Below are positions 1-56,240 of a stretch of 56,240 nucleotides of DNA, in pieces (the first letter of the stretch is position 1; every line of letters starts with the position of its first letter). The DNA comes from Neisseriaceae bacterium TC5R-5 (lineage in GTDB: Bacteria; Pseudomonadota; Gammaproteobacteria; Burkholderiales; Chromobacteriaceae): the NCBI GenBank assembly GCA_020830965.2, contig JACCFC020000022.1:1-56240 (forward strand), given 5' to 3'. The position numbers and the translations under genes were made by a program. The notes under the pieces were generated by a model. That model was given only the letters and a program-made list of their open reading frames with translations. It was not told the origin of the DNA and made no database searches.

Positions 1-72
1 ACAGGACAGTGAAACGCCTTAGCGCCGATGATAGTGTGGCATTCGCCATGTGAAAGTAGGACACTGCCAGAC
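1..72 (+). rRNA. rrf: 5S ribosomal RNA, 3' end (partial)
   Basis: The left edge carries the conserved 3' third of a bacterial 5S rRNA, including the GATAGTGTGGCATTC, CATGTGAAAGTAGG and ACTGCCAG segments that form the terminal helices. The 5' part is outside the window. The exact 3' end is uncertain by a few bases. A strong terminator follows at once, so this is the last gene of an rRNA operon coming from the left. Confidence 0.9.
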
Positions 73-81
73 ACCCATTCC

Positions 82-123
82 AGCCCCGGTTATCTAAATT
101 ATTAGATAGCCGGGGCTTATTGT
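82..123 (+). terminator. rRNA operon terminator
   Basis: A 16-bp stem (AGCCCCGGTTATCTAA pairing with TTAGATAGCCGGGGCT, one G-T pair) with a short AT loop is followed by TATTGTTT. It sits directly behind the 5S rRNA and fits a Rho-independent terminator for the rRNA operon. Confidence 0.85.
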
Positions 124-404
124 TTGGCACTAATCAAAAAAATTAAATACTATTTAAGAATTTTATTCTTGTTAGATGTTTTATCGTCTTACCAGAGATA
201 TAGTAATCCTTTCATATAACTTCCCTATATTTTGTTTAATAATCCATCATAAATAAATACGCACATTAAATGTATATTTAAAAATATATGAATATGCGGT
301 AATTATATTTGATTGTCATTAGTTTATTTCCCCCCGTGATCTATAGTGTTAAACATACTGTCTTGCATTGTACAGGGCTGTTATGAGGATGTCGGGGAAG
401 AGCT
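124..404. other. AT-rich spacer between rRNA operon and DUF2844 gene
   Basis: No ORF or RNA gene was recognised here. It is very AT-rich apart from a C6 run at about 331-336. A TATAGT hexamer at 342-347 could be a -10 box for the following gene, but no good -35 is spaced to it. The gene at 405 has a GGGGAAG ribosome binding site just before its ATG. Confidence 0.4.
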
Positions 405-851
405 ATGAAAAAAAATATTTGTGGTTTAGGTGTCCTGTTTGCTGTGGTTTTAACCTCCAATGCTCAAGCTTCTTTGGGGCAGTATATTGCCCCCAATGGG
501 GAGACGATTAGAAGCTTTTCGGTGCTTAAAACCGTCGAGATGGCTGGGTATAGTATTCAAGAAAGCCAGGATGCGGCAGGCATGTTGATTCGGGAATTTG
601 TTTCTTCAGAAGGTATTGTCTTTGCGGTTAGTTGGAGAGGTAAGACGATACCTAATATGCAACGATTATTGGGTGAATATTTCCCAGTATATGCACAAGC
701 GCAACGTAATAATCGTGCGGGACTGAATATGTTACAAGGTGTTCAATCTGGTTTGGAGGTGAGTTCTGGGGGAAGAATGGGGGCTTTTTATGGTGTGGCT
801 TATGTCTCGGGTTTGTTGCCAGCAGGGTTAACCATGGATCAATTTCAGTAA
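405..851 (+). CDS. DUF2844 family secreted protein
   Basis: This 148-residue protein begins with a Sec signal peptide: basic KK, a hydrophobic stretch and a likely cut after the AQA at residues 20-22. The rest resembles DUF2844 (PF11005), small exported proteins of Burkholderiales and relatives of unknown function. The RSFSV, REFVSSEG, VFAVSWRG and LLGEYF segments match my memory of that family. The mature protein should be periplasmic or surface exposed. It is followed after 12 bases by a DUF3443 gene, a pairing that recurs in betaproteobacteria and suggests one transcription unit and a joint role. No catalytic motif is evident. The family call is from recognition only. Confidence 0.75.
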   Translation: MKKNICGLGVLFAVVLTSNAQASLGQYIAPNGETIRSFSVLKTVEMAGYSIQESQDAAGMLIREFVSSEGIVFAVSWRGKTIPNMQRLLGEYFPVYAQAQRNNRAGLNMLQGVQSGLEVSSGGRMGAFYGVAYVSGLLPAGLTMDQFQ

Positions 852-863
852 GGAGCCTCGGCC

Positions 864-2084
864 ATGAATATAAAGTTCTTATTCCAACTGCTGTTTGTGT
901 TGAGCGTATCTTCTTGCGGAGGTGGCGGTGGAGGTGGCGGGAGTGCCAGTGAGAATAACATTGTCGTGCCCCCTCCTACCGTCCTAGCAAATTCTGTGAA
1001 AATGGTTGTTGATGGTGGTCCTGCAGGGCGGTCGGTGAATCAACCTTTTGTTTCTGTGACGGTTTGTGAGCCTGGTGGCAATGGTAATTGTCAAACAATA
1101 GACCATGTATTGGTTGATACGGGTTCAAGTGGTTTGCGTATATTTAATAGTTTGCTAGGCAGCAGTTTAACTAGTGCTTTGCCTAATCAGGTCGTAGGTA
1201 ACAGCCCCGTGGGGCAGTGTGCAAAATTTGTTAGTGGGTATCTATGGGGGTCACTTAAATTAGCTGATGTGAGGTTGGGAGATTTCGTAGCTCCACGTAT
1301 TCCCATTCAGCTTATTAGTGACCCAGCTTTGGGTTCGATCCCTAGTGGCTGTAGCAGTGGTGGGAGCAATATGGGTTCTGTTTCGGCTTTGGGGGCAAAT
1401 GGTATTCTAGGTGTAGGATTATCTCAGCAGTTTTGTGGGAGTTACTGTGGTAACTTTTCTTCGGCAAATATTTATTTTCAATGTCCAGCTGCTTTGACTT
1501 GTCAGTCGACAGCCTTACCTGTTGCACAGCAGGATAGTAATCCTGTTTTTAGTTTTGCTAGTGATAATAATGGTGTTTTATTGCAATTGCCTAGTATATC
1601 TTCTAGTGGTGCGAGCGCGGCGGCGGGAACATTGTATTTTGGCATTGCAACGCGGAGTAATAATGCATTAGGAGCAGCAAGCGCTTTTTTTACTGATTCC
1701 CAAGGGTTTATCTCTACTGTTTATAATGGTGTTTCTAACAGTAATAGTTATATAGATAGTGGATCAAATGGATTTTTCATTCCAGATGCTAGTATCACAA
1801 GTTGTTTTTCTGGTGGTGCAAGTGGTTGGTTTTGCCCTTTGTCTTCATTAAATTTAACAGCACAAATTAAATCAATAGGATCAAGTAATTCAGCCAATAT
1901 TAGTTTCAACATTGATAATTCCCAATCGCTTTTTAATACGACAAATAAAGCTTTCGCCAACTTGGGTGCTTATCAAGCGAATGCTTTTACATGGGGGTTA
2001 CCGTTCTTTTATGGGAAAAATGTTTTCATTGGATTTGAGGGGAGGACTAATCCGGCTGGTACAGGTCCAATGTATTTATTTTAA
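864..2084 (+). CDS. DUF3443 family lipoprotein, aspartyl-protease-like
   Basis: This 406-residue protein has a lipoprotein signal with lipobox VSSC (Cys18), then a run of eight glycines and a Ser/Pro-rich linker. It matches DUF3443 (PF11925) by FVSVTVCEPG and the cysteine-bearing segment NCQTIDHVLVDTGSSGLR. Two Asp-Thr/Ser-Gly signatures are visible, DTGSSG at about residue 85 and DSGSNG at about residue 298. That is the spacing and pattern of the two lobes of pepsin-like aspartyl proteases. Protease activity is an inference, and the family may only share the fold. Numerous cysteines suggest disulfides and an extracytoplasmic site. It lies 12 bases behind the DUF2844 gene, with GGAG before the start. 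Confidence 0.78.
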   Translation: MNIKFLFQLLFVLSVSSCGGGGGGGGSASENNIVVPPPTVLANSVKMVVDGGPAGRSVNQPFVSVTVCEPGGNGNCQTIDHVLVDTGSSGLRIFNSLLGSSLTSALPNQVVGNSPVGQCAKFVSGYLWGSLKLADVRLGDFVAPRIPIQLISDPALGSIPSGCSSGGSNMGSVSALGANGILGVGLSQQFCGSYCGNFSSANIYFQCPAALTCQSTALPVAQQDSNPVFSFASDNNGVLLQLPSISSSGASAAAGTLYFGIATRSNNALGAASAFFTDSQGFISTVYNGVSNSNSYIDSGSNGFFIPDASITSCFSGGASGWFCPLSSLNLTAQIKSIGSSNSANISFNIDNSQSLFNTTNKAFANLGAYQANAFTWGLPFFYGKNVFIGFEGRTNPAGTGPMYLF

Positions 2085-2132
2085 CAAAGGATTGTTTTCG
2101 ATAAAAATTTGAGAGTTGATGTTTAATAAAAA

Positions 2133-2164
2133 CAAAGCCAAGAATAATTTTATTCTTGGCTTTG
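2133..2164 (-). terminator. Terminator, best suited to the cold shock gene
   Basis: A perfect 14-bp stem (CAAAGCCAAGAATA with TATTCTTGGCTTTG) has a 4-base loop. On the minus strand it is followed by TTTTTATT, which fits termination of the cold shock gene. It may also stop the DUF3443 transcript coming from the other side, although the plus-strand tail is less T-rich. Confidence 0.8.
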
Positions 2165-2234
2165 TTGTTGCCTTGTTAGAGACTAATGACCGTGCTAGCT
2201 GTTGCTATTTAAGTCAAATTAATCTCTTTTGAAA

Positions 2235-2438
2235 TTATAAAGGCTGAATGTTCGTTGCTGCAGGTCCTTTTTGACCCATAGCTTTGGTGTAGCTTACTTT
2301 CTGGCCGTCGTGCAAAGATTTGAAACCATCTGCTTTAATTTCAGAAAAGTGAGCAAACAAATCGTCGCCACCATTGTCTGGAGTGATAAAGCCAAAACCT
2401 TTTGCATCATTAAAAAACTTAACGGTACCAGTTTCCAT
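2235..2438 (-). CDS. Cold shock protein, CspA family
   Basis: This 67-residue single cold-shock domain protein binds single-stranded RNA and DNA and acts as an RNA chaperone. The RNP1 motif KGFGFI (residues 14-19) and RNP2-like DLFAHF (26-31) are both intact, and the length is standard. The next gene on this strand starts 213 bases upstream, leaving room for the long 5' leader typical of csp mRNAs. The leader sequence AAAGGATTACAC before the ATG contains the ribosome binding site. The gene stands alone between two terminable units. Which Csp paralogue it is cannot be told from this window. Confidence 0.92.
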
Positions 2439-2651
2439 TGTGTAATCCTTTTAAACAAGTTGAAAGAGCAAAGTGCTCAGATGGCAAGATATTCAAGGAG
2501 TGATATTTGAACAATGGAGCACCGCTTTTTTGATAAGAGACACACGATGTAACGAAATAGGCATATAACTTGAAAATCCTGCATGGGTGTATTTATACGC
2601 ACTATTTTAGCTGGAGTCAAATTTTTTTGCGAGGCAGGCTAATTACGTTGT
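2439..2651. other. Leader and promoter region of the cold shock gene
   Basis: No coding sequence is supported in these 213 bases. It should hold the promoter and a long untranslated leader of the cold shock gene on the minus strand, and the 3' end of the diguanylate cyclase transcript. I could not pick a convincing -35/-10 pair. Confidence 0.35.
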
Positions 2652-3635
2652 TTATTTTTTTAGAGTGGGCTGGGCGTTACATTTTTTTCTTTTGCATTCA
2701 TACATTAGAGTATCCGCGTCATTTAGTAATAATTCTAGAGTGTGGTGTTTGACAGGATTGTAGATCATGCAGCCTAGGCTGAAGTAGATATCGTAACTCT
2801 GGTCGTGATTATTATTAAATTGGGTTATGGCTTCTTGTAAGCGCTGTTCCGCAGACCTAGTATCTTCTGGTAAGCAATTGGCCATTAAAACTACAAACTC
2901 ATCTCCTCCTAGCCGTCCGATGACATCGGATTCCCTAAAGGTTTCAACCAGGATTCGTGAGAAGTTGATTAGCGCTTTGTCACCCTCTGCATGACCAAAA
3001 TTATCATTAATTAGCTTGAAATGGTCTAAGTCAATGAATAGGAGGGCAGCAGGTAAAGACAGGCGAGTACACATATTTAGCGTGTACTGTCCTAGAGTGA
3101 GAAAGCCGCGCCGGTTAGATAGATGGGTGAGCTCATCTATGCTGGCCAGTTGTGTGGTGATGATCTCCTGCTCCACAAGTTTGGCTAAATCATGCAAAAC
3201 AGCGCAATCATCTTGAGTAAAATTTCTGGGCTTGTCATCTATTAGGCAGAGCGTACCAAGTTTACTACCATTCAATGCTGTTAATGGGCAGCCTGCATAA
3301 AAACGGATATGGGGCTCATTAAGAACTAGAGGGTTGTCTTGAAATCGTTCGTCTTCTAGGCTATCCGGTACTAATAAAATTTCGTCTTTCAAGATCGCAT
3401 GAGCGCAGAATGAAATATTTCGTTCTGTTTGAGTGGCGGTGAGGCCATAAGCGGATTTAAACCATTGCCTATCAATATCTACAAGACTGATGAGCACAAT
3501 TGGGACATCAAACAGGCGCTTAGCTAAGCGTGTCAGTCTGTCAAAACGCTCTTCTGGCAAGGTGTCTAGTATCTGCAAGGAGCGTAAGGTGTTCAGTCTG
3601 GACACTTCGTCTCTTGGCAGTTGGGGGGTGATCAC
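2652..3635 (-). CDS. GAF-GGDEF diguanylate cyclase
   Basis: This 327-residue soluble protein makes cyclic di-GMP from two GTP. Residues about 20-155 form a GAF sensor domain (LFDVPIVLISLVD, WFKSAYGL, ISFCAHAIL). A short linker precedes the cyclase domain, whose active-site motif GGDEF is intact at 243-247. An allosteric inhibitory site RxxD (RESD, 234-237) lies exactly five residues before it, so product inhibition is likely. The start is a GTG at 3635 preceded by AGAAGG seven bases upstream. There is no membrane segment. The GAF ligand is unknown. Upstream bases 3636-3866 contain no gene. A PilZ-like protein at 18.6 kb is a possible c-di-GMP reader in the same genome. Confidence 0.9.
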   Translation of the reverse strand: MITPQLPRDEVSRLNTLRSLQILDTLPEERFDRLTRLAKRLFDVPIVLISLVDIDRQWFKSAYGLTATQTERNISFCAHAILKDEILLVPDSLEDERFQDNPLVLNEPHIRFYAGCPLTALNGSKLGTLCLIDDKPRNFTQDDCAVLHDLAKLVEQEIITTQLASIDELTHLSNRRGFLTLGQYTLNMCTRLSLPAALLFIDLDHFKLINDNFGHAEGDKALINFSRILVETFRESDVIGRLGGDEFVVLMANCLPEDTRSAEQRLQEAITQFNNNHDQSYDIYFSLGCMIYNPVKHHTLELLLNDADTLMYECKRKKCNAQPTLKK

Positions 3636-3866
3636 AATTCAGCCTTCTTTGGATTAATGAATTGGTATGGATATAACTATGATAGGCATTTCTGTGAGGA
3701 CTGCCTATGTTATTGATTGGATCGGGAGTGTTTGAATGGAGTATGGCTTGGTAAAGATAATATGGTGGTGGGCTGGCTTTGGGATACTGACAGGCTGCTG
3801 CGCTGCGGCAGCCTGTGTTGGGTGGGGAGAGCTAGTGTGGAGCTAGTGTTTTGTGTCAATATTTTT

Positions 3867-5210
3867 TTAGAACAAACGCGCCAGTAAAGCTTTATCCAAG
3901 CCGTGCATGCCTGGGATTTTTACAAATATACCATTGCCAGCCGCGAGATCGACGGGTTCTCCTTTGCGAGTCATGCGCTGTAACTCGATAATTCGATTAC
4001 CAGACGGATGGATGATTTCCAGTTTGTCGCCTACCGCAAAACGATTTTTGACTTCAATTAGTGCCCAGCCATCGATATCGACCTCCAGAACGTTACCTAC
4101 ATATTGGCTTTGTTTAGCTTTGGAGTGCCCGCTCAGGTAGTTTTGATATTCTTGGGTTTGATGACGCTCTAAAAACCCTGGTGTGTAGCCACGATTGGCT
4201 AGGCCATCGAGCTCGGCTAGTAATCCTAAATCAAATGGTTTGCCAGCTACGGCATCGTCTATCGCTTGGCGATAGACCTGGGCGGTTCGTGCAACGTAGT
4301 AGAGACTTTTGGTACGACCTTCAATTTTGAGTGAGTCAACGCCGATTTTGACCAGCTTTTCCACTTGCTCCACTGCGCGTAAATCTTTCGAGTTCATGAT
4401 GTAGGTACCATGCTCGTCTTCGATAATGGGCATGAGTTCGCCCGGTCGGTTACCTTCTTCTATCAGATAGGTTTTGTCGGCTAAGGGGTGGCGTTCGGCA
4501 CCACCACAGGCGGCAAAGTTTTGGTTGGCTTCTTCGAGGGCTTTATTGAAATCAAACTTGATGACTTGCACGTCACCAGCATCATCAGTTTGCGTGTCAT
4601 GCATTTTGTAATCCCAGCGGCAGGCATTGGTGCAGGTGCCTTGATTAGGATCTCGGTGATTAAAGTAGCCCGACAGCAAACAACGACCGGAGTAGGCAAT
4701 GCATAAGGCCCCGTGTACAAACACTTCCAGCTCAATATCCGGGCATTGCTGGCGAATTTCGGCAATTTCATCCAAAGATAGCTCGCGCGACAGAATAATG
4801 CGCGACACTCCCAGCTTTTGCCAGAACTTCACCCCCATATAGTTGACGGTATTCGCTTGTACCGATAAGTGAATCGGTACTTCTGGCCATTTTTCACGCA
4901 CCATCATGATCAAACCCGGGTCGGCCATGATTAGTGCGTCCGGCTTCATCGCGATAACCGGTTCCATATCGGCCATATAGGTTTTGATCTTGCTGTTGTG
5001 CGGTAATAAATTGCTGGCAACGAAGAACAGTTTGCCACGGGCATGCGCTTCTTCGATGCCGATGCCGAGTTCTTCCAGTTTGAAGTCGTTATTGCGGGCG
5101 CGCAGGCTGTAACGTGGCTGTCCAGCATAGACGGCGTCTGCGCCAAAATCATAAGCGGCACGCATTTTGTCCAAGGTGCCAGCAGGTAGTAAAAGTTCGG
5201 GGGCTTTCAT
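3867..5210 (-). CDS. trhP: tRNA hydroxylation protein P (peptidase U32 family)
   Basis: This 447-residue protein closely follows E. coli TrhP (YegQ), which works in prephenate-dependent formation of 5-hydroxyuridine at the tRNA wobble position. It has the U32 signature around residues 160-185 (ELEVFVHGALCIAYSGRC), the RDPNQGTCTNACRW cysteine cluster that binds iron-sulfur in the family, and the EDEHGTYIMNSKDLRA and SLKIEGRTKS segments. The C-terminal beta-barrel domain is present, so the protein is full length. The old label 'collagenase-like protease' does not describe the best-known function. It is followed by a weak hairpin at 3790-3816 without a T-run. The neighbouring genes have unrelated functions. 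Confidence 0.9.
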   Translation of the reverse strand: MKAPELLLPAGTLDKMRAAYDFGADAVYAGQPRYSLRARNNDFKLEELGIGIEEAHARGKLFFVASNLLPHNSKIKTYMADMEPVIAMKPDALIMADPGLIMMVREKWPEVPIHLSVQANTVNYMGVKFWQKLGVSRIILSRELSLDEIAEIRQQCPDIELEVFVHGALCIAYSGRCLLSGYFNHRDPNQGTCTNACRWDYKMHDTQTDDAGDVQVIKFDFNKALEEANQNFAACGGAERHPLADKTYLIEEGNRPGELMPIIEDEHGTYIMNSKDLRAVEQVEKLVKIGVDSLKIEGRTKSLYYVARTAQVYRQAIDDAVAGKPFDLGLLAELDGLANRGYTPGFLERHQTQEYQNYLSGHSKAKQSQYVGNVLEVDIDGWALIEVKNRFAVGDKLEIIHPSGNRIIELQRMTRKGEPVDLAAGNGIFVKIPGMHGLDKALLARLF

Positions 5211-5246
5211 GTGTGGGCCGGTAGGTGATTAGCTAGGAAGAGAAGA

Positions 5247-5666
5247 TTAGTGCAGGAAGCAGGACATGGGTAGAGATTTTTTATCTGGTTCGATGAATGC
5301 TCTGCGTGCGGGCTCATCATTCAAGCGCTCGGCAGAGTAGTGCTCCAGAAGGACAGCGCGGCTATCCGTCACTAAATCAGCACAGCATGTTAACAGGGTT
5401 TCCCAGTCATCCAATAGTTTGGGGTTGGCTTCTATTCGGCTATAGAGTAGTACCAGAATAGCCATGGTGAGGGTGTGGTGGTACTTCATCGCCTCACCAT
5501 TCATCATCGCAAAGCGGGACAGACTATACGCGCAACGGGCGGCGGCTTCTGGTGCCGGATATTGACGACGATAGGCCCAGGCCGCATATAAGTGCGCTTG
5601 ATGATCAAATTCAGACGCAGGCAACGCATTGCTTTCCAGCTGGCGCAGGAAGGTTTGGTAACCCAT
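5247..5666 (-). CDS. Hypothetical protein with FxHxxHL motif
   Basis: I do not recognise a characterised homologue. The protein is 139 residues if the second methionine is used. That start (MGYQTFLRQLE) has GGAG ten bases upstream, whereas the longer reading from 5708 has none. It is soluble and predicted mostly helical, with the motif FDHQAHLYAAWAYRR near residue 20 and a later YHHTLT. This resembles small uncharacterised proteins in which F-x-H-x-x-H-L opens a helix, so a metal or ligand site using the histidines is possible but not shown. A good promoter lies at 5751-5779, so it is transcribed separately from smc. Confidence 0.6.
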   Translation of the reverse strand: MGYQTFLRQLESNALPASEFDHQAHLYAAWAYRRQYPAPEAAARCAYSLSRFAMMNGEAMKYHHTLTMAILVLLYSRIEANPKLLDDWETLLTCCADLVTDSRAVLLEHYSAERLNDEPARRAFIEPDKKSLPMSCFLH

Positions 5667-5750
5667 AAAACCGTTTCTCCAAAAACCCCAAAAGGAAAGG
5701 CTCCACATATTAAGAGGGGAGCCTCAACCTTGTTCAGGTAACAGCGGCGG

Positions 5751-5779
5751 ATTATGCGCGGGCTACCTATAGTCGTCAA
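5751..5779 (-). promoter_or_regulatory. Sigma-70 promoter for the FxHxxHL gene
   Basis: On the minus strand TTGACG (5774-5779) and CATAAT (5751-5756) are separated by exactly 17 bases. Transcription would start near 5744 and give a leader of about 78 bases. The leader can form a stem from AGGCTCC and GGAGCCT (about 5700-5727) followed by a T-rich stretch just before the start codon. Confidence 0.65.
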
Positions 5780-5869
5780 GAATTTACTATTAATTAAGAT
5801 AATTCTTAATTGTATGTTTTTAATGGGTTTTTTGCTTTGATGCTTTTGCTGGCCTAGTTTGTAAAATAC

Positions 5870-8800
5870 TTAGGTAGTTTCTCTAAGTTGCAGTGCGGCC
5901 ACTATATCGACTGCTACAATCCGGCTTACCCCTTGTTCCTGCATGGTAACGCCAACTAGTTGTTCGGCCATTTCCATGGTCAGGCGGTTGTGTGAGATGT
6001 AAAGAAACTGTGTGCGTTGCGACATTTGTTTGACCAGTTCGCAGAAGCGACCTGTATTGGCATCGTCCAGTGGTGCATCGACTTCATCCAGCAAACAGAA
6101 AGGTGCAGGATTCAGCGAGAATAGTGAAAATACCAGGCTCACGGCCGTGAGTGCTTTTTCTCCACCGGATAATAAATGAATTGTGCTGTTTTTTTTGCCG
6201 GGTGGCTGGGCAATAATTTGGACGCCGGCATCGAGCAAATCGTCCCCTGTCAGCACTAGTTCTGCTCGCCCTCCGCCAAACAAAGTAGGGAAAAACTCCC
6301 GCATTTTGGCATTAACTGCATCGTAGGTGGCCTGCAGCATGTCGCGAGTCTCATTGTCTATTTTAGCCATGGCGGTTTCCAGGGTGCTCATCGCCTGATT
6401 CAGGTCATCGGCTTGATTACTCAAGTAGTCGCCACGTTGTTGTGCCGCTTGCAGTTCCTCCAGCGCGGCCAGATTGACTGCGCCCATATTTTCTAACGCA
6501 CGGGCCAGGCGGCCAATTTCTGCTGCCAGTATATTGGGTTTGATGGCATCGCTTAATTCGCTTAGTAAGCTAGCTTCATCGGCACCGGCCTGGCTAAGTT
6601 CTTCGCTAAAACGCTCCATCGCCAGGCGAGCCTCTTGATGCTTTAGCAGATAGGCAGAGTGCGCTTCGCGTAGCGCAGGGAGGGTGGTATTGGCGGTTTG
6701 TTGCTGCTGTGCCAGCGTACGCAGGGTTTCGGTGAAATAGTTGAGCTGGTCGCGGGCGCTGCTGAGTTGTTGTTCACCTTGTTCCCGGTTTTGTAAGGCT
6801 TGGTTTAATTTGGCGGCGGGAATGACATCGGCGATATTTTCTGCCTCGGCAAGCAGATTGGTCTGGCGCTCTGCCAGTTGTTGTTGACGTGCCGACAGCT
6901 CGTTTTGACGACGGCCTAGTTCGATTGTTTTTTGCTCTGCGCTGTGTAGTTCGAGTTGAATTTGATGGTGAATACGTTCGGCATCACGTGCTTTGTGACG
7001 AGCTAACTCCACGCCAGTTTCGGCATTCAGCCGCGCCAGGCGTAAATCTTCCAGCTGTAGGCCAAGTTCTTCTAGTGCCAGGTTGCTTTCTTCTTGTTGT
7101 ATTTGTGTGTCCGCGATACGTTGTTGCGTTTGTTCCCGCTCATTTTGAATCTGTTGGCTTTCGCGTTGCATGGCCGCGAGTCGGTTGGCGCCCTGATGTG
7201 CGGCTTGTTCAAGCTTCACTTGCTCCAGTGTCAGTGCATTGAGTTCGGCTTCCTGCCGCGTCAAATTATTCCTTTGTGCTCGAATCGCTTCGGTCAGCAT
7301 AGCCGCCTGGCTTTGTTGCGCTTCTCGTTGCTTGATGAGCTTGGCTATGGATGCTTGTAAGGAATCTGCTGTTTGCTTAGCGGTCGTTAATTGTGTTTTG
7401 CGCGCCATGATGCCGCTGCTGTTCGCTTTGGCATACCAACTGATGTTGCTGGCATAGATGCGGTGCCCTTCTGGTGTGAGTAAGCATTCGCCGACAGACA
7501 ACTGCTGCCGCTGGCTCAAGGCGCTTGCCAGATCGTTTGCTAGGTAAACCCCGCTTAGCCAGTCATGTAATGCGCGGGTAAAGGGAGGGGCGATAGTGAG
7601 TAGTGAAAGCAGGCTAGGCCATGGGGTGGCACTTAGTTGTACCAGGCTGTCTTGTTGATCAATCAAGGTCAGGCCTGCCGGGGGCTGACTGGTGGGCAGC
7701 GCAGCGGCACGGGCATTGAGGCGCTCGCCTAGCGCGGCTTCCAGTGCCAGTTGCCAGTGTTCATCTATTTGTACGGCCTGCCATAGTTGTGGAGCTTCGC
7801 TTAGCTGATTCTGTTGGAGCCATTGTTGTAGCTGCTCGTCGGCAGCTTCACGTTGCAGCAGGCTATTGAGCGCAGCGGCTTGGGCTTCGGCATGGGCCAG
7901 TTCACTGCGCTGCTGATGGAGTTGTTCATCGATTTGTTCGCGAGCGGTAGTCATTTCCGCTTGCTTTTCTTCATCGGCTACTAAGCGTGCGCGCACGGTT
8001 TCTACTGCCTGACGAGCTTGGATGACCTGCTGCTGGACTGCTGCCTGGCTGGCCTGGTCCGGCAGATTGAGATCAGCGAGTTCACGTTGTAAAGCCTGCT
8101 CGCGTTCTGTGAGTTGTTGCAGAGTTTGTTGCAGATGTCCGAGTTGCTGGCGTGATAGGTCGCGCTCACGTACTAGTTCGGTTTGTCGCGTGCTTTGTTG
8201 TTGGAAGAGCTCGGCTTTCGCGCGGAATTCCGCTTCTACCTGTGGTAATTGTTCATTGCCATCGAGCAGGGCGAGTTGCGTTTCTTCCAATTGCAATTGG
8301 GCTTCTTCGTGGCGTGGTTGCCATTCTTCCAACTCGGTGGCTATTTGTCGCAAGTCCGCAGTGACTCGTTGTTGTTCTTCGCTAATGCTTAGTTGTTCTC
8401 GTTCTATACGGCTGCGGTTCTGTTCCTGGTGACGTTGTGCCTCTTCCATGCGCGCTAATTGAGCATTGGTTTCAGCCAGTTGCTGTTGTGCGCTATGGAG
8501 TGCATCGTTGGCTGCAAAATGGCTTTCGCGAATGGTGTTGGTTTCGCTTTCCAGCCTGGTAACGGTTGCGGCCAGGGCGGCTTCTTTTGTGCTTAGTCTT
8601 GCCAGTTCAATTCGTGCTTGTGCTTCGTCCCGTGCCGCTTCTTCGCGTCTGGCCAGGGCCAGCAGATTTTGTTTGTGACTCAGGCTGGCGCGTAGGTCCT
8701 GATAGCGCGCAGCAAGCTCGGCTTGCTCACTGAGCCGCACTACCTGACGTTCCAGTTCCTGCTGTAAATCGCCGATACGCTCAAGGTTGGCACGGGTATC

Positions 8801-9355
8801 GGCCAGCCTATGTTCAGTTTCGCGGCGGCGTTCTTTGTATTTGGAGACACCGGCCGCCTCTTCCAGATAGGCGCGTAGTTCTTCTGGTCTGGCTTCGATG
8901 ATGCGCGAAATCATGCCTTGCTCAATAACTGCATAGCCGCGCGCACCGACGCCGGTACCCAGAAACAAGTCGGTGATGTCACGACGGCGTACTTGCTGAT
9001 TGTTGATGTAATAGCTGGACTCTCCTTGCCGGGTGAGGACGCGTTTGATGGCCACTTCACCATATTGTCCCCAGGCGCCGCTTAAAGCATTGTCACTATT
9101 GTCGAAGATCAGTTCTACCGAGGCGCGGCTGACGGGTTTGCGATTGGAGGAGCCGTTGAAAATAACGTCCTGCATTGATTCGCCGCGCAATTGTTTGGCC
9201 GAGGATTCGCCCAGTACCCAGCGTACCGCGTCAATCACATTGGATTTGCCACAGCCATTGGGGCCAATAACGGCGACTAACTGCCCAGGAACGGCGATAG
9301 TGGTGGGGTCGACAAAGGATTTGAAGCCGGAGAGCTTGATATGGGTCAGGCGCAA
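5870..9355 (-). CDS. smc: Chromosome partition protein Smc
   Basis: This 1161-residue condensin ATPase organises and helps segregate the chromosome, normally with ScpA and ScpB, which are not in this window. The N-terminal Walker A motif GPNGCGKSN is at 31-39. Long coiled coils rich in Q, E, A and L follow. The hinge lies at about 490-640. The second coiled coil leads to the ABC signature LSGGEKALT at about 1062 and Walker B CLLDEVDAPLDD at about 1087. All parts are present and the length is normal for the family. The only gene close by on this strand has its own promoter, so smc seems to be transcribed alone. An AT-rich inverted repeat at about 5793-5812 lies behind it. Confidence 0.97.
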   Translation of the reverse strand: MRLTHIKLSGFKSFVDPTTIAVPGQLVAVIGPNGCGKSNVIDAVRWVLGESSAKQLRGESMQDVIFNGSSNRKPVSRASVELIFDNSDNALSGAWGQYGEVAIKRVLTRQGESSYYINNQQVRRRDITDLFLGTGVGARGYAVIEQGMISRIIEARPEELRAYLEEAAGVSKYKERRRETEHRLADTRANLERIGDLQQELERQVVRLSEQAELAARYQDLRASLSHKQNLLALARREEAARDEAQARIELARLSTKEAALAATVTRLESETNTIRESHFAANDALHSAQQQLAETNAQLARMEEAQRHQEQNRSRIEREQLSISEEQQRVTADLRQIATELEEWQPRHEEAQLQLEETQLALLDGNEQLPQVEAEFRAKAELFQQQSTRQTELVRERDLSRQQLGHLQQTLQQLTEREQALQRELADLNLPDQASQAAVQQQVIQARQAVETVRARLVADEEKQAEMTTAREQIDEQLHQQRSELAHAEAQAAALNSLLQREAADEQLQQWLQQNQLSEAPQLWQAVQIDEHWQLALEAALGERLNARAAALPTSQPPAGLTLIDQQDSLVQLSATPWPSLLSLLTIAPPFTRALHDWLSGVYLANDLASALSQRQQLSVGECLLTPEGHRIYASNISWYAKANSSGIMARKTQLTTAKQTADSLQASIAKLIKQREAQQSQAAMLTEAIRAQRNNLTRQEAELNALTLEQVKLEQAAHQGANRLAAMQRESQQIQNEREQTQQRIADTQIQQEESNLALEELGLQLEDLRLARLNAETGVELARHKARDAERIHHQIQLELHSAEQKTIELGRRQNELSARQQQLAERQTNLLAEAENIADVIPAAKLNQALQNREQGEQQLSSARDQLNYFTETLRTLAQQQQTANTTLPALREAHSAYLLKHQEARLAMERFSEELSQAGADEASLLSELSDAIKPNILAAEIGRLARALENMGAVNLAALEELQAAQQRGDYLSNQADDLNQAMSTLETAMAKIDNETRDMLQATYDAVNAKMREFFPTLFGGGRAELVLTGDDLLDAGVQIIAQPPGKKNSTIHLLSGGEKALTAVSLVFSLFSLNPAPFCLLDEVDAPLDDANTGRFCELVKQMSQRTQFLYISHNRLTMEMAEQLVGVTMQEQGVSRIVAVDIVAALQLRETT

Positions 9356-9505
9356 AATATCCTCGCAGAGCTCAAGAGCAGAAAAGGCTGCATTTTAGCA
9401 GTGAAAGTTGACTTAGGCGTTTAACCTTATTGCTTTCAGGGTTGCAATCTCAGTCATTTGCCGCACACTAGTAAGCTCGTTTATTCATTAAGAATGGAGT
9501 CTGTG

Positions 9506-10003
9506 ATGGCATCAGTAACACTGCGTGGCAATCCGGTAGAAGTCGGTGGCTCATTGCCGCAGAAAGGTGCTCATGCACCCGCTTTGCAGTTAACAGGAGC
9601 AGACCTGCTTGAGGTGACCTTGCAAACCTATGCCGGTAAAAACAAGATTCTCAATATTTTCCCTAGTGTGGATACACCAACTTGCGCGACTTCGGTGCGC
9701 AAATTCAATCAGGCGGCCAGCAAGCTGACGGATACGGTTGTGTTGTGTATTTCCGCCGATTTGCCGTTTGCACAGAAGCGCTTTTGTGGCGCTGAGGGTT
9801 TGGATAATGTGTTGACGCTCTCTACCTTCCGTAATCCACAGTTTTTGCAGGATTATGGTGTTAGGTTGGCAGATGGACCGCTAGCAGGCTTAACCGCACG
9901 TGCGGTTGTGGTGCTGGATGCTCAGAATAAAGTGTTACATAGTGAGTTAGTCACTGAAATCGGCGAAGAGCCAAACTACGATGCGGCCTTAGCGGTATTG
10001 TAA
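9506..10003 (+). CDS. tpx: Thiol peroxidase (atypical 2-Cys peroxiredoxin)
   Basis: This 165-residue protein reduces hydrogen peroxide and organic peroxides using thioredoxin. The peroxidatic cysteine is C60 in DTPTCATS and the resolving cysteine is C94 in KRFCGAEG, matching C61 and C95 of E. coli Tpx. The segments [19 protein letters not shown] and [10 protein letters not shown] are characteristic. I start it at 9506 ([10 protein letters not shown]) because this matches the family N-terminus and has GGAG eight bases upstream. The frame stays open to 9458 without a good site. A strong terminator follows, so it is a single-gene unit. Confidence 0.95.
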
Positions 10004-10020
10004 GTCGCGTGATAATTAGT

Positions 10021-10064
10021 ACAACCCGCCCCAAGCCGTTTGGCGTGGGGCGGGTTGTGTTTTG
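10021..10064 (+). terminator. Terminator after tpx
   Basis: A 13-bp stem (ACAACCCGCCCCA with TGGGGCGGGTTGT) with a 12-base loop is followed by GTTTTGTG. It lies 18 bases after the tpx stop codon. Confidence 0.85.
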
Positions 10065-10330
10065 TGTGACTAGGGATGAACAGAGAGAGTAGGTTTTTTG
10101 CCGGTGTTGCCGGCAGATCGATGTTTGTTGAGTACCTGTCCTGTTAGCCGCTTATCGCTTTAGGCTTTAGGCTAAAGTGAGTACACGGGCTTGATATTAT
10201 TGCTAGATAGTCTGTTGTAAAACAGCTTGCTAGAACTATTTTTATGCTGCGACGCACAAATATTGCTTTACCCACCCTAACTACTCAAGATACATTCGCG
10301 ATGGCACATATAAACAAAGGGAAACGTCAA

Positions 10331-10825
10331 TTGAAGCGAGCCGTGTATGCCGGAAGCTTTGACCCTGTGACAAATGGTCATTTATGGATGATACGTGAAG
10401 CAGTAGAGCTGTTTGATGAGCTTATTGTTGCCGTGGGTGTCAACCCGGAAAAGCAGTGTACTTTTAGTGTGGAAGAGCGGGTGGCATTACTGCGTGCGGT
10501 GACCAGCAGCTTCAGCAAGTTGCGGGTAGAGGTGTTTGGTAACCAGTTTCTGGTGAACTATGCGCAAAGTATTGGTGCCAATTACATTATTCGCGGTATT
10601 CGCACCGCTAGTGATTATGAGTATGAGCGCACGATGCGTTATATCAACTCAGATTTGCATCCTGACATTACCACCGTTTTTCTGCTGCCGCCGCGTGAAT
10701 ATGCCGAAGTGTCTTCCACCATGGTCAAAGGGTTGGTTGGGCCACATGGTTGGGAGAGCGTGATTCGTCAATATCTGCCTGAGCCGGTGTACCACCAGAT
10801 GATTACCATGTATTCGGGTAAGTAA
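10331..10825 (+). CDS. coaD: Phosphopantetheine adenylyltransferase
   Basis: This enzyme transfers AMP from ATP to 4'-phosphopantetheine, the penultimate step of coenzyme A synthesis. The nucleotidyltransferase motif TNGH is present in [11 protein letters not shown], with [19 protein letters not shown] and the C-terminal SSTMVK. I place the start at the TTG at 10331: it gives 164 residues, the family length, with the expected N-terminus (M)[11 protein letters not shown], and AAAGGGA stands nine bases upstream. Longer readings from ATG at 10301 or 10244 add residues the family lacks and have no clear binding site. The C-terminal half ([15 protein letters not shown]) is rather divergent from E. 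coli CoaD. A related nucleotidyltransferase cannot be fully excluded. Confidence 0.8.
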
Positions 10826-10852
10826 AGCACTTTGTCACATTGAGGAAAAACG

Positions 10853-11833
10853 TTGGATCCCAGCCCATTTGCCAATCGTCTGGCTAAAAATTACAAACAT
10901 TATGCAAAATGGTCGCGACGCCAAGGTCTGCAAGCTTGGCGTGTTTATGATAAGGATGTGCCACAGTTTCCTTTTGCTGTTGATATCTATGCTGAGCGGG
11001 TGCATTTGCAGGAATACGATACTGGCTGGGAAATGGCTGATGAGGCGTATCTGCAATGGATAGAGGCGGTGGTAGACAGCATTGCTCAGGTGACTGATTT
11101 GCCGAAGGCAGCCGTTACGCTGAAGAATCGGCGCCGCCAGAAAGGCATCAGTCAGTACGAAAAAGTAGGCCAGTTGGGCGATGATTTCATTGTTAGCGAG
11201 TTTGGTCAGCGGTTTTGGGTGAATCTGGATGCTTATCTGGATACCGGTTTGTTTCTGGACCATCGCAATACTCGCAAGCGGGTGTTGGAAGAAGCCGCTG
11301 GCAAGCGGTTTTTAAATCTGTTTGCCTATACCGGCAGTTTTACGGTTTATGCCGCAGCGGGCGGTGCGATCAGTTCTGAAACGGTAGATATGTCCAATAC
11401 CTATCAAGACTGGTCACGGCGTAATTTTGAGCTGAATGGTTTGAACCTGGCTGCCCATCGCTTAGTACGAGCCGATGTGTTTCAGTATCTGGAAGAAGCG
11501 GTTGATAGTGGTAAACAGTTTGATTTGATCGTGATGGATCCGCCTACCTTTTCCAATTCCAAAAAAATGCGCGATATCCTGGATGTGCAGCGTGATCATG
11601 TCTGGTTAATTGATTATGCGATGAGTTTACTATCACCAGGTGGTACGCTGTATTTTTCCAATAACCTACGTAGTTTTGTGTTGGATGAACGCCTGATAGC
11701 GGATTATCTGGTACGTGATATCAGCATGCAGTCGGTACCAGAAGACTTTCGTAATCGTCAGATTCATCAATGTTGGAAAATTTCTCATAAACTGGGCAAG
11801 GAGTCGATGGTTAAACTATTTTTAACTAAGTAG
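10853..11833 (+). CDS. rlmK: 23S rRNA m7G2069 methyltransferase RlmK-like (stand-alone)
   Basis: This 326-residue class I SAM methyltransferase matches the C-terminal RlmK half of the E. coli fusion RlmKL. RlmKL methylates N7 of G2069 and N2 of G2445 of 23S rRNA. Visible landmarks are FANRLAKN at the start, RRRQKGISQYEK, the SAM-binding LNLFAYTGSFTVYAA, the catalytic-type MDPPTFSNSKKM and the end segment FRNRQIHQCW. The RlmL half with THUMP domain is absent, so this is a single-domain version. The start is a TTG at 10853 with GAGGAAAAA just upstream. It follows coaD by 27 bases and is probably co-transcribed with it. Confidence 0.85.
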   Translation: MDPSPFANRLAKNYKHYAKWSRRQGLQAWRVYDKDVPQFPFAVDIYAERVHLQEYDTGWEMADEAYLQWIEAVVDSIAQVTDLPKAAVTLKNRRRQKGISQYEKVGQLGDDFIVSEFGQRFWVNLDAYLDTGLFLDHRNTRKRVLEEAAGKRFLNLFAYTGSFTVYAAAGGAISSETVDMSNTYQDWSRRNFELNGLNLAAHRLVRADVFQYLEEAVDSGKQFDLIVMDPPTFSNSKKMRDILDVQRDHVWLIDYAMSLLSPGGTLYFSNNLRSFVLDERLIADYLVRDISMQSVPEDFRNRQIHQCWKISHKLGKESMVKLFLTK

Positions 11834-11883
11834 ATAACTCTTACGGCTTTGAGGTGCTTGGTTATCACACTGAAAGGGTAAGA

Positions 11884-12273
11884 ATGTTATCTAGCGTTTG
11901 GAATACGGCTTGGCTTTTTTTCTGGGGTTTTGCCTTGGTTGCTTATCTCTTTACCTTATTCGCGGTAGTAGGTGATTTGTTTCGCGATAGAGAGTTAGGT
12001 GGTCTTGTTAAAGCTATCTGGTTTGTTTTTATGTTCTTTTTGCCTTTTGTAACAGTCTTGGTGTATGTGGTTTTTCGGGGGCGGGGAATGGCCGAACGCC
12101 AGCAGCATACGCTTAAAGCCGCTCAGGCGGCGATGGATAATCACATCCGTGAAGTAGTACATAGTAGTCCTGCAGATGAGATCGCTAAGAGTAAGGCGCT
12201 GTTTGATGCGGGTGCGATAACGCAAGCTGAATATGACAATCTAAAGGCTCATGCGCTAGCTAGAGTAGTGTAA
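11884..12273 (+). CDS. Small membrane protein, PLDc_N and SHOCT-like
   Basis: This protein of about 129 residues has two transmembrane segments near the N-terminus (TAWLFFWGFALVAYLFTLFA and FVFMFFLPFVTVLVYVVF) joined by a loop with DLFRDRELGG. That arrangement is common in phospholipase-D N-terminal-like (PLDc_N) membrane proteins. The cytoplasmic tail ends in a SHOCT-like helix-turn-helix (KSKALFDAGAITQAEYDNLKAHAL). No catalytic residues are seen and the role is unknown. The start at 11884 has AAAGGG five bases upstream. The alternative GTG at 11854 would add ten polar residues. It lies 50 bases behind rlmK. Confidence 0.7.
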   Translation: MLSSVWNTAWLFFWGFALVAYLFTLFAVVGDLFRDRELGGLVKAIWFVFMFFLPFVTVLVYVVFRGRGMAERQQHTLKAAQAAMDNHIREVVHSSPADEIAKSKALFDAGAITQAEYDNLKAHALARVV

Positions 12274-12385
12274 ACGCAGGGCTGCTAGGGGGTTTATTGC
12301 TATCCAAACGATTTGTCACGGTGCTTGGATAAGGCCGTGATCAATCAGTTTGTTTTATAAAATGACCTTTTGGTGCGGAGTTCTG

Positions 12386-13588
12386 ATGATTCAACTCGAC
12401 TTTTATGAAACATTAGTGGCGGCCTCCTTGGTATTACTATTAGGCCGCACCCTAGTAGCAAACATTACTTTACTCAGAACCTACAATATTCCCGAACCTG
12501 TGGCGGGTGGTTTGCTGATTGCCTGTGTGCTGTTGGTGCTGCGCCAGTTTGGCGGTATTGAAGTGCGCTTCAACGGGTCTTTGCAAACGCCGCTGATGCT
12601 GGCGTTTTTTGCGTCAATTGGCTTGAATGCCAATTTGGCCAGTTTAAAACGTGGCGGTAAAACCGTGGCCGTTTTTCTATTGGTGGTGGTAGGTTTATTA
12701 CTGGTACAAAACACGCTGGGCATCGCGCTTGCTACACTGATGGGTTTACCCCCCTTGATGGGCTTGCTGGCCGGTTCGATTACTTTGTCCGGCGGGCATG
12801 GTACTGGGGCAGCTTGGGGGGGGATATTCGCGTCACAGTATGGCGTCAATTCTGCCGCCGAACTGGCAATCGCTTGTGCCACCTTCGGTTTGATTCTAGG
12901 CGGATTAATTGGGGGCCCGGTAGCACGCTTTTTAGTAAAGCGCGTGACTGTGCCTGGTGTCGGACAACAGGTGGACGATACCCCTTTGGCGTTCGAGCAG
13001 CATGATGCGCAGCGTCTGATTACACCACAGTCTTTTATTGAAACACTGGCTTTGATCGCCGTATGTTTATCTGCCGGCACTTATTTGGGGTCTGTGCTTC
13101 GCGGGACGGCGTTTGAGTTGCCAACTTTTGTTTGTGTCTTGTTTATTGGTGTGCTGATCAGTAATACGCTAGCCGCCTTCGGTGGGTATCAGGTTTTTGA
13201 GCGCGAAGTTTCGGTGCTGGGTAATGTCAGCCTGTCACTGTTTTTAGCCATCGCTTTGATGTCCTTGCGCTTATGGGATCTGGCTGCCTTAGCCTTGCCT
13301 ATCTTTGTCTTGTTATTTGCTCAGGCTGCGGCGATGGCTTGCTATGCGATTTTTGTGACCTTCCGCGTAATGGGTAAAAATTATGACGCGGTGGTGTTGG
13401 CCGCTGGCCATTGTGGTTTTGGTCTGGGAGCGACGCCAACGGCAATTGCTAATATGCAGGCGGTGACACAACGTTTTGGTCCTTCACATGTTGCCTTTCT
13501 GGTAGTGCCTATGGTGGGTGCGTTTTTTATCGATATCGTCAACGCGCTGGTTATCAAGTTCTATCTAGCTTTGCCCTTCCTTAGCTGA
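12386..13588 (+). CDS. gltS: Sodium/glutamate symporter
   Basis: This 400-residue inner-membrane protein of the GltS family takes up glutamate with sodium. It is hydrophobic throughout, with about ten transmembrane segments. It carries family segments such as NIPEPVAGGL, the pore-loop region SGGHGTGAAWG at about residue 137 and the second repeat GHCGFGLGATPTAIANM near residue 350. The start at 12386 (MIQLDFYETL) is preceded by CGGAG, and the longer frame from 12350 has no site. A G8 run at about 12816-12823 lies inside the gene and the frame is intact. It appears monocistronic. Confidence 0.93.
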   Translation: MIQLDFYETLVAASLVLLLGRTLVANITLLRTYNIPEPVAGGLLIACVLLVLRQFGGIEVRFNGSLQTPLMLAFFASIGLNANLASLKRGGKTVAVFLLVVVGLLLVQNTLGIALATLMGLPPLMGLLAGSITLSGGHGTGAAWGGIFASQYGVNSAAELAIACATFGLILGGLIGGPVARFLVKRVTVPGVGQQVDDTPLAFEQHDAQRLITPQSFIETLALIAVCLSAGTYLGSVLRGTAFELPTFVCVLFIGVLISNTLAAFGGYQVFEREVSVLGNVSLSLFLAIALMSLRLWDLAALALPIFVLLFAQAAAMACYAIFVTFRVMGKNYDAVVLAAGHCGFGLGATPTAIANMQAVTQRFGPSHVAFLVVPMVGAFFIDIVNALVIKFYLALPFLS

Positions 13589-13740
13589 GCATGGCTGCGA
13601 GCGCCATTGCTTGCAGCGGTGCCGGCTATCCTCTGCGAGATGGCACATAAACAGCTTTGTTGTGAAACAACAGTCTGCGGGTGCCAGCAGTATTTGGTGT
13701 AGAATCTTGCCATCATTAACCCTGTGATGGATAAGTGAAT

Positions 13741-14988
13741 ATGTTTGCTGCTGACCAAACTCTTGCCAAATTTGACCCCGAACTAGCTGCTGCGATTCAG
13801 GCTGAATGCCAGCGTCAGGAAGACCATATCGAGTTGATTGCTTCGGAAAACTACACTAGCCCGGCGGTGATGGAAGCGCAGGGATCGCAGTTGACCAATA
13901 AATATGCTGAGGGTTATCCCGGCAAGCGTTTTTATGGTGGTTGTGAACATGTGGATATTGTTGAGCAATTAGCGATTGATAGGGTAAAGCGCTTGTTTGG
14001 TGCCGAATACGCTAATGTTCAGCCCCATTCGGGTAGCCAGGCCAATCAGGCGGTGTATTTCTCTATTCTCAAGCCGGGTGACACGGTAATGGGGATGAAT
14101 CTGGGTCATGGCGGCCACCTTACACATGGTTCTCCTGCTAATTTGTCCGGCAAGATGTTCAATATTGTCGCTTATGGTCTGAATGAGCAGGAAGAAATTG
14201 ATTACGACGAGATGGAGCGCGTTGCGATGACTACTCGGCCAAAGTTAATTATTGGTGGCGCTTCCGCCTATGCTCTGCGCTTCGATTTTGAACGCATGGG
14301 TCAGATTGCCAAACAGTGCGGTGCCTATTTTATGGTAGATATGGCGCATTATGCTGGCTTGATTGCGGCAGGTGTCTATCCCAATCCCGTTCCTCATGCC
14401 GATTTTGTTACCTCAACTACCCACAAAACTTTGCGTGGCCCACGTGGTGGTTTGATTCTCGCCCGTGCCGAGTTTGAGAAAAGCATCAACAGCAATGTCT
14501 TCCCAACACTGCAAGGTGGACCGCTGGAGCATGTGATTGCTGCCAAGGCCGTTGCATTTAAAGAAGCTCTACAGCCGGAGTTCAAGGTTTATCAGCAGCA
14601 GGTGTTGAACAATGCCGCTATCATGGCCAAGACCTTGACTGAGCGTGGCCTGCGTATTGTGTCCGGACGTACTGAGAGCCATGTTTTCCTAGTGGATTTG
14701 CGTGCCAAGGGCTTGACCGGCAAAGTGGCTGATGCCTTACTCGGTCGTGCGCATATTACTGTCAACAAAAATGCTATTCCTAATGACCCGGAAACACCGT
14801 TCGTGACTTCCGGTATCCGTTTGGGTTCGCCAGCGATTACTACCCGTGGCTTTAAAGAGCCGGAGGCTATTCAGGTGGCTAATCTGGTGGCTGATGTGCT
14901 TGATCATCCCAACGATGATGTACTGATTGCCCGTGTTGCTGAGCAGGCCACTGCTTTGTGTCACCGTTTCCCGGTATATCAGAAGTAA
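13741..14988 (+). CDS. glyA: Serine hydroxymethyltransferase
   Basis: This 415-residue PLP enzyme converts serine and tetrahydrofolate to glycine and 5,10-methylene-tetrahydrofolate. The family landmarks are [30 protein letters not shown], the PLP lysine motif [13 protein letters not shown] at about residue 227 and [17 protein letters not shown]. It is full length. The start is the ATG at 13741; a GTG two codons upstream is possible. A hairpin-forming TGTTGTGAAACAACA at about 13658-13672 and a TAGAAT at 13700-13705 lie in the promoter region. A terminator follows 21 bases after the stop. Confidence 0.97.
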
Positions 14989-15009
14989 GTCCGGAGGGGT
15001 AAGCAGCTA

Positions 15010-15038
15010 AAAGCGCCTTTCAAGCAGGCGCTTTTTTT
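15010..15038 (+). terminator. Terminator after glyA
   Basis: AAAGCGCCT pairs with AGGCGCTTT around a 7-base loop and runs into a T7 tract. This is a clear Rho-independent terminator. Confidence 0.92.
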
Positions 15039-15045
15039 ATTGCTA

Positions 15046-15160
15046 AGAGCCGCTAACAACACCCCTGATCCAGCGTTGTGTCTCCTTGCTGTACTACTGC
15101 TACTGTCTGCGCCGGCGCGCCTCGGCTCAGGGACTCTTCGAGGTTTTGTTAGCCGCTCTA
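15046..15160 (+). repeat. Intergenic repeat with inverted ends, copy A
   Basis: About 115 bases bounded by AGAGCCGCTAACAA and its imperfect complement TTGTTAGCCGCTCT (one mismatch). The inside carries GATCCAGCGTTG (15067-15078), a CG-rich GCGCCGGCGCGCC and CTTCGAGG. Two more copies occur in the same orientation at 25580-25669 and 28310-28425. All are intergenic, so this is a small non-coding mobile-type (MITE or REP-like) repeat. Confidence 0.8.
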
Positions 15161-15242
15161 AGTGATAGTGGATAGATTGCCAATAGCATCAGTCAGTTTG
15201 TTGCTGCTAACATTCAGATCAAGAAAACAACAGGACAAGCTC

Positions 15243-15701
15243 ATGAAATGTGCTTTTTGCGGTAATGTTGATACACAGGTGATTGATTCTAGGGTCAATG
15301 AGGATGGCACCAGCATCCGCCGTCGCCGCCGCTGCCCGGTTTGTGAAAAGCGCTTCACGACCTTTGAAACGGCCGATGTGCGTATGCCGCAGGTCGTGAA
15401 AACGGCCGGACACCGTGCCGAGTTTGATATCGAAAAAGTTCGTACCAGCTTTTTGCGTGCCTTGCATAAGCGCCCAGTACCGACAGGACTGGTGGATGAG
15501 GCAATCGACCGTATTTGTCACAAGCTGCTGCAATTGGCCGAGCGTGAAGTGTCTAGCCGTCAGATTGGGGAAATGGTCATGAACGAGCTAGCTAGGTTAG
15601 ACCAGGTGGCCTATGTTCGCTTCGCCTCGGTCTATCGCAGTTTTCAGGATGTGTCCGAATTCTCTGACGCAATCAAGGAAATTCAGAAGAGCGGGCGTTA
15701 A
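15243..15701 (+). CDS. nrdR: Ribonucleotide reductase regulator NrdR
   Basis: This 152-residue repressor senses ATP and dATP and represses ribonucleotide reductase genes by binding NrdR boxes. The N-terminal zinc ribbon uses C3, C6, C31 and C34 (MKCAFC and CPVC) and is followed by the ATP-cone domain from about residue 49. The start at 15243 gives the invariant MKC N-terminus with AGGACAAG just upstream; the frame extends back to 15162 into spacer. It is followed by ribD after 38 bases, the common nrdR-ribD arrangement of proteobacteria. Confidence 0.96.
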
Positions 15702-15739
15702 GAGCACTTGTCTACAAGCGTTTTTGGGGGAGAGCAAGA

Positions 15740-16849
15740 ATGGGGGCTTATAGCGCCGCTGATTATCAATACATGCAGCAGGCTTTGCGTTTGGCAGAGG
15801 CGGCCACACGAAGGGCTGCTCCCAATCCTGGTGTCGGCTGTGTGCTGGTGCGTGCTGGTAAGGTGATTGGCCAGGGTGCCACTCTGGCTGCAGGTGAGGA
15901 TCATGCCGAAATTCAGGCGATTAAAAATTGTCTGGCGCAGGGTGGTTCCCCGCGTGGAGCAACGGCTTATGTCACGCTGGAGCCCTGTAGCCATTATGGG
16001 CGCACGCCGCCTTGTGCCGAGCGTTTGATTGCTGAGGGTATTAGTCGTGTGGTGGCGGCCATGGTGGACCCTTATCACGAAGTTGCCGGGCGAGGTATCG
16101 CGTTATTACAAGCGGCGGGCATCGCGGCCAGTGCTGGTTTGATGCAGGCCGAGGCACGCCGTGTGCATCGCGGTTTTTTGTCGCGGGTAGAGCGCGCGCG
16201 TCCCTGGGTATTGCTGAAGGTCGCCGCGACGCTGGATGGCAAAACTGCCTTGCTCAATGGCAATAGCCAATGGATTACCGGCTCGGCGGCACGGCGTGAC
16301 GTGCATCAACTGCGCGCGGCACACGATGCCATTCTCACCGGCAGTGGTACCGTATTGGCAGATAACCCCCTGTTGACGGTACGTGAGGTGGAAACAGCGC
16401 GTCAGCCCAGACGTGTGGTACTGGATAGTCAACTGCAAACCTCTCCACAGAGTCGTATCTATCAGGGGGAGAGTACTTTGGTGGCGACCTGTGCTAGCGA
16501 CCCCGCACGGCAGGTGCCCTATCTTGCCGCCGGTTGTGAGTTGTGGACGCTGCCGCGTTTGGGGGAGTATGCCGATTTAACGGCGCTGTTGCAGCAATTG
16601 GCACAGGCTGGTGTCAATCAGTTGATGGTAGAGGCCGGGGCTGGCTTGAATGGTGCCTTGCTACAAGCTGGCTTGGTGGATGAGCTGGTGCTATACCTGG
16701 CACCTTGTTTGGCGGGCGATGCCGCGCGTGGCTTATTCGTCTGGCCAGCATTACAGGATTTGGCCGATAAGCAGCATTTGACCATAGATGATGTACGGAT
16801 GGTCGGTGCAGATATTCGTTTACGTGCCAGTTTAACGATAGAAAAATGA
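15740..16849 (+). CDS. ribD: Bifunctional riboflavin deaminase/reductase RibD
   Basis: This 369-residue enzyme performs the deamination and side-chain reduction steps of riboflavin synthesis. The N-terminal deaminase domain has the zinc ligands in HAEIQA (H55, E57) and PCSHYGRTPPC (C83, C92). The C-terminal NADPH-dependent reductase domain begins near residue 150 with RPWVLLKVAATLDGK, followed by WITG and the MVEAGAGLNGALL segment. Length and order are normal. GGGGGAG stands before the ATG. It lies between nrdR and the M32 carboxypeptidase with short gaps, so these may be co-transcribed. No FMN riboswitch was seen. Confidence 0.96.
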   Translation: MGAYSAADYQYMQQALRLAEAATRRAAPNPGVGCVLVRAGKVIGQGATLAAGEDHAEIQAIKNCLAQGGSPRGATAYVTLEPCSHYGRTPPCAERLIAEGISRVVAAMVDPYHEVAGRGIALLQAAGIAASAGLMQAEARRVHRGFLSRVERARPWVLLKVAATLDGKTALLNGNSQWITGSAARRDVHQLRAAHDAILTGSGTVLADNPLLTVREVETARQPRRVVLDSQLQTSPQSRIYQGESTLVATCASDPARQVPYLAAGCELWTLPRLGEYADLTALLQQLAQAGVNQLMVEAGAGLNGALLQAGLVDELVLYLAPCLAGDAARGLFVWPALQDLADKQHLTIDDVRMVGADIRLRASLTIEK

Positions 16850-16859
16850 GAGAGGCATC

Positions 16860-18353
16860 ATGGCCAATACCGCAGCTTATCAGCAATTAACACATACCTT
16901 CGCCCGTCTGCATCGTTTTGGTCATCTAGGGGCCATTGCAGGTTGGGATCAGGCAGCAATGATGCCGCCGAAAGGCAATGAAGCCAGAGCTGCTGCGATG
17001 GCGGAGTTGCAGGTATTGATGCATCAGATCATTACCGATCCTAGGATCAAAGAACAATTGCAAGCGGCTGAGCAGGAAAATCTGAGTGAGTTGGAATGTG
17101 CCAATCTGCGCGAGATGCGCCGTGAGTGGGCGCAAGCCAATTTGTTGCCAGCTAACTTGGTTGAAGCTAAAGCGCTGGCTGGTGCGCGTTGCGAGCATGC
17201 TTGGCGGCAGCAGCGGCCAGCAAATGACTGGCCGGGTTTTGCTGCTAATCTGCGCGAGGTGGTGCGCTTATCGCGCGAAGAAGGTCGCCTGTTAGCACAA
17301 CATACGGGTTGCAGTGTTTATGATGCCTTGATGGACAAATACGAGCCAGGTAGCTCTAGCGCCGAAGTAGAGCAGATTTTTGGCGATATTAAAAACTGGC
17401 TGCCAGCTCTGATTGAGCAGGTACGTAACAAACAGAGCTCCGAAAAGGTATTGCAGCCACAAGGTCCGTTTCCAATACCGCAACAACGCGCTCTTGGCTT
17501 AGCGGTGATGCAGTTATTGCAGTTTGATTTTGACGCCGGTCGTCTGGACATCAGCAGTCACCCGTTTTGTGGTGGTGTGCCGGAAGATGTGCGCTTGACC
17601 ACGCGTTATCGTGAAGATGATTTTGTGCAAAGCCTGATGGGTATCATTCATGAAACCGGCCATGCTCGTTATGAGCAGAACCTGCCCCGTGAGTATGTGA
17701 GCCAGCCGGTAGGGCGTGCTCGTTCGATGGCTATTCACGAAAGCCAAAGCCTGTCTTTTGAGATGCAGTTGGCGCGCAGTAGCGGCTTTCTACAATTGAT
17801 TACGCCACTGATCTGCCAGCACTTAGGCTCACAGCCAGCCTTTACTGCCGACAATCTGGCATGTCTGTACACCCGGGTGGAGCCTAGCTGTATCCGGGTG
17901 GATGCCGATGAGTTATGTTATCCGGCCCATGTGATTTTGCGTTTTGAAATAGAACGCGCACTAATGGATGGTGAAATTGAGGTTGAAGATATTCCGCAGT
18001 TGTGGGATGAAAAAATGCTGGCTTATCTTGGGGTGGATACCCGTGGCAATTACCGCGATGGCTGTATGCAGGATATTCATTGGACAGATGGGGCGTTTGG
18101 TTATTTCCCCAGCTACACCTTAGGCGCGATGTATGCAGCACAGTATTTTGCTATTTTGCGACAGCAGCAGCCGGAGCTGAATGCTCAGGTGGCAGCAGGG
18201 CAATTGACACCCATATTCGACTATCTGAACAAGTCCGTTTGGAGTCAGGCCAGTCGCTGGACCCGCCCGGAGCTTATCCAGCAGGCAACTGGGGAAATGC
18301 TTAACCCCGCGTATTTCCGTGCTCATTTACAGCAGCGTTATCTGGCAACATAG
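16860..18353 (+). CDS. M32 family metallocarboxypeptidase
   Basis: This 497-residue cytosolic enzyme removes C-terminal residues from peptides and matches the thermostable carboxypeptidase Taq family. The zinc motif HETGH is at 264-268 (H264, E265, H268). Further M32 segments are GWDQAAMMPPKG near the start, DVRLTTRY before the zinc site, SQSLSFEMQLARS with the third ligand region, and the late GYFPSYTLGAMYAAQ. The length is that of the family. It starts 10 bases after ribD with GAGAGGCATC as binding site, so co-expression with ribD is likely even though the functions are unrelated. Confidence 0.93.
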   Translation: MANTAAYQQLTHTFARLHRFGHLGAIAGWDQAAMMPPKGNEARAAAMAELQVLMHQIITDPRIKEQLQAAEQENLSELECANLREMRREWAQANLLPANLVEAKALAGARCEHAWRQQRPANDWPGFAANLREVVRLSREEGRLLAQHTGCSVYDALMDKYEPGSSSAEVEQIFGDIKNWLPALIEQVRNKQSSEKVLQPQGPFPIPQQRALGLAVMQLLQFDFDAGRLDISSHPFCGGVPEDVRLTTRYREDDFVQSLMGIIHETGHARYEQNLPREYVSQPVGRARSMAIHESQSLSFEMQLARSSGFLQLITPLICQHLGSQPAFTADNLACLYTRVEPSCIRVDADELCYPAHVILRFEIERALMDGEIEVEDIPQLWDEKMLAYLGVDTRGNYRDGCMQDIHWTDGAFGYFPSYTLGAMYAAQYFAILRQQQPELNAQVAAGQLTPIFDYLNKSVWSQASRWTRPELIQQATGEMLNPAYFRAHLQQRYLAT

Positions 18354-18557
18354 CGCTTATTGGCTAGAGTAAACGCAGGGGAAAATATCCGTTTGTGCAA
18401 AGTATGATGTTTTTGCAGTGATAGTCGGCTTGCTCTGTGTAATACCTTGATTTACAAGTCGCCAAGCTACTTGCTATACATACTTATGGCATTAACACTA
18501 TTCTGCATCCGCGTATTAGACGTACTCGTGGCGGCCTAACCAGAAAGTAGATAAGCG

Positions 18558-20273
18558 ATGTTGGATTTTTTCTCAAAGCGTGTGTTGGGGCATCATGATC
18601 CGCTGGCAAATGCTGCAGCGGCTAAGCTCTATGTTGAGTCGCTGAAGCAGGAGTACGGCGCCGCCGCACATGATCGGGTGCTTGATATTCTCGAGTCTTT
18701 CGACTTATCCGCTATTGATTCATCTGTTGACAGGCTGGAGGTACTGCTGACGCTGAACCTGGAAACCCAGACACTGCATGAGAGCCTTTGTGCCCAATAT
18801 CTGATGAATGCCCGCATGCCTAAAATGATGGAAAACCAATTACGTGGGCAAATTCTTAACTATGGCCGGCAGTTTATTGATTGCTATCAGTATGTGTTAT
18901 CGATTGAGTTGAATTCGGTAGAAGGTAAAAAAATTGCCGCGTTATTGCCTCTGGTCATGGCGCGCATGATGTATTACCAGTGCGAGTATGCGCGCTGGCA
19001 ATATCTGAGAAACTTTAATCCGGATGAGGTTTTCTGGCTGAATGTTAATCAGCTCTATCGCTTCGCTGAACAAATAGGTATCGATTCCGTACCGGTTTTT
19101 TTGTTTGGTGAGCAAGCGCTGGCGACGACGCTGCAGGATCAATACCTGACTCTGCAAATGCTAGGTTTATTATCCAGCGGCAATTTAAGTATTCGACAAT
19201 TCAACTTCGCTTACCAACTGCTGGTGTTGTTAAGTAACCGGATGTCTTTGCAAAAACTGTATTCTGATAAAGCCAGCTTTGTTGTGCAGCTCAATAGCTC
19301 CCTGCCTGCTGGCCGTGCTAGTGGCCCCTTGGGTAATGATGGTGCTCGTTACTGGAGCACCGCCGATTTCGTTGAAATTCTGCATGGTTGGGCGACTACT
19401 CTGGAAGGTGGGCGGACCCCCTTTGAATTGAAAAAACTGCTCGAACCCAGCTTTGACGCTGCTTTTCTCAAACTGCTCACGCGGGAGTGGGCGGCTCAGT
19501 TAACCCGATTTGAACGTTCGCAGCGGGTGCCTGTGTCCAATAGCAGTATAGAAGTGGCCTATCGCTTACCCTTGCTGCATAGATTGATTCGTATGACAGA
19601 TGACAGCCAACCCAGCATTACACAGGCACAGGAAGGCAATTTTGACGACGCGGCCAATATTCGTATCTATGGCTTTGTTACCAGTCGCAAGCGCGATAAA
19701 AGTACCCTTTCTCCCAGCTTGGTTAAAGGCACTGACAGTAGCAAGTCGGAAGCTAGGCCAGCGCTGCAAAAATGGGAAGTAGAGAATGTCAGCCAAACTG
19801 GTCTTGGCGTCTCGGTAGACGCTTTGGGTAATGAATGGGTTGGTCTGGGGGCGCTACTAGGTTTTCTGGATGGTAGTAGCGAGCAAGATAACTGGAGCCT
19901 GGGCATCATCCGGCGTATCAAGCGTAATGAACGTGAGCGTATTTATCTGGGTATTGAAACGCTCAGTCGCAAACCGATTGCAGCCTCCTTACGGCCTACC
20001 GATACGCGGCTGATTGACCCTACCTTACCACCGGAGCAGGTGTGGCTAGGTGGCCATATCGGTTTGTTTATGCCTTGTAATCGAGCAGGTAAAACCGTCA
20101 ATGCGTTGATCCTACCACTTTCGCTCTACACGCTAGGCAGGCAGTTTTATATGACGGCCAAGAGTAAACACTTTCAGATAGCATTAGGCAAAGCCCTAGA
20201 AAAAGGTAGCGATTGGTGCTTGGTGGAAGTGGAGTTGGTGAAAGTTCTAGAGAAACTGCCAATTACCATGTAG
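18558..20273 (+). CDS. Uncharacterised protein with C-terminal PilZ-like domain
   Basis: I do not recognise a characterised homologue for this 571-residue soluble protein. The first 400 residues are mainly helical with no motif known to me. Residues about 405-480 (WEVENVSQTGLGV, VGLGALLGF, WSLGIIRRIKR, IYLGIETLS) have the beta-strand pattern of PilZ-like domains fused to long helical regions in betaproteobacteria. The clear RxxxR c-di-GMP-binding motif is not obvious, so binding is uncertain. Residues 375-402 look like a flexible linker rich in S and K. It has no close neighbour on its strand. A GGDEF cyclase at 2.7-3.6 kb shows that c-di-GMP signalling exists here. Confidence 0.6.
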   Translation: MLDFFSKRVLGHHDPLANAAAAKLYVESLKQEYGAAAHDRVLDILESFDLSAIDSSVDRLEVLLTLNLETQTLHESLCAQYLMNARMPKMMENQLRGQILNYGRQFIDCYQYVLSIELNSVEGKKIAALLPLVMARMMYYQCEYARWQYLRNFNPDEVFWLNVNQLYRFAEQIGIDSVPVFLFGEQALATTLQDQYLTLQMLGLLSSGNLSIRQFNFAYQLLVLLSNRMSLQKLYSDKASFVVQLNSSLPAGRASGPLGNDGARYWSTADFVEILHGWATTLEGGRTPFELKKLLEPSFDAAFLKLLTREWAAQLTRFERSQRVPVSNSSIEVAYRLPLLHRLIRMTDDSQPSITQAQEGNFDDAANIRIYGFVTSRKRDKSTLSPSLVKGTDSSKSEARPALQKWEVENVSQTGLGVSVDALGNEWVGLGALLGFLDGSSEQDNWSLGIIRRIKRNERERIYLGIETLSRKPIAASLRPTDTRLIDPTLPPEQVWLGGHIGLFMPCNRAGKTVNALILPLSLYTLGRQFYMTAKSKHFQIALGKALEKGSDWCLVEVELVKVLEKLPITM

Positions 20274-20400
20274 TTGCTGAATGGGTGGTGCTGTATTGAC
20301 GCTTTAAGCGCGGTGCTATTGCTCAAACCTAGGCTATAGGGGTTTGCCAGTCTTTTACTGGCTATCAGCTATCGCACCAATATCTATCGTGATATTTTTA

Positions 20401-20429
20401 TTGTTTTTTTCATTTTTAATGTTTATTAT
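20401..20429 (+). promoter_or_regulatory. Candidate sigma-70 promoter in the 20.4 kb spacer
   Basis: TTGTTT (20401-20406) and TATTAT (20424-20429) are separated by exactly 17 bases, within an AT-rich tract. No ORF follows before the terminator at 20543, so it would drive a short non-coding transcript. Confidence 0.5.
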
Positions 20430-20435
20430 GAATTA

Positions 20436-20575
20436 AAGCTGGCGACAGGGAGTTAACTGACAAAGATTGGCAAGCTCTGTGTTGGTGTATACGGGGAAAT
20501 AAGCAGCTGACAAACCATAACAATAAATGAAGCAAGTTGTTGAAAGGGCTCCCAAAGTGGGGCCCTTTTGTTTCT
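20436..20575 (+). ncRNA. Candidate small RNA between the PilZ-like gene and lgt
   Basis: A promoter at 20401-20429 and a terminator at 20543-20575 define a transcript of about 140 bases with no convincing ORF. It is convergent with lgt, whose stop lies just beyond the terminator. I recognise no Rfam family in it. It could instead be only the 3' untranslated tail of the PilZ-like gene. Confidence 0.4.
20543..20575 (+). terminator. Terminator in the PilZ-like/lgt spacer
   Basis: AAAGGGCTCCCA pairs imperfectly with TGGGGCCCTTT and is followed by TGTTTCTT on the plus strand. It ends either the candidate sRNA or the PilZ-like gene transcript. On the minus strand there is no T-run, so it does not serve lgt. 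Confidence 0.7.
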
Positions 20576-20585
20576 TGCTTGAGCA

Positions 20586-21437
20586 CTAAGTGGACTGGCG
20601 TTTACCAAACCATCTGAATAATGTGGCCCCTATCAGGATCATCGGCAGGCTCAACCACTGGCCCATGCTGATGATGTCAGATTGACCAAAAATACCGGCA
20701 TCAGGCATGCGGAAAAACTCGCAGCAGAAGCGGGCTAGGCCATAACCCATCAGGAATACTGCTGAAACCTGCCCACGCGGACGCTGACGAGAGCTAAACA
20801 GCCACACTATGATGAACAGCGCGATCCCTTCCAGTGCAAACTCATAGAGCTGTGAGGGGTGTCGTGGTAGCCCGCCATATTGTAACAGTGTGATCATCAG
20901 ATCCGACGAAGACTGGGCTTGTTGCAGATCTTCCATCTGTGCCTGTGGGAAAAGCATTGCCCAGGGTAGTTTAGGATCAGCCACCCTACCCCAGAGCTCA
21001 CCGTTGATATAGTTGCCGATGCGACCTGCTGCCAAGCCCAGCGGCACCAGCGGCGCGATAAAATCGGTGACCTCCCAAAAGCTGCGGCCATGTTTACGAG
21101 CAAACAGACCCATGGCAACTAGCACTCCCAGGAAGCCGCCATGAAAAGACATGCCGCCCTTCCAGATCATCAGAATTTCCAATGGCTGGCTAAAATAATA
21201 GCCAGGTTTGTAGAACAGTACCTCCCCTAGTCGGCCGCCGAGTACGACACCCAACGCCCCATACATGAGTAGGTCGTCCAGCATGGGCGTAGTGATAAAG
21301 CTATGACCTTGCTTGATACGATAGCGACCCAGTAATAGAAAAGAAATAAAGCCTAGTAGATACATCAGGCCATACCAGTGTATCGCCAGCGGGCCCAATT
21401 GAATGGCTACTGGGTTGAACTGTGGATGAATGAGCAT
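20586..21437 (-). CDS. lgt: Prolipoprotein diacylglyceryl transferase
   Basis: This 283-residue inner-membrane enzyme attaches diacylglycerol from phosphatidylglycerol to the lipobox cysteine, the first step of lipoprotein maturation. About seven transmembrane segments are visible. The Lgt signature [14 protein letters not shown] is at about residue 141, with HGGFLG before it and the later RHPSQLYE segment. Predicted substrates in this window are the DUF3443 lipoprotein and GlpQ. It is divergent from ilvD, an arrangement I know from Neisseriales. The start is 141 bases from the ilvD start. Confidence 0.96.
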
Positions 21438-21578
21438 TTGTCAGTTGGCTGTGTTTACGGTAAAAGAATGTGGACGAATTATATGGGAAAGTGTTCCCTG
21501 TGCGCCGGGCTATTTGTTCACGGTGATGTCGCAGAGTGTTTCTCGACTTTTTTTCGCTACCTATAAAAAGGAATGTGT

Positions 21579-23435
21579 ATGCCTCAGTATCGCTCCCATA
21601 CCTCTACTGCCGGTCGTAATATGGCAGGTGCTCGCGCTTTATGGCGTGCTACCGGCATGAAGGATGGTGATTTTGGCAAGCCTATCATTGCCATTGCCAA
21701 TAGCTTTACCCAGTTTGTGCCTGGTCATGTGCATTTGCACAATATGGGGCAGTTGGTGGCGCGCGAGATTGAGCGCGCTGGTGGTGTGGCTAAGGAGTTT
21801 AATACTATCGCCATTGATGATGGTATCGCGATGGGACATGGGGGCATGTTGTATAGTCTGCCTAGTCGTGACCTGATTGCTGATAGCGTTGAATATATGG
21901 TGAATGGTCATTGTGCTGATGCCTTAGTATGTATTTCTAACTGTGACAAAATTACTCCTGGCATGCTGATGGCGGCTTTGCGTTTGAATATTCCGGTAGT
22001 GTTCGTCTCTGGCGGGCCGATGGAGGCAGGCAAGGTGCAGTGGGGTAACGATATTCGCAAGCTGGACTTGGTAGATGCGATGGTAGAGGCTGCCAATGCT
22101 GCTGTGAGTGATGAGGATGTAGAGCGGGTAGAGCGTTCCGCTTGCCCGACCTGTGGCTCCTGCTCGGGCATGTTTACGGCCAACTCGATGAATTGTCTGA
22201 CCGAAGCTTTGGGTTTGTCCTTGCCTGGTAATGGTAGTCTGGTGGCGACGCATGCCGACAGAAAAGAGCTGTTTTTACGTGCGGGCCGCACCATTGTCGA
22301 GATTACCAAGCGCTATTATGAGCAGGATGATGCTTCGGTCTTGCCGCGTGCCATCGCCAGTAAGCAGGCATTTGAAAATGCCATGACACTGGATGTGGCG
22401 ATGGGGGGCTCTACCAATACGGTTTTGCATCTGTTAGCGGCAGCCAATGAGGCTGGTGTGGATTTCAAAATGGCAGATATCGACCGCCTTTCCCGCAACG
22501 TGCCCTGTTTATCTAAAGTAGCTCCCGCTACCCAGAAATATCATATGGAAGATGTACATCGTGCCGGTGGGGTGATCGCTATTCTGGCGGAACTGGACCG
22601 TGCCGGGTTAATCCATCGCGATATTCCTACCATTCACAGCGCTAGCTTGGGTGCAGGCCTAGAGGCTTGGGATATTTGTCGCCACGGTGCGGATAGTGAG
22701 GTGCATCGTTTTTATCGTGCCGCTCCTGGAGGAGTGCCCACCACGATTGCGTTTTCACAATCTATGCGTTATCCGGCCGTGGATGATGATAGGGTGGAAG
22801 GTTGTATTCGTGATCAAGCTCATGCCTACTCTCGGGATGGTGGCTTAGCGGTGCTGTACGGCAATATTGCTGAGCGTGGTTGTATTGTCAAAACTGCTGG
22901 TGTTGATGATTCCATTTTGCAATTTACCGGGCGGGCTCGTATTTTTGAAAGTCAGGATGATGCGGTAGCGGCTATTCTGGCGGATCAGATTATCGCTGGC
23001 GATGTGGTGGTCATTCGTTATGAAGGACCTAAAGGCGGGCCGGGTATGCAGGAGATGTTGTATCCCACCAGTTATTTGAAGTCTAAAGGTTTGGGCAAAG
23101 CTTGTGCCTTGTTAACGGATGGCCGCTTTTCTGGCGGAACTTCCGGCTTGAGTATCGGCCATGCGTCACCAGAAGCGGCAGAGGGGGGGGCAATTGGCTT
23201 GGTCGAGGAGGGGGATACCGTCGAAATTGATATTCCGGGGCGGCGGATTCATTTGGTGATTACCGAGACCGCCTTAGCTGCGCGTCGTACCGCTATGCTG
23301 GCGAAAGGGGGCAATGCTTGGAAGCCGGTGGATCGTCAGCGTGTGGTGAGCCCGGCCTTGCGTGCTTATGCCGCCATGACCACCAGTGCAGATACTGGTG
23401 CGGTACGTGATGTCTCGCAAGTAGAGCGTATTTAA
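21579..23435 (+). CDS. ilvD: Dihydroxy-acid dehydratase
   Basis: This 618-residue iron-sulfur enzyme dehydrates dihydroxy acids in isoleucine and valine synthesis. The start at 21579 ([23 protein letters not shown]) matches E. coli IlvD and has AAAAAGG seven bases upstream. Cluster cysteines are in [11 protein letters not shown] and in [19 protein letters not shown]. The C-terminal [22 protein letters not shown] region and the [11 protein letters not shown] motif are intact. A G8 run at about 23183-23190 lies in the coding sequence with the frame preserved. No leader peptide with branched-chain codons was seen upstream. Confidence 0.97.
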
Positions 23436-23466
23436 GCGCTGTTTTGTTGCTCGCTTTGGATAGAAG

Positions 23467-23500
23467 CTGGCGGTGCGTTATGTCGCACCGTCAGTTTGTT
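23467..23500 (+). terminator. Terminator after ilvD
   Basis: CTGGCGGTGCG pairs with CGCACCGTCAG (one G-T pair) around a 6-base loop, followed by TTTGTT. It lies 32 bases after the ilvD stop. Confidence 0.75.
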
Positions 23501-23695
23501 AGCTTAATGGTTTATTGCTTTGGGATATGTTCGAAAGTGAATATGCTGATAGTGACAGCCGACCGAGGCAGTTATAGAGCGAAGTGAATAAGAGGTGTGC
23601 TTGGTGAGAGTCGTTTGAGGGAAATAAACCCTTAGGCCAAAGCTTGTGAATAATATCTATCTATTTGTAGATTAAGGTTTTCCTTGATTAAGGGC

Positions 23696-23727
23696 AAAAA
23701 AAATGCGCGGTACCGTGAGGCCCGCGC
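23696..23727 (-). terminator. Terminator of the minus-strand sRNA candidate
   Basis: On the minus strand GCGCGG and CCGCGC form a stem with an 11-base loop, followed by A and an uninterrupted T8. No protein gene on that strand ends nearby. Confidence 0.75.
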
Positions 23728-23788
23728 TAAGTCTACAAAGGAGAAATAGAGGAGAAACTATCAGGGAAACAGAGACTGCCCCCTGACA
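23696..23788 (-). ncRNA. Candidate small RNA with CU-rich anti-Shine-Dalgarno stretch
   Basis: The minus strand has a consensus promoter (23795-23824) and, about 60 bases on, a terminator of 6-bp GC stem plus T8. The predicted RNA is about 93 bases. It contains a 5' hairpin (TCAGGG with CCCTGA) and then an unpaired CU-rich stretch with TTTCTCCTC and TTTCTCCTTT, which could pair with Shine-Dalgarno sequences. No ORF fits between promoter and terminator. The arrangement resembles trans-acting sRNAs that block ribosome binding sites. I cannot assign a family. Confidence 0.6.
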
Positions 23789-23794
23789 GAAATC

Positions 23795-23824
23795 ATTATG
23801 CTGCATTGCGATATCGAATGTCAA
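23795..23824 (-). promoter_or_regulatory. Sigma-70 promoter of the minus-strand sRNA candidate
   Basis: A perfect TTGACA (-35, 23819-23824) and CATAAT (-10, 23795-23800) are separated by 18 bases on the minus strand. Transcription should begin near 23788. The only thing downstream on this strand before the terminator is the candidate sRNA. Confidence 0.7.
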
Positions 23825-23946
23825 CCTGTCCATTTTCGAAAATTGTGAAAGAGTGTTACCGAACGGTGCGCTGTGTTCGCGGCTCACTATTTGGTGGCTA
23901 AGCTGTGCCACAATAGTTGTTTTTGATCGAAGCAGGACGCCGCGTA

Positions 23947-25050
23947 ATGAGCCCTATCCGTCATCATCTTCCTGACCCACGCCAGTATCATCCTGAAGTG
24001 GCGCTGACCAATCAACTGATTTACCAGATCCAAACTGCGCTAGAGGCCAGCACCGCGCAGGAGCGCGACAACTGGCTGGCGGCAGCACGTGATGCCTTAG
24101 TGCAAAGGCTGGAGCGTCATGAGCTTTTGTCTATTTCCGTCGCCCTGGCCATGGTGCCATCGCAAGCATGCTATCAACTATTGTGGCAATGCTTGCGGAC
24201 AGCCGTGGAGGAAACGAATGGCACACGTGCCATGGTATTTGCGATGCCGCTTATCTTGGTTGCCGGGAGCAAACAGCAACAGACACTGCCAGGAGAGATT
24301 GCGGATGTGGCCGGCTTAAATGCCTTATTGCGTCAACATAGTGTCTTTGCTGAGGATGGCGAGGTGTTTATCCAGGGGGCTTTAGTGTCAGCGGATAGCT
24401 TGCTGGCGCTGGATGCGGCCATGTTGTTCCAGTTAAATCACGACCCGAGTAAGGCAAAAACCGGTCTGCCACAGCAGGCGGCGCCGATTACAGTCAAAGA
24501 AGAGGGCGTCTTCTTGCGTTATCTATTAGGCGTGGCCATACAGCCTGAGGGCGCAGACGTACCCGTACGTCTGGGTGGGGAGGTCGGTGCCTGGGGTATG
24601 CCCTTGATGAAGTTTCTCAACGAGCAGCTGCATGGCGATGGGGTGACTTTATTCCCAATAGCTCGCCCTCCCTTACCGGCGATGCAGGCGATGGTAGCGG
24701 GTCATTACGCCCGTTTTGAAGTGGCGCTGCAGGTATTTGTCAGCAGTCAAATTCGCCGCTTGCGCGAGTTGAATCTGGAGCCAGTGGCTATTTTGGCGGC
24801 ACACCAAAATGGCGAGTTGCACATCACCTTGTCGGCTGTCGGGGATCAGCGTTCCAGGGAAGGTTTTGCCTGGCCACTGGCCCCGCTGGATAGCGTGCAG
24901 CTCATTGAAGAGAACTTTCGCGAGTTAATGGCCGAGTGTCGGGTACGTGAAGTGCATGTGTTGGCACAATTGCAGGCAGAGCTTCGTGATGGGCGGCCTT
25001 ACTTTATTGTTGCTGATGATTTACCACAGCTTGGTGAGCCGCAAGAGTAA
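23947..25050 (+). CDS. Conserved hypothetical protein
   Basis: I do not recognise a function for this 367-residue soluble protein. It has no signal peptide or membrane segment and is rich in A, L and Q. Residues about 30-70 are helical with many charged residues. The middle contains GEIADVAGLNALLRQHSVF and FLRYLLGVAIQPEG. A later region (PLMKFLNEQLHGDGVTLFPIARP) looks globular alpha/beta. It may be a lineage-specific protein of Neisseriales. The start at 23947 (MSPIRHHLPD) has AGGACG upstream; a TTG at 23917 is the alternative. A strong terminator follows, so it is a single-gene unit. Confidence 0.6.
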   Translation: MSPIRHHLPDPRQYHPEVALTNQLIYQIQTALEASTAQERDNWLAAARDALVQRLERHELLSISVALAMVPSQACYQLLWQCLRTAVEETNGTRAMVFAMPLILVAGSKQQQTLPGEIADVAGLNALLRQHSVFAEDGEVFIQGALVSADSLLALDAAMLFQLNHDPSKAKTGLPQQAAPITVKEEGVFLRYLLGVAIQPEGADVPVRLGGEVGAWGMPLMKFLNEQLHGDGVTLFPIARPPLPAMQAMVAGHYARFEVALQVFVSSQIRRLRELNLEPVAILAAHQNGELHITLSAVGDQRSREGFAWPLAPLDSVQLIEENFRELMAECRVREVHVLAQLQAELRDGRPYFIVADDLPQLGEPQE

Positions 25051-25080
25051 TCGCGCGGTATTCAATTAGAGCTAATCTAA

Positions 25081-25126
25081 AAAAATCACTATCGGTTAAT
25101 AGCTACTGACCGATAGTGATTTTTGT
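25081..25126 (+). terminator. Terminator, probably bidirectional
   Basis: A perfect 16-bp stem (AAAAATCACTATCGGT with ACCGATAGTGATTTTT) with a 12-base loop has T5 at one end and A5 at the other. It can end both the hypothetical gene at 23947 and the small ORF coming from the right. Confidence 0.9.
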
Positions 25127-25154
25127 ATGGTGAAGCTGTTTATTTGCGAGTATT

Positions 25155-25298
25155 TCAGCGGCGCTGACGGTTTGCTTGAGATTCATCGCGGCGAATACGG
25201 ATGGGGATTAATTTACCGGGTTTGTCGACAGGTGTACTCAGCATAGTGGCGATGACGGCAACCCCTGCGATAAAAAGTGAAAGAAGAATGGCTTGCAT
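25155..25298 (-). CDS. Small single-span membrane protein (47 residues)
   Basis: An ORF of 47 codons runs from ATG at 25298 to TGA at 25155. It has a strong binding site, GGGGAG, eight bases before the start. Residues 3-20 (AILLSLFIAGVAVIATML) form one hydrophobic span. The rest is a basic, arginine-rich tail ending QANRQRR. A bidirectional terminator lies 29 bases after the stop. These three points make it likely to be a real gene that automatic callers would miss. I know no homologue. It could be a small inner-membrane regulator or accessory subunit, but nothing shows which. Confidence 0.55.
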   Translation of the reverse strand: MQAILLSLFIAGVAVIATMLSTPVDKPGKLIPIRIRRDESQANRQRR

Positions 25299-25579
25299 GG
25301 CGTTAACTCCCCGTGACAGATAAAGGGCCTAGTAAAGGAATCACCCTTTAAGGATTTTATTCTGGATCATGATCGGCTCTGACCCAAGAAGAAAGTGGCG
25401 CCATTTACTAAAAAATCAACAAATATTTCACTTTAATATTTCTGTTGCTTGGTCTATCTAAGCAAATTTAATACCATCTGCTCGGATGAATGGATTACTC
25501 ATGGGGTGAGTTCAGCTCTATTTCATGTCGCTTTAGCTGGCTGGGTGGTATATAGATGGAGTGTGTGGTGGGGATCTGC
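25299..25579. other. Spacer upstream of the small ORF
   Basis: No gene is supported here. It holds the leader of the small minus-strand ORF, in which AAAGGG and CCCTTT (about 25322-25350) can pair, and an AT-rich tract. I could not find a well-spaced -35/-10 pair. Confidence 0.35.
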
Positions 25580-25669
25580 AGAGCCGTTAACAGCCACCCG
25601 AATCCAGCGTTGTGCCTTCTTGCCGTTGTCTGCGTCGGCACGCCATTCGAGGTTTTGTTTGCGGCTCTT
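25580..25669 (+). repeat. Intergenic repeat with inverted ends, copy C (shortened)
   Basis: About 90 bases bounded by AGAGCCGTTAACA and TGTTTGCGGCTCT. It shares AATCCAGCGTTGTGCC (from 25601), TGCGTCGGC and TTCGAGGTTTTG with copies A and B. It lacks about 25 internal bases found in the other copies, and its ends have more mismatches. It ends 68 bases before the aldehyde dehydrogenase start. Confidence 0.75.
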
Positions 25670-25737
25670 AATGTGATATCGATCGGCAACATTCGTATTC
25701 GGCTAAATAAGCAAGCGTGTTTAAAGGGGAAAACTAA

Positions 25738-27180
25738 ATGCAAGCTACTGCAGAATCTGCTGGGCAAACTGAAGCATTGACCGCTGATTTTAACGATCTA
25801 CATCGATTGAGCCGTGAGGTGGTTTTTCCTGCTCTGGAACTAAGGCAGGACTGGTTGCATAAGCTGATGTGCCTGATTCAGGAAAATAGTCAGTTATTGC
25901 AGGAGGCTGTCAGCCAGGACTTTGGACATCGTAGCACGGTAGAAACCCGCCTGGCAGAGCTGTTCCCTGCGCTAGAGGCTATCCGGCATGCCCATAAACA
26001 TTTACCGCGTTGGATACGTGCCGAGGGGCGTGATGTGTCGTTTTGGTTTTGGCCGTCTAACAATAGCGTGATGCCGCAGCCCTTAGGTGTGGTCGGCATT
26101 ATCGTGCCGTGGAATTACCCGCTGTATTTAACGTTTGGCCCTCTGGTAGCGGCTCTGGCGGCGGGTAACCGCGTGATGATAAAAATATCGGAGCTCACCC
26201 CCAGCACCGGCGCGTTATTGGAGCGACTGTTGACTCGCTATCTAGGTGCGGATGTGGTGCGGGTAGTGAATGGTGACACTGAGGTGGCGCAGGCATTCAC
26301 CCGTTTGCCCTTTGACCATTTGTTGTTTACTGGTTCCACCGCCGTGGGGCGGCAGGTGATGCGTGCAGCGGCGGATAATCTTACTCCGGTAACTTTAGAG
26401 CTTGGCGGTAAGTCACCGGTGTTGGTAAGCAGTGGTGCGCAGTTGGAGCGTGCTGCTGCCGCCATTGTTACCGGCAAAATGTTAAATGCCGGGCAAACCT
26501 GCGTGGCGCCGGACTATCTGCTGGTGCAGGAAAAAGACGCTTATGCTTTGTTGAATGCTATCCGGCGTGCTGCTGCTAAAAGCTATCCAACGCTGGCTGA
26601 TAACCCTGATTACACCGCCATCATCAATGAACGTCACCATCAGCGCTTATTAGCCTGCTTGGAAGAAGCCAAGGCAGCGGGTGCCAGTGTGGAGCAAATC
26701 AATCCAGCGAATGAAACGCTGGCGGGTAGTCGCAAGTTTCCGTTGACGCTGGTGCAAAACTGCCCGGACAGTTGTCAGTTGATGCAGGAAGAAATTTTTG
26801 GGCCTATCTTGCCGGTAATAACGTATGACAAGTTTGAGGATGCGCTTGCCTATATCCAGGCACGGCCTCGTCCATTGGCTTTGTATTTGTTTGATGACGA
26901 CCCTATCCGCATTCAATGGGCACTATTGGCGACGATTTCTGGCGGGGTAGCGGTTAATGAAACCGTCCTGCAGGTGGTGCAGGATGATCTGCCCTTTGGT
27001 GGCGTCGGGCCATCCGGCATGGGGCATTATCACGCGCAGGAAGGGTTTTTAACTTTTTCCAAACTCAAACCCGTTTATCGACAGAATAAGTGGGCAGCGA
27101 CCTGGCTTACTCGCCCCCCCTACGGCGCAAAAATAGAGTTTTTGCTGAAGTGGATGCTGCGCGGCAAGGTGCGCAAATAA
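25738..27180 (+). CDS. Aldehyde dehydrogenase, coniferyl aldehyde dehydrogenase type
   Basis: This 480-residue NAD(P)-dependent enzyme oxidises an aldehyde to the acid. The catalytic cysteine is C255 in NAGQTCVAPDYLL and the general base is E221 in LELGGKSP. The Rossmann segments PWNYPLYLTFGP and FTGSTAVGRQV are present. The VAPDYLL continuation, short length and C-terminal PFGGVGPSGMGHYH are typical of the coniferyl aldehyde dehydrogenase (CalB) branch, which also includes fatty aldehyde enzymes. The true substrate cannot be read from sequence, and no lignin-monomer genes are nearby. The C-terminal basic tail after residue 455 might contact membrane. It appears to be a single-gene unit. Confidence 0.85.
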   Translation: MQATAESAGQTEALTADFNDLHRLSREVVFPALELRQDWLHKLMCLIQENSQLLQEAVSQDFGHRSTVETRLAELFPALEAIRHAHKHLPRWIRAEGRDVSFWFWPSNNSVMPQPLGVVGIIVPWNYPLYLTFGPLVAALAAGNRVMIKISELTPSTGALLERLLTRYLGADVVRVVNGDTEVAQAFTRLPFDHLLFTGSTAVGRQVMRAAADNLTPVTLELGGKSPVLVSSGAQLERAAAAIVTGKMLNAGQTCVAPDYLLVQEKDAYALLNAIRRAAAKSYPTLADNPDYTAIINERHHQRLLACLEEAKAAGASVEQINPANETLAGSRKFPLTLVQNCPDSCQLMQEEIFGPILPVITYDKFEDALAYIQARPRPLALYLFDDDPIRIQWALLATISGGVAVNETVLQVVQDDLPFGGVGPSGMGHYHAQEGFLTFSKLKPVYRQNKWAATWLTRPPYGAKIEFLLKWMLRGKVRK

Positions 27181-27184
27181 GCTT

Positions 27185-27222
27185 AGCAGTGCCGCATCCA
27201 GAGTAGGTGCGGCGCTGCTTGT
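27185..27222 (+). terminator. Terminator between aldehyde dehydrogenase and glpQ
   Basis: AGCAGTGCCGCA pairs with TGCGGCGCTGCT (one G-T pair) around an 11-base loop, then TGTTCG. The two flanking genes converge here. The T-run is weak. Confidence 0.6.
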
Positions 27223-27235
27223 TCGAAGCCGTTTT

Positions 27236-28258
27236 TTAGCGGAGTGGTTTAAAAGCCTGACGTGCTTTATAGGCTAAATCAGGGTAATTCGAAAACATGC
27301 CATCCATCCCCATTTCCAGGTAAGTTTGGTATTGGGTAGCCGCTTCAGTGGGGTCGATTTTATTAAAGGTCCAACCATGTACTTGTAAACCAGCTGCATG
27401 GGCTTGATCGATAAAGGCTTTGGTCACCGGATAGTCTTTACTGCCTATGCTCAGGCCCACACCTTCCGCAAAGCTGGCTACATCCTGTAGTGTCAACACG
27501 GTAGGAGTAGAGCCAACCATCAGCCCAAGGCCAGCCTTGCCATTGCTATCTATTACCGCAGCTCCCAGCATAATCTGTGGCATTTTATTGTTTTGTGTCA
27601 GCTCTTTTTTGCGCATGCTACGCAGGGTTTCATCGCTGAAAGACTGGATAAAAACCTTGCTGCTGCCGTTGTAAGCATTGCTTTTTAGGGCTTGCAAAAT
27701 ACCATCTTCCATTACCGGGTCGGCTTGTTTGGCTTCCGGGTAAATTCCCACAACACGATTATTCAGCTTGCTTTGTTGCTGGGCAAAAGTGATTACTTCC
27801 TGGAAAGTTGGGATATGGAAAGGATTAGCCATACTTGGCGTGAAATCGGGGTAGCTACTTTTTGCTGTGCCAACAGGCTTGACCTGCAGGGTTTGAATTT
27901 CAGCTAGGGTGAAATCAGCGACTTTATAGCCGCCGTTGCGCGGTTCAAACAGCTCTGCCACATTGGTGGTGCGATTGAGTGTGTCATCATGCATCGCCAC
28001 CAACTGATTATCTTTAGTGAGTTGTAGGTCGGGTTCAATATAATCGGCCCCCATTTTTATCGCTAACTCATAGCCTGCTAAAGTGTGCTCCGGTAAATAA
28101 CCGCTAGCTCCACGATGGGCAATGACTAAGGCGGGCTGATTTGGCCCGAAGCGATTGAGGTTGGTACTGCTAATACCTGTACTACCGCCACCGCTATCAC
28201 CACAGGCGCTCAGCCCAAACAGAACGAGTGATAAGGCCAAGATAAGTTGCTTCTTCAT
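27236..28258 (-). CDS. glpQ: Glycerophosphodiester phosphodiesterase, lipoprotein
   Basis: This 340-residue enzyme hydrolyses glycerophosphodiesters to glycerol 3-phosphate and an alcohol. The start at 28258 (MKKQLILALS) has AAGGGG upstream and gives a lipoprotein signal with lipobox LSAC, then a Gly/Ser-rich linker. The GDPD domain has the catalytic IAHRGASGY, the metal ligands in YIEPDLQLTKDNQLVAMHD with TLNRTT, and a late VHGWTFN. It resembles periplasmic GlpQ of E. coli but is lipid anchored. Lgt encoded at 20.6 kb would modify it. It has no glpT neighbour here. Repeat copy B lies in its upstream region. Confidence 0.92.
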   Translation of the reverse strand: MKKQLILALSLVLFGLSACGDSGGGSTGISSTNLNRFGPNQPALVIAHRGASGYLPEHTLAGYELAIKMGADYIEPDLQLTKDNQLVAMHDDTLNRTTNVAELFEPRNGGYKVADFTLAEIQTLQVKPVGTAKSSYPDFTPSMANPFHIPTFQEVITFAQQQSKLNNRVVGIYPEAKQADPVMEDGILQALKSNAYNGSSKVFIQSFSDETLRSMRKKELTQNNKMPQIMLGAAVIDSNGKAGLGLMVGSTPTVLTLQDVASFAEGVGLSIGSKDYPVTKAFIDQAHAAGLQVHGWTFNKIDPTEAATQYQTYLEMGMDGMFSNYPDLAYKARQAFKPLR

Positions 28259-28309
28259 TAGGTCATCCCCTTGCTGGTTAGATTGCAACGATTCCAATGT
28301 TTTTTGTTA

Positions 28310-28425
28310 AAAGCCGCTAACATAATCCCTGATCCAGCGTTGCGCCTTCTTGTCGTACCACTGGTACCGTCTTCGTCGGCGCGCTTTGGCTCAGGTGCTC
28401 TTCGAGGCTTTGTTAGCGGCTCTAA
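28310..28425 (+). repeat. Intergenic repeat with inverted ends, copy B
   Basis: About 116 bases with the best-preserved ends: AGCCGCTAACA at the left and its exact complement TGTTAGCGGCT at the right. Internal GATCCAGCGTTG (28331-28342), TCGTCGGCGCGC and CTTCGAGG match copies A and C. It lies between the divergently read glpQ leader and the sodB terminator. Confidence 0.8.
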
Positions 28426-28528
28426 GTTCTACTGGAAGATGCCAGATTATCAATCTTCAATATGACGAGCTAGTGACATAGTGTTTGTTTTTGGTGCTAA
28501 AAATGCTTTTGTCTTGACGTGAGGCGTA

Positions 28529-28550
28529 AAAAAGGGGCGAATGCCCCTTG
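28529..28550 (-). terminator. Terminator after sodB
   Basis: On the minus strand AAGGGGC pairs with GCCCCTT around a 4-base loop and runs into T6. It lies 24 bases behind the sodB stop. Confidence 0.88.
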
Positions 28551-28573
28551 ATGATGATATTTAAAGTGAACTG

Positions 28574-29155
28574 TTAACCTGCAAAGTTCTTAGCAACAAA
28601 GTCCCAGTTTACTAACTTCCAGAAGCTCTCCAGATAGTTAGGGCGGCTGTTACGGTAGTCGATATAATAGGCGTGCTCCCACACATCACAGGTCAACAAA
28701 GGCTTTTTGTCGGTGGTGAGAGGAGTGGCAGCATTGCTGGTAGAAACCAGATCAAGTGAGCCATCGTTATTTTTTACCAGCCAGGCCCAGCCAGAACCGA
28801 AAGTACCGACGGCAGTTTGAGTAAAAGCCTTTTTGAACTCATCAAAAGAGCCCCACTTGGCTTTGATGGCGTCGGCTAGTGCACCACTGGGTTCGCCACC
28901 GGCATTTGGTGCCAAGCTAAACCAGTAGAAGGTGTGATTCCATACTTGCGCGGCGTTATTGAAGATACCACCAGAGGATTTTTTGACGATTTCCTCTAAA
29001 GAGGCATTTTCAAACTCAGTGCCTTTGATCAGATTGTTCAGATTGGTGATATAAGTCTGGTGATGTTTGCCATAGTGGAATTCCAGAGTTTCTTTAGAAA
29101 CGTGTGGAGCCAAGGCGTCGAGTGCGTAGGGCAGTTCCGGTAGTTTATGTTCCAT
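28574..29155 (-). CDS. sodB: Superoxide dismutase [Fe]
   Basis: This 193-residue cytosolic enzyme converts superoxide to oxygen and hydrogen peroxide. The start at 29155 ([17 protein letters not shown]) has an excellent AAGGAGAG site. Metal ligands are visible: the N-terminal histidine in HYGKHHQTY, the second in VWNHTFYW, and D and H in [13 protein letters not shown]. The [14 protein letters not shown] and [11 protein letters not shown] segments favour the iron type, although cambialistic activity cannot be excluded. It is a single-gene unit with its own terminator. Confidence 0.95.
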
Positions 29156-29206
29156 GATGCTCTCCTTGTTGAAGTAGTGATGCCGCATAGGCAAATGCAA
29201 TTTCGC

Positions 29207-29236
29207 AGTGTACTGGAATCGGAGAGTTGTCGCCAA
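29207..29236 (-). promoter_or_regulatory. Possible sodB promoter
   Basis: On the minus strand TTGGCG (29231-29236) and TACACT (29207-29212) are 18 bases apart, about 50 bases before the sodB start. The match to consensus is moderate. Confidence 0.35.
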
Positions 29237-29271
29237 TAGTTGACTAAAAAGCTAAAGTAAAGGCCAATCCC

Positions 29272-30447
29272 TTGCAGTACGACGTTATCGTAATAGGTGC
29301 CGGCGCAGCCGGTTTGATGTGTGCTGCGACTGCCGGACAGCGCGGCCGGCGTGTTTTCGTGTTGGACCACGCAAGCAAGTTGGCGGAGAAAATCCGTATT
29401 TCCGGCGGTGGTCGTTGTAATTTCACTAATGTTTATAGCCGCTTTGATCGTTATTTGTCGGCCAACCCTCATTTTTGTCGCTCGGCGCTCAGCCAGTTCA
29501 CGCCACAGGATTTTATTGCCATGGTAGAACGTCATGGTATTGCCTATCACGAAAAGAAGCTAGGGCAGCTATTTTGCGATCAGAGTAGCGAGCAAATTAT
29601 TCAGATGCTGGTCAGCGAATGTGAGCAGGCTGGTGTTCAGCGGCAGATGGGGGTAACGATTGAGACGGTGATGCAACAGCCGGGTGGATTTCAGTTGCAG
29701 ACTACACAAGGTCGCTTGCAGAGCGAGTCCTTAGTCGTCGCCACCGGCGGTTTATCTATTCCGCAGATTGGCGCCACCCCGTTTGGTTATCAATTGGCCG
29801 AGCAGTTTGGCTTGCCACTGACGACCCTGGCACCGGCATTGGTGCCACTGACTTTTCATGTTGAAGATGTTACTTATTTTGCCGATTTGGCTGGTGTGTC
29901 ACTGGATGTGGAAGTTGCCATTGGTAAAACCAGTTTCCGGGAAAATGTGCTGTTTACGCATAAAGGATTGTCCGGCCCGGCAATTTTGCAGATTTCTTCA
30001 TATTGGCAGCCGGGGCAGGCCTTAAGTCTGAATCTGCTGCCAGATCATGATGCCAGCGATTGGTTGCAACAGAAAGCGAGTAGTGAGCAACTGATCGCCA
30101 ATGCGTTGGCTGAATTTGCCTGGCCCAAGCGTTTTGCCGAAGCCTGGTTGGCTCGATTGGACTATGCTGGGCGGCGACTGAAGGATTTGAGTCCTAAGCA
30201 ACGGCGACGACTGGCTGAACAATTGCATGGCTGGCAGCTTAAACCCAACGGGACCCAGGGTTATAAAAAGGCCGAAGTCACACTGGGTGGTGTCGCTACC
30301 CAAGCATTGTCCTCTAAAACCATGATGGCCAATACGGTGCCCGGTTTGTTTTTTATTGGGGAAGTGGTGGATGTCACCGGTTGGTTGGGTGGATATAACT
30401 TTCAGTGGGCCTGGTCATCCGGTTTCGTTGCCGGGCAGCATTGTTGA
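29272..30447 (+). CDS. FAD-dependent oxidoreductase, YhiN/HI0933 family
   Basis: This 391-residue flavoprotein belongs to the HI0933/YhiN family, whose reaction is not established. The dinucleotide-binding motif VIGAGAAGLMCA is at the N-terminus. The family hallmark ISGGGRCNFTN is near residue 43. Later segments VVATGGLSIPQIGATPFGY, FTHKGLSGPAILQIS and the C-terminal GEVVDVTGWLGGYNFQWAWSSG complete the FAD fold. The start appears to be a TTG at 29272 with AAAGG upstream, giving MQYDVIVIGAG. Its last 33 bases overlap the 3' end of queG on the other strand. Confidence 0.9.
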   Translation: MQYDVIVIGAGAAGLMCAATAGQRGRRVFVLDHASKLAEKIRISGGGRCNFTNVYSRFDRYLSANPHFCRSALSQFTPQDFIAMVERHGIAYHEKKLGQLFCDQSSEQIIQMLVSECEQAGVQRQMGVTIETVMQQPGGFQLQTTQGRLQSESLVVATGGLSIPQIGATPFGYQLAEQFGLPLTTLAPALVPLTFHVEDVTYFADLAGVSLDVEVAIGKTSFRENVLFTHKGLSGPAILQISSYWQPGQALSLNLLPDHDASDWLQQKASSEQLIANALAEFAWPKRFAEAWLARLDYAGRRLKDLSPKQRRRLAEQLHGWQLKPNGTQGYKKAEVTLGGVATQALSSKTMMANTVPGLFFIGEVVDVTGWLGGYNFQWAWSSGFVAGQHC

Positions 30448-31512
30448 GCGTTGTCGCTGTAATGCCCAATGTACTGATTCGGCGACCATCTCATCGGGGA
30501 AATTCAGCCTGGCTTCAAGAGCCGCGATGATGGCCGCGCTGCTGGTGGCATTACCTAAGCCGATGGCCAGATTGGATAGCCACTTGAAATAGCCTATGCG
30601 GTAGATTGGGCTGCCTGCCATTTTCTGTTTGAATTCGGCTTCACTCCAGCCAAATAGCTCAAGCAGGCTAATATCATCCAAGCCATGTCGCACGGTGAAA
30701 TCACTTTCGGCACTGGTGACGGCAAAACGGTTCCATGGGCAGTACAGCTGGCAATCATCGCAACCATAGACGCGATTGCCAATCAGTGGGCGCAAAGCCA
30801 AGGGGATGGCCGTTTTTAACTCGATGGTTAAATAGGAAATACAGCGCCGCGCATCAACGGTATAGGGCTCAGTGATCGCACCCGTGGGGCAAACATCGAT
30901 GCAGCGCGTGCAGCGGCCACAATGTTCGCTATCTGGCGGGTCGGTGGGTAGTGGGAGATCGGTAAATATTTCCCCCAGAAAAAATAACGAGCCTTGATCT
31001 TTATTTAGTAGCAGTGTGTGTTTACCGCGCCAGCCCAGGCCTGCCTGACTGGCGAGGGTGACCTCGGCAACCGGCGCACTATCGGTGAAGACGCGAAAAC
31101 CAAAGGGGCCAATGTGTGTCTGAATACGTTCGGCTAGTGTTTGTAAGCGGCTGCGTAACACCTTGTGATAATCACGTCCCAGTGCATAGCGTGACAGATA
31201 GGCTTTATGACTATCCGCCAGCACCGTTTCCGCATTTTTGGCCTGTGGCCAGTAATTCATACGGACTGAAATGATTGTTAAGCTGCCAGGTACTAACTCT
31301 GCCGGTGTACGCCGCAAATCAGCATGGCGTGCCATATATGCCATCTCACCGTGATAACCGGCGGCTAACCAGTTATTGAGTTTCTGTGTGGCGCTGGCTG
31401 ATAGCATGGCCGGCCCTATGCGAGCGTCAGCAAATTTTAATTCTTGTGCCCATGCTTTAATTTGCTGGGCCAATTGGCGATAATTCAATTTTCTATCGGG
31501 GCTTTGCGTCAT
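30415..31512 (-). CDS. queG: Epoxyqueuosine reductase
   Basis: This 365-residue enzyme performs the last step of queuosine synthesis in tRNA, reducing epoxyqueuosine with cobalamin and two [4Fe-4S] clusters. Cluster ligands are in CGRCTRCIDVCPTGA and CDDCQLYCP. The N-terminal part has the family segments RYALGRDYHKVLR, FTDSAPVAE and GWRGKHTLL. A HEAT-like C-terminal domain follows. Its start codon overlaps that of tsaE on the opposite strand, and its 3' end overlaps the flavoprotein gene. The queG-tsaE-amiC neighbourhood is widespread in proteobacteria. Confidence 0.96.
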   Translation of the reverse strand: MTQSPDRKLNYRQLAQQIKAWAQELKFADARIGPAMLSASATQKLNNWLAAGYHGEMAYMARHADLRRTPAELVPGSLTIISVRMNYWPQAKNAETVLADSHKAYLSRYALGRDYHKVLRSRLQTLAERIQTHIGPFGFRVFTDSAPVAEVTLASQAGLGWRGKHTLLLNKDQGSLFFLGEIFTDLPLPTDPPDSEHCGRCTRCIDVCPTGAITEPYTVDARRCISYLTIELKTAIPLALRPLIGNRVYGCDDCQLYCPWNRFAVTSAESDFTVRHGLDDISLLELFGWSEAEFKQKMAGSPIYRIGYFKWLSNLAIGLGNATSSAAIIAALEARLNFPDEMVAESVHWALQRQRSTMLPGNETG

Positions 31513-31993
31513 GGTGGTAGATGATAGCAGCGTTTGCAGCGCTTACTTAAAAGACGAGTCCGCTACTTTGGCGTTGGGTGGTGTTTTTGCACAAGTGGCC
31601 AGTCCCGGCATGGTGATTTACTTATTAGGTGATCTTGGCGCAGGGAAAACCACGTTTACACGCGGTCTGCTGAATGGCTTAGGGCATCAGGGCAAGGTGA
31701 GAAGCCCCACGTATACGCTAGTGGAAAGCTACGATATTGCGCACTATCAAGTACATCATTTCGATTTATACCGTTTTGCTGATCCCTCCGAGTGGGAGGA
31801 TGCGGGTTTTCGGGAGTATTTTAGTCCGGATAGCCTATGTTTGGTGGAGTGGCCACAACAGGCCGCTGCCTTGCTGCCTGCGCCAGATGTGGTACTGGAA
31901 CTGACTCTGGCGGAATCGGGTCGTCGTTATCGTTTAATTGCTCATACGGATACTGGAAAGTCATGCCTGATTTCTTTCGCCGCAAATTGCTAG
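31511..31993 (+). CDS. tsaE: tRNA threonylcarbamoyladenosine biosynthesis protein TsaE
   Basis: This 160-residue P-loop ATPase works with TsaB and TsaD to put threonylcarbamoyl on A37 of tRNAs. Walker A is [13 protein letters not shown] near residue 40, followed by [17 protein letters not shown] and VEWPQQA. The first ATG overlaps the queG start by two bases on the other strand. GTG codons just downstream could be the true start. The 3' end overlaps amiC by 31 bases, so tsaE and amiC are translationally linked. Confidence 0.94.
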
Positions 31994-33195
31994 GTGCTGT
32001 AGCAGCTACTTTTCTGTTATCAATTTCGCGTGTTGGCTTTGCGGCTAGCAGTCAAATTGTTGCGTTACGTATTTGGCCTTCCAGCACTTATACCCGGATT
32101 ACATTGGAGGCCAGTGAATCGATTCAGTTTAAACAGTTCACAATTGCCAATCCCGACCGATTGGTGATTGACCTGCAAGGTGTGAGGCTGAATAGTGTGT
32201 TGAAGGATATCGGCCGCCAGATTGCGGACGCTGACCCTTATATCAAGACCGCACGTGCCGGTCAGTTTGATGCCACCACGGTGCGTCTGGTGTTGGAGTT
32301 AAAAGCCGAGGTCAAGCCGAATGTGTTTGCGCTGGCTCCAGTGGCTGAATATAAGCATCGTCTGGTTGTTGATCTTTACCCGGCTGGGGTGCAGCAGGAT
32401 GGCTTGTTAGCACTATTGCAGGGTTCCAGCAAGGATAAGCCGGAACCGGCAGATGTGCAGGAGCAGGCTAAGCCTAAAAAGAAAAATGGTAGCCGCACGA
32501 TTGTGGTGATGCTGGACCCAGGTCATGGTGGAGAGGACCCCGGCGCTGTCGGTTTGAATGGTACGCGGGAGAAAGATATTGTTCTGCGCATTGGTAAACA
32601 GTTAAAGCGGCTGATTGATGCCGAAGGCAATATGAAAGCCTATATGACGCGGGAGGAGGATGTGTTTATCCCGCTGGCGGTACGGGTGGCCAAGGCGCGT
32701 AAACTGGGGGCAGATTTATTTGTTTCCATCCACGCTGATGCCGCACCTAATCGCAGTGCGAAAGGCTCATCGGTTTATGCTTTATCAGAAAAAGGTGCGA
32801 CCAGTGTATTTGCCAAAGCATTGGCGCAAAGTGAAAACAATTCAGACCTGATCGGTGGGGTGAAGGTGGATGGAAAAGACCGCTACCTGGCACATACCTT
32901 ATTCGATCTGACACAAACGGCAACGATCAATGACAGCTTGAAACTGGGCAAGACGGTGCTAGGGCATTTGGGCAATCTCAACAAACTGCATAAAAACAGT
33001 GTCGAACAAGCTGGTTTCGCCGTACTGAAGGCCCCGGACATTCCTTCCATTCTGGTGGAAACGGCCTTTATTTCTAATCCGGAAGAAGAGCAAAGACTGT
33101 TAAGCAGCGATTTTCAGCAACAAATGGCCGAGGCGATTTTCAAGGGGCTGCAGGGCTACTTTGCGAAAGGCGCGGCGCTGGCAGTGAGAACATAA
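31963..33195 (+). CDS. amiC: N-acetylmuramoyl-L-alanine amidase AmiC-like
   Basis: This 410-residue periplasmic amidase cleaves the bond between muramic acid and the peptide stem and helps split the septum. The start at 31963 ([10 protein letters not shown]) has GGAAAG upstream and gives a signal peptide with twin arginines (RRKLLG) ending in VGFAA, consistent with Tat export as in E. coli AmiC. An AMIN domain (about 30-130) is followed by a charged linker and an Amidase_3 domain. The catalytic domain carries the zinc-site segments [22 protein letters not shown] and [14 protein letters not shown]. The regulators EnvC or NlpD are not in this window. Confidence 0.93.
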
Positions 33196-33213
33196 GCGCA
33201 ACCAAGGTTGCAC

Positions 33214-33405
33214 TTAGTCGTCTAGCTTTATTTCGCTGCCTGGTGACTCTTCCTGTGCGGCCACTCGGTAGCGCTCACTAGCCCACTCCCCCAAATCAAT
33301 TAAACGGCACCGTTCACTACAGAAAGGGCGATAGCGGCTTTGTGCCTCCCAACGCACGCTAGTGCGGCAAGTAGGGCAAGCAACGGTGCGGACAGATTCA
33401 GACAT
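33214..33405 (-). CDS. yacG: DNA gyrase inhibitor YacG
   Basis: This 63-residue zinc protein binds GyrB and inhibits gyrase in E. coli. Four cysteines form the zinc site in ACPTCRT and [13 protein letters not shown], followed by an acidic tail. The start at 33405 ([13 protein letters not shown]) lies 8 bases behind the zapD stop; a TTG at 33426 inside zapD is less likely. The yacG-zapD-coaE-pilD order is a conserved block in beta- and gammaproteobacteria. Confidence 0.93.
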
Positions 33406-33413
33406 GGTTAATT

Positions 33414-34172
33414 TTAGAACTTGCAACTGGTTAGCTGAAACTCCACATCCTGTTCAGTCTGGCGTGGGCGGGTTTCACCGGTGACAGCACTGATAAAGCG
33501 GATGTTGAGCGCGTATTTATTGGCAGATAACTCCGGTAGTAGCTCCAGACTATCATCGTAAGCCACACGGATTAACTGTACGACTTTACCGCCGGACATC
33601 TGCTGGAATGAGCCTTTGCGTGCAGTATATTGGTGCGTCTTACCGCTGTCGCGTAATAAGGTCAACAGGATGGCACTGGCTTCTGCCGTCGGCATCAGGG
33701 GGCTGGCCCAACGCTTAATCGCTTGTCGGCGGATTTCTGGCGATTTCTGCTGCCATAAGTGATAGGAGGGCAAGTCAAATTGGCAAGTTCCGCCCGGAAT
33801 GCCCGCACGTTGCTTGATCGCCATCAGCCATTCATTCTCGCGTAAGTGCTGACCAAATTTACCGGTTAGCGCTAACAGATGACCGGACGTTTTTTCGATA
33901 TCATCCAACACGTTTTCCAGCGTGTCTGCTGCGACATGCGGGTTTTCACGCAAGGTTTCCAGCGTTTGCTTTTGGCGCTCCAATTCTTGCAGTAAGTCTG
34001 CTTTTAAGTCTGCTCTGGAGGCGGTCTCCATTAATTCAAACAGGACCAGCAAGGCAGCGTGATGATCATGGGGATGATCTTTGTCGATAAAATAAGCGAG
34101 ACGAGCATATAAATACTCGAGACGGAGCAAAATTCGTGTTCGTTCGGTGACGGGAAACTCAAAACTAATCAC
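33414..34172 (-). CDS. zapD: Cell division protein ZapD
   Basis: This 252-residue protein bundles FtsZ protofilaments at the division site. It starts with the characteristic [18 protein letters not shown] and carries a helical N-terminal domain, then a beta-rich C-terminal domain ending around DVEFQLTSC. The family segments [10 protein letters not shown]-like [26 protein letters not shown] and YHLWQ are present and the length is normal. It overlaps coaE by 4 bases (ATGA type) and is followed by yacG. Confidence 0.94.
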
Positions 34173-34822
34173 GGCACATCAGCCCTTCTGCTTGGCTCAT
34201 CAGAGCCTTGTAATGGTCTATTAGCTAGCGTGGCAACATAATCACGGTGTTTGGCATCCACTTGCTGTCGTAAGGCGGCGAGGGTGTCATTATTAGCAAT
34301 GATATCATCAGCCAGCGTACAGCGTTGCTGTCGTGATAATTGTGTGGCCATAATTGCCCGCACGGCATCAGCACTAAGCTGATTACGTTGCATCACTCTA
34401 GCTAATTGTTGTGCTTCACTACAGTCCACCAGCAAGGTTCGGCTGGTCATCGCTAAATAGTGTCCGGTTTCAAATAATAGAGGCACAACCAAAATGGCAT
34501 AAGGCCCCTGAGCTTGTTGTAATAGATGGGTGCTATGTTGTCGGATCATCGGATGCAGGATCGCTTCCAGACGCTGCCGGGCTGCTGCATCAGCAAACAC
34601 CAATTGTCGCATCGCTTGGCGATCCAGCGCGCCTTCTGCATTAATCAACTGCGAGCCAAACGTATCGTGAATAGCAGGGATGGCGGCGCCTGCTATGCCG
34701 GTTAATTGATGCGAAATCTGATCGGTATCGATGACGGCTATGCCCAGCTCGGCAAAGCGACTGGCTGCGGCGCTTTTACCCGAACCAATGCCGCCGGTTA
34801 AGCCAACCACCTTAATAGCCAT
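34169..34822 (-). CDS. coaE: Dephospho-CoA kinase
   Basis: This 217-residue kinase phosphorylates dephospho-CoA to coenzyme A, the last step after CoaD (10.3 kb). The P-loop GLTGGIGSGKSAAA is at the N-terminus. DTDQISHQL, the lid region and VPLLFETGHY are intact. The C-terminal tail of about 15 residues ([11 protein letters not shown]) is slightly longer than usual. It overlaps pilD by 11 bases and zapD by 4, so all are one transcript. Confidence 0.95.
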   Translation of the reverse strand: MAIKVVGLTGGIGSGKSAAASRFAELGIAVIDTDQISHQLTGIAGAAIPAIHDTFGSQLINAEGALDRQAMRQLVFADAAARQRLEAILHPMIRQHSTHLLQQAQGPYAILVVPLLFETGHYLAMTSRTLLVDCSEAQQLARVMQRNQLSADAVRAIMATQLSRQQRCTLADDIIANNDTLAALRQQVDAKHRDYVATLANRPLQGSDEPSRRADVP

Positions 34823-35672
34823 GCAGATACCACGCCACCATGTCTTTACCCCATAACAAGGTTATCCAGCCTGCAGCAGCCAGATAAGGACCGAAAGGTA
34901 AGGGCTGTCCACGGCCTCGTTTAGTTAAAAATATCAAGGCGATCCCCACAACAGCCCCAACGAGTGAAGAGAGCAGAATAATCAAGGGCAACATGCTCCA
35001 ACCCAGCCACGCACCTAAAGCGGCCAATAGTTTAAAATCCCCATAACCCATCCCTTCTTTGCCGGTAATGAGTTTGAAACCATGAAATACCAGCCATAAC
35101 ACCACGTAGCCGGCCATGGCACCGAGAACGGCGTCTTGCAAGGGAATGGTGGCCGTGATCAGATTAAACAGCAGTCCACCCCACAGCAGGGGCAGGGTGA
35201 GGCTATCAGGTAGCAGCTGGGTATCGGCATCAATGCAGCTTAACGCGATTAATACCGCAGTGAAGGCCAGATAGCCTGCTAATTGTACACTCCAGCCAAA
35301 GTGCCAGCTCAAAAAAGCAAATAACAACCCGGTACTCAACTCTACAAGAGGATAGCGTGGACTGATTCGGGTTTTGCAAAGATGGCAGCGCCCGGCCAGT
35401 AATACATAGCTGAGTAAGGGGATATTTTGCCAGGCCTGAATGGCTGTCTCGCATTGTGGACAGTGTGAACCCGGCGTCATCAGGTTGTAAGGCGGTGTAA
35501 GCAGTGTATGAGTACTATCATCCTCTGGCTGGCAATTTTGCTGCCACTCGGCTTCCAGCATCTTGGGGAGTCGATGAATGACAACGTTGAGAAAGCTACC
35601 TATGACTAGACCCAATAGCAGGCAGGTAGCGGATAATAGAGTAGGTGAGTTGGCCCAGAACGCGTACCACAT
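34812..35672 (-). CDS. pilD: Type IV prepilin peptidase
   Basis: This 286-residue inner-membrane aspartyl protease cleaves and N-methylates type IV prepilins. The N-terminal cytoplasmic loop holds two CxxC pairs (CPQCETAI, CHLCKT) that bind zinc in the family. The first catalytic aspartate is in the region SCIDADTQLLPDSL. The second is in GMGYGDFKLLAALGAWLGW. Roughly eight transmembrane segments are present. It abuts pilC, sharing one base. Confidence 0.95.
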   Translation of the reverse strand: MWYAFWANSPTLLSATCLLLGLVIGSFLNVVIHRLPKMLEAEWQQNCQPEDDSTHTLLTPPYNLMTPGSHCPQCETAIQAWQNIPLLSYVLLAGRCHLCKTRISPRYPLVELSTGLLFAFLSWHFGWSVQLAGYLAFTAVLIALSCIDADTQLLPDSLTLPLLWGGLLFNLITATIPLQDAVLGAMAGYVVLWLVFHGFKLITGKEGMGYGDFKLLAALGAWLGWSMLPLIILLSSLVGAVVGIALIFLTKRGRGQPLPFGPYLAAAGWITLLWGKDMVAWYLHGY

Positions 35673-36895
35673 TAGCCCACCACCTGTCCCATCTTGAAGA
35701 TGGGCATGTACATGGCAATCACCAAGCCGCCAATCAATACCCCCAGTACCACCATAATCACAGGCTCCAGCAGACTGGATAAGGCGGCGACAGCGTTATC
35801 CACATCCTCTTCATAAAAATCTGCGACCTTATCTAACATTAAATCCAGCGCCCCGGACTCTTCGCCAATTGAGGTCATCTGTAACACCATATTGGGAAAC
35901 AAATTAGTCCGCTGCATGGAAAAACTTAAGCTGGAACCGGCACTGACATCGGCCTGAATGCGCTTACAAGCATCGGCATATACCTGATTTCCTGACGCGC
36001 CACCTACTGAATCCAGTGCCTCTACTAGTGGAACGCCAGCCGCAAATAAGGTAGACAAGGTACGTGCCCAGCGAGCAATAGTAGCTTTACGGATAATATC
36101 GCCAAGCACCGGCAGGATCAGCAAGAGGCGATCTACCTTTTCCTGTAGCTTGGGCGTGCGTTTGAAGGCATAAAGAAAGCCGAAAATCCCGCCAAAAAGC
36201 CCGCCAAAGATGAGCCACCAATAATGGATGAAACCATCCGATAGCCAAATAACAAACAAAGTTGGGGCTGGTAGGTTGGCGCCAAAACTGGAAAACAAAT
36301 CTTTAAAAGCCGGAATCACATAAATCATGATAACAGCAGTAATGATGAAAGCTGTAGCAATAATGGCGGTGGGGTAAATTAATGCAGATTTGATTTTGGC
36401 TTTAATCGCCATGACCTTTTCTTTATAAGTGGCGAGCTTTTCCAGCAGGGAATCCAGCACACCACCAATTTCACCAGCAGCGATAATATTGCAAAATAGC
36501 TTATCAAAATAAAGCGGACGTTTACGAAATGACTCTGCCAGTGACAAACCGGTTTCTACATCCGCGCGTACCTCCAAGAGCATTTTGGTGACTGCGGCGT
36601 TGCTATGGCCTTTGGCTGCAATATCGAATGCCTGTAATAAGGGAACCCCAGCCCGCATCATGGTAGAAAGTTGCCTAGTAAACAAGGCAATGTCTTTTTC
36701 CGTAATTCTTTTACCAAAACCGACGCGACGTTTTTTTATTTTGACAACATTAATGCCTTGGCGGCGTAGTTGAGTTTTTGCAACATTTTCCGATTCGGCC
36801 CGAAGTTCACCACGTATAATCTTGCCGGCTTTATCTTTCCCCTCCCATTCCCAAATAAAACCTGGGACTGGTTTTTTAATTACCGGTGTTACCAT
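35672..36895 (-). CDS. pilC: Type IV pilus inner membrane platform protein PilC
   Basis: This 407-residue protein is the inner-membrane platform on which the PilB motor acts. It contains two GspF/T2SSF domains (about 75-195 and 275-400), each with the typical AGVPLLQAFD and AGVPLVEALD start and a following membrane helix. The LFCNIIAAGEIGGVLDSLL and MTSIGEESGALDLML repeats are clear. The N-terminal FIWEWEGKDKAGKIIRGE segment is typical of PilC. It lies 60 bases after pilB. Confidence 0.96.
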   Translation of the reverse strand: MVTPVIKKPVPGFIWEWEGKDKAGKIIRGELRAESENVAKTQLRRQGINVVKIKKRRVGFGKRITEKDIALFTRQLSTMMRAGVPLLQAFDIAAKGHSNAAVTKMLLEVRADVETGLSLAESFRKRPLYFDKLFCNIIAAGEIGGVLDSLLEKLATYKEKVMAIKAKIKSALIYPTAIIATAFIITAVIMIYVIPAFKDLFSSFGANLPAPTLFVIWLSDGFIHYWWLIFGGLFGGIFGFLYAFKRTPKLQEKVDRLLLILPVLGDIIRKATIARWARTLSTLFAAGVPLVEALDSVGGASGNQVYADACKRIQADVSAGSSLSFSMQRTNLFPNMVLQMTSIGEESGALDLMLDKVADFYEEDVDNAVAALSSLLEPVIMVVLGVLIGGLVIAMYMPIFKMGQVVG

Positions 36896-36955
36896 TAGGT
36901 TTTTCTTTCTTCTGTGTCAGCACGAGTATCTGAGTTAACAACTATAAAGCTTGTT

Positions 36956-38668
36956 CTATTCATTAGTAATGGCCTCAACTTCCACCAAGGAGGTCAGTCC
37001 CGCTTTGACTTTTAATAAACCAGAATGGCGCAAATCCACCATGCCCTCTTTGATGGCTAAGTCACGAATATCAACAGCGGTACCATTTTGCATGATCAGC
37101 CGGGTCATCGCTTCTGTAATCGGCATTAACTCATATAAGCCGACTCTGCCGCGATAGCCACTGTTGCGGCACTCCTCACATCCTACCGGGCCATAGGGCT
37201 GCCAACTGCCATCTAGTTCCTCTTTGACAAACCCGGCACGCAGCAAGACATCTTCTGGTATGTCTACGGGTTTCTTACAGGCCTTGCATAAACGTCTGGC
37301 CAAGCGCTGTGCCATGATCAGTAAAACGGAACTTGCTACATTAAATGGTGCCACTCCCATATTCAACAGACGGGTTAATGTGGCAGGTGCATTGTTGGTG
37401 TGTAAGGTGGAAAAAACCATATGGCCCGTTTGGGCGGCTTTAATGGAGATATCAGCGGTTTCAAAATCACGAATTTCGCCAACCATGATCACGTCCGGGT
37501 CTTGGCGTAAAAAAGCTTTTAGCGCAGCGGGAAAAGTTAAGCCGGCCCGCTCATTCACATTCACCTGGTTAATGCCGGGTAAGTTTATTTCTACCGGATC
37601 TTCGGCAGTGGCGATATTAATATCCGGCTTATTAAGAATATTCAAGCAAGTGTAGAGCGAAACAGTTTTACCACTACCCGTTGGCCCGGTAACCAATACC
37701 ATACCATAGGGCCGCTCAATAAGACTGAGTAATAGTTTTTTTTGCTCAGGCTCGAAACCTAGCTGCTCAATATTCAGTGAGGCAGCCGAAGAATCCAGAA
37801 TACGCATCACGATTTTTTCGCCAAACAACGTTGGAAGTGTGCTGACCCTAAAATCAATGGCACGGGTTTTTGAAATAACTAATTTCATCCGACCATCTTG
37901 CGGTACGCGTTTTTCAGAAATATCTAATCGAGAAACGACCTTAATACGAGAGGCCATTTTCTCCTTTAATATTAAAGGAGGTTGTGAAATTTCTTTTAGA
38001 ATGCCATCTACACGGTAGCGAATACGGTAAAATTTTTCATATGGCTCAAAGTGAATATCTGAGGCGCCAGAGTTGATGGCATCCAGTAAAACTTTATGAA
38101 TAAATTTGACAACAGGTGCATCATCTACTTCAGAGGATTGATTACTGGTATTTTCTTGTGGTGTATCCGGGTCGGCAAATTCCAGATCGCCAAAATCTTC
38201 ACTCTCTAATGCCTGAATAACTGCGGTAGAGTTGTTCTTGAACTTGTTAATAACCAGCGTGAGCTTATCGTCTTCCACGATGACAATTTCAACGGCCATA
38301 TCGGTTTTGAAGGTAATGGCGTGATAAGCGGCAGTTTGTGTTGGGTCGGATGTTCCGATATACAACTTATTGCCGCGCTTGAGTAAAGGCACCAGGCGAC
38401 GGCTGAAAATTAATGTTTCATCGATTAGGCCTTTGGGGAGCTGCTCGGTATCTATCGCAGCAATATCCAGTAATGGATAGCCAAAAGTACTGGAGGCAAA
38501 AATAGCGATTTCTTCGGCAGTCATTTTCTTGCTAATAATCAACTGCTCGACAAAACTAATATGAGATACCTGCGATTGTTTCAAAATTGCATCTGCATCT
38601 TGTTGTTGTAATACGTTGTTTTGTACTAGGGCACGGCCCAACCCTGAAATCCCCGCTAAAGCTTCCAT
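36956..38668 (-). CDS. pilB: Type IV pilus assembly ATPase PilB
   Basis: This 570-residue hexameric ATPase powers pilus extension. The N-terminal domain (about 1-150) is of the GspE/MshEN type, which in many homologues binds c-di-GMP. The motor domain has Walker A GPTGSGKTVSLYT, the Asp box, Walker B VGEIRDFETADIS and the His box. A zinc-binding four-cysteine motif (CKACKK and CEEC) is intact. It opens the operon pilB-pilC-pilD-coaE-zapD-yacG. A TATAAT box with flanking inverted repeats lies just upstream. Major pilin and PilT genes are elsewhere. Confidence 0.97.
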   Translation of the reverse strand: MEALAGISGLGRALVQNNVLQQQDADAILKQSQVSHISFVEQLIISKKMTAEEIAIFASSTFGYPLLDIAAIDTEQLPKGLIDETLIFSRRLVPLLKRGNKLYIGTSDPTQTAAYHAITFKTDMAVEIVIVEDDKLTLVINKFKNNSTAVIQALESEDFGDLEFADPDTPQENTSNQSSEVDDAPVVKFIHKVLLDAINSGASDIHFEPYEKFYRIRYRVDGILKEISQPPLILKEKMASRIKVVSRLDISEKRVPQDGRMKLVISKTRAIDFRVSTLPTLFGEKIVMRILDSSAASLNIEQLGFEPEQKKLLLSLIERPYGMVLVTGPTGSGKTVSLYTCLNILNKPDINIATAEDPVEINLPGINQVNVNERAGLTFPAALKAFLRQDPDVIMVGEIRDFETADISIKAAQTGHMVFSTLHTNNAPATLTRLLNMGVAPFNVASSVLLIMAQRLARRLCKACKKPVDIPEDVLLRAGFVKEELDGSWQPYGPVGCEECRNSGYRGRVGLYELMPITEAMTRLIMQNGTAVDIRDLAIKEGMVDLRHSGLLKVKAGLTSLVEVEAITNE

Positions 38669-38704
38669 AAGCCAGTCACCTTATTGGTTGAATGCATCGA
38701 GCAA

Positions 38705-38755
38705 CAAGTGTTGATATTATTTCAGTATTATATGCAAAATGTCGGCCAACACTTG
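38705..38755 (-). promoter_or_regulatory. pilB promoter region with flanking inverted repeat
   Basis: A perfect -10 TATAAT (38727-38732, minus strand) lies about 60 bases before the pilB start, with no good -35. The 9-base arms CAAGTGTTG (38705-38713) and CAACACTTG (38747-38755) are exact complements and flank it symmetrically, 42 bases centre to centre. They could be operator half-sites. Confidence 0.5.
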
Positions 38756-38841
38756 ATTCTATTTTTTATCAGATAAGCCGTGGCCTTTCATCCGCGAATG
38801 GTTAGAGTTTTTCTGGATGGTTTATAACCGTTCTCTTTAAT

Positions 38842-38870
38842 AAACAAAGACTGCGAAAGCAGTCTTGTTT
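38842..38870 (-). terminator. Terminator after porin 1
   Basis: On the minus strand AAACAAGACTGC pairs with GCAGTCTTTGTTT (one bulge) around a 4-base loop, ending in TTTATT. The core GACTGC-N4-GCAGTC is shared with the terminator of the second porin. Confidence 0.78.
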
Positions 38871-38896
38871 ATTTATTAAAATCCTAGGGTGGACGA

Positions 38897-40078
38897 TTAG
38901 AAGCGGTGGATTACCCCTAAGCCGAAAGAGTTTTCGTTGTCCAGGTTGTCAAACTTCCACTTTACGTGACCGTAGGAGGTGTGGACGTTAGTGCGCTTGG
39001 ACAAGTTATAGCTCAGCGACAGCACGTACTGATCATAACCACTGTCGGTAACACTACTGCCGTTCTGACTGACGTTATAGCCCTTGGCATAAGAGAAGTA
39101 GGGCGTCAGCGCCCCGAAGCTGTAGCCTAGAGTGACTGCAGCTTCCTTGGTTTTTAAGCTTTGCTGATTGATGTTTGCTTGGGAAGTGCCGTTAGCAAGT
39201 AATGCTGCATTTAAAGCGGCTACTGGGGAACTGCTTGCAGATGCCAGGCCATTGTTGCTGTTGTTGTAATAGCTGCCCAGACCATAGCCTTCAATTTGTT
39301 GGTAGCCTAAAACGGCGTAAATGTTGTTGGCGTTGTAACCGGCTTCAACACGATGCCAGGTTTTCGTATTGTTGCTGTATTTAAAATTAGCCGCTTCGTT
39401 ACCTAATGGGCCAATGGCAGCGGCTTTCTGTGCATCTCCCCAATTCTCGTAGTTGTATTTGGCAAAGAAGCCCATTGGGTGTTCGTAGCTCAAGCCAAGG
39501 TTCCAGGTTTGGTTGTTGGTATTTGAGCCCGAGCCATCATTGGCTAGTACACGTTTTTCATCGGTACCATATAGCGCGATAAAACTAAAGCCTTCCCAGA
39601 CTGGGCTGTCATAGCGAACAGCGTTTGTCACCCGGTCATCAATACGGGTGAAAGAACCTAGGCCGGCTACGCTCTTGCCTGAGTAATAGCCGGGGTCAAT
39701 CAATCCCATGTCCGAATTGGCGTAGTTAGACAGTTTACCCAGGCGAAGTTTACCCCAGTCATTGCCGGCAAAGCCGATAAAGCTATCACGAGTAGCAAAG
39801 CCGGTGCTGTCTGCTCCATCAATATAAAGCCTGCTTTCTACCTGCCAGATGGCTTTGAGGCCATTACCTAAGTCCTCCCCACCCTTAAAGCCAATGCGGG
39901 AAGTCCAGTCGTTAATTTGTGAACTGCCAAGCAGCTTGCCTTCGCTATTTCTATCGAGGCCACTACTGTAGGTTTTGTTGTATTCGTAAGCGCCACGGAT
40001 TTCGCCGTAAATCACTACGTCAGCAATTGCCACGGTAGGCAGCGCTGTCAACGCAAGAGCGATGAGCTTATTGTGCAT
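38897..40078 (-). CDS. Outer membrane porin 1, Neisseria-type
   Basis: This 393-residue general porin forms a trimeric 16-stranded barrel for passive diffusion of small solutes. The signal peptide (MHNKLIALALTALPTVAIA) is cut after an A-x-A motif and the mature part opens DVVIYGEIRGAYEYNK. Porin landmarks are SRIGFKGGEDLGNGLKAIWQVE, FIGFAGNDWGKLRLGKL and the terminal phenylalanine in GLGVIHRF, the signal for BAM-dependent assembly. It is about 75-80% similar by eye to porin 2, differing mostly in surface loops (for example around residues 270-300). It has its own promoter and terminator. Confidence 0.93.
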   Translation of the reverse strand: MHNKLIALALTALPTVAIADVVIYGEIRGAYEYNKTYSSGLDRNSEGKLLGSSQINDWTSRIGFKGGEDLGNGLKAIWQVESRLYIDGADSTGFATRDSFIGFAGNDWGKLRLGKLSNYANSDMGLIDPGYYSGKSVAGLGSFTRIDDRVTNAVRYDSPVWEGFSFIALYGTDEKRVLANDGSGSNTNNQTWNLGLSYEHPMGFFAKYNYENWGDAQKAAAIGPLGNEAANFKYSNNTKTWHRVEAGYNANNIYAVLGYQQIEGYGLGSYYNNSNNGLASASSSPVAALNAALLANGTSQANINQQSLKTKEAAVTLGYSFGALTPYFSYAKGYNVSQNGSSVTDSGYDQYVLSLSYNLSKRTNVHTSYGHVKWKFDNLDNENSFGLGVIHRF

Positions 40079-40189
40079 GTGTTGTTCCTTTCAAGTCGTT
40101 GATATTATTCTGATGGCTTGGCACTATTTGTAGTGATTGACTCGGACTGGATATCTATTGCCGATATATTCCCGCAATCGCTGCTGGCA

Positions 40190-40218
40190 ATAGTAAGGTG
40201 CGTTTTGCGAAAAAACAA
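40190..40218 (-). promoter_or_regulatory. Porin 1 promoter and leader
   Basis: TTGTTT (40213-40218) and TACTAT (40190-40195) lie 17 bases apart on the minus strand, giving a leader of about 105 bases. Porin 2 has the same arrangement. The spacer 40079-40519 otherwise holds the porin 2 terminator and AT-rich sequence without genes. Confidence 0.6.
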
Positions 40219-40316
40219 AAGCAGAAAGTGAGTTTTATGGCTGGGGTAGGTAATGGGCGGTCTATTTTTTTGTAAATATTTGTTTATATTTAATATTTTT
40301 CTTGAATGGGTGATGT

Positions 40317-40332
40317 ATAAAAACAACAAAAT
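40317..40332. promoter_or_regulatory. Conserved 16-mer upstream of porin 1 promoter
   Basis: ATAAAAACAACAAAAT lies about 100 bases upstream of the porin 1 -35 box. The identical 16-mer stands at 41908-41923, at the same distance from the porin 2 promoter. It is a candidate regulator site, or a remnant of the duplication. Confidence 0.4.
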
Positions 40333-40464
40333 GAGCAGGTAACTATTGATTAAGAGATTTTGATTAAACATGTACTAACTTACAAAAGCTGATTTTTGGA
40401 TATATATACGCTGGTTAATTTTTGGTTGGTGTGCGGTTATAGAGCAGGCTTAAGTAGAGTAAAA

Positions 40465-40492
40465 AATAAGGACTGCCGGAGCAGTCCTTATT
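40465..40492 (-). terminator. Terminator after porin 2
   Basis: AATAAGGACTGC pairs perfectly with GCAGTCCTTATT around a 4-base loop and runs into T6 on the minus strand. Confidence 0.9.
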
Positions 40493-40519
40493 AAATCATT
40501 CAAACCAACTTGCTGATGA

Positions 40520-41668
40520 TTAGAAGCGGTGTACTACACCCAAGCCAAAGGAACTTTCGTTATCCAAGCCATCAAGTTTCCACTTTACGTGACCGTAAGA
40601 AGTGTAAACATTAGTGCGTTTGGACAAGTCATAGTTCAAGGCCAATACATACTGATCATAGCCGGTGTCGGTAACGCTGTTGCCATTAACACTGGCGTTA
40701 TAACCTTTAGCATATGAGAAGTATGGTGTTAGTGCACCAAAGGTGTAGCCTAAAGTTATGGCCGCTTCTTTGGTTTTTAAGCTTTCACCGACTGCAGGTG
40801 TTAATGCAGTAGTTAGGGCTGTGCTGCCCTTAAGCAGAGCTGGGTTATAGTATGTATCCGTGCCATAACCCTCCACTTGTTGATACCCTAACACTGCGTA
40901 GATATTGTTGGCCATATAACCAGCTTCTACACGATGCCAAGTTTTAGCAGTAGTACCTGACTGAGTAGAAGTTAGGCTTTGTGTGTTAGCTGCTGCAACT
41001 GTTTCTTTTGCGTCATTCCAATTTTCATAGTTGTACTTAGCAAAGAAGCCCATGGGGTGTTCATAGCTAAGACCAATATTCCAAGTTTGGTTGTTTGTGT
41101 TGGATCCAGTTGTTGTGTTGCGCAAGCGCTGTTCATCTGTACCATACAGGGCCATAAAGCTAAAGCCTTCCCAAACAGGACTGTCATAGCGAACAGCATT
41201 TTTGACACGTGTGTCCATACGAGTGAAGTAGCCTAAGCCAGCTACACTCTTGCCATCTGGGTTATACCAACCTGGGTCAACCTGCTCCATATCGGAGTTG
41301 GCATAGTTAGACAATTTACCTAGGCGGAATTTACCCCAGCTATCACCAGTAAGGCCAATAAAACTATCTCTAGTAGCGAAACCGCCACCGTTAGGATGAT
41401 TTTCGCCATCAATGCGTAGGCCACTTTCTACCTGCCAGATAGCCTTCAGACCATTGCCCAGATCTTCGCCACCTTTAAAACCAATGCGGGAGTTCCAGTC
41501 ATTGATCTGTGAGCTGCCAACCAGCTTGCCTTCGTTATTACGATCAATGCCGCTACCGTAGGTTTTGTTGTATTCGTAACCGCCACGGATTTCACCGTAG
41601 ACCACTACGTCGGCCATAACGGCGGTAGGGAGAGCGGCTAGTGCAAGAGCGATAAGCTTCTTGTTCAT
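40520..41668 (-). CDS. Outer membrane porin 2, Neisseria-type
   Basis: This 382-residue porin is a close paralogue of the one at 38897-40078. The signal peptide is MNKKLIALALAALPTAVMA, the mature start DVVVYGEIRGGYEYNK, and the C-terminus GLGVVHRF ends in phenylalanine as barrel assembly requires. Conserved barrel strands alternate with variable loops; a loop at about 225-240 is rich in T, S and Q and differs from porin 1. The N-terminus resembles Neisseria PorB, which supports the taxonomic reading. Separate promoters and terminators indicate independent transcription of the two copies. Confidence 0.94.
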   Translation of the reverse strand: MNKKLIALALAALPTAVMADVVVYGEIRGGYEYNKTYGSGIDRNNEGKLVGSSQINDWNSRIGFKGGEDLGNGLKAIWQVESGLRIDGENHPNGGGFATRDSFIGLTGDSWGKFRLGKLSNYANSDMEQVDPGWYNPDGKSVAGLGYFTRMDTRVKNAVRYDSPVWEGFSFMALYGTDEQRLRNTTTGSNTNNQTWNIGLSYEHPMGFFAKYNYENWNDAKETVAAANTQSLTSTQSGTTAKTWHRVEAGYMANNIYAVLGYQQVEGYGTDTYYNPALLKGSTALTTALTPAVGESLKTKEAAITLGYTFGALTPYFSYAKGYNASVNGNSVTDTGYDQYVLALNYDLSKRTNVYTSYGHVKWKLDGLDNESSFGLGVVHRF

Positions 41669-41778
41669 GCGTAATTCCTTTCAAGTCGGTTGATATTGTC
41701 CTGAGCGATTTACTGCTAGTCATTGCGAGTAATCCGGACTTTATGTGCTACCGGTATATTCCGGTAATTGCTGTTGCC

Positions 41779-41807
41779 AATATAAGTCTAGCGTTGCGAA
41801 AAAACAA
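41779..41807 (-). promoter_or_regulatory. Porin 2 promoter and leader
   Basis: TTGTTT (41802-41807) and TATATT (41779-41784) are 17 bases apart on the minus strand. The leader of about 104 bases contains the palindrome TACCGG-AATATA-CCGGTA near 41749-41766. The spacer up to 42061 contains no other gene. Confidence 0.62.
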
Positions 41808-41907
41808 AAGCAGAATGCAGGTTTTGTTTGGTTGTTATTCATAAAAATAGCGCAATATTTTTTAAGCAATTGTTTTTATTGAGATTTTTGTTTTTTTGTG
41901 GACGTGC

Positions 41908-41923
41908 ATAAAAACAACAAAAT
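41908..41923. promoter_or_regulatory. Conserved 16-mer upstream of porin 2 promoter
   Basis: Identical to the 16-mer at 40317-40332 and about 101 bases upstream of the porin 2 -35 box. See that entry. Confidence 0.4.
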
Positions 41924-42061
41924 AAAGATTACTGTGTCAAAATTACAACAGATTAAGGTGAATTAGCAGAAGTCGTTGCAGAGTTGTCGCCTTGTTTTGC
42001 GTGGACGAGGCTGATGTATGGGCATGCTTTTATCGGTATGGTGGTTATTTTGGGAGGAAGT

Positions 42062-43462
42062 ATGGTGTCTTCAGTATCTTTGTGCTGGCTGCGGCGGGAT
42101 TTACGTTTACAGGATAATACGGCCTTATGTCGCGCTTTGCAGTCGGGCGGTTTGGTGCAGTGTGTCTTTGTTTTTGATACTCGTATTTTGTCCGAGTTAG
42201 CATCTGATGATCGGCGGCTGGCCTTTATCTGGCTCGCTTTGCAGCAGTTACAGGCAGAGCTTACTGCTTTGGGGGGCAGTTTGTGGGTGCTACAGGGTGA
42301 TCCGGTGGCGGTGATACCGGCCTTGGCTAGGCAGTTGAGTGCTGGCGAGGTGTATGCCAATCGTGATTATGAGCCGTATGCACGTGGCCGTGATGAGCAG
42401 GTTAGTCAGGGCCTAGTGGAGGAGGGGCGCCGTCTGCTGTTGTTTAAGGATCAGGTGATTTTTGAGCAGGATGAGTTGCTGACCGCCGCCGGTAAGCCTT
42501 ACACCGTGTTTACCCCTTATTGTAAAACCTGGCTGCGAATGGTGACGCCAGCGCATACTGCTTGTTGGGAGGCTGTATGCCGTGGGCGGTTACGAGTTGG
42601 TGCAGCGCCAGCGCTGCCAAGTCTGGCTGAATTGGGGTTTGCGGAGGCGCAGGTGGATGTTGGCAAGATGCCGATTGGTAGCGTGGGGGCGCAACAGTTG
42701 CTGGTGGACTTCCAGCACAGAATGCCGCGCTACCATTTGCAGCGCGATTATCCTGCGGTAAAGGGGGTTTCCTATTTGTCCACCCATCTGCGTTTTGGTA
42801 CTGTCTCGATTCGTCAACTGGTTGGGCTGGCTTTGGCTGATGGTGGTGAGGGGGCCATCTGTTGGTTGAAAGAGTTGATCTGGCGCGAGTTTTATCAGCA
42901 GTTGTTATGGCATTTCCCTCAGGTGGTAGAGCAAAGCTTTAAGCCGCAATATGTTGATTTGGCTTTTCCGAACGACCCGGTTTATTTGCAGTGCTGGCAA
43001 CAGGGGAAGACCGGTTATCCCATTATTGATGCCGCAATGCGGCAGTTGAATCAAACCGGTTATATGCATAATCGCCTACGCATGGTGGTGGCTAGTTTTC
43101 TTGTTAAGGATTTACTGGTGGACTGGCGTTTGGGTGAGCGCTATTTTGCGCAGCAACTGCTGGATTTTGATCTGGCTGCCAATAATGGTGGTTGGCAGTG
43201 GGCGGCTTCGACCGGGTGTGATGCGCAACCTTATTTTCGTATTTTCAATCCACTTAGCCAGTCGCAGCGGTTTGACCCGAAGGGTAAGTTTTTGCGCCGT
43301 TACCTGCCGGAGCTGGCTGAACTGGATAATAAGGCGATCCATGCACCATGCTTGGCCAAGCAATTACCTGCGGGCTTTAGCCTGGGGAGAGATTATCCGT
43401 GGCCGATAGTGGATCATGCTCAGCAAAGAGAAAAAGCTCTGGCTTTGTTTGCCAGAGCCTGA
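42062..43462 (+). CDS. phrB: Deoxyribodipyrimidine photolyase
   Basis: This 466-residue flavoprotein repairs UV-induced pyrimidine dimers with blue light. The start at 42062 (MVSSVSLCWLRRDLRLQDN) has a near-perfect GGGAGGAA site; the frame extends back to 41984 without one. The N-terminal antenna domain begins with WLRRDLRLQDNTAL. The FAD domain has LIWREFYQQLLWHFP, the MRQLNQTGYMHNRLRMVVASFLVKDLL stretch, and DFDLAANNGGWQWAASTG. These match class I CPD photolyases. It is not in an obvious operon. Confidence 0.95.
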   Translation: MVSSVSLCWLRRDLRLQDNTALCRALQSGGLVQCVFVFDTRILSELASDDRRLAFIWLALQQLQAELTALGGSLWVLQGDPVAVIPALARQLSAGEVYANRDYEPYARGRDEQVSQGLVEEGRRLLLFKDQVIFEQDELLTAAGKPYTVFTPYCKTWLRMVTPAHTACWEAVCRGRLRVGAAPALPSLAELGFAEAQVDVGKMPIGSVGAQQLLVDFQHRMPRYHLQRDYPAVKGVSYLSTHLRFGTVSIRQLVGLALADGGEGAICWLKELIWREFYQQLLWHFPQVVEQSFKPQYVDLAFPNDPVYLQCWQQGKTGYPIIDAAMRQLNQTGYMHNRLRMVVASFLVKDLLVDWRLGERYFAQQLLDFDLAANNGGWQWAASTGCDAQPYFRIFNPLSQSQRFDPKGKFLRRYLPELAELDNKAIHAPCLAKQLPAGFSLGRDYPWPIVDHAQQREKALALFARA

Positions 43463-43483
43463 TGTATTGGTGGCAGGCTGCTG

Positions 43484-43822
43484 CTAAGGTTTGGCTTTGG
43501 CCGGCGCGGGTGGTACTGCCGGTTTGGCGCCAGGCTTGGCGTTTTTATTGGCGCCAGCCGGGGCTGCTCCGCCACTGACCGTGATATTACTACGTAGAGT
43601 TTCCAGGGTTTTGTCGCCAATACCGCTCACTTTTTTTAAGTCATCCACTGCTTTGAATGGGCCGTTCTTGGTGCGGTAATCGATAATGGCTTTCGCTTTA
43701 GCCGGGCCGATGCCGCTTAGGGTTTCCAGTTCCTGTGGAGTGGCGGTATTAAGGTTGACGGCAGCAAAAGCCGAACTGCAAATTAGCAACAAGCCTAACA
43801 GGAATGCGTAGAGCTTTTTCAT
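43484..43822 (-). CDS. ComEA-like helix-hairpin-helix DNA-binding protein
   Basis: This 112-residue protein has a signal peptide (MKKLYAFLLGLLLICSSAFA) and a ComEA helix-hairpin-helix domain (VNLNTATPQELETLSGIGPAKAKAI, then LKKVSGIGDKTLETLRSNI). Small periplasmic proteins of this kind bind incoming DNA during natural transformation in Neisseria and relatives. The last 30 residues are an Ala/Pro/Lys-rich tail (GANKNAKPGAKPAVPPAP), longer than in the minimal proteins. The start at 43822 has AAAGGAGA upstream. With the type IV pilus genes nearby this supports, but does not prove, natural competence. Confidence 0.88.
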   Translation of the reverse strand: MKKLYAFLLGLLLICSSAFAAVNLNTATPQELETLSGIGPAKAKAIIDYRTKNGPFKAVDDLKKVSGIGDKTLETLRSNITVSGGAAPAGANKNAKPGAKPAVPPAPAKAKP

Positions 43823-43875
43823 ATGATCTCCTTTGGGAGTGGGTGCAAGGCTCTGCCCGAGTGTCATCTTAGCGC

Positions 43876-44697
43876 TCAGGTGCGATGCAAAATCAATTCT
43901 AAAACGACTTTGCTGCCGATGTAAGCTAGTAACAAGGACAGGAAGCCAGCTAAAGTCCAGCGCACGGCCACTTTGCCTCGCCAGCCTCTGAGACGGTGTC
44001 CGACAAGCAGGCTGCCGAATAGTAGCCAGGAAAGAATGGCGAAGACGGTTTTATGACTCAGGCTGGCGGCATAGCCGAGCAGTTCTTTCGAGAAGACCAC
44101 CCCGGTTAATAGTGAAATACTAAGTAGTAAGAAGCCGACACGAATGACCTGAAACATCATTTTTTCCAGGGATAGCAAGGGCGGCAGTTGTTGGGTGAGT
44201 GTAGAGTTGTGCTTACCATGTAGCGCACGTTCTAAAAACAGCATCATGATGGCAATCAGGGCGCTGATGGCAAACAGGCTGTAGGCCAGTAGCGACATCA
44301 GAATATGCAGGATCAGCGCTGGGTTGTAGACGTTGTGCATGATGTGCTGGCCGGGTAGTACTTGGGCAAAGGCCAGGGTCAGCATCGCCAGCGGCATCAT
44401 GAATAATTGTAGGCCTTCTACCCTGTAGAAGAAGCTGCAAGTCCAGTAGATCAGCAACATCATCCAGGCCATTAGCGCTAATACATGGCCAACACCAAGC
44501 GAGAGCAGGGTTCCCTGGGTTAAGGGTAGTAACACGGCGATAGCCTGTACTAATAATAATATCCCCAGCAGGCTGTGTTCCCGACGTGGTTGTCGTGGCC
44601 AGCGGGCTGTGCCTTGCCAGTGTGTCAGATAGTGCCAGGTGAACACGCCATAGCAGCCGATGAGGATAAGGGAGAGGACGAGCGGTAAGCTATTCAT
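43876..44697 (-). CDS. CcsA/YpjD-type inner membrane protein
   Basis: This 273-residue protein has about eight transmembrane segments and resembles the cytochrome c assembly (CcsA/CcmC-like) family, in particular the YpjD branch next to ffh. Possible heme-handling histidines are in NPALILHILMSLLAYSLFA and LSHKTVFAILSWLLF. The tryptophan-rich WWD motif of true heme exporters is not evident, so a cytochrome c role is uncertain. It is divergent from ffh, an arrangement conserved in many proteobacteria. Confidence 0.85.
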   Translation of the reverse strand: MNSLPLVLSLILIGCYGVFTWHYLTHWQGTARWPRQPRREHSLLGILLLVQAIAVLLPLTQGTLLSLGVGHVLALMAWMMLLIYWTCSFFYRVEGLQLFMMPLAMLTLAFAQVLPGQHIMHNVYNPALILHILMSLLAYSLFAISALIAIMMLFLERALHGKHNSTLTQQLPPLLSLEKMMFQVIRVGFLLLSISLLTGVVFSKELLGYAASLSHKTVFAILSWLLFGSLLVGHRLRGWRGKVAVRWTLAGFLSLLLAYIGSKVVLELILHRT

Positions 44698-44807
44698 GAT
44701 TAAGGTTTTATCAATTACGGGTGTGCGCCCGGTGGCTCGTGGTAAAATCGACGGTTCTAAAGTCTACACCAAGCTGCCCGCTGTTGGCAGGTCGTTAAGG
44801 ATGTTCC

Positions 44808-46163
44808 ATGTTAGACAACTTGACTAGCCGGTTATCCGGCGTAATGAAAAATCTGCGCGGTAATGCGCGTCTGACTGAAAGCAATATCCAGGATGCCATG
44901 CGCGAAGTGCGTATGGCCTTGCTTGAGGCTGATGTGGCATTGCCAGTAGTAAAAGTGTTTATTGCCCAGGTGAAAGAACGGGCACTCGGCCAGGATGTGA
45001 TGGGCAGTCTGACACCGGGGCAGGCGCTGATCGGCGTGGTGAACGAGGAGTTAACTCGCCTGATGGGTGAGCAGAATGATGCCCTCAATCTGGCTGCGGT
45101 ACCGCCGGCAATTGTGCTGATGGCCGGTTTGCAGGGGGCAGGTAAAACCACCACGGTGGGTAAACTGGCTAAATTGCTGAAGGAAAGTAAAAAGAAAAAG
45201 GTATTGGTAGTGTCTGCCGATATTTACCGCCCGGCTGCGATTGAGCAATTGCAGTTGCTCGCCACGCAAGTCGAGGTGGAGTGCTTCCCTTCCGATAATA
45301 CCCAGCAGCCCGTGGCGATTGCTCGGGCGGCGCTAGATCATGCCAAACGCCATTTCTTTGATGTGCTGATTGTGGATACGGCCGGTCGTCTGGCTATCGA
45401 CGAAGCGATGATGGCGGAAATCAAGGCGTTGCATGCTGCACTCAATCCGGTGGAAACGCTGTTTGTGGTGGATGCGATGCAGGGGCAGGATGCGGTGAAT
45501 ACCGCGCAGGCCTTCAATGAAACCTTGCCCTTGACTGGGGTGATTCTAACCAAGATGGATGGCGACTCACGCGGTGGCGCGGCGTTGTCGGTGCGTCACG
45601 TTACCGGTAAGCCGATCAAGTTTATCGGGGTGGGTGAGAAGGTGTCCGGCCTGGAGCCATTTTATCCTGACCGGATGGCTAGCCGTATTCTGGGTATGGG
45701 TGATGTGCTGTCGCTGATCGAGGATGTGCAAAAAGGCATCGATCAGGACGAAGCCATGGCGATGGCGAAAAAGCTTAAGTCTGGCAAAGGTTTTGATCTT
45801 GAGGACTTCAAGGCGCAGATGCAGCAGATGAAAAAAATGGGCGGCATGTCCAATCTGCTGGAGAAAATGCCTGGCCAACTGGGCCAGATGGCTAAGGGTA
45901 TTCAAGGCGAGGAAGCGGAAAAGTCGATGCGGCGGATTGAGGGCATTATCAATTCGATGACGCCAGCCGAGCGCCGTAAACCCGAGCTGTTGAAAGCCAG
46001 CCGTAAACGTCGCGTGGCGGCAGGGTCCGGGGTGACGGTGCAGGAAGTGAACAAGCTGCTGAACCAGTTTGAGCAGACCCAGAAGATGATGAAACAGTTT
46101 TCATCTAAGGGCGGCATGATGAAGCTGATGCGCGGTATGAAGGGCATGCTGCCGGGGATGTAA
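44808..46163 (+). CDS. ffh: Signal recognition particle protein Ffh
   Basis: This 451-residue GTPase binds 4.5S RNA and signal sequences and delivers membrane proteins to FtsY. The N domain is followed by the G domain with GLQGAGKTTTVGKLA (about 107-121), DTAGRL, TKMDGDSRGGAAL and the GVGEKVSGLEPFYP stretch. The methionine-rich M domain (MQQMKKMGGMSNLLEKMPG onward) has the RNA-binding loop around SRKRRVAAGSG. Full length and undisturbed. Confidence 0.98.
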   Translation: MLDNLTSRLSGVMKNLRGNARLTESNIQDAMREVRMALLEADVALPVVKVFIAQVKERALGQDVMGSLTPGQALIGVVNEELTRLMGEQNDALNLAAVPPAIVLMAGLQGAGKTTTVGKLAKLLKESKKKKVLVVSADIYRPAAIEQLQLLATQVEVECFPSDNTQQPVAIARAALDHAKRHFFDVLIVDTAGRLAIDEAMMAEIKALHAALNPVETLFVVDAMQGQDAVNTAQAFNETLPLTGVILTKMDGDSRGGAALSVRHVTGKPIKFIGVGEKVSGLEPFYPDRMASRILGMGDVLSLIEDVQKGIDQDEAMAMAKKLKSGKGFDLEDFKAQMQQMKKMGGMSNLLEKMPGQLGQMAKGIQGEEAEKSMRRIEGIINSMTPAERRKPELLKASRKRRVAAGSGVTVQEVNKLLNQFEQTQKMMKQFSSKGGMMKLMRGMKGMLPGM

Positions 46164-46198
46164 GCTCCACTGGGGCCGGGTGTTTTTGAAGGGTGATG

Positions 46199-48543
<2,345 letters not shown>

Positions 48544-48564
48544 TCTAATTTGATTTGTATCAAT

Positions 48565-48592
48565 AAAAAAACCGCAAATTTGCGGTTTTTTT
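48565..48592. terminator. Bidirectional terminator after purB
   Basis: A perfect palindrome with AAAAAACCGCAAA and TTTGCGGTTTTTT. It isolates purB from the nitrogen operon that follows. Confidence 0.93.
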
Positions 48593-48635
48593 ATTGTCAA
48601 AATTTTTTGCGTTTTAAGCGAAAAATATTGTTCTT

Positions 48636-48664
48636 TAATGCTTTTATTGTTTCCATCTACAATT
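48636..48664 (+). promoter_or_regulatory. Possible promoter of the carbamoyl-compound operon
   Basis: TACAAT at 48659-48664 is a good -10 box, with only a poor -35 (TTTAAT or TTAATG) 17-18 bases upstream, so an activator may be needed. No regulator gene is adjacent. The spacer 48593-48719 is AT-rich. Confidence 0.35.
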
Positions 48665-48719
48665 AAAGTCAGTTATTTTTGTTGACCTACCATTAAAAAC
48701 AGCGCGGAGCATTTTTATT

Positions 48720-49382
48720 ATGAAGAATATTAAGGCAGAACCTTTTGATTTCTCTTTCAATCCGGCCACCAGTGCGCTCATTATTATTGATATGCAGCGC
48801 GATTTTGTTGAGCCAAATGGTTTTGGTGAGTTATTGGGTAATGATGTCGCGCTATTGCGTTCGACAATTGAACCCTGCCGTAAAGTATTACAGGCAGCCC
48901 GCGCTGCTGGTTTGATGGTAATTCATACGCGGGAAGGGCATCGGGCCGATTTGACCGATTGCCCGCCAGCCAAGTTGACCCGTGGCGGTAAAACGGTGAT
49001 TGGCAGCGCCGGGCCTATGGGGCGCATCCTGGTACGCGGAGAACAAGGCCACGATATTATTCCTGAGCTGTATCCGATTGCCGGTGAGCCGGTGATTGAT
49101 AAACCCGGTAAGGGCGCCTTCTATCAAACTGATCTACATTTGATTTTGCAAAGCCGTGGCATCAAGTCGCTGATTATCTGTGGTGTGACCACCGAGGTAT
49201 GCGTTAACACCACGGCGCGTGAGGCCAATGACCGTGGTTATGAATGTCTGATTCTCGATGATTGCACGGCTTCTTACTTCCCCGAATTCCACCAAGCGGC
49301 TCTCGATATGATCAAAGCCCAGGGCGGCATCGTTGGCTGGGTCTCTTCCTCTGCTGAGCTGGTGAGCACGCTAGCAAAATAA
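48720..49382 (+). CDS. Isochorismatase-family cysteine hydrolase, biuret hydrolase-like
   Basis: This 220-residue cytosolic amidohydrolase has the family triad at D24 (IIIDMQRDF), K131 (DKPGKGAF) and C161 (GVTTEVCVNTTAREANDRGYE), so it should be active. The segments VIHTREGHR, RGEQGHDIIPELYPI and AREANDRGYECLILDDC are close to what I remember of rhizobial biuret hydrolase, which makes allophanate and ammonia from biuret. N-carbamoylsarcosine and ureidoacrylate hydrolases are also relatives, and an oxamate or other ureide amidase is possible. It is the first gene of a tight operon; its stop overlaps the next ATG by one base. The hydrolase class is firm and the substrate is inferred. Confidence 0.82.
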   Translation: MKNIKAEPFDFSFNPATSALIIIDMQRDFVEPNGFGELLGNDVALLRSTIEPCRKVLQAARAAGLMVIHTREGHRADLTDCPPAKLTRGGKTVIGSAGPMGRILVRGEQGHDIIPELYPIAGEPVIDKPGKGAFYQTDLHLILQSRGIKSLIICGVTTEVCVNTTAREANDRGYECLILDDCTASYFPEFHQAALDMIKAQGGIVGWVSSSAELVSTLAK

Positions 49383-50236
49383 TGCACTACTTGGCTGGGC
49401 TGTCGCTTGGTTATGCGGTGCCTCGCAATATCGCCGGACAGGTACATAGTGTGTTTGATCGGGCCTGCAATATCCTCTTATCGGATGGTGCTTTATTCAG
49501 CCTGTTCAGCCGTCAGTTAGCCAATGCGCCGCTGGCGTTACGGCTGGATATTGCGGGTGGCCTGGAGGCCTGGTTTGTGCCCGGGCAGCCTTTTGTGCTG
49601 AGAAATGGCAGTTGGCGCAGCCCGCAGTGCCAGGGTAGTACGCATGCCTTGCCGATCTGGCAGCCTGAGCGTCAGCCGTCGCAACTTAGTCACGCTGCGT
49701 TGAGGCGTAATGTGCAGCAGGTGCAGCAAGCCTGGTGTGACTGGCAGCAGACACGCCCGCTGTTGGCGCTGCCAACTGTATTGCTGGCCTTATGCCAGCA
49801 GCTGCAGCAGGGGATTGCGCAGCAGGACACATCCGCCGTGTTGGCCTTCAGTGAACAACTACTAGGCTGGGGACAGGGTCTGACGCCTAGTGGGGATGAT
49901 GTGCTGGTGGCTTGCCTGGCCGTATTGTGGCGCTGGCGTGAACAGCAAGCGGTTGCCCGGCATTTACTGCACGCCTTACAGGCTAGCCTGCCAACCCAGT
50001 TGGCGCGAACCCATTCGATTAGCCAGCATTATTTGCGCCAGGCATTGGCCGGGCAGTTTAGTGAGCCCTTGGAGCAGTTGCTGGCGCAATTGCTGACGCA
50101 GACGGATGCAGTGGCTTTGCAGCAGGCTGTCGCGCAGATGCTGGCGCAGGGTGCCAGTTCCGGTGCCGATGGGTTGTATGGGGTATTACTGACTTTACAG
50201 GCGTTGTTGCCGCCTTTAGATGGAGAGAATGAATGA
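49382..50236 (+). CDS. allH: DUF2877 protein, AllH-like carbamoyltransferase subunit
   Basis: This 284-residue protein matches DUF2877 (PF11392), to which E. coli YlbF (AllH) belongs. AllH is assigned as one of three subunits of the oxamate carbamoyltransferase of anaerobic allantoin breakdown. The strongest landmark is GWGQGLTPSGDDVLVACLA near residue 160, with the preceding FVLRNG. It is rich in Gln, which is unusual next to the neighbouring housekeeping genes. It overlaps the hydrolase gene by one base and FdrA by four, so translation is coupled. Confidence 0.8.
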   Translation: MHYLAGLSLGYAVPRNIAGQVHSVFDRACNILLSDGALFSLFSRQLANAPLALRLDIAGGLEAWFVPGQPFVLRNGSWRSPQCQGSTHALPIWQPERQPSQLSHAALRRNVQQVQQAWCDWQQTRPLLALPTVLLALCQQLQQGIAQQDTSAVLAFSEQLLGWGQGLTPSGDDVLVACLAVLWRWREQQAVARHLLHALQASLPTQLARTHSISQHYLRQALAGQFSEPLEQLLAQLLTQTDAVALQQAVAQMLAQGASSGADGLYGVLLTLQALLPPLDGENE

Positions 50237-51789
50237 AACTGTATTGTAAAACCTACCCCAATTTATATAAGGACTCCGTCTCACTGATGCAGATTTCTGC
50301 CAGCCTGAACGGGGTAGCTGGTGTCAGCCAGGCATCAGTAGCCATGGCAACCGAGGCCAATATCGCACGCATGCACGATGCCGGTATGGCGGTAGCCGTG
50401 GCGGTTAAGCCGAATGATTTGCTGATTGCCTTGCTGGCGGGCGAGGCGAGCGCGGAAGAAGCGCTCGCCTTAGCCGATAGCTTGCTCAAACCTAGTCAGG
50501 ACAGCGCTGGTGAACAGCGTGAGCAGCGTGCTGCCAGCAGTATTGCGCAGGGAGTGGAGCGGATGCCAGCGGCGAATATGGCGCTGATTTCTGTACCCGG
50601 TAGCTATGCCGCAGCCGAAACAATGAAAGCGCTACGACTGGGACTGAACGTGATGCTATTTAGCGATAACGTCAGCGAAGAAAATGAAATTTCGCTGAAA
50701 AACTATGCCAGCCAGCAGGATTTGCTAGTGATGGGGCCAGATTGTGGCACGGCTATTGTCAATGGCTTGCCCTTAGGCTTTGCCAATGTGGTGCGCCGTG
50801 GGGCAATTGGTCTGGTGGCGGCCTCAGGCACTGGCTTACAGGAAGTGAGCTGCCGCATTCACCATTTAGGTGAGGGCGTCTCGCAGGCGCTGGGTACGGG
50901 CGGGCGCGATCTGCATGAGGGTATTGATGGCCAGAGCATGTGCCAGGCTTTGAAAATGCTGGCGGCCGATGCCGACACGAAATTGATTGTCTTGATTTCC
51001 AAGCCGCCAGCCGCCAGCGTGGCGAACAAAGTGCTGCGATTAGCCGCTAGTTGCGGCAAGCCAGTAGTCGTGCATTTTCTGGGTGCCAAGCCGGAAAGCC
51101 TGCGCGAATACGCGGTGACAGCCAGTTCCAGCCTGCAACATGCGGCGGATACCGCCGTTGCGCTATTACGGCACCAGCCACTACCGGTGGCGGTGGTGCC
51201 GGATGCTGCGCTGCTAGCACAAGCCCAGGCCAAGGCTCAGGGCATGGAGGCCAGTCAAACACAATTACGTGCCATTTTTGCCGGTGGTACTTTCTGTTAT
51301 GAAGCGCAACTGGCTTTGTTGCAGCAAGGGCTGTGCTGTGAGTCGAATGCGCCGGTACAAGGCGCGCAGCCTTTGCGTGATCCGGCGCACTGTCATGGTC
51401 ATAGCCTGCTGGATATGGGCGACGATGAGTTTACTCAAGGGCGCCCGCATCCGATGATTGATCCCACTTTGCGGAATGCGCGTCTGCTGCAAGAGGCTGC
51501 GGCTGCCGAGACCGCCGTTTTACTCTTTGACGTGGTACTGGGCTACGGCGCCAGCATGGACCCGGTAGCTGAGTTGCTGCAAGTATTGGCCAAGGCTAAT
51601 GCTGAGGCGGCACGACAGCAGCGGCAACTGCTTTATATCGCTCATGTCTGCGGTACCGAACTGGACCCGCAGTCACGCCAACAACAGGTACAAGCATTGC
51701 AACAGGCGGGGGTGATCGTCGCCGACAGCAATGTGCAGGCGGCACAATTGGCCGCCCAGATTATTCAGTCTCGCCAAGGGAGCCGTTAA
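50233..51789 (+). CDS. fdrA: FdrA family protein, AllF-like carbamoyltransferase subunit
   Basis: This 518-residue protein matches FdrA (AllF), built of succinyl-CoA-synthetase-like domains. In E. coli it is assigned to the oxamate carbamoyltransferase. Segments include YKDSVSLMQISASL, VAMATEANIARM, LLVMGPDCGTAI, GAIGLVAASGTGLQEVS, GTGGRDLH and GDDEFTQGRPHPMIDP. It is somewhat shorter than the E. coli protein of about 555 residues but has both halves. It shares ATGA with the gene before it and touches the next with no gap. Confidence 0.88.
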   Translation: MKLYCKTYPNLYKDSVSLMQISASLNGVAGVSQASVAMATEANIARMHDAGMAVAVAVKPNDLLIALLAGEASAEEALALADSLLKPSQDSAGEQREQRAASSIAQGVERMPAANMALISVPGSYAAAETMKALRLGLNVMLFSDNVSEENEISLKNYASQQDLLVMGPDCGTAIVNGLPLGFANVVRRGAIGLVAASGTGLQEVSCRIHHLGEGVSQALGTGGRDLHEGIDGQSMCQALKMLAADADTKLIVLISKPPAASVANKVLRLAASCGKPVVVHFLGAKPESLREYAVTASSSLQHAADTAVALLRHQPLPVAVVPDAALLAQAQAKAQGMEASQTQLRAIFAGGTFCYEAQLALLQQGLCCESNAPVQGAQPLRDPAHCHGHSLLDMGDDEFTQGRPHPMIDPTLRNARLLQEAAAAETAVLLFDVVLGYGASMDPVAELLQVLAKANAEAARQQRQLLYIAHVCGTELDPQSRQQQVQALQQAGVIVADSNVQAAQLAAQIIQSRQGSR

Positions 51790-53187
51790 ATGAACCCATT
51801 ATTCCAAGAAAAACTGCAAGTTATTGGCCTGGGTTTGGCTGGGTTTTCCGATAATTTGCGCCAGGCTGGCGGCGAAGTGCTGCAGCTGGAATGGGTGCCA
51901 CCGGCGCAGGGTGATGCCGCGGCGAATTGGCAGTTAGCCAATCTGTTTAACTGCCCGCAGATTGAGCAGGCTAATGAAACTGCGCTGCAGCGTTATCTGG
52001 ATGCGCAGCCGGTATTGGTGGGGATTGCCCCTGCTCATGAATTGATTCCGGCGATGGCCGAGGGGCAGCGTCGTATCCTGCATTCCGGGCCGCCGATTGC
52101 CTGGGCCGATATGTGTGGCCCGGTACAGGGGGCGATTGCCGGTGCCATCGTCTTTGAGGGCTGGGCTGATGATGTGAGCGCAGCGATGGCGCTGGCAGCA
52201 CAAGGTGGGATTGCCTTGGAACCCTGCCACCATTACGCCGCTACCGGGCCGATGGCGGGCATTATCAGCCCATCCATGCCCTTGTGGGTTGTCGAAAACC
52301 AGACCCATGGCAATCGTGCGTTTTGTAATCTGAATGAAGGGCTGGGCAAAGTATTGCGTTTTGGTGCCAATAGCCCTGAGGTACTCAATCGCTTGCGCTG
52401 GATGGGCGAGGTGCTGGCACCGACGATTGCTCAGGCCCTGGCCGTTTGCGGCGAGATTGCACTCAAGCCGCTGATGGCGCAGGCGTTGCAAATGGGTGAT
52501 GAGGTGCACAACCGCAATACTGCCGCGAGTGGCTTGTTCTTCAAACGCATTGCACCCGCTATTGCCGGCTTGCCGGACGCCGCCGCAGTACTGGAGTTCA
52601 TTGCTGCCAATGATCACTTTTTCCTGAATCTATCGATGGCGGCTTGTAAGGCCATGCTGGATGCGGCAGCAAATGTTCCCGGCAGTAGCATGGTGACTGT
52701 GATGGCGCGCAATGGGGTGAACTTTGGTATCCGCCTCAGTGGTACCGGTGAGCGTTGGTTCCAGGCGCCGGCTAATCCGGTGAACGGCTTGTTCTTCCCC
52801 GGCTACGGCGTGGAGGATGCGGCGGCTGACCTGGGTGACAGTGCCATTACCGAAACGGCCGGAGTCGGTGGTTTTGCCATGGCGGCGGCACCTGCCATTG
52901 TCAAATTCGTTGGCGGCACCCCGGCGGATGCGCTGAACTACAGCCGAGAAATGATGGAGATCACACTCACTCAGCACCCGGTTTTTACGCTGCCTAGCCT
53001 GAACTTTATGGGCTCCGGTTGTGGTATTGACGCTCGTAAAGTGGTGGATCGTGGCATTTTACCGGTGATCAATACCGGTATTGCGCACAAGCAAGCTGGG
53101 GTCGGTCAGATTGGGGCGGGCGTGACCACGGCCCCGCTGGCCTGTTTTATCGAAGCGCTGGCCGCGCTGGCAGACACCTTGGAGTAA
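51790..53187 (+). CDS. allG: DUF1116 protein, AllG-like carbamoyltransferase subunit
   Basis: This 465-residue protein matches DUF1116 (PF06545), the family of E. coli YlbE (AllG), third subunit of the assigned oxamate carbamoyltransferase. Landmarks are EWVPPAQGDAAA, HSGPPIAWADMCGPVQGA, GDEVHNRNTAAS, and the C-terminal MGSGCGIDARKVVDRGILPVINTGIAHK with the GAGVTTAP stretch. It follows fdrA with no gap and precedes the carbamate kinase by three bases, which supports a multi-subunit complex made in fixed ratio. Confidence 0.87.
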   Translation: MNPLFQEKLQVIGLGLAGFSDNLRQAGGEVLQLEWVPPAQGDAAANWQLANLFNCPQIEQANETALQRYLDAQPVLVGIAPAHELIPAMAEGQRRILHSGPPIAWADMCGPVQGAIAGAIVFEGWADDVSAAMALAAQGGIALEPCHHYAATGPMAGIISPSMPLWVVENQTHGNRAFCNLNEGLGKVLRFGANSPEVLNRLRWMGEVLAPTIAQALAVCGEIALKPLMAQALQMGDEVHNRNTAASGLFFKRIAPAIAGLPDAAAVLEFIAANDHFFLNLSMAACKAMLDAAANVPGSSMVTVMARNGVNFGIRLSGTGERWFQAPANPVNGLFFPGYGVEDAAADLGDSAITETAGVGGFAMAAAPAIVKFVGGTPADALNYSREMMEITLTQHPVFTLPSLNFMGSGCGIDARKVVDRGILPVINTGIAHKQAGVGQIGAGVTTAPLACFIEALAALADTLE

Positions 53188-53190
53188 GGC

Positions 53191-54153
53191 ATGACTAAAG
53201 CAAAATTGGCGGTGGTGGCGGTGGGGGGGAATGCCCTGATTCGTTCCGATCAGGAAACTAGCCTGGCCCAGCAGTATGCAGCGGTGGCAGAAACCGCCAA
53301 ACATGTGGCGGAACTGATTGCCGCCGGCTGGAAAGTGGTACTCACCCATGGTAATGGCCCGCAAGTCGGTTTTATTCTGCGCCGCTCGGAAATTGCCGAA
53401 AACGAAGTGCCAACCGTTTCGCTTCCCTTTGCGGTGGGGGATACCCAGGGCGCCATTGGTTTTATGTTCCAGAACGCCTTTGGTAATACTTTGCGTCAGC
53501 GTGGCCTGACTACCCAGGTGGTTGCGCTGGTCACACAAACTTTAGTAGCGGCTGGCGATAGCGCTTTTAGCCATCCGGATAAACCGATAGGCGCGCATCT
53601 GCCGCAAGCGCAGGCCGAAGAGCTGGCGCAACAGTTGGGCTGGGTGGTACGCGAAGACGCTGGCCGTGGCTGGCGACGGGTGGTGCCGTCACCGCGACCG
53701 CTACAAATTATCGAGGCTCCGATTATTCGCCAATTGCTGGACAGCGGCGTGCTGGTGGTGGCCTGCGGCGGTGGCGGGATTCCGGTGGTGCGGCAGGCGG
53801 ATGGTAGTCTGGATAGCGTGGATGCGGTGATCGATAAAGATCGTGCCTCGGCCCTGCTTGCTGCCGAACTGGGGGCCGATATGCTGCTGATCCCCACTGG
53901 CGTAGAGCGGGTGGCCCTACACTTTGGTACACCACAGCAGCGCTGGTTGGATCAGCTCTCGGCGCAAGAAGCGCAACAATTACTGCAAGATGGCCATTTC
54001 GGTGCGGGCAGCATGGGGCCGAAAGTGGAGGCCATGCTCAGTTACCTGGCCAAATGTCCGCATGGTATCGGTCTGATTACTTCGCCAGAAGCGATAGGCC
54101 GCGCCATCAAGGGTGAAGCAGGGACTCGTTTTAGTCATCCGATCGCCGTCTAA
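53191..54153 (+). CDS. allK: Carbamate kinase (catabolic)
   Basis: This 320-residue kinase transfers phosphate from carbamoyl phosphate to ADP, leaving carbamate that decays to ammonia and CO2. Landmarks are AVGGNALIR, LTHGNGPQVGF, VVACGGGGIPVV, AVIDKDRASALLA and GSMGPKVEA. The arcA/arcB deiminase genes are absent. It sits with carbamoyltransferase subunits, as does E. coli AllK (YbcF), so its source of carbamoyl phosphate is the upstream complex. It is full length. Confidence 0.93.
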   Translation: MTKAKLAVVAVGGNALIRSDQETSLAQQYAAVAETAKHVAELIAAGWKVVLTHGNGPQVGFILRRSEIAENEVPTVSLPFAVGDTQGAIGFMFQNAFGNTLRQRGLTTQVVALVTQTLVAAGDSAFSHPDKPIGAHLPQAQAEELAQQLGWVVREDAGRGWRRVVPSPRPLQIIEAPIIRQLLDSGVLVVACGGGGIPVVRQADGSLDSVDAVIDKDRASALLAAELGADMLLIPTGVERVALHFGTPQQRWLDQLSAQEAQQLLQDGHFGAGSMGPKVEAMLSYLAKCPHGIGLITSPEAIGRAIKGEAGTRFSHPIAV

Positions 54154-54170
54154 CTAAGTAAGGAACCATC

Positions 54171-54587
54171 ATGAGTGAAGCAACAGTATTACTGGCGGTA
54201 AATGGCACGCTAATGCGTGGCCTAGAACTCAATCCCAATATGCTGGCGGTGGGTGCCGAGTTTGTTGCTGAGGCCAATACCGCAGGCTGTTACCGTATCT
54301 GGTCGATTAATGACCGCCACCCGGCAATGATGCGTACCCCCGATGAAGGTAGCAAAGTTGCGCTGGAGCTGTGGCAGGTACCCGCTGCCGGTTTGGCACA
54401 GATTCTGCAGAATGAGCCGGCTGGCCTGAGCATAGGCAAAGTGTTGCTGGACGATGGCCGCGAAGTGCTGGGGGTATTGGGCGAGCCGTTTCTGTGTGCC
54501 AATCGCACCGAAATTACCGCGCTGGGCGGCTGGCGTGCTTATCGGCAATCCCGAGGACTGAATCCGGATAGCGGGAAGGAGGCTTGA
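54171..54587 (+). CDS. Stand-alone allophanate hydrolase C-terminal-like domain protein
   Basis: This 138-residue protein resembles the C-terminal domain of allophanate hydrolase (AtzF/DUR1 type), which has a gamma-glutamylcyclotransferase-like fold. VNGTLMRGLELNPNM at the start, then YRIWSINDRHPAMMR, LELWQVPAAGLAQIL and GREVLGVLGEPF, are the recognisable parts. In the full enzyme the amidase half makes N-carboxycarbamate and this domain has been reported to help its decarboxylation. No amidase half is encoded in the window. It may act on a carbamate or ureido intermediate of this operon. AAGGAACC stands before the start. Confidence 0.72.
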   Translation: MSEATVLLAVNGTLMRGLELNPNMLAVGAEFVAEANTAGCYRIWSINDRHPAMMRTPDEGSKVALELWQVPAAGLAQILQNEPAGLSIGKVLLDDGREVLGVLGEPFLCANRTEITALGGWRAYRQSRGLNPDSGKEA

Positions 54588-54588
54588 T

Positions 54589-55818
54589 ATGGCCCGTGTC
54601 GTCGCAAGCTCGACTACTGCTCCCGGCTGGCGTATCGCGCTAATTGTGCTGGGTATTGCCATGACCCCGGTGTTGTTGGCTTCTTCCAGTCTGGGCAGCC
54701 GCCTGGCGCTGGCTGATGCGATACAGGCGATTCTGCTGGGCTCGCTTATCCTGGCGGCTATTGCTTGTGTTACCTGCAGCATCGGCACACAAGCACGCAT
54801 GAATACCTATCAACTGGTGCGCTTTGCCTTTGGTGTACAAGGCGCCAGGGCGATAAATGCTCTGCTGGCCGTTAGTTTATTAGGCTGGATTTGCGTGACG
54901 GCCAATGGCTTTGGTATCGCTTTGCGTGATTTGCTGGCCTACAACGGCATTCACCTGCCGCTATTGCTGCTGGTCAGCCTGGGCTGCGTTATCTTTGTCG
55001 GGGCTACTGCTTTTGGTTTTGAGGTGCTCAGCAAAGTGGCCTTGTATGCGATACCGGTGATCTCCTTGCTCTTGCTGTACAACCTGTCGCAAGTGAATGT
55101 CAACGTGACGCGCCCACCGCTAGTGCCCGGCCAGGGGATGAGCATGGGTGTCGCCATCTCTACCGTCGTCGGTACCTTCATGGTGCTGGTGGCCACCCTG
55201 CCGGACTTTGGCTCGTTTGTGCACAATAAGCGGCAAGCGGTGATTGGTGCCCTGCTGGCATTGGCACTGGCTTACCCCTTGCTTTATATCGCCGGGGCGA
55301 TTCCTGCCACACTCACTGGCAAAGCCTCGCTAATTGAGGCAATGACGGTGTTTAACAGCGTGATTCCGGCTTTATTGCTGATGCTGTTTGCTACGGTAAC
55401 CGGTAATGCCGGCAATATGTTTCAAGGCACGCTGGTTACATCCACCTTGCTGCCAGAGCTACGCAAGCCGCTTATCACCGTCTTGCTGGGCATCGTTGCC
55501 GCTATTATTGGCAGCAGCAATGTCACCAGCTGGTTTATCCCCTTCCTGCTGTTCCTAGGTATTACCACGCCACCGGTAGCCGGTATTTATATTGCCGATT
55601 TTGTCCTTCATCGCCGTGCTGGCTACGATGAAGCGCATTTGGAGCAGGTGCCAGCGGTGCGGATAACTGCCTTTATCGCCTGGCTGCTGGCGTCGCTTTT
55701 GGGTGGCTTAAGCTCGCGTGGCATGCTCACGCTGACATCTATCCCATCGCTGGATGCCTTGCTGCTGGCCGCGGCGCTGTATGCTTTGCTGGATAGCTTA
55801 TTAACTAATAAAGGTTAG
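54589..55818 (+). CDS. NCS1-family permease (cytosine/allantoin type)
   Basis: This 409-residue membrane protein has about 12 transmembrane segments and resembles CodB-like NCS1 transporters, which import nucleobases, hydantoins or allantoin with protons or sodium. Visible pieces are a first membrane span with IALIVLGIAMTPVLL, the LVRFAFGVQGARAINALLAV region and GWICVTANGFGIAL, typical of substrate-facing helices 1, 2 and 3. As the last gene, one base after the AtzF-like gene, it is the likely importer of the operon's substrate. The substrate cannot be assigned from sequence. Confidence 0.82.
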   Translation: MARVVASSTTAPGWRIALIVLGIAMTPVLLASSSLGSRLALADAIQAILLGSLILAAIACVTCSIGTQARMNTYQLVRFAFGVQGARAINALLAVSLLGWICVTANGFGIALRDLLAYNGIHLPLLLLVSLGCVIFVGATAFGFEVLSKVALYAIPVISLLLLYNLSQVNVNVTRPPLVPGQGMSMGVAISTVVGTFMVLVATLPDFGSFVHNKRQAVIGALLALALAYPLLYIAGAIPATLTGKASLIEAMTVFNSVIPALLLMLFATVTGNAGNMFQGTLVTSTLLPELRKPLITVLLGIVAAIIGSSNVTSWFIPFLLFLGITTPPVAGIYIADFVLHRRAGYDEAHLEQVPAVRITAFIAWLLASLLGGLSSRGMLTLTSIPSLDALLLAAALYALLDSLLTNKG

Positions 55819-55835
55819 GCTGCGTTCTGAGACGG

Positions 55836-55874
55836 TGCCGCTCACGGACTCATTGTTGCGGCCGGTGAGCGGCA
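55836..55874. terminator. Hairpin at the end of the carbamoyl-compound operon
   Basis: TGCCGCTCAC pairs perfectly with GTGAGCGGCA around a 19-base loop, 18 bases after the permease stop. There is no clear T-run, so Rho-independent termination is uncertain. It lies between two converging genes. Confidence 0.5.
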
Positions 55875-55878
55875 TTGA

Positions 55879-56120
55879 TCAGTTGGGTGACTGTTGCGCA
55901 GGTTCGACGGATAGCCGCATACCAACGGTGTTCAAGACCGCCAATAGCGTTTTAAGTGTTGGGTTGCCTGTGGGTGAGAGTGTACGGTACAGCGTCTCGC
56001 GGCTGATGCCAGCCCGTGTTGCTACCTGCTATAGCCCGCCGTAGGCTTCCGCTATAGTACGTAGCGCTCATCCGGGTTGTCGAGCGATTCCATTGCCGCT
56101 TTCAGATATTCAACCGCTAA
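55879..56120 (-). pseudogene. Decayed Xre-type antitoxin gene cut by an insertion sequence
   Basis: Read on the minus strand, this encodes AVEYLKAAMESLDNPDE, then after a frameshift (about 56062-56068) LRTIAEAYGGL, an in-frame TAG (56029-56031), and QVATRAGISRETLYRTLSP, ending in VGMRLSVEPAQQSPN before TGA at 55879. This matches small helix-turn-helix addiction-module antitoxins (COG3636/HigA-like). The 5' end is removed by the insertion sequence at 56121. Three independent lesions show that it is dead. No toxin gene remains in the window. Confidence 0.78.
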
Positions 56121-56240
56121 GAGCCTGTTCACGATTCCTAAATGCTGGAAAATAAGGAGATGCGAACAACAAAATATCCAAGCGACATCAGTCCAGAACA
56201 ATTTGAACAAATTCGTCCTCTGCTGGAGAGTGTGCGCAAG
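56121..56240 (+). mobile_element. IS5-family insertion sequence, left end (partial)
   Basis: The element appears to begin with GAGCCTGTTCACGATTCCT, a typical terminal inverted repeat, directly at the break in the antitoxin gene. The bases before it, CTAA (56117-56120), fit the YTAR target of IS5-type elements. The right end lies outside the window, so the target duplication and inverted repeat cannot be confirmed. Confidence 0.75.
56160..56240 (+). CDS. IS5-family transposase, N-terminus (partial)
   Basis: The first 27 codons read MRTTKYPSDISPEQFEQI then RPLLESVRK. This matches the start of IS5-family DDE transposases that continue with KPRTVDLYE in relatives. AAGGAG lies directly upstream of the ATG. 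The rest is beyond the window, so it cannot be judged whether the transposase is intact. Confidence 0.82.
   Translation, partial: MRTTKYPSDISPEQFEQIRPLLESVRK

Follow-up and report, generated by a model that had tools for sequence, protein, structure and literature searches.

A probable triuret-utilisation operon with an AllFGH-type carbamoyltransferase in Neisseriaceae bacterium TC5R-5

Organization of the operon

We analysed a 56,240-nucleotide stretch of contig JACCFC020000022.1 from Neisseriaceae bacterium TC5R-5 (the whole stretch is called the window hereafter), in which positions 48720 to 55818 carry seven genes, all on the plus strand. The ORF coordinates, together with Pfam and NCBIfam matches, confirmed the seven-gene order, the ORF ends and the gaps of -4 to +17 bases given in the first-pass annotation (in order, -1, -4, 0, 3, 17 and 1). 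The first gene (48720..49382) encodes an isochorismatase-like cysteine hydrolase (Pfam Isochorismatase), a putative triuret hydrolase of the TrtA type on the basis of its PDB match (6xix), its residues and its place in a tree. It is followed by the genes for three carbamoyltransferase subunits, which are AllH-like (49382..50236; Pfam AllH, PF11392, 84.8 bits, cut-off 25), AllF/FdrA-like (50233..51789; Pfam Ligase_CoA/CoA_binding; NCBIfam FdrA, NF004760, 476.9 bits, cut-off 433) and AllG-like, formerly DUF1116 (51790..53187; Pfam AllG, 320.6 bits), and by a carbamate kinase gene (53191..54153; Pfam AA_kinase; NCBIfam NF009007, 366.4 bits, cut-off 266). The last two genes encode a stand-alone protein of the AH_C family, named after the allophanate hydrolase C-domain (54171..54587; Pfam AH_C, 132.3 bits; PDB 5c5z, 1.1e-42), for which fused relatives suggest a role as carboxybiuret decarboxylase, and an NCS1-family, CodB-like permease (54589..55818; Pfam Transp_cyt_pur, 66.7 bits), a candidate triuret importer in view of the distribution of NCS1 genes among TrtA loci. 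All seven genes recurred in unchanged order in three of three E. coli records around a match, indicating that the arrangement is not due to chance.

The leading hydrolase

The closest solved relative of the leading hydrolase in a PDB search was the triuret hydrolase TrtA (6xix, 6e-83), whereas RutB ranked at 3.8e-30. The Herbaspirillum TrtA removes one terminal NH3 from triuret to yield carboxybiuret (PMC7948467), and relative to its activity on triuret the tested TrtA reached at most 0.5% on every other substrate (PMC7948467, Results). The published preference of TrtA for triuret over biuret spans four orders of magnitude. Of 14 residues compared, the window hydrolase shared every one with the characterised TrtA, among them the triad D24/K129/C162 (TrtA numbering). 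At the six residues that discriminate TrtA from BiuH (PMC7948467) it was TrtA-type throughout (F35, N41, E160, Y187, Q202 and I205), showing F/N/E/Y/I in place of the BiuH-type set Y/Y/D/T/V. The same six residues were present in 40 of the 41 AllF/G-bearing loci described below, the exception, L053, being a broken frame with four of the six in the part read. In the hydrolase tree, 20 BiuH-type rows split off at 100/100, while the window and 6xix fell among the 82 others; nine of the 43 rows from AllF/G loci lay outside their 34-row starred group, and this tree and the AllG tree below are both flagged for long branches, 6xix itself being one. With the NCBIfam BiuH model, the hydrolase scored 283.5 bits, below the cut-off of 370. 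From these residues and the tree, we infer an enzyme of the TrtA type that would hydrolyse triuret to carboxybiuret. An identity as biuret hydrolase was set aside on the score under the cut-off, the TrtA-type residues and the position on the opposite side of the tree. The earlier proposal of a biuret-type enzyme making allophanate is not supported, since the tree and residues place the hydrolase in another well-characterised class, that of triuret; action on oxamate, also proposed, was not supported.

The copy of these genes in extraintestinal pathogenic E. coli (ExPEC) has been proposed, in the available part of the report, to serve Rut-like pyrimidine degradation (PMC12928451). RutB-family similarity and a CodB-like permease, both seen in the window as well, speak for this reading. 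For the present operon we nevertheless consider it extremely improbable. The RutB model TIGR03614 gave 120.1 bits vs a cut-off of 377.95, on which score the reading was rejected; the PDB ranking favours TrtA by a wide difference, and none of the seven genes matched RutA or a pyrimidine ring-opening family in Pfam or NCBIfam.

The carbamoyltransferase subunits

All three subunits homologous to the oxamic transcarbamylase AllFGH are present (Pfam AllG and AllH; NCBIfam FdrA). The window AllF shares 44.5% identity with AllF of E. coli K-12 and 54.8% with its TrtA-linked counterpart in E. coli LR-28, and the window AllG shares 52.2% with E. coli AllG. Such homology to a proven oxamic transcarbamylase would suit an oxalurate pathway, in which AllFGH would convert oxalurate to oxamate and carbamoyl phosphate, its role in E. 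coli, and the hydrolase would take oxamate or a different ureide as substrate, and similar loci are read in this way in the available parts of two published reports (PMC12625717, PMC12928451). In the AllG tree, however, the window fell apart from E. coli AllG, which is in a separate starred group, and from YahG. It belonged instead to a starred group (99/97) of 39 TrtA-linked rows with no AllCDE- or YahJ-linked rows inside, although the TrtA-linked rows as a whole make up more than one group, 13 of the 52 lying outside the 39. In addition, the hydrolase carries the residue set of the narrowly selective TrtA, and a search of the strain's own genome at E 1e-3 gave no match to AllD, the source of oxalurate, and no allantoinase exceeded its cut-off there. 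On the AllG tree and these two absences, we set the oxalurate reading aside as improbable. The earlier suggestion that the transcarbamoylase acts on a compound other than oxalurate is supported by the gene context and by the same genome, in which urease alpha was not found either, and the AllFGH-like/carbamate-kinase module is probably used in this way.

Across 32 loci, the distances of TrtA and AllG correlated at 0.84, a value that none of 2000 permutations matched, and TrtA distances also correlated with those of AllF and the kinase. Fixed differences from the oxamate type were found at 35 positions of AllG and 23 of AllF, but 17 and 14 of these, respectively, are common to the Yah type, and they are therefore not marks of triuret.

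Distribution of the gene set

We then considered the canonical TrtA-BiuH-AtzF pathway, which was not found in the own genome as judged from matches to the TrtA query and from AH_C and amidase-family matches. No second hydrolase of TrtA/BiuH grade was detected (no other IHL scored above 47 bits against the TrtA query), and no AH_C match besides the operon's own appeared at E 1e-8, hence no sign of AtzF; neither of the two amidase-family ORFs overlapped an AH_C match.

A survey of loci covered the 80 top-ranking relatives of the window hydrolase out of 588, a choice that makes them lean to the window's own type; 41 carried AllF/G and 39 did not. BiuH or AtzF was nearby in 4 of the 41 AllF/G loci vs 22 of the 39 others (p 1e-5). 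Carbamate kinase showed the opposite distribution (35/41 vs 2/39), as did an NCS1 gene (20/41 vs 0/39) and AH_C (35/41 vs 4/39, counted in ORFs of <480 aa, so that the longer fused ORFs of L021 and L026 are uncounted). AllH was counted only above 60 bits, which misses weak AllH genes such as that of L008. Neither BiuH nor AtzF lay in the sequence stretch examined for 17 of the 39 loci without AllF/G. In L118-L120, from genomes of the same family, trtA-allH lies some kb away from allF-allG, and kinase and AH_C were not seen within the stretch examined.

The genome-wide survey comprised 49 genomes from the 80 loci (isolates first, then selected MAGs), 31 with and 18 without AllF/G. BiuH over its cut-off was found in 4/31 vs 9/18 (p 0.007), AtzF in 7/31 vs 14/18 (p 0.0003) and urease alpha in 17/31 vs 18/18 (p 0.0006), tests that overstate independence because the genomes are related. 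Leaving out the mixed genomes G045-G047, which have both AllF/G and BiuH, sharpened the contrast (BiuH 1/28, AtzF 7/28, urease 14/28). A strict exclusion between AllF/G and BiuH was nevertheless rejected, with BiuH in 4 of the 31 AllF/G genomes: four of the 80 loci (L033, L045, L081 and L082) are mixed, carrying AllF/G plus a BiuH-type hydrolase, and BiuH exceeded the cut-off in three AllF/G-bearing Anaerolineae genomes, so that replacement of BiuH is not strict.

In ten of the 31 AllF/G genomes, BiuH, AtzF and urease all failed to reach their cut-offs. Full nitrogen recovery would suit these genomes and is offered by the route of the first-pass annotation, in which the hydrolase converts biuret to allophanate, and allophanate and Pi then give carbamoyl phosphate and carbamate. 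The hydrolase does belong to the BiuH/TrtA family, but its residues, tree position and sub-threshold BiuH score, together with an AH_C protein left without a clear job, make this route very unlikely. Its idea of phosphorolysis to carbamoyl phosphate, with ATP gained from a ureide, is kept here with another main substrate, allophanate being a possible later one, while its biuret-hydrolase premise is abandoned.

The small AH_C protein

The window AH_C protein has 138 aa and contains AH_C only, thus differing from the amidase plus AH_C architecture of AtzF. A single locus, L101, has an AH_C-TrtA fusion, and in ten loci with nine distinct sequences (L021, L022, L025, L026, which equals L103, L031, L042, L044, L073 and L109) the fusion partner is carbamate kinase. 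In a sample of 398 genomes of the phylum, AH_C at ≥142 bits was confined to four, each of which also has TrtA-linked AllG, and the fifth genome with TrtA-linked AllG carries the TrtA-fused AH_C; one further genome, G157, has a 168-aa AH_C ORF (62 bits) and no AllG match. Its subfamily is marked by a distinct set of near-invariant positions (N11, T13, L14, M15, R16, N23 and D48) and recurs in AllF/G loci as a separate or kinase- or TrtA-fused gene, which led us to reject a remnant of decayed AtzF. AH_C is also a neighbour of TrtA and BiuH in loci that lack AllF/G. This occurrence, the TrtA fusion and adjacency and the domain family lead us to infer that AH_C is a carboxybiuret decarboxylase. 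The role is uncertain, since the possibly catalytic His at aligned position 14 in 7/7 AtzF C-domains is replaced by Leu in the window and in all 40 rows, stand-alone or kinase-fused, that have a residue at this position. In published work, carboxybiuret has a half-life of about 20 min when no decarboxylase is present. By title, a literature search gave no paper on the mechanism of the AH_C domain, and a text search for 'c4763' gave none on that protein.

Proposed pathway

Triuret arises from uric acid as a nitrogen-rich waste product and also occurs in urea fertiliser. We consider it likely, from the sequence comparisons above, that the operon encodes a triuret-utilisation pathway in which the AllFGH-type carbamoyltransferase stands in for BiuH and AtzF and conserves energy. 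Triuret would enter via the NCS1 permease, and TrtA, as its residues and tree position suggest, would convert it to carboxybiuret and NH3, from which the AH_C protein would form biuret by decarboxylation. By analogy with the conversion of oxalurate and Pi to carbamoyl phosphate and oxamate, the AllF-AllG-AllH complex would then convert biuret and Pi to carbamoyl phosphate and urea, and carbamate kinase would use carbamoyl phosphate and ADP to give ATP, NH3 and CO2. The predicted net reaction is triuret + H2O + ADP + Pi to urea + 2 NH3 + 2 CO2 + ATP. In one variant, the transferase would take carboxybiuret to allophanate, which AH_C would decarboxylate to urea with the net unchanged; in another, it would also take allophanate, giving 2 ATP and all four N. 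Within this explanation, our subjective estimate gives biuret an even chance of being the substrate, carboxybiuret a clearly smaller one, and inclusion of allophanate a smaller one still.

Another reading is that two separate nitrogen-salvage pathways share one transcript, with TrtA leading to biuret as a dead end and AllFGH plus kinase serving another ureide. AllFGH-kinase modules are indeed found also with AllCDE or YahJ, and the mixed loci with BiuH exist. However, one genome has AH_C fused to TrtA and others have it fused to carbamate kinase, AllF/G is anti-associated with BiuH/AtzF, and TrtA distances correlate with those of AllF, AllG and kinase, so we judge this reading unlikely and retain a single triuret pathway.

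The triuret pathway of Herbaspirillum and Rhizobium (TrtA, TrtB, BiuH and AtzF; PMC7948467) likewise starts with a TrtA, whose catalytic and discriminating residues are those of the window hydrolase, and has carboxybiuret as presumed intermediate, whereas the window genome, in which BiuH and AtzF were not found, has AllFGH-like subunits, kinase and a stand-alone AH_C, with ATP as a predicted product. E. coli AllFGH and AllK (PMC11326118) resemble the window in the three-subunit transferase plus carbamate kinase, but the window differs in its separate AllG group, the absence of adjoining AllC/D/E, its TrtA-type upstream enzyme and its presumed polyurea substrate. The yahE-yahF-yahG-yahI-yahJ cluster of E. 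coli K-12 also combines AllHFG-like subunits with carbamate kinase, yet its link is to the amidohydrolase-family YahJ, not TrtA, and its AllG group is separate. Co-location of the genes has already been published for comammox contigs, which carry trtA with allFGHK, and a matching gene set for the ExPEC region GR29 of strain BEN2908, whose CodB-like, kinase, DUF1116, FdrA and RutB-like genes match the operon of other E. coli. In the available parts of these reports, the comammox AllFGHK is assigned to an oxalurate pathway of its own (PMC12625717) and GR29 as pyrimidine/oxalurate metabolism with no triuret assignment (PMC12928451). The comammox contigs, as far as the available part describes them, also carry biuH and atzF, so replacement cannot be the reason there.

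If the proposed pathway is true, AllFGHK would be a plug-in module making ATP from a range of ureides, namely oxalurate, triuret and whatever the YahJ clusters use, and a function would be at hand for genes annotated fdrA/DUF1116/DUF2877 and for the solved structure 5c5z. A bolder extension, which we hold to be rather unlikely, is a polyurea 'fermentation', in which carriers including more than a quarter of complete E. coli would import triuret from uric acid oxidation and break it down with neither urease nor oxygen; here the AllFGH-type enzyme would phosphorolyse carboxybiuret and then allophanate, for 2 ATP and four N per triuret as an anaerobic source of energy and nitrogen. According to an abstract, triuret is found in human urine. 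Of 5426 complete genomes of E. coli, 1544 carry a trtA-like gene, and some E. coli from the gut and the urinary tract have the operon gene set as well. The structure 5c5z, deposited as 'Glutamyl-tRNA amidotransferase', is identical to the AH_C protein of E. coli LR-28 at 129 of 129 residues.

The operon and its hydrolase

The operon occupies 48720-55818 on the forward strand, and a domain search gave the gene order isochorismatase-like cysteine hydrolase, AllH, AllF/FdrA, AllG, carbamate kinase, a 138-aa protein of the allophanate hydrolase C-domain family (AH_C) and NCS1 permease. The ORF ends and the intergenic gaps (-1, -4, 0, 3, 17 and 1 bases) agree with the first-pass annotation, which had described seven genes separated by -4 to +17 bases. 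The same annotation had taken the leading enzyme as biuret-hydrolase-like, a reading to be replaced, since the hydrolase is, judged from its sequence, of the triuret-hydrolase type. Its nearest solved structure is 6xix (E 6e-83), the Herbaspirillum triuret hydrolase TrtA, and the accessible text on that enzyme lists the residues differing between TrtA and the biuret hydrolase BiuH as F35/Y, N41/Y, E160/D, Y187/T, I205/V and A134/S, surrounding Q202 (PMC7948467). The window hydrolase is identical to TrtA at all 14 positions examined. In a tree of 102 rows, where 6xix lies on a long branch, 20 BiuH-type rows fall on one side of a 100/100 branch, and both 6xix and the window hydrolase are among the 82 on the opposite side. 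Of the 43 hydrolase rows that come from AllF/G loci, 34, with the window hydrolase, make up a starred group (98/88) and nine fall elsewhere. The NCBIfam models for BiuH (283.5 bits, cut-off 370) and RutB (120.1 bits, cut-off 377.95) both scored the protein below threshold. An in-frame stop interrupts trtA in Caballeronia udeis (L053:10001-10651), and the mechanical ORF listing shows the adjoining kinase in two pieces as well.

The operon has a G+C content of 57.0%, versus 49.3% in window bases 1-48543. A TrtA-grade hydrolase was found in none of the 18 same-genus genomes searched (best match E 2e-17), but in three of four genomes of one other genus of the family (360-366 bits), and the closest AllG rows in the AllG tree are from Aeromonas and Atlantibacter. 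These observations suggest that the operon was acquired horizontally. A hairpin with a T run at 48565-48595, lying after the upstream gene (end at 48543) and before the operon, was spotted by eye alone, being absent from the list of the computed scan, and is likely a terminator parting the two. At the contig end (55860-56240), a regulator-like remnant and the apparent start of an insertion-sequence transposase were read by eye; a LysR gene 3' of the operon, as in E. coli, could therefore be cut off here.

Neighbourhoods of TrtA-type genes

We read the neighbours in all of the best 80 of 588 relatives of the window hydrolase, scanned at one genome per species. AllF or AllG was present in 41 of these 80 loci. 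Within this best-80 set, loci with AllF/G carried carbamate kinase in 35/41 cases versus 2/39 without, AH_C in 35/41 versus 4/39, AllH (above 60 bits) in 22/41 versus 0/39, and an NCS1 gene in 20/41 versus 0/39. A BiuH-type hydrolase or the allophanate hydrolase AtzF lay nearby in 4/41 versus 22/39 (p 1e-5; this and the genome-wide comparison overstate independence because the genomes are related), neither being near in the other 17 of the 39.

Genome-wide searches covered 49 of the 80 genomes, 31 with AllF/G and 18 without. BiuH exceeded the cut-off in 4/31 versus 9/18, with four weaker matches (306-319 bits) and a split one in the group of 18 left uncounted as sub-cut-off; AtzF was found in 7/31 versus 14/18, leaving uncounted a split AtzF (483 + 212 bits) in one AllF/G genome; and urease alpha in 17/31 versus 18/18. 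All three were missing at the cut-offs in 10 of the 31 AllF/G genomes. Searches of the window's own genome found no second TrtA/BiuH-grade hydrolase, no urease alpha, and a single AH_C match, that of the operon, along with two amidase-family ORFs, one read as adjoining an MdcG-like ORF. The absence of allantoinase, noted earlier for the window, extends to this genome at the cut-off used, with no AllD match either.

Several loci differ in layout. In one betaproteobacterial contig (L033), a 6xix-like TrtA and a gene of BiuH type have in their vicinity another TrtA, together with AllH-AllF-AllG and a gene for AH_C on the opposite strand. In L118, L119 and L120, from the window's family, trtA-allH lies some kb from allF-allG on the opposite strand, neither kinase nor AH_C being seen within the stretch fetched; in L118 a LysR gene and two unnamed permease-like genes lie between. 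An unnamed permease-like family of ~530 aa occurs in 30/80 loci (7/41 with AllF/G, 23/39 without), mostly adjoining trtA; members include L012:15106-16704, L049:10722-12305 and L118:11146-12741 and 12826-14385. Three members counted had 10-13 hydrophobic segments, and matches were absent from Pfam-A (0/3) and NCBIfam (0/4); the family is a candidate triuret transporter. A row of genes in Rhizobium pR132505 (L114:4665-10015) comprises a CN-hydrolase annotated as formamidase, another hydrolase of the isochorismatase type, atzD, an ABC ATPase gene, a TrtA-like enzyme and a gene with a cupin domain; either the cupin or the CN-hydrolase may correspond to the published decarboxylase TrtB. On a 'Chryseobacterium' contig (L014), the operon is enterobacterial-like and its AllG is nested among Enterobacterales rows; the contig is probably foreign to that assembly.

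AH_C and the carbamoyltransferase

AH_C is joined to the TrtA N-terminus in L101, and to the carbamate kinase C-terminus in ten loci (L021, L022, L025, L026, L031, L042, L044, L073, L103 and L109), representing nine distinct sequences, as L103 and L026 share coordinates and have identical AllG. It adjoins TrtA on the same strand in L015, L016, L017, L054, L062, L081 and L082, the last two continuing with a BiuH-type gene, and tail to tail in L066; it is located close to both TrtA and a gene of BiuH type in L059, L063 and L078, which lack AllF/G. Across 398 sampled Pseudomonadota genomes there were 81 AH_C places. Five, scoring at least 142 bits, are in four genomes (the window's own, G298, G307 and G370), all with TrtA-linked AllG, and a sixth, of 79 bits, belongs to the fifth such genome, G304, where it is fused to TrtA (L101). 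The remaining 75 comprise 71 in ORFs of at least 597 aa, the size of AtzF, and four in ORFs of 467, 305, 168 and 143 aa, the 168-aa ORF being in G157, without AllG match. Fusions, adjacency and distribution thus link AH_C and the kinase with TrtA in a single putative pathway, and point to the product of TrtA as the probable AH_C substrate. Over 129 residues, the solved structure 5c5z, protein c4763 of a uropathogenic strain, is identical to the AH_C of E. coli LR-28.

In the same sample, 18 AllG places exceeded the cut-off outside the own genome: five with TrtA, five with YahJ, one with AllC/D/E, two oxamate-type by score with AllC/D/E not in the stretch, one with another AllF/G and kinase set, and four without AllF. 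The YahJ places share the context of E. coli K-12 yahE-yahJ (L091:5926-12508), a third AllFGH-kinase setting, with an amidohydrolase-family protein. In an AllG tree of 66 rows, rooted only as drawn and with long-branch warnings, the window and other TrtA-linked rows, 39 in all, form a starred group (99/97), 13 TrtA-linked rows falling outside, whereas E. coli AllG and K-12 YahG belong to other starred groups. With conservation defined as at least 95% of rows within each type, 105 AllG and 90 AllF positions are common to the TrtA-linked, oxamate and Yah types, while 35 and 23 are fixed differently between the TrtA-linked and oxamate types; of these, the Yah type shares 17 and 14. Over 32 loci, distances correlated with those of TrtA at 0.84 (AllG), 0.88 (AllF) and 0.84 (kinase), with 0 of 2000 permutations as high.

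A possible route from triuret to ATP

Biuret and carboxybiuret contain the same H2N-CO-NH-CO group, allophanate being the carboxylate counterpart. E. coli AllFGH is credited with converting oxalurate and Pi to carbamoyl phosphate and oxamate, with kinetics, in the accessible text, measured with carbamoyl phosphate and oxamate (PMC11326118). According to the portions available, the TrtA product carboxybiuret has a half-life of ~20 min (PMC7948467), and carboxybiuret yields biuret, and allophanate urea, without enzyme (PMC6219798). We propose that TrtA, with the chemistry known elsewhere, would form carboxybiuret, which AH_C would convert to biuret; the AllFGH-like complex would then cleave biuret to carbamoyl phosphate and urea, and carbamate kinase would yield ATP from carbamoyl phosphate.

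In the accessible parts of the literature searched, with most subscription papers outside coverage, AllFGH was not found as a step of triuret breakdown, nor, beyond PMC12625717, was triuret together with carbamoyl phosphate, or biuret hydrolase with carbamate kinase. The accessible text of that report describes comammox contigs carrying trtA, biuH, atzF and allFGHK, the last read as oxalurate degradation (PMC12625717); an ExPEC table, as far as available, lists genes matching this operon, read as pyrimidine/oxalurate metabolism (PMC12928451), and K-12 fdrA and ylbE are merely listed among regulated genes in the available part of another (PMC7439467). Of 5426 complete E. coli genomes, 1544 carry a trtA-like gene (coverage at least 80%), and 124 of 1613 trtA places are plasmid-borne. 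The full operon was seen in the three E. coli records opened around a match, one being the conjugative IncF plasmid pCys-1 (L116), where a LysR gene accompanies the seven genes.
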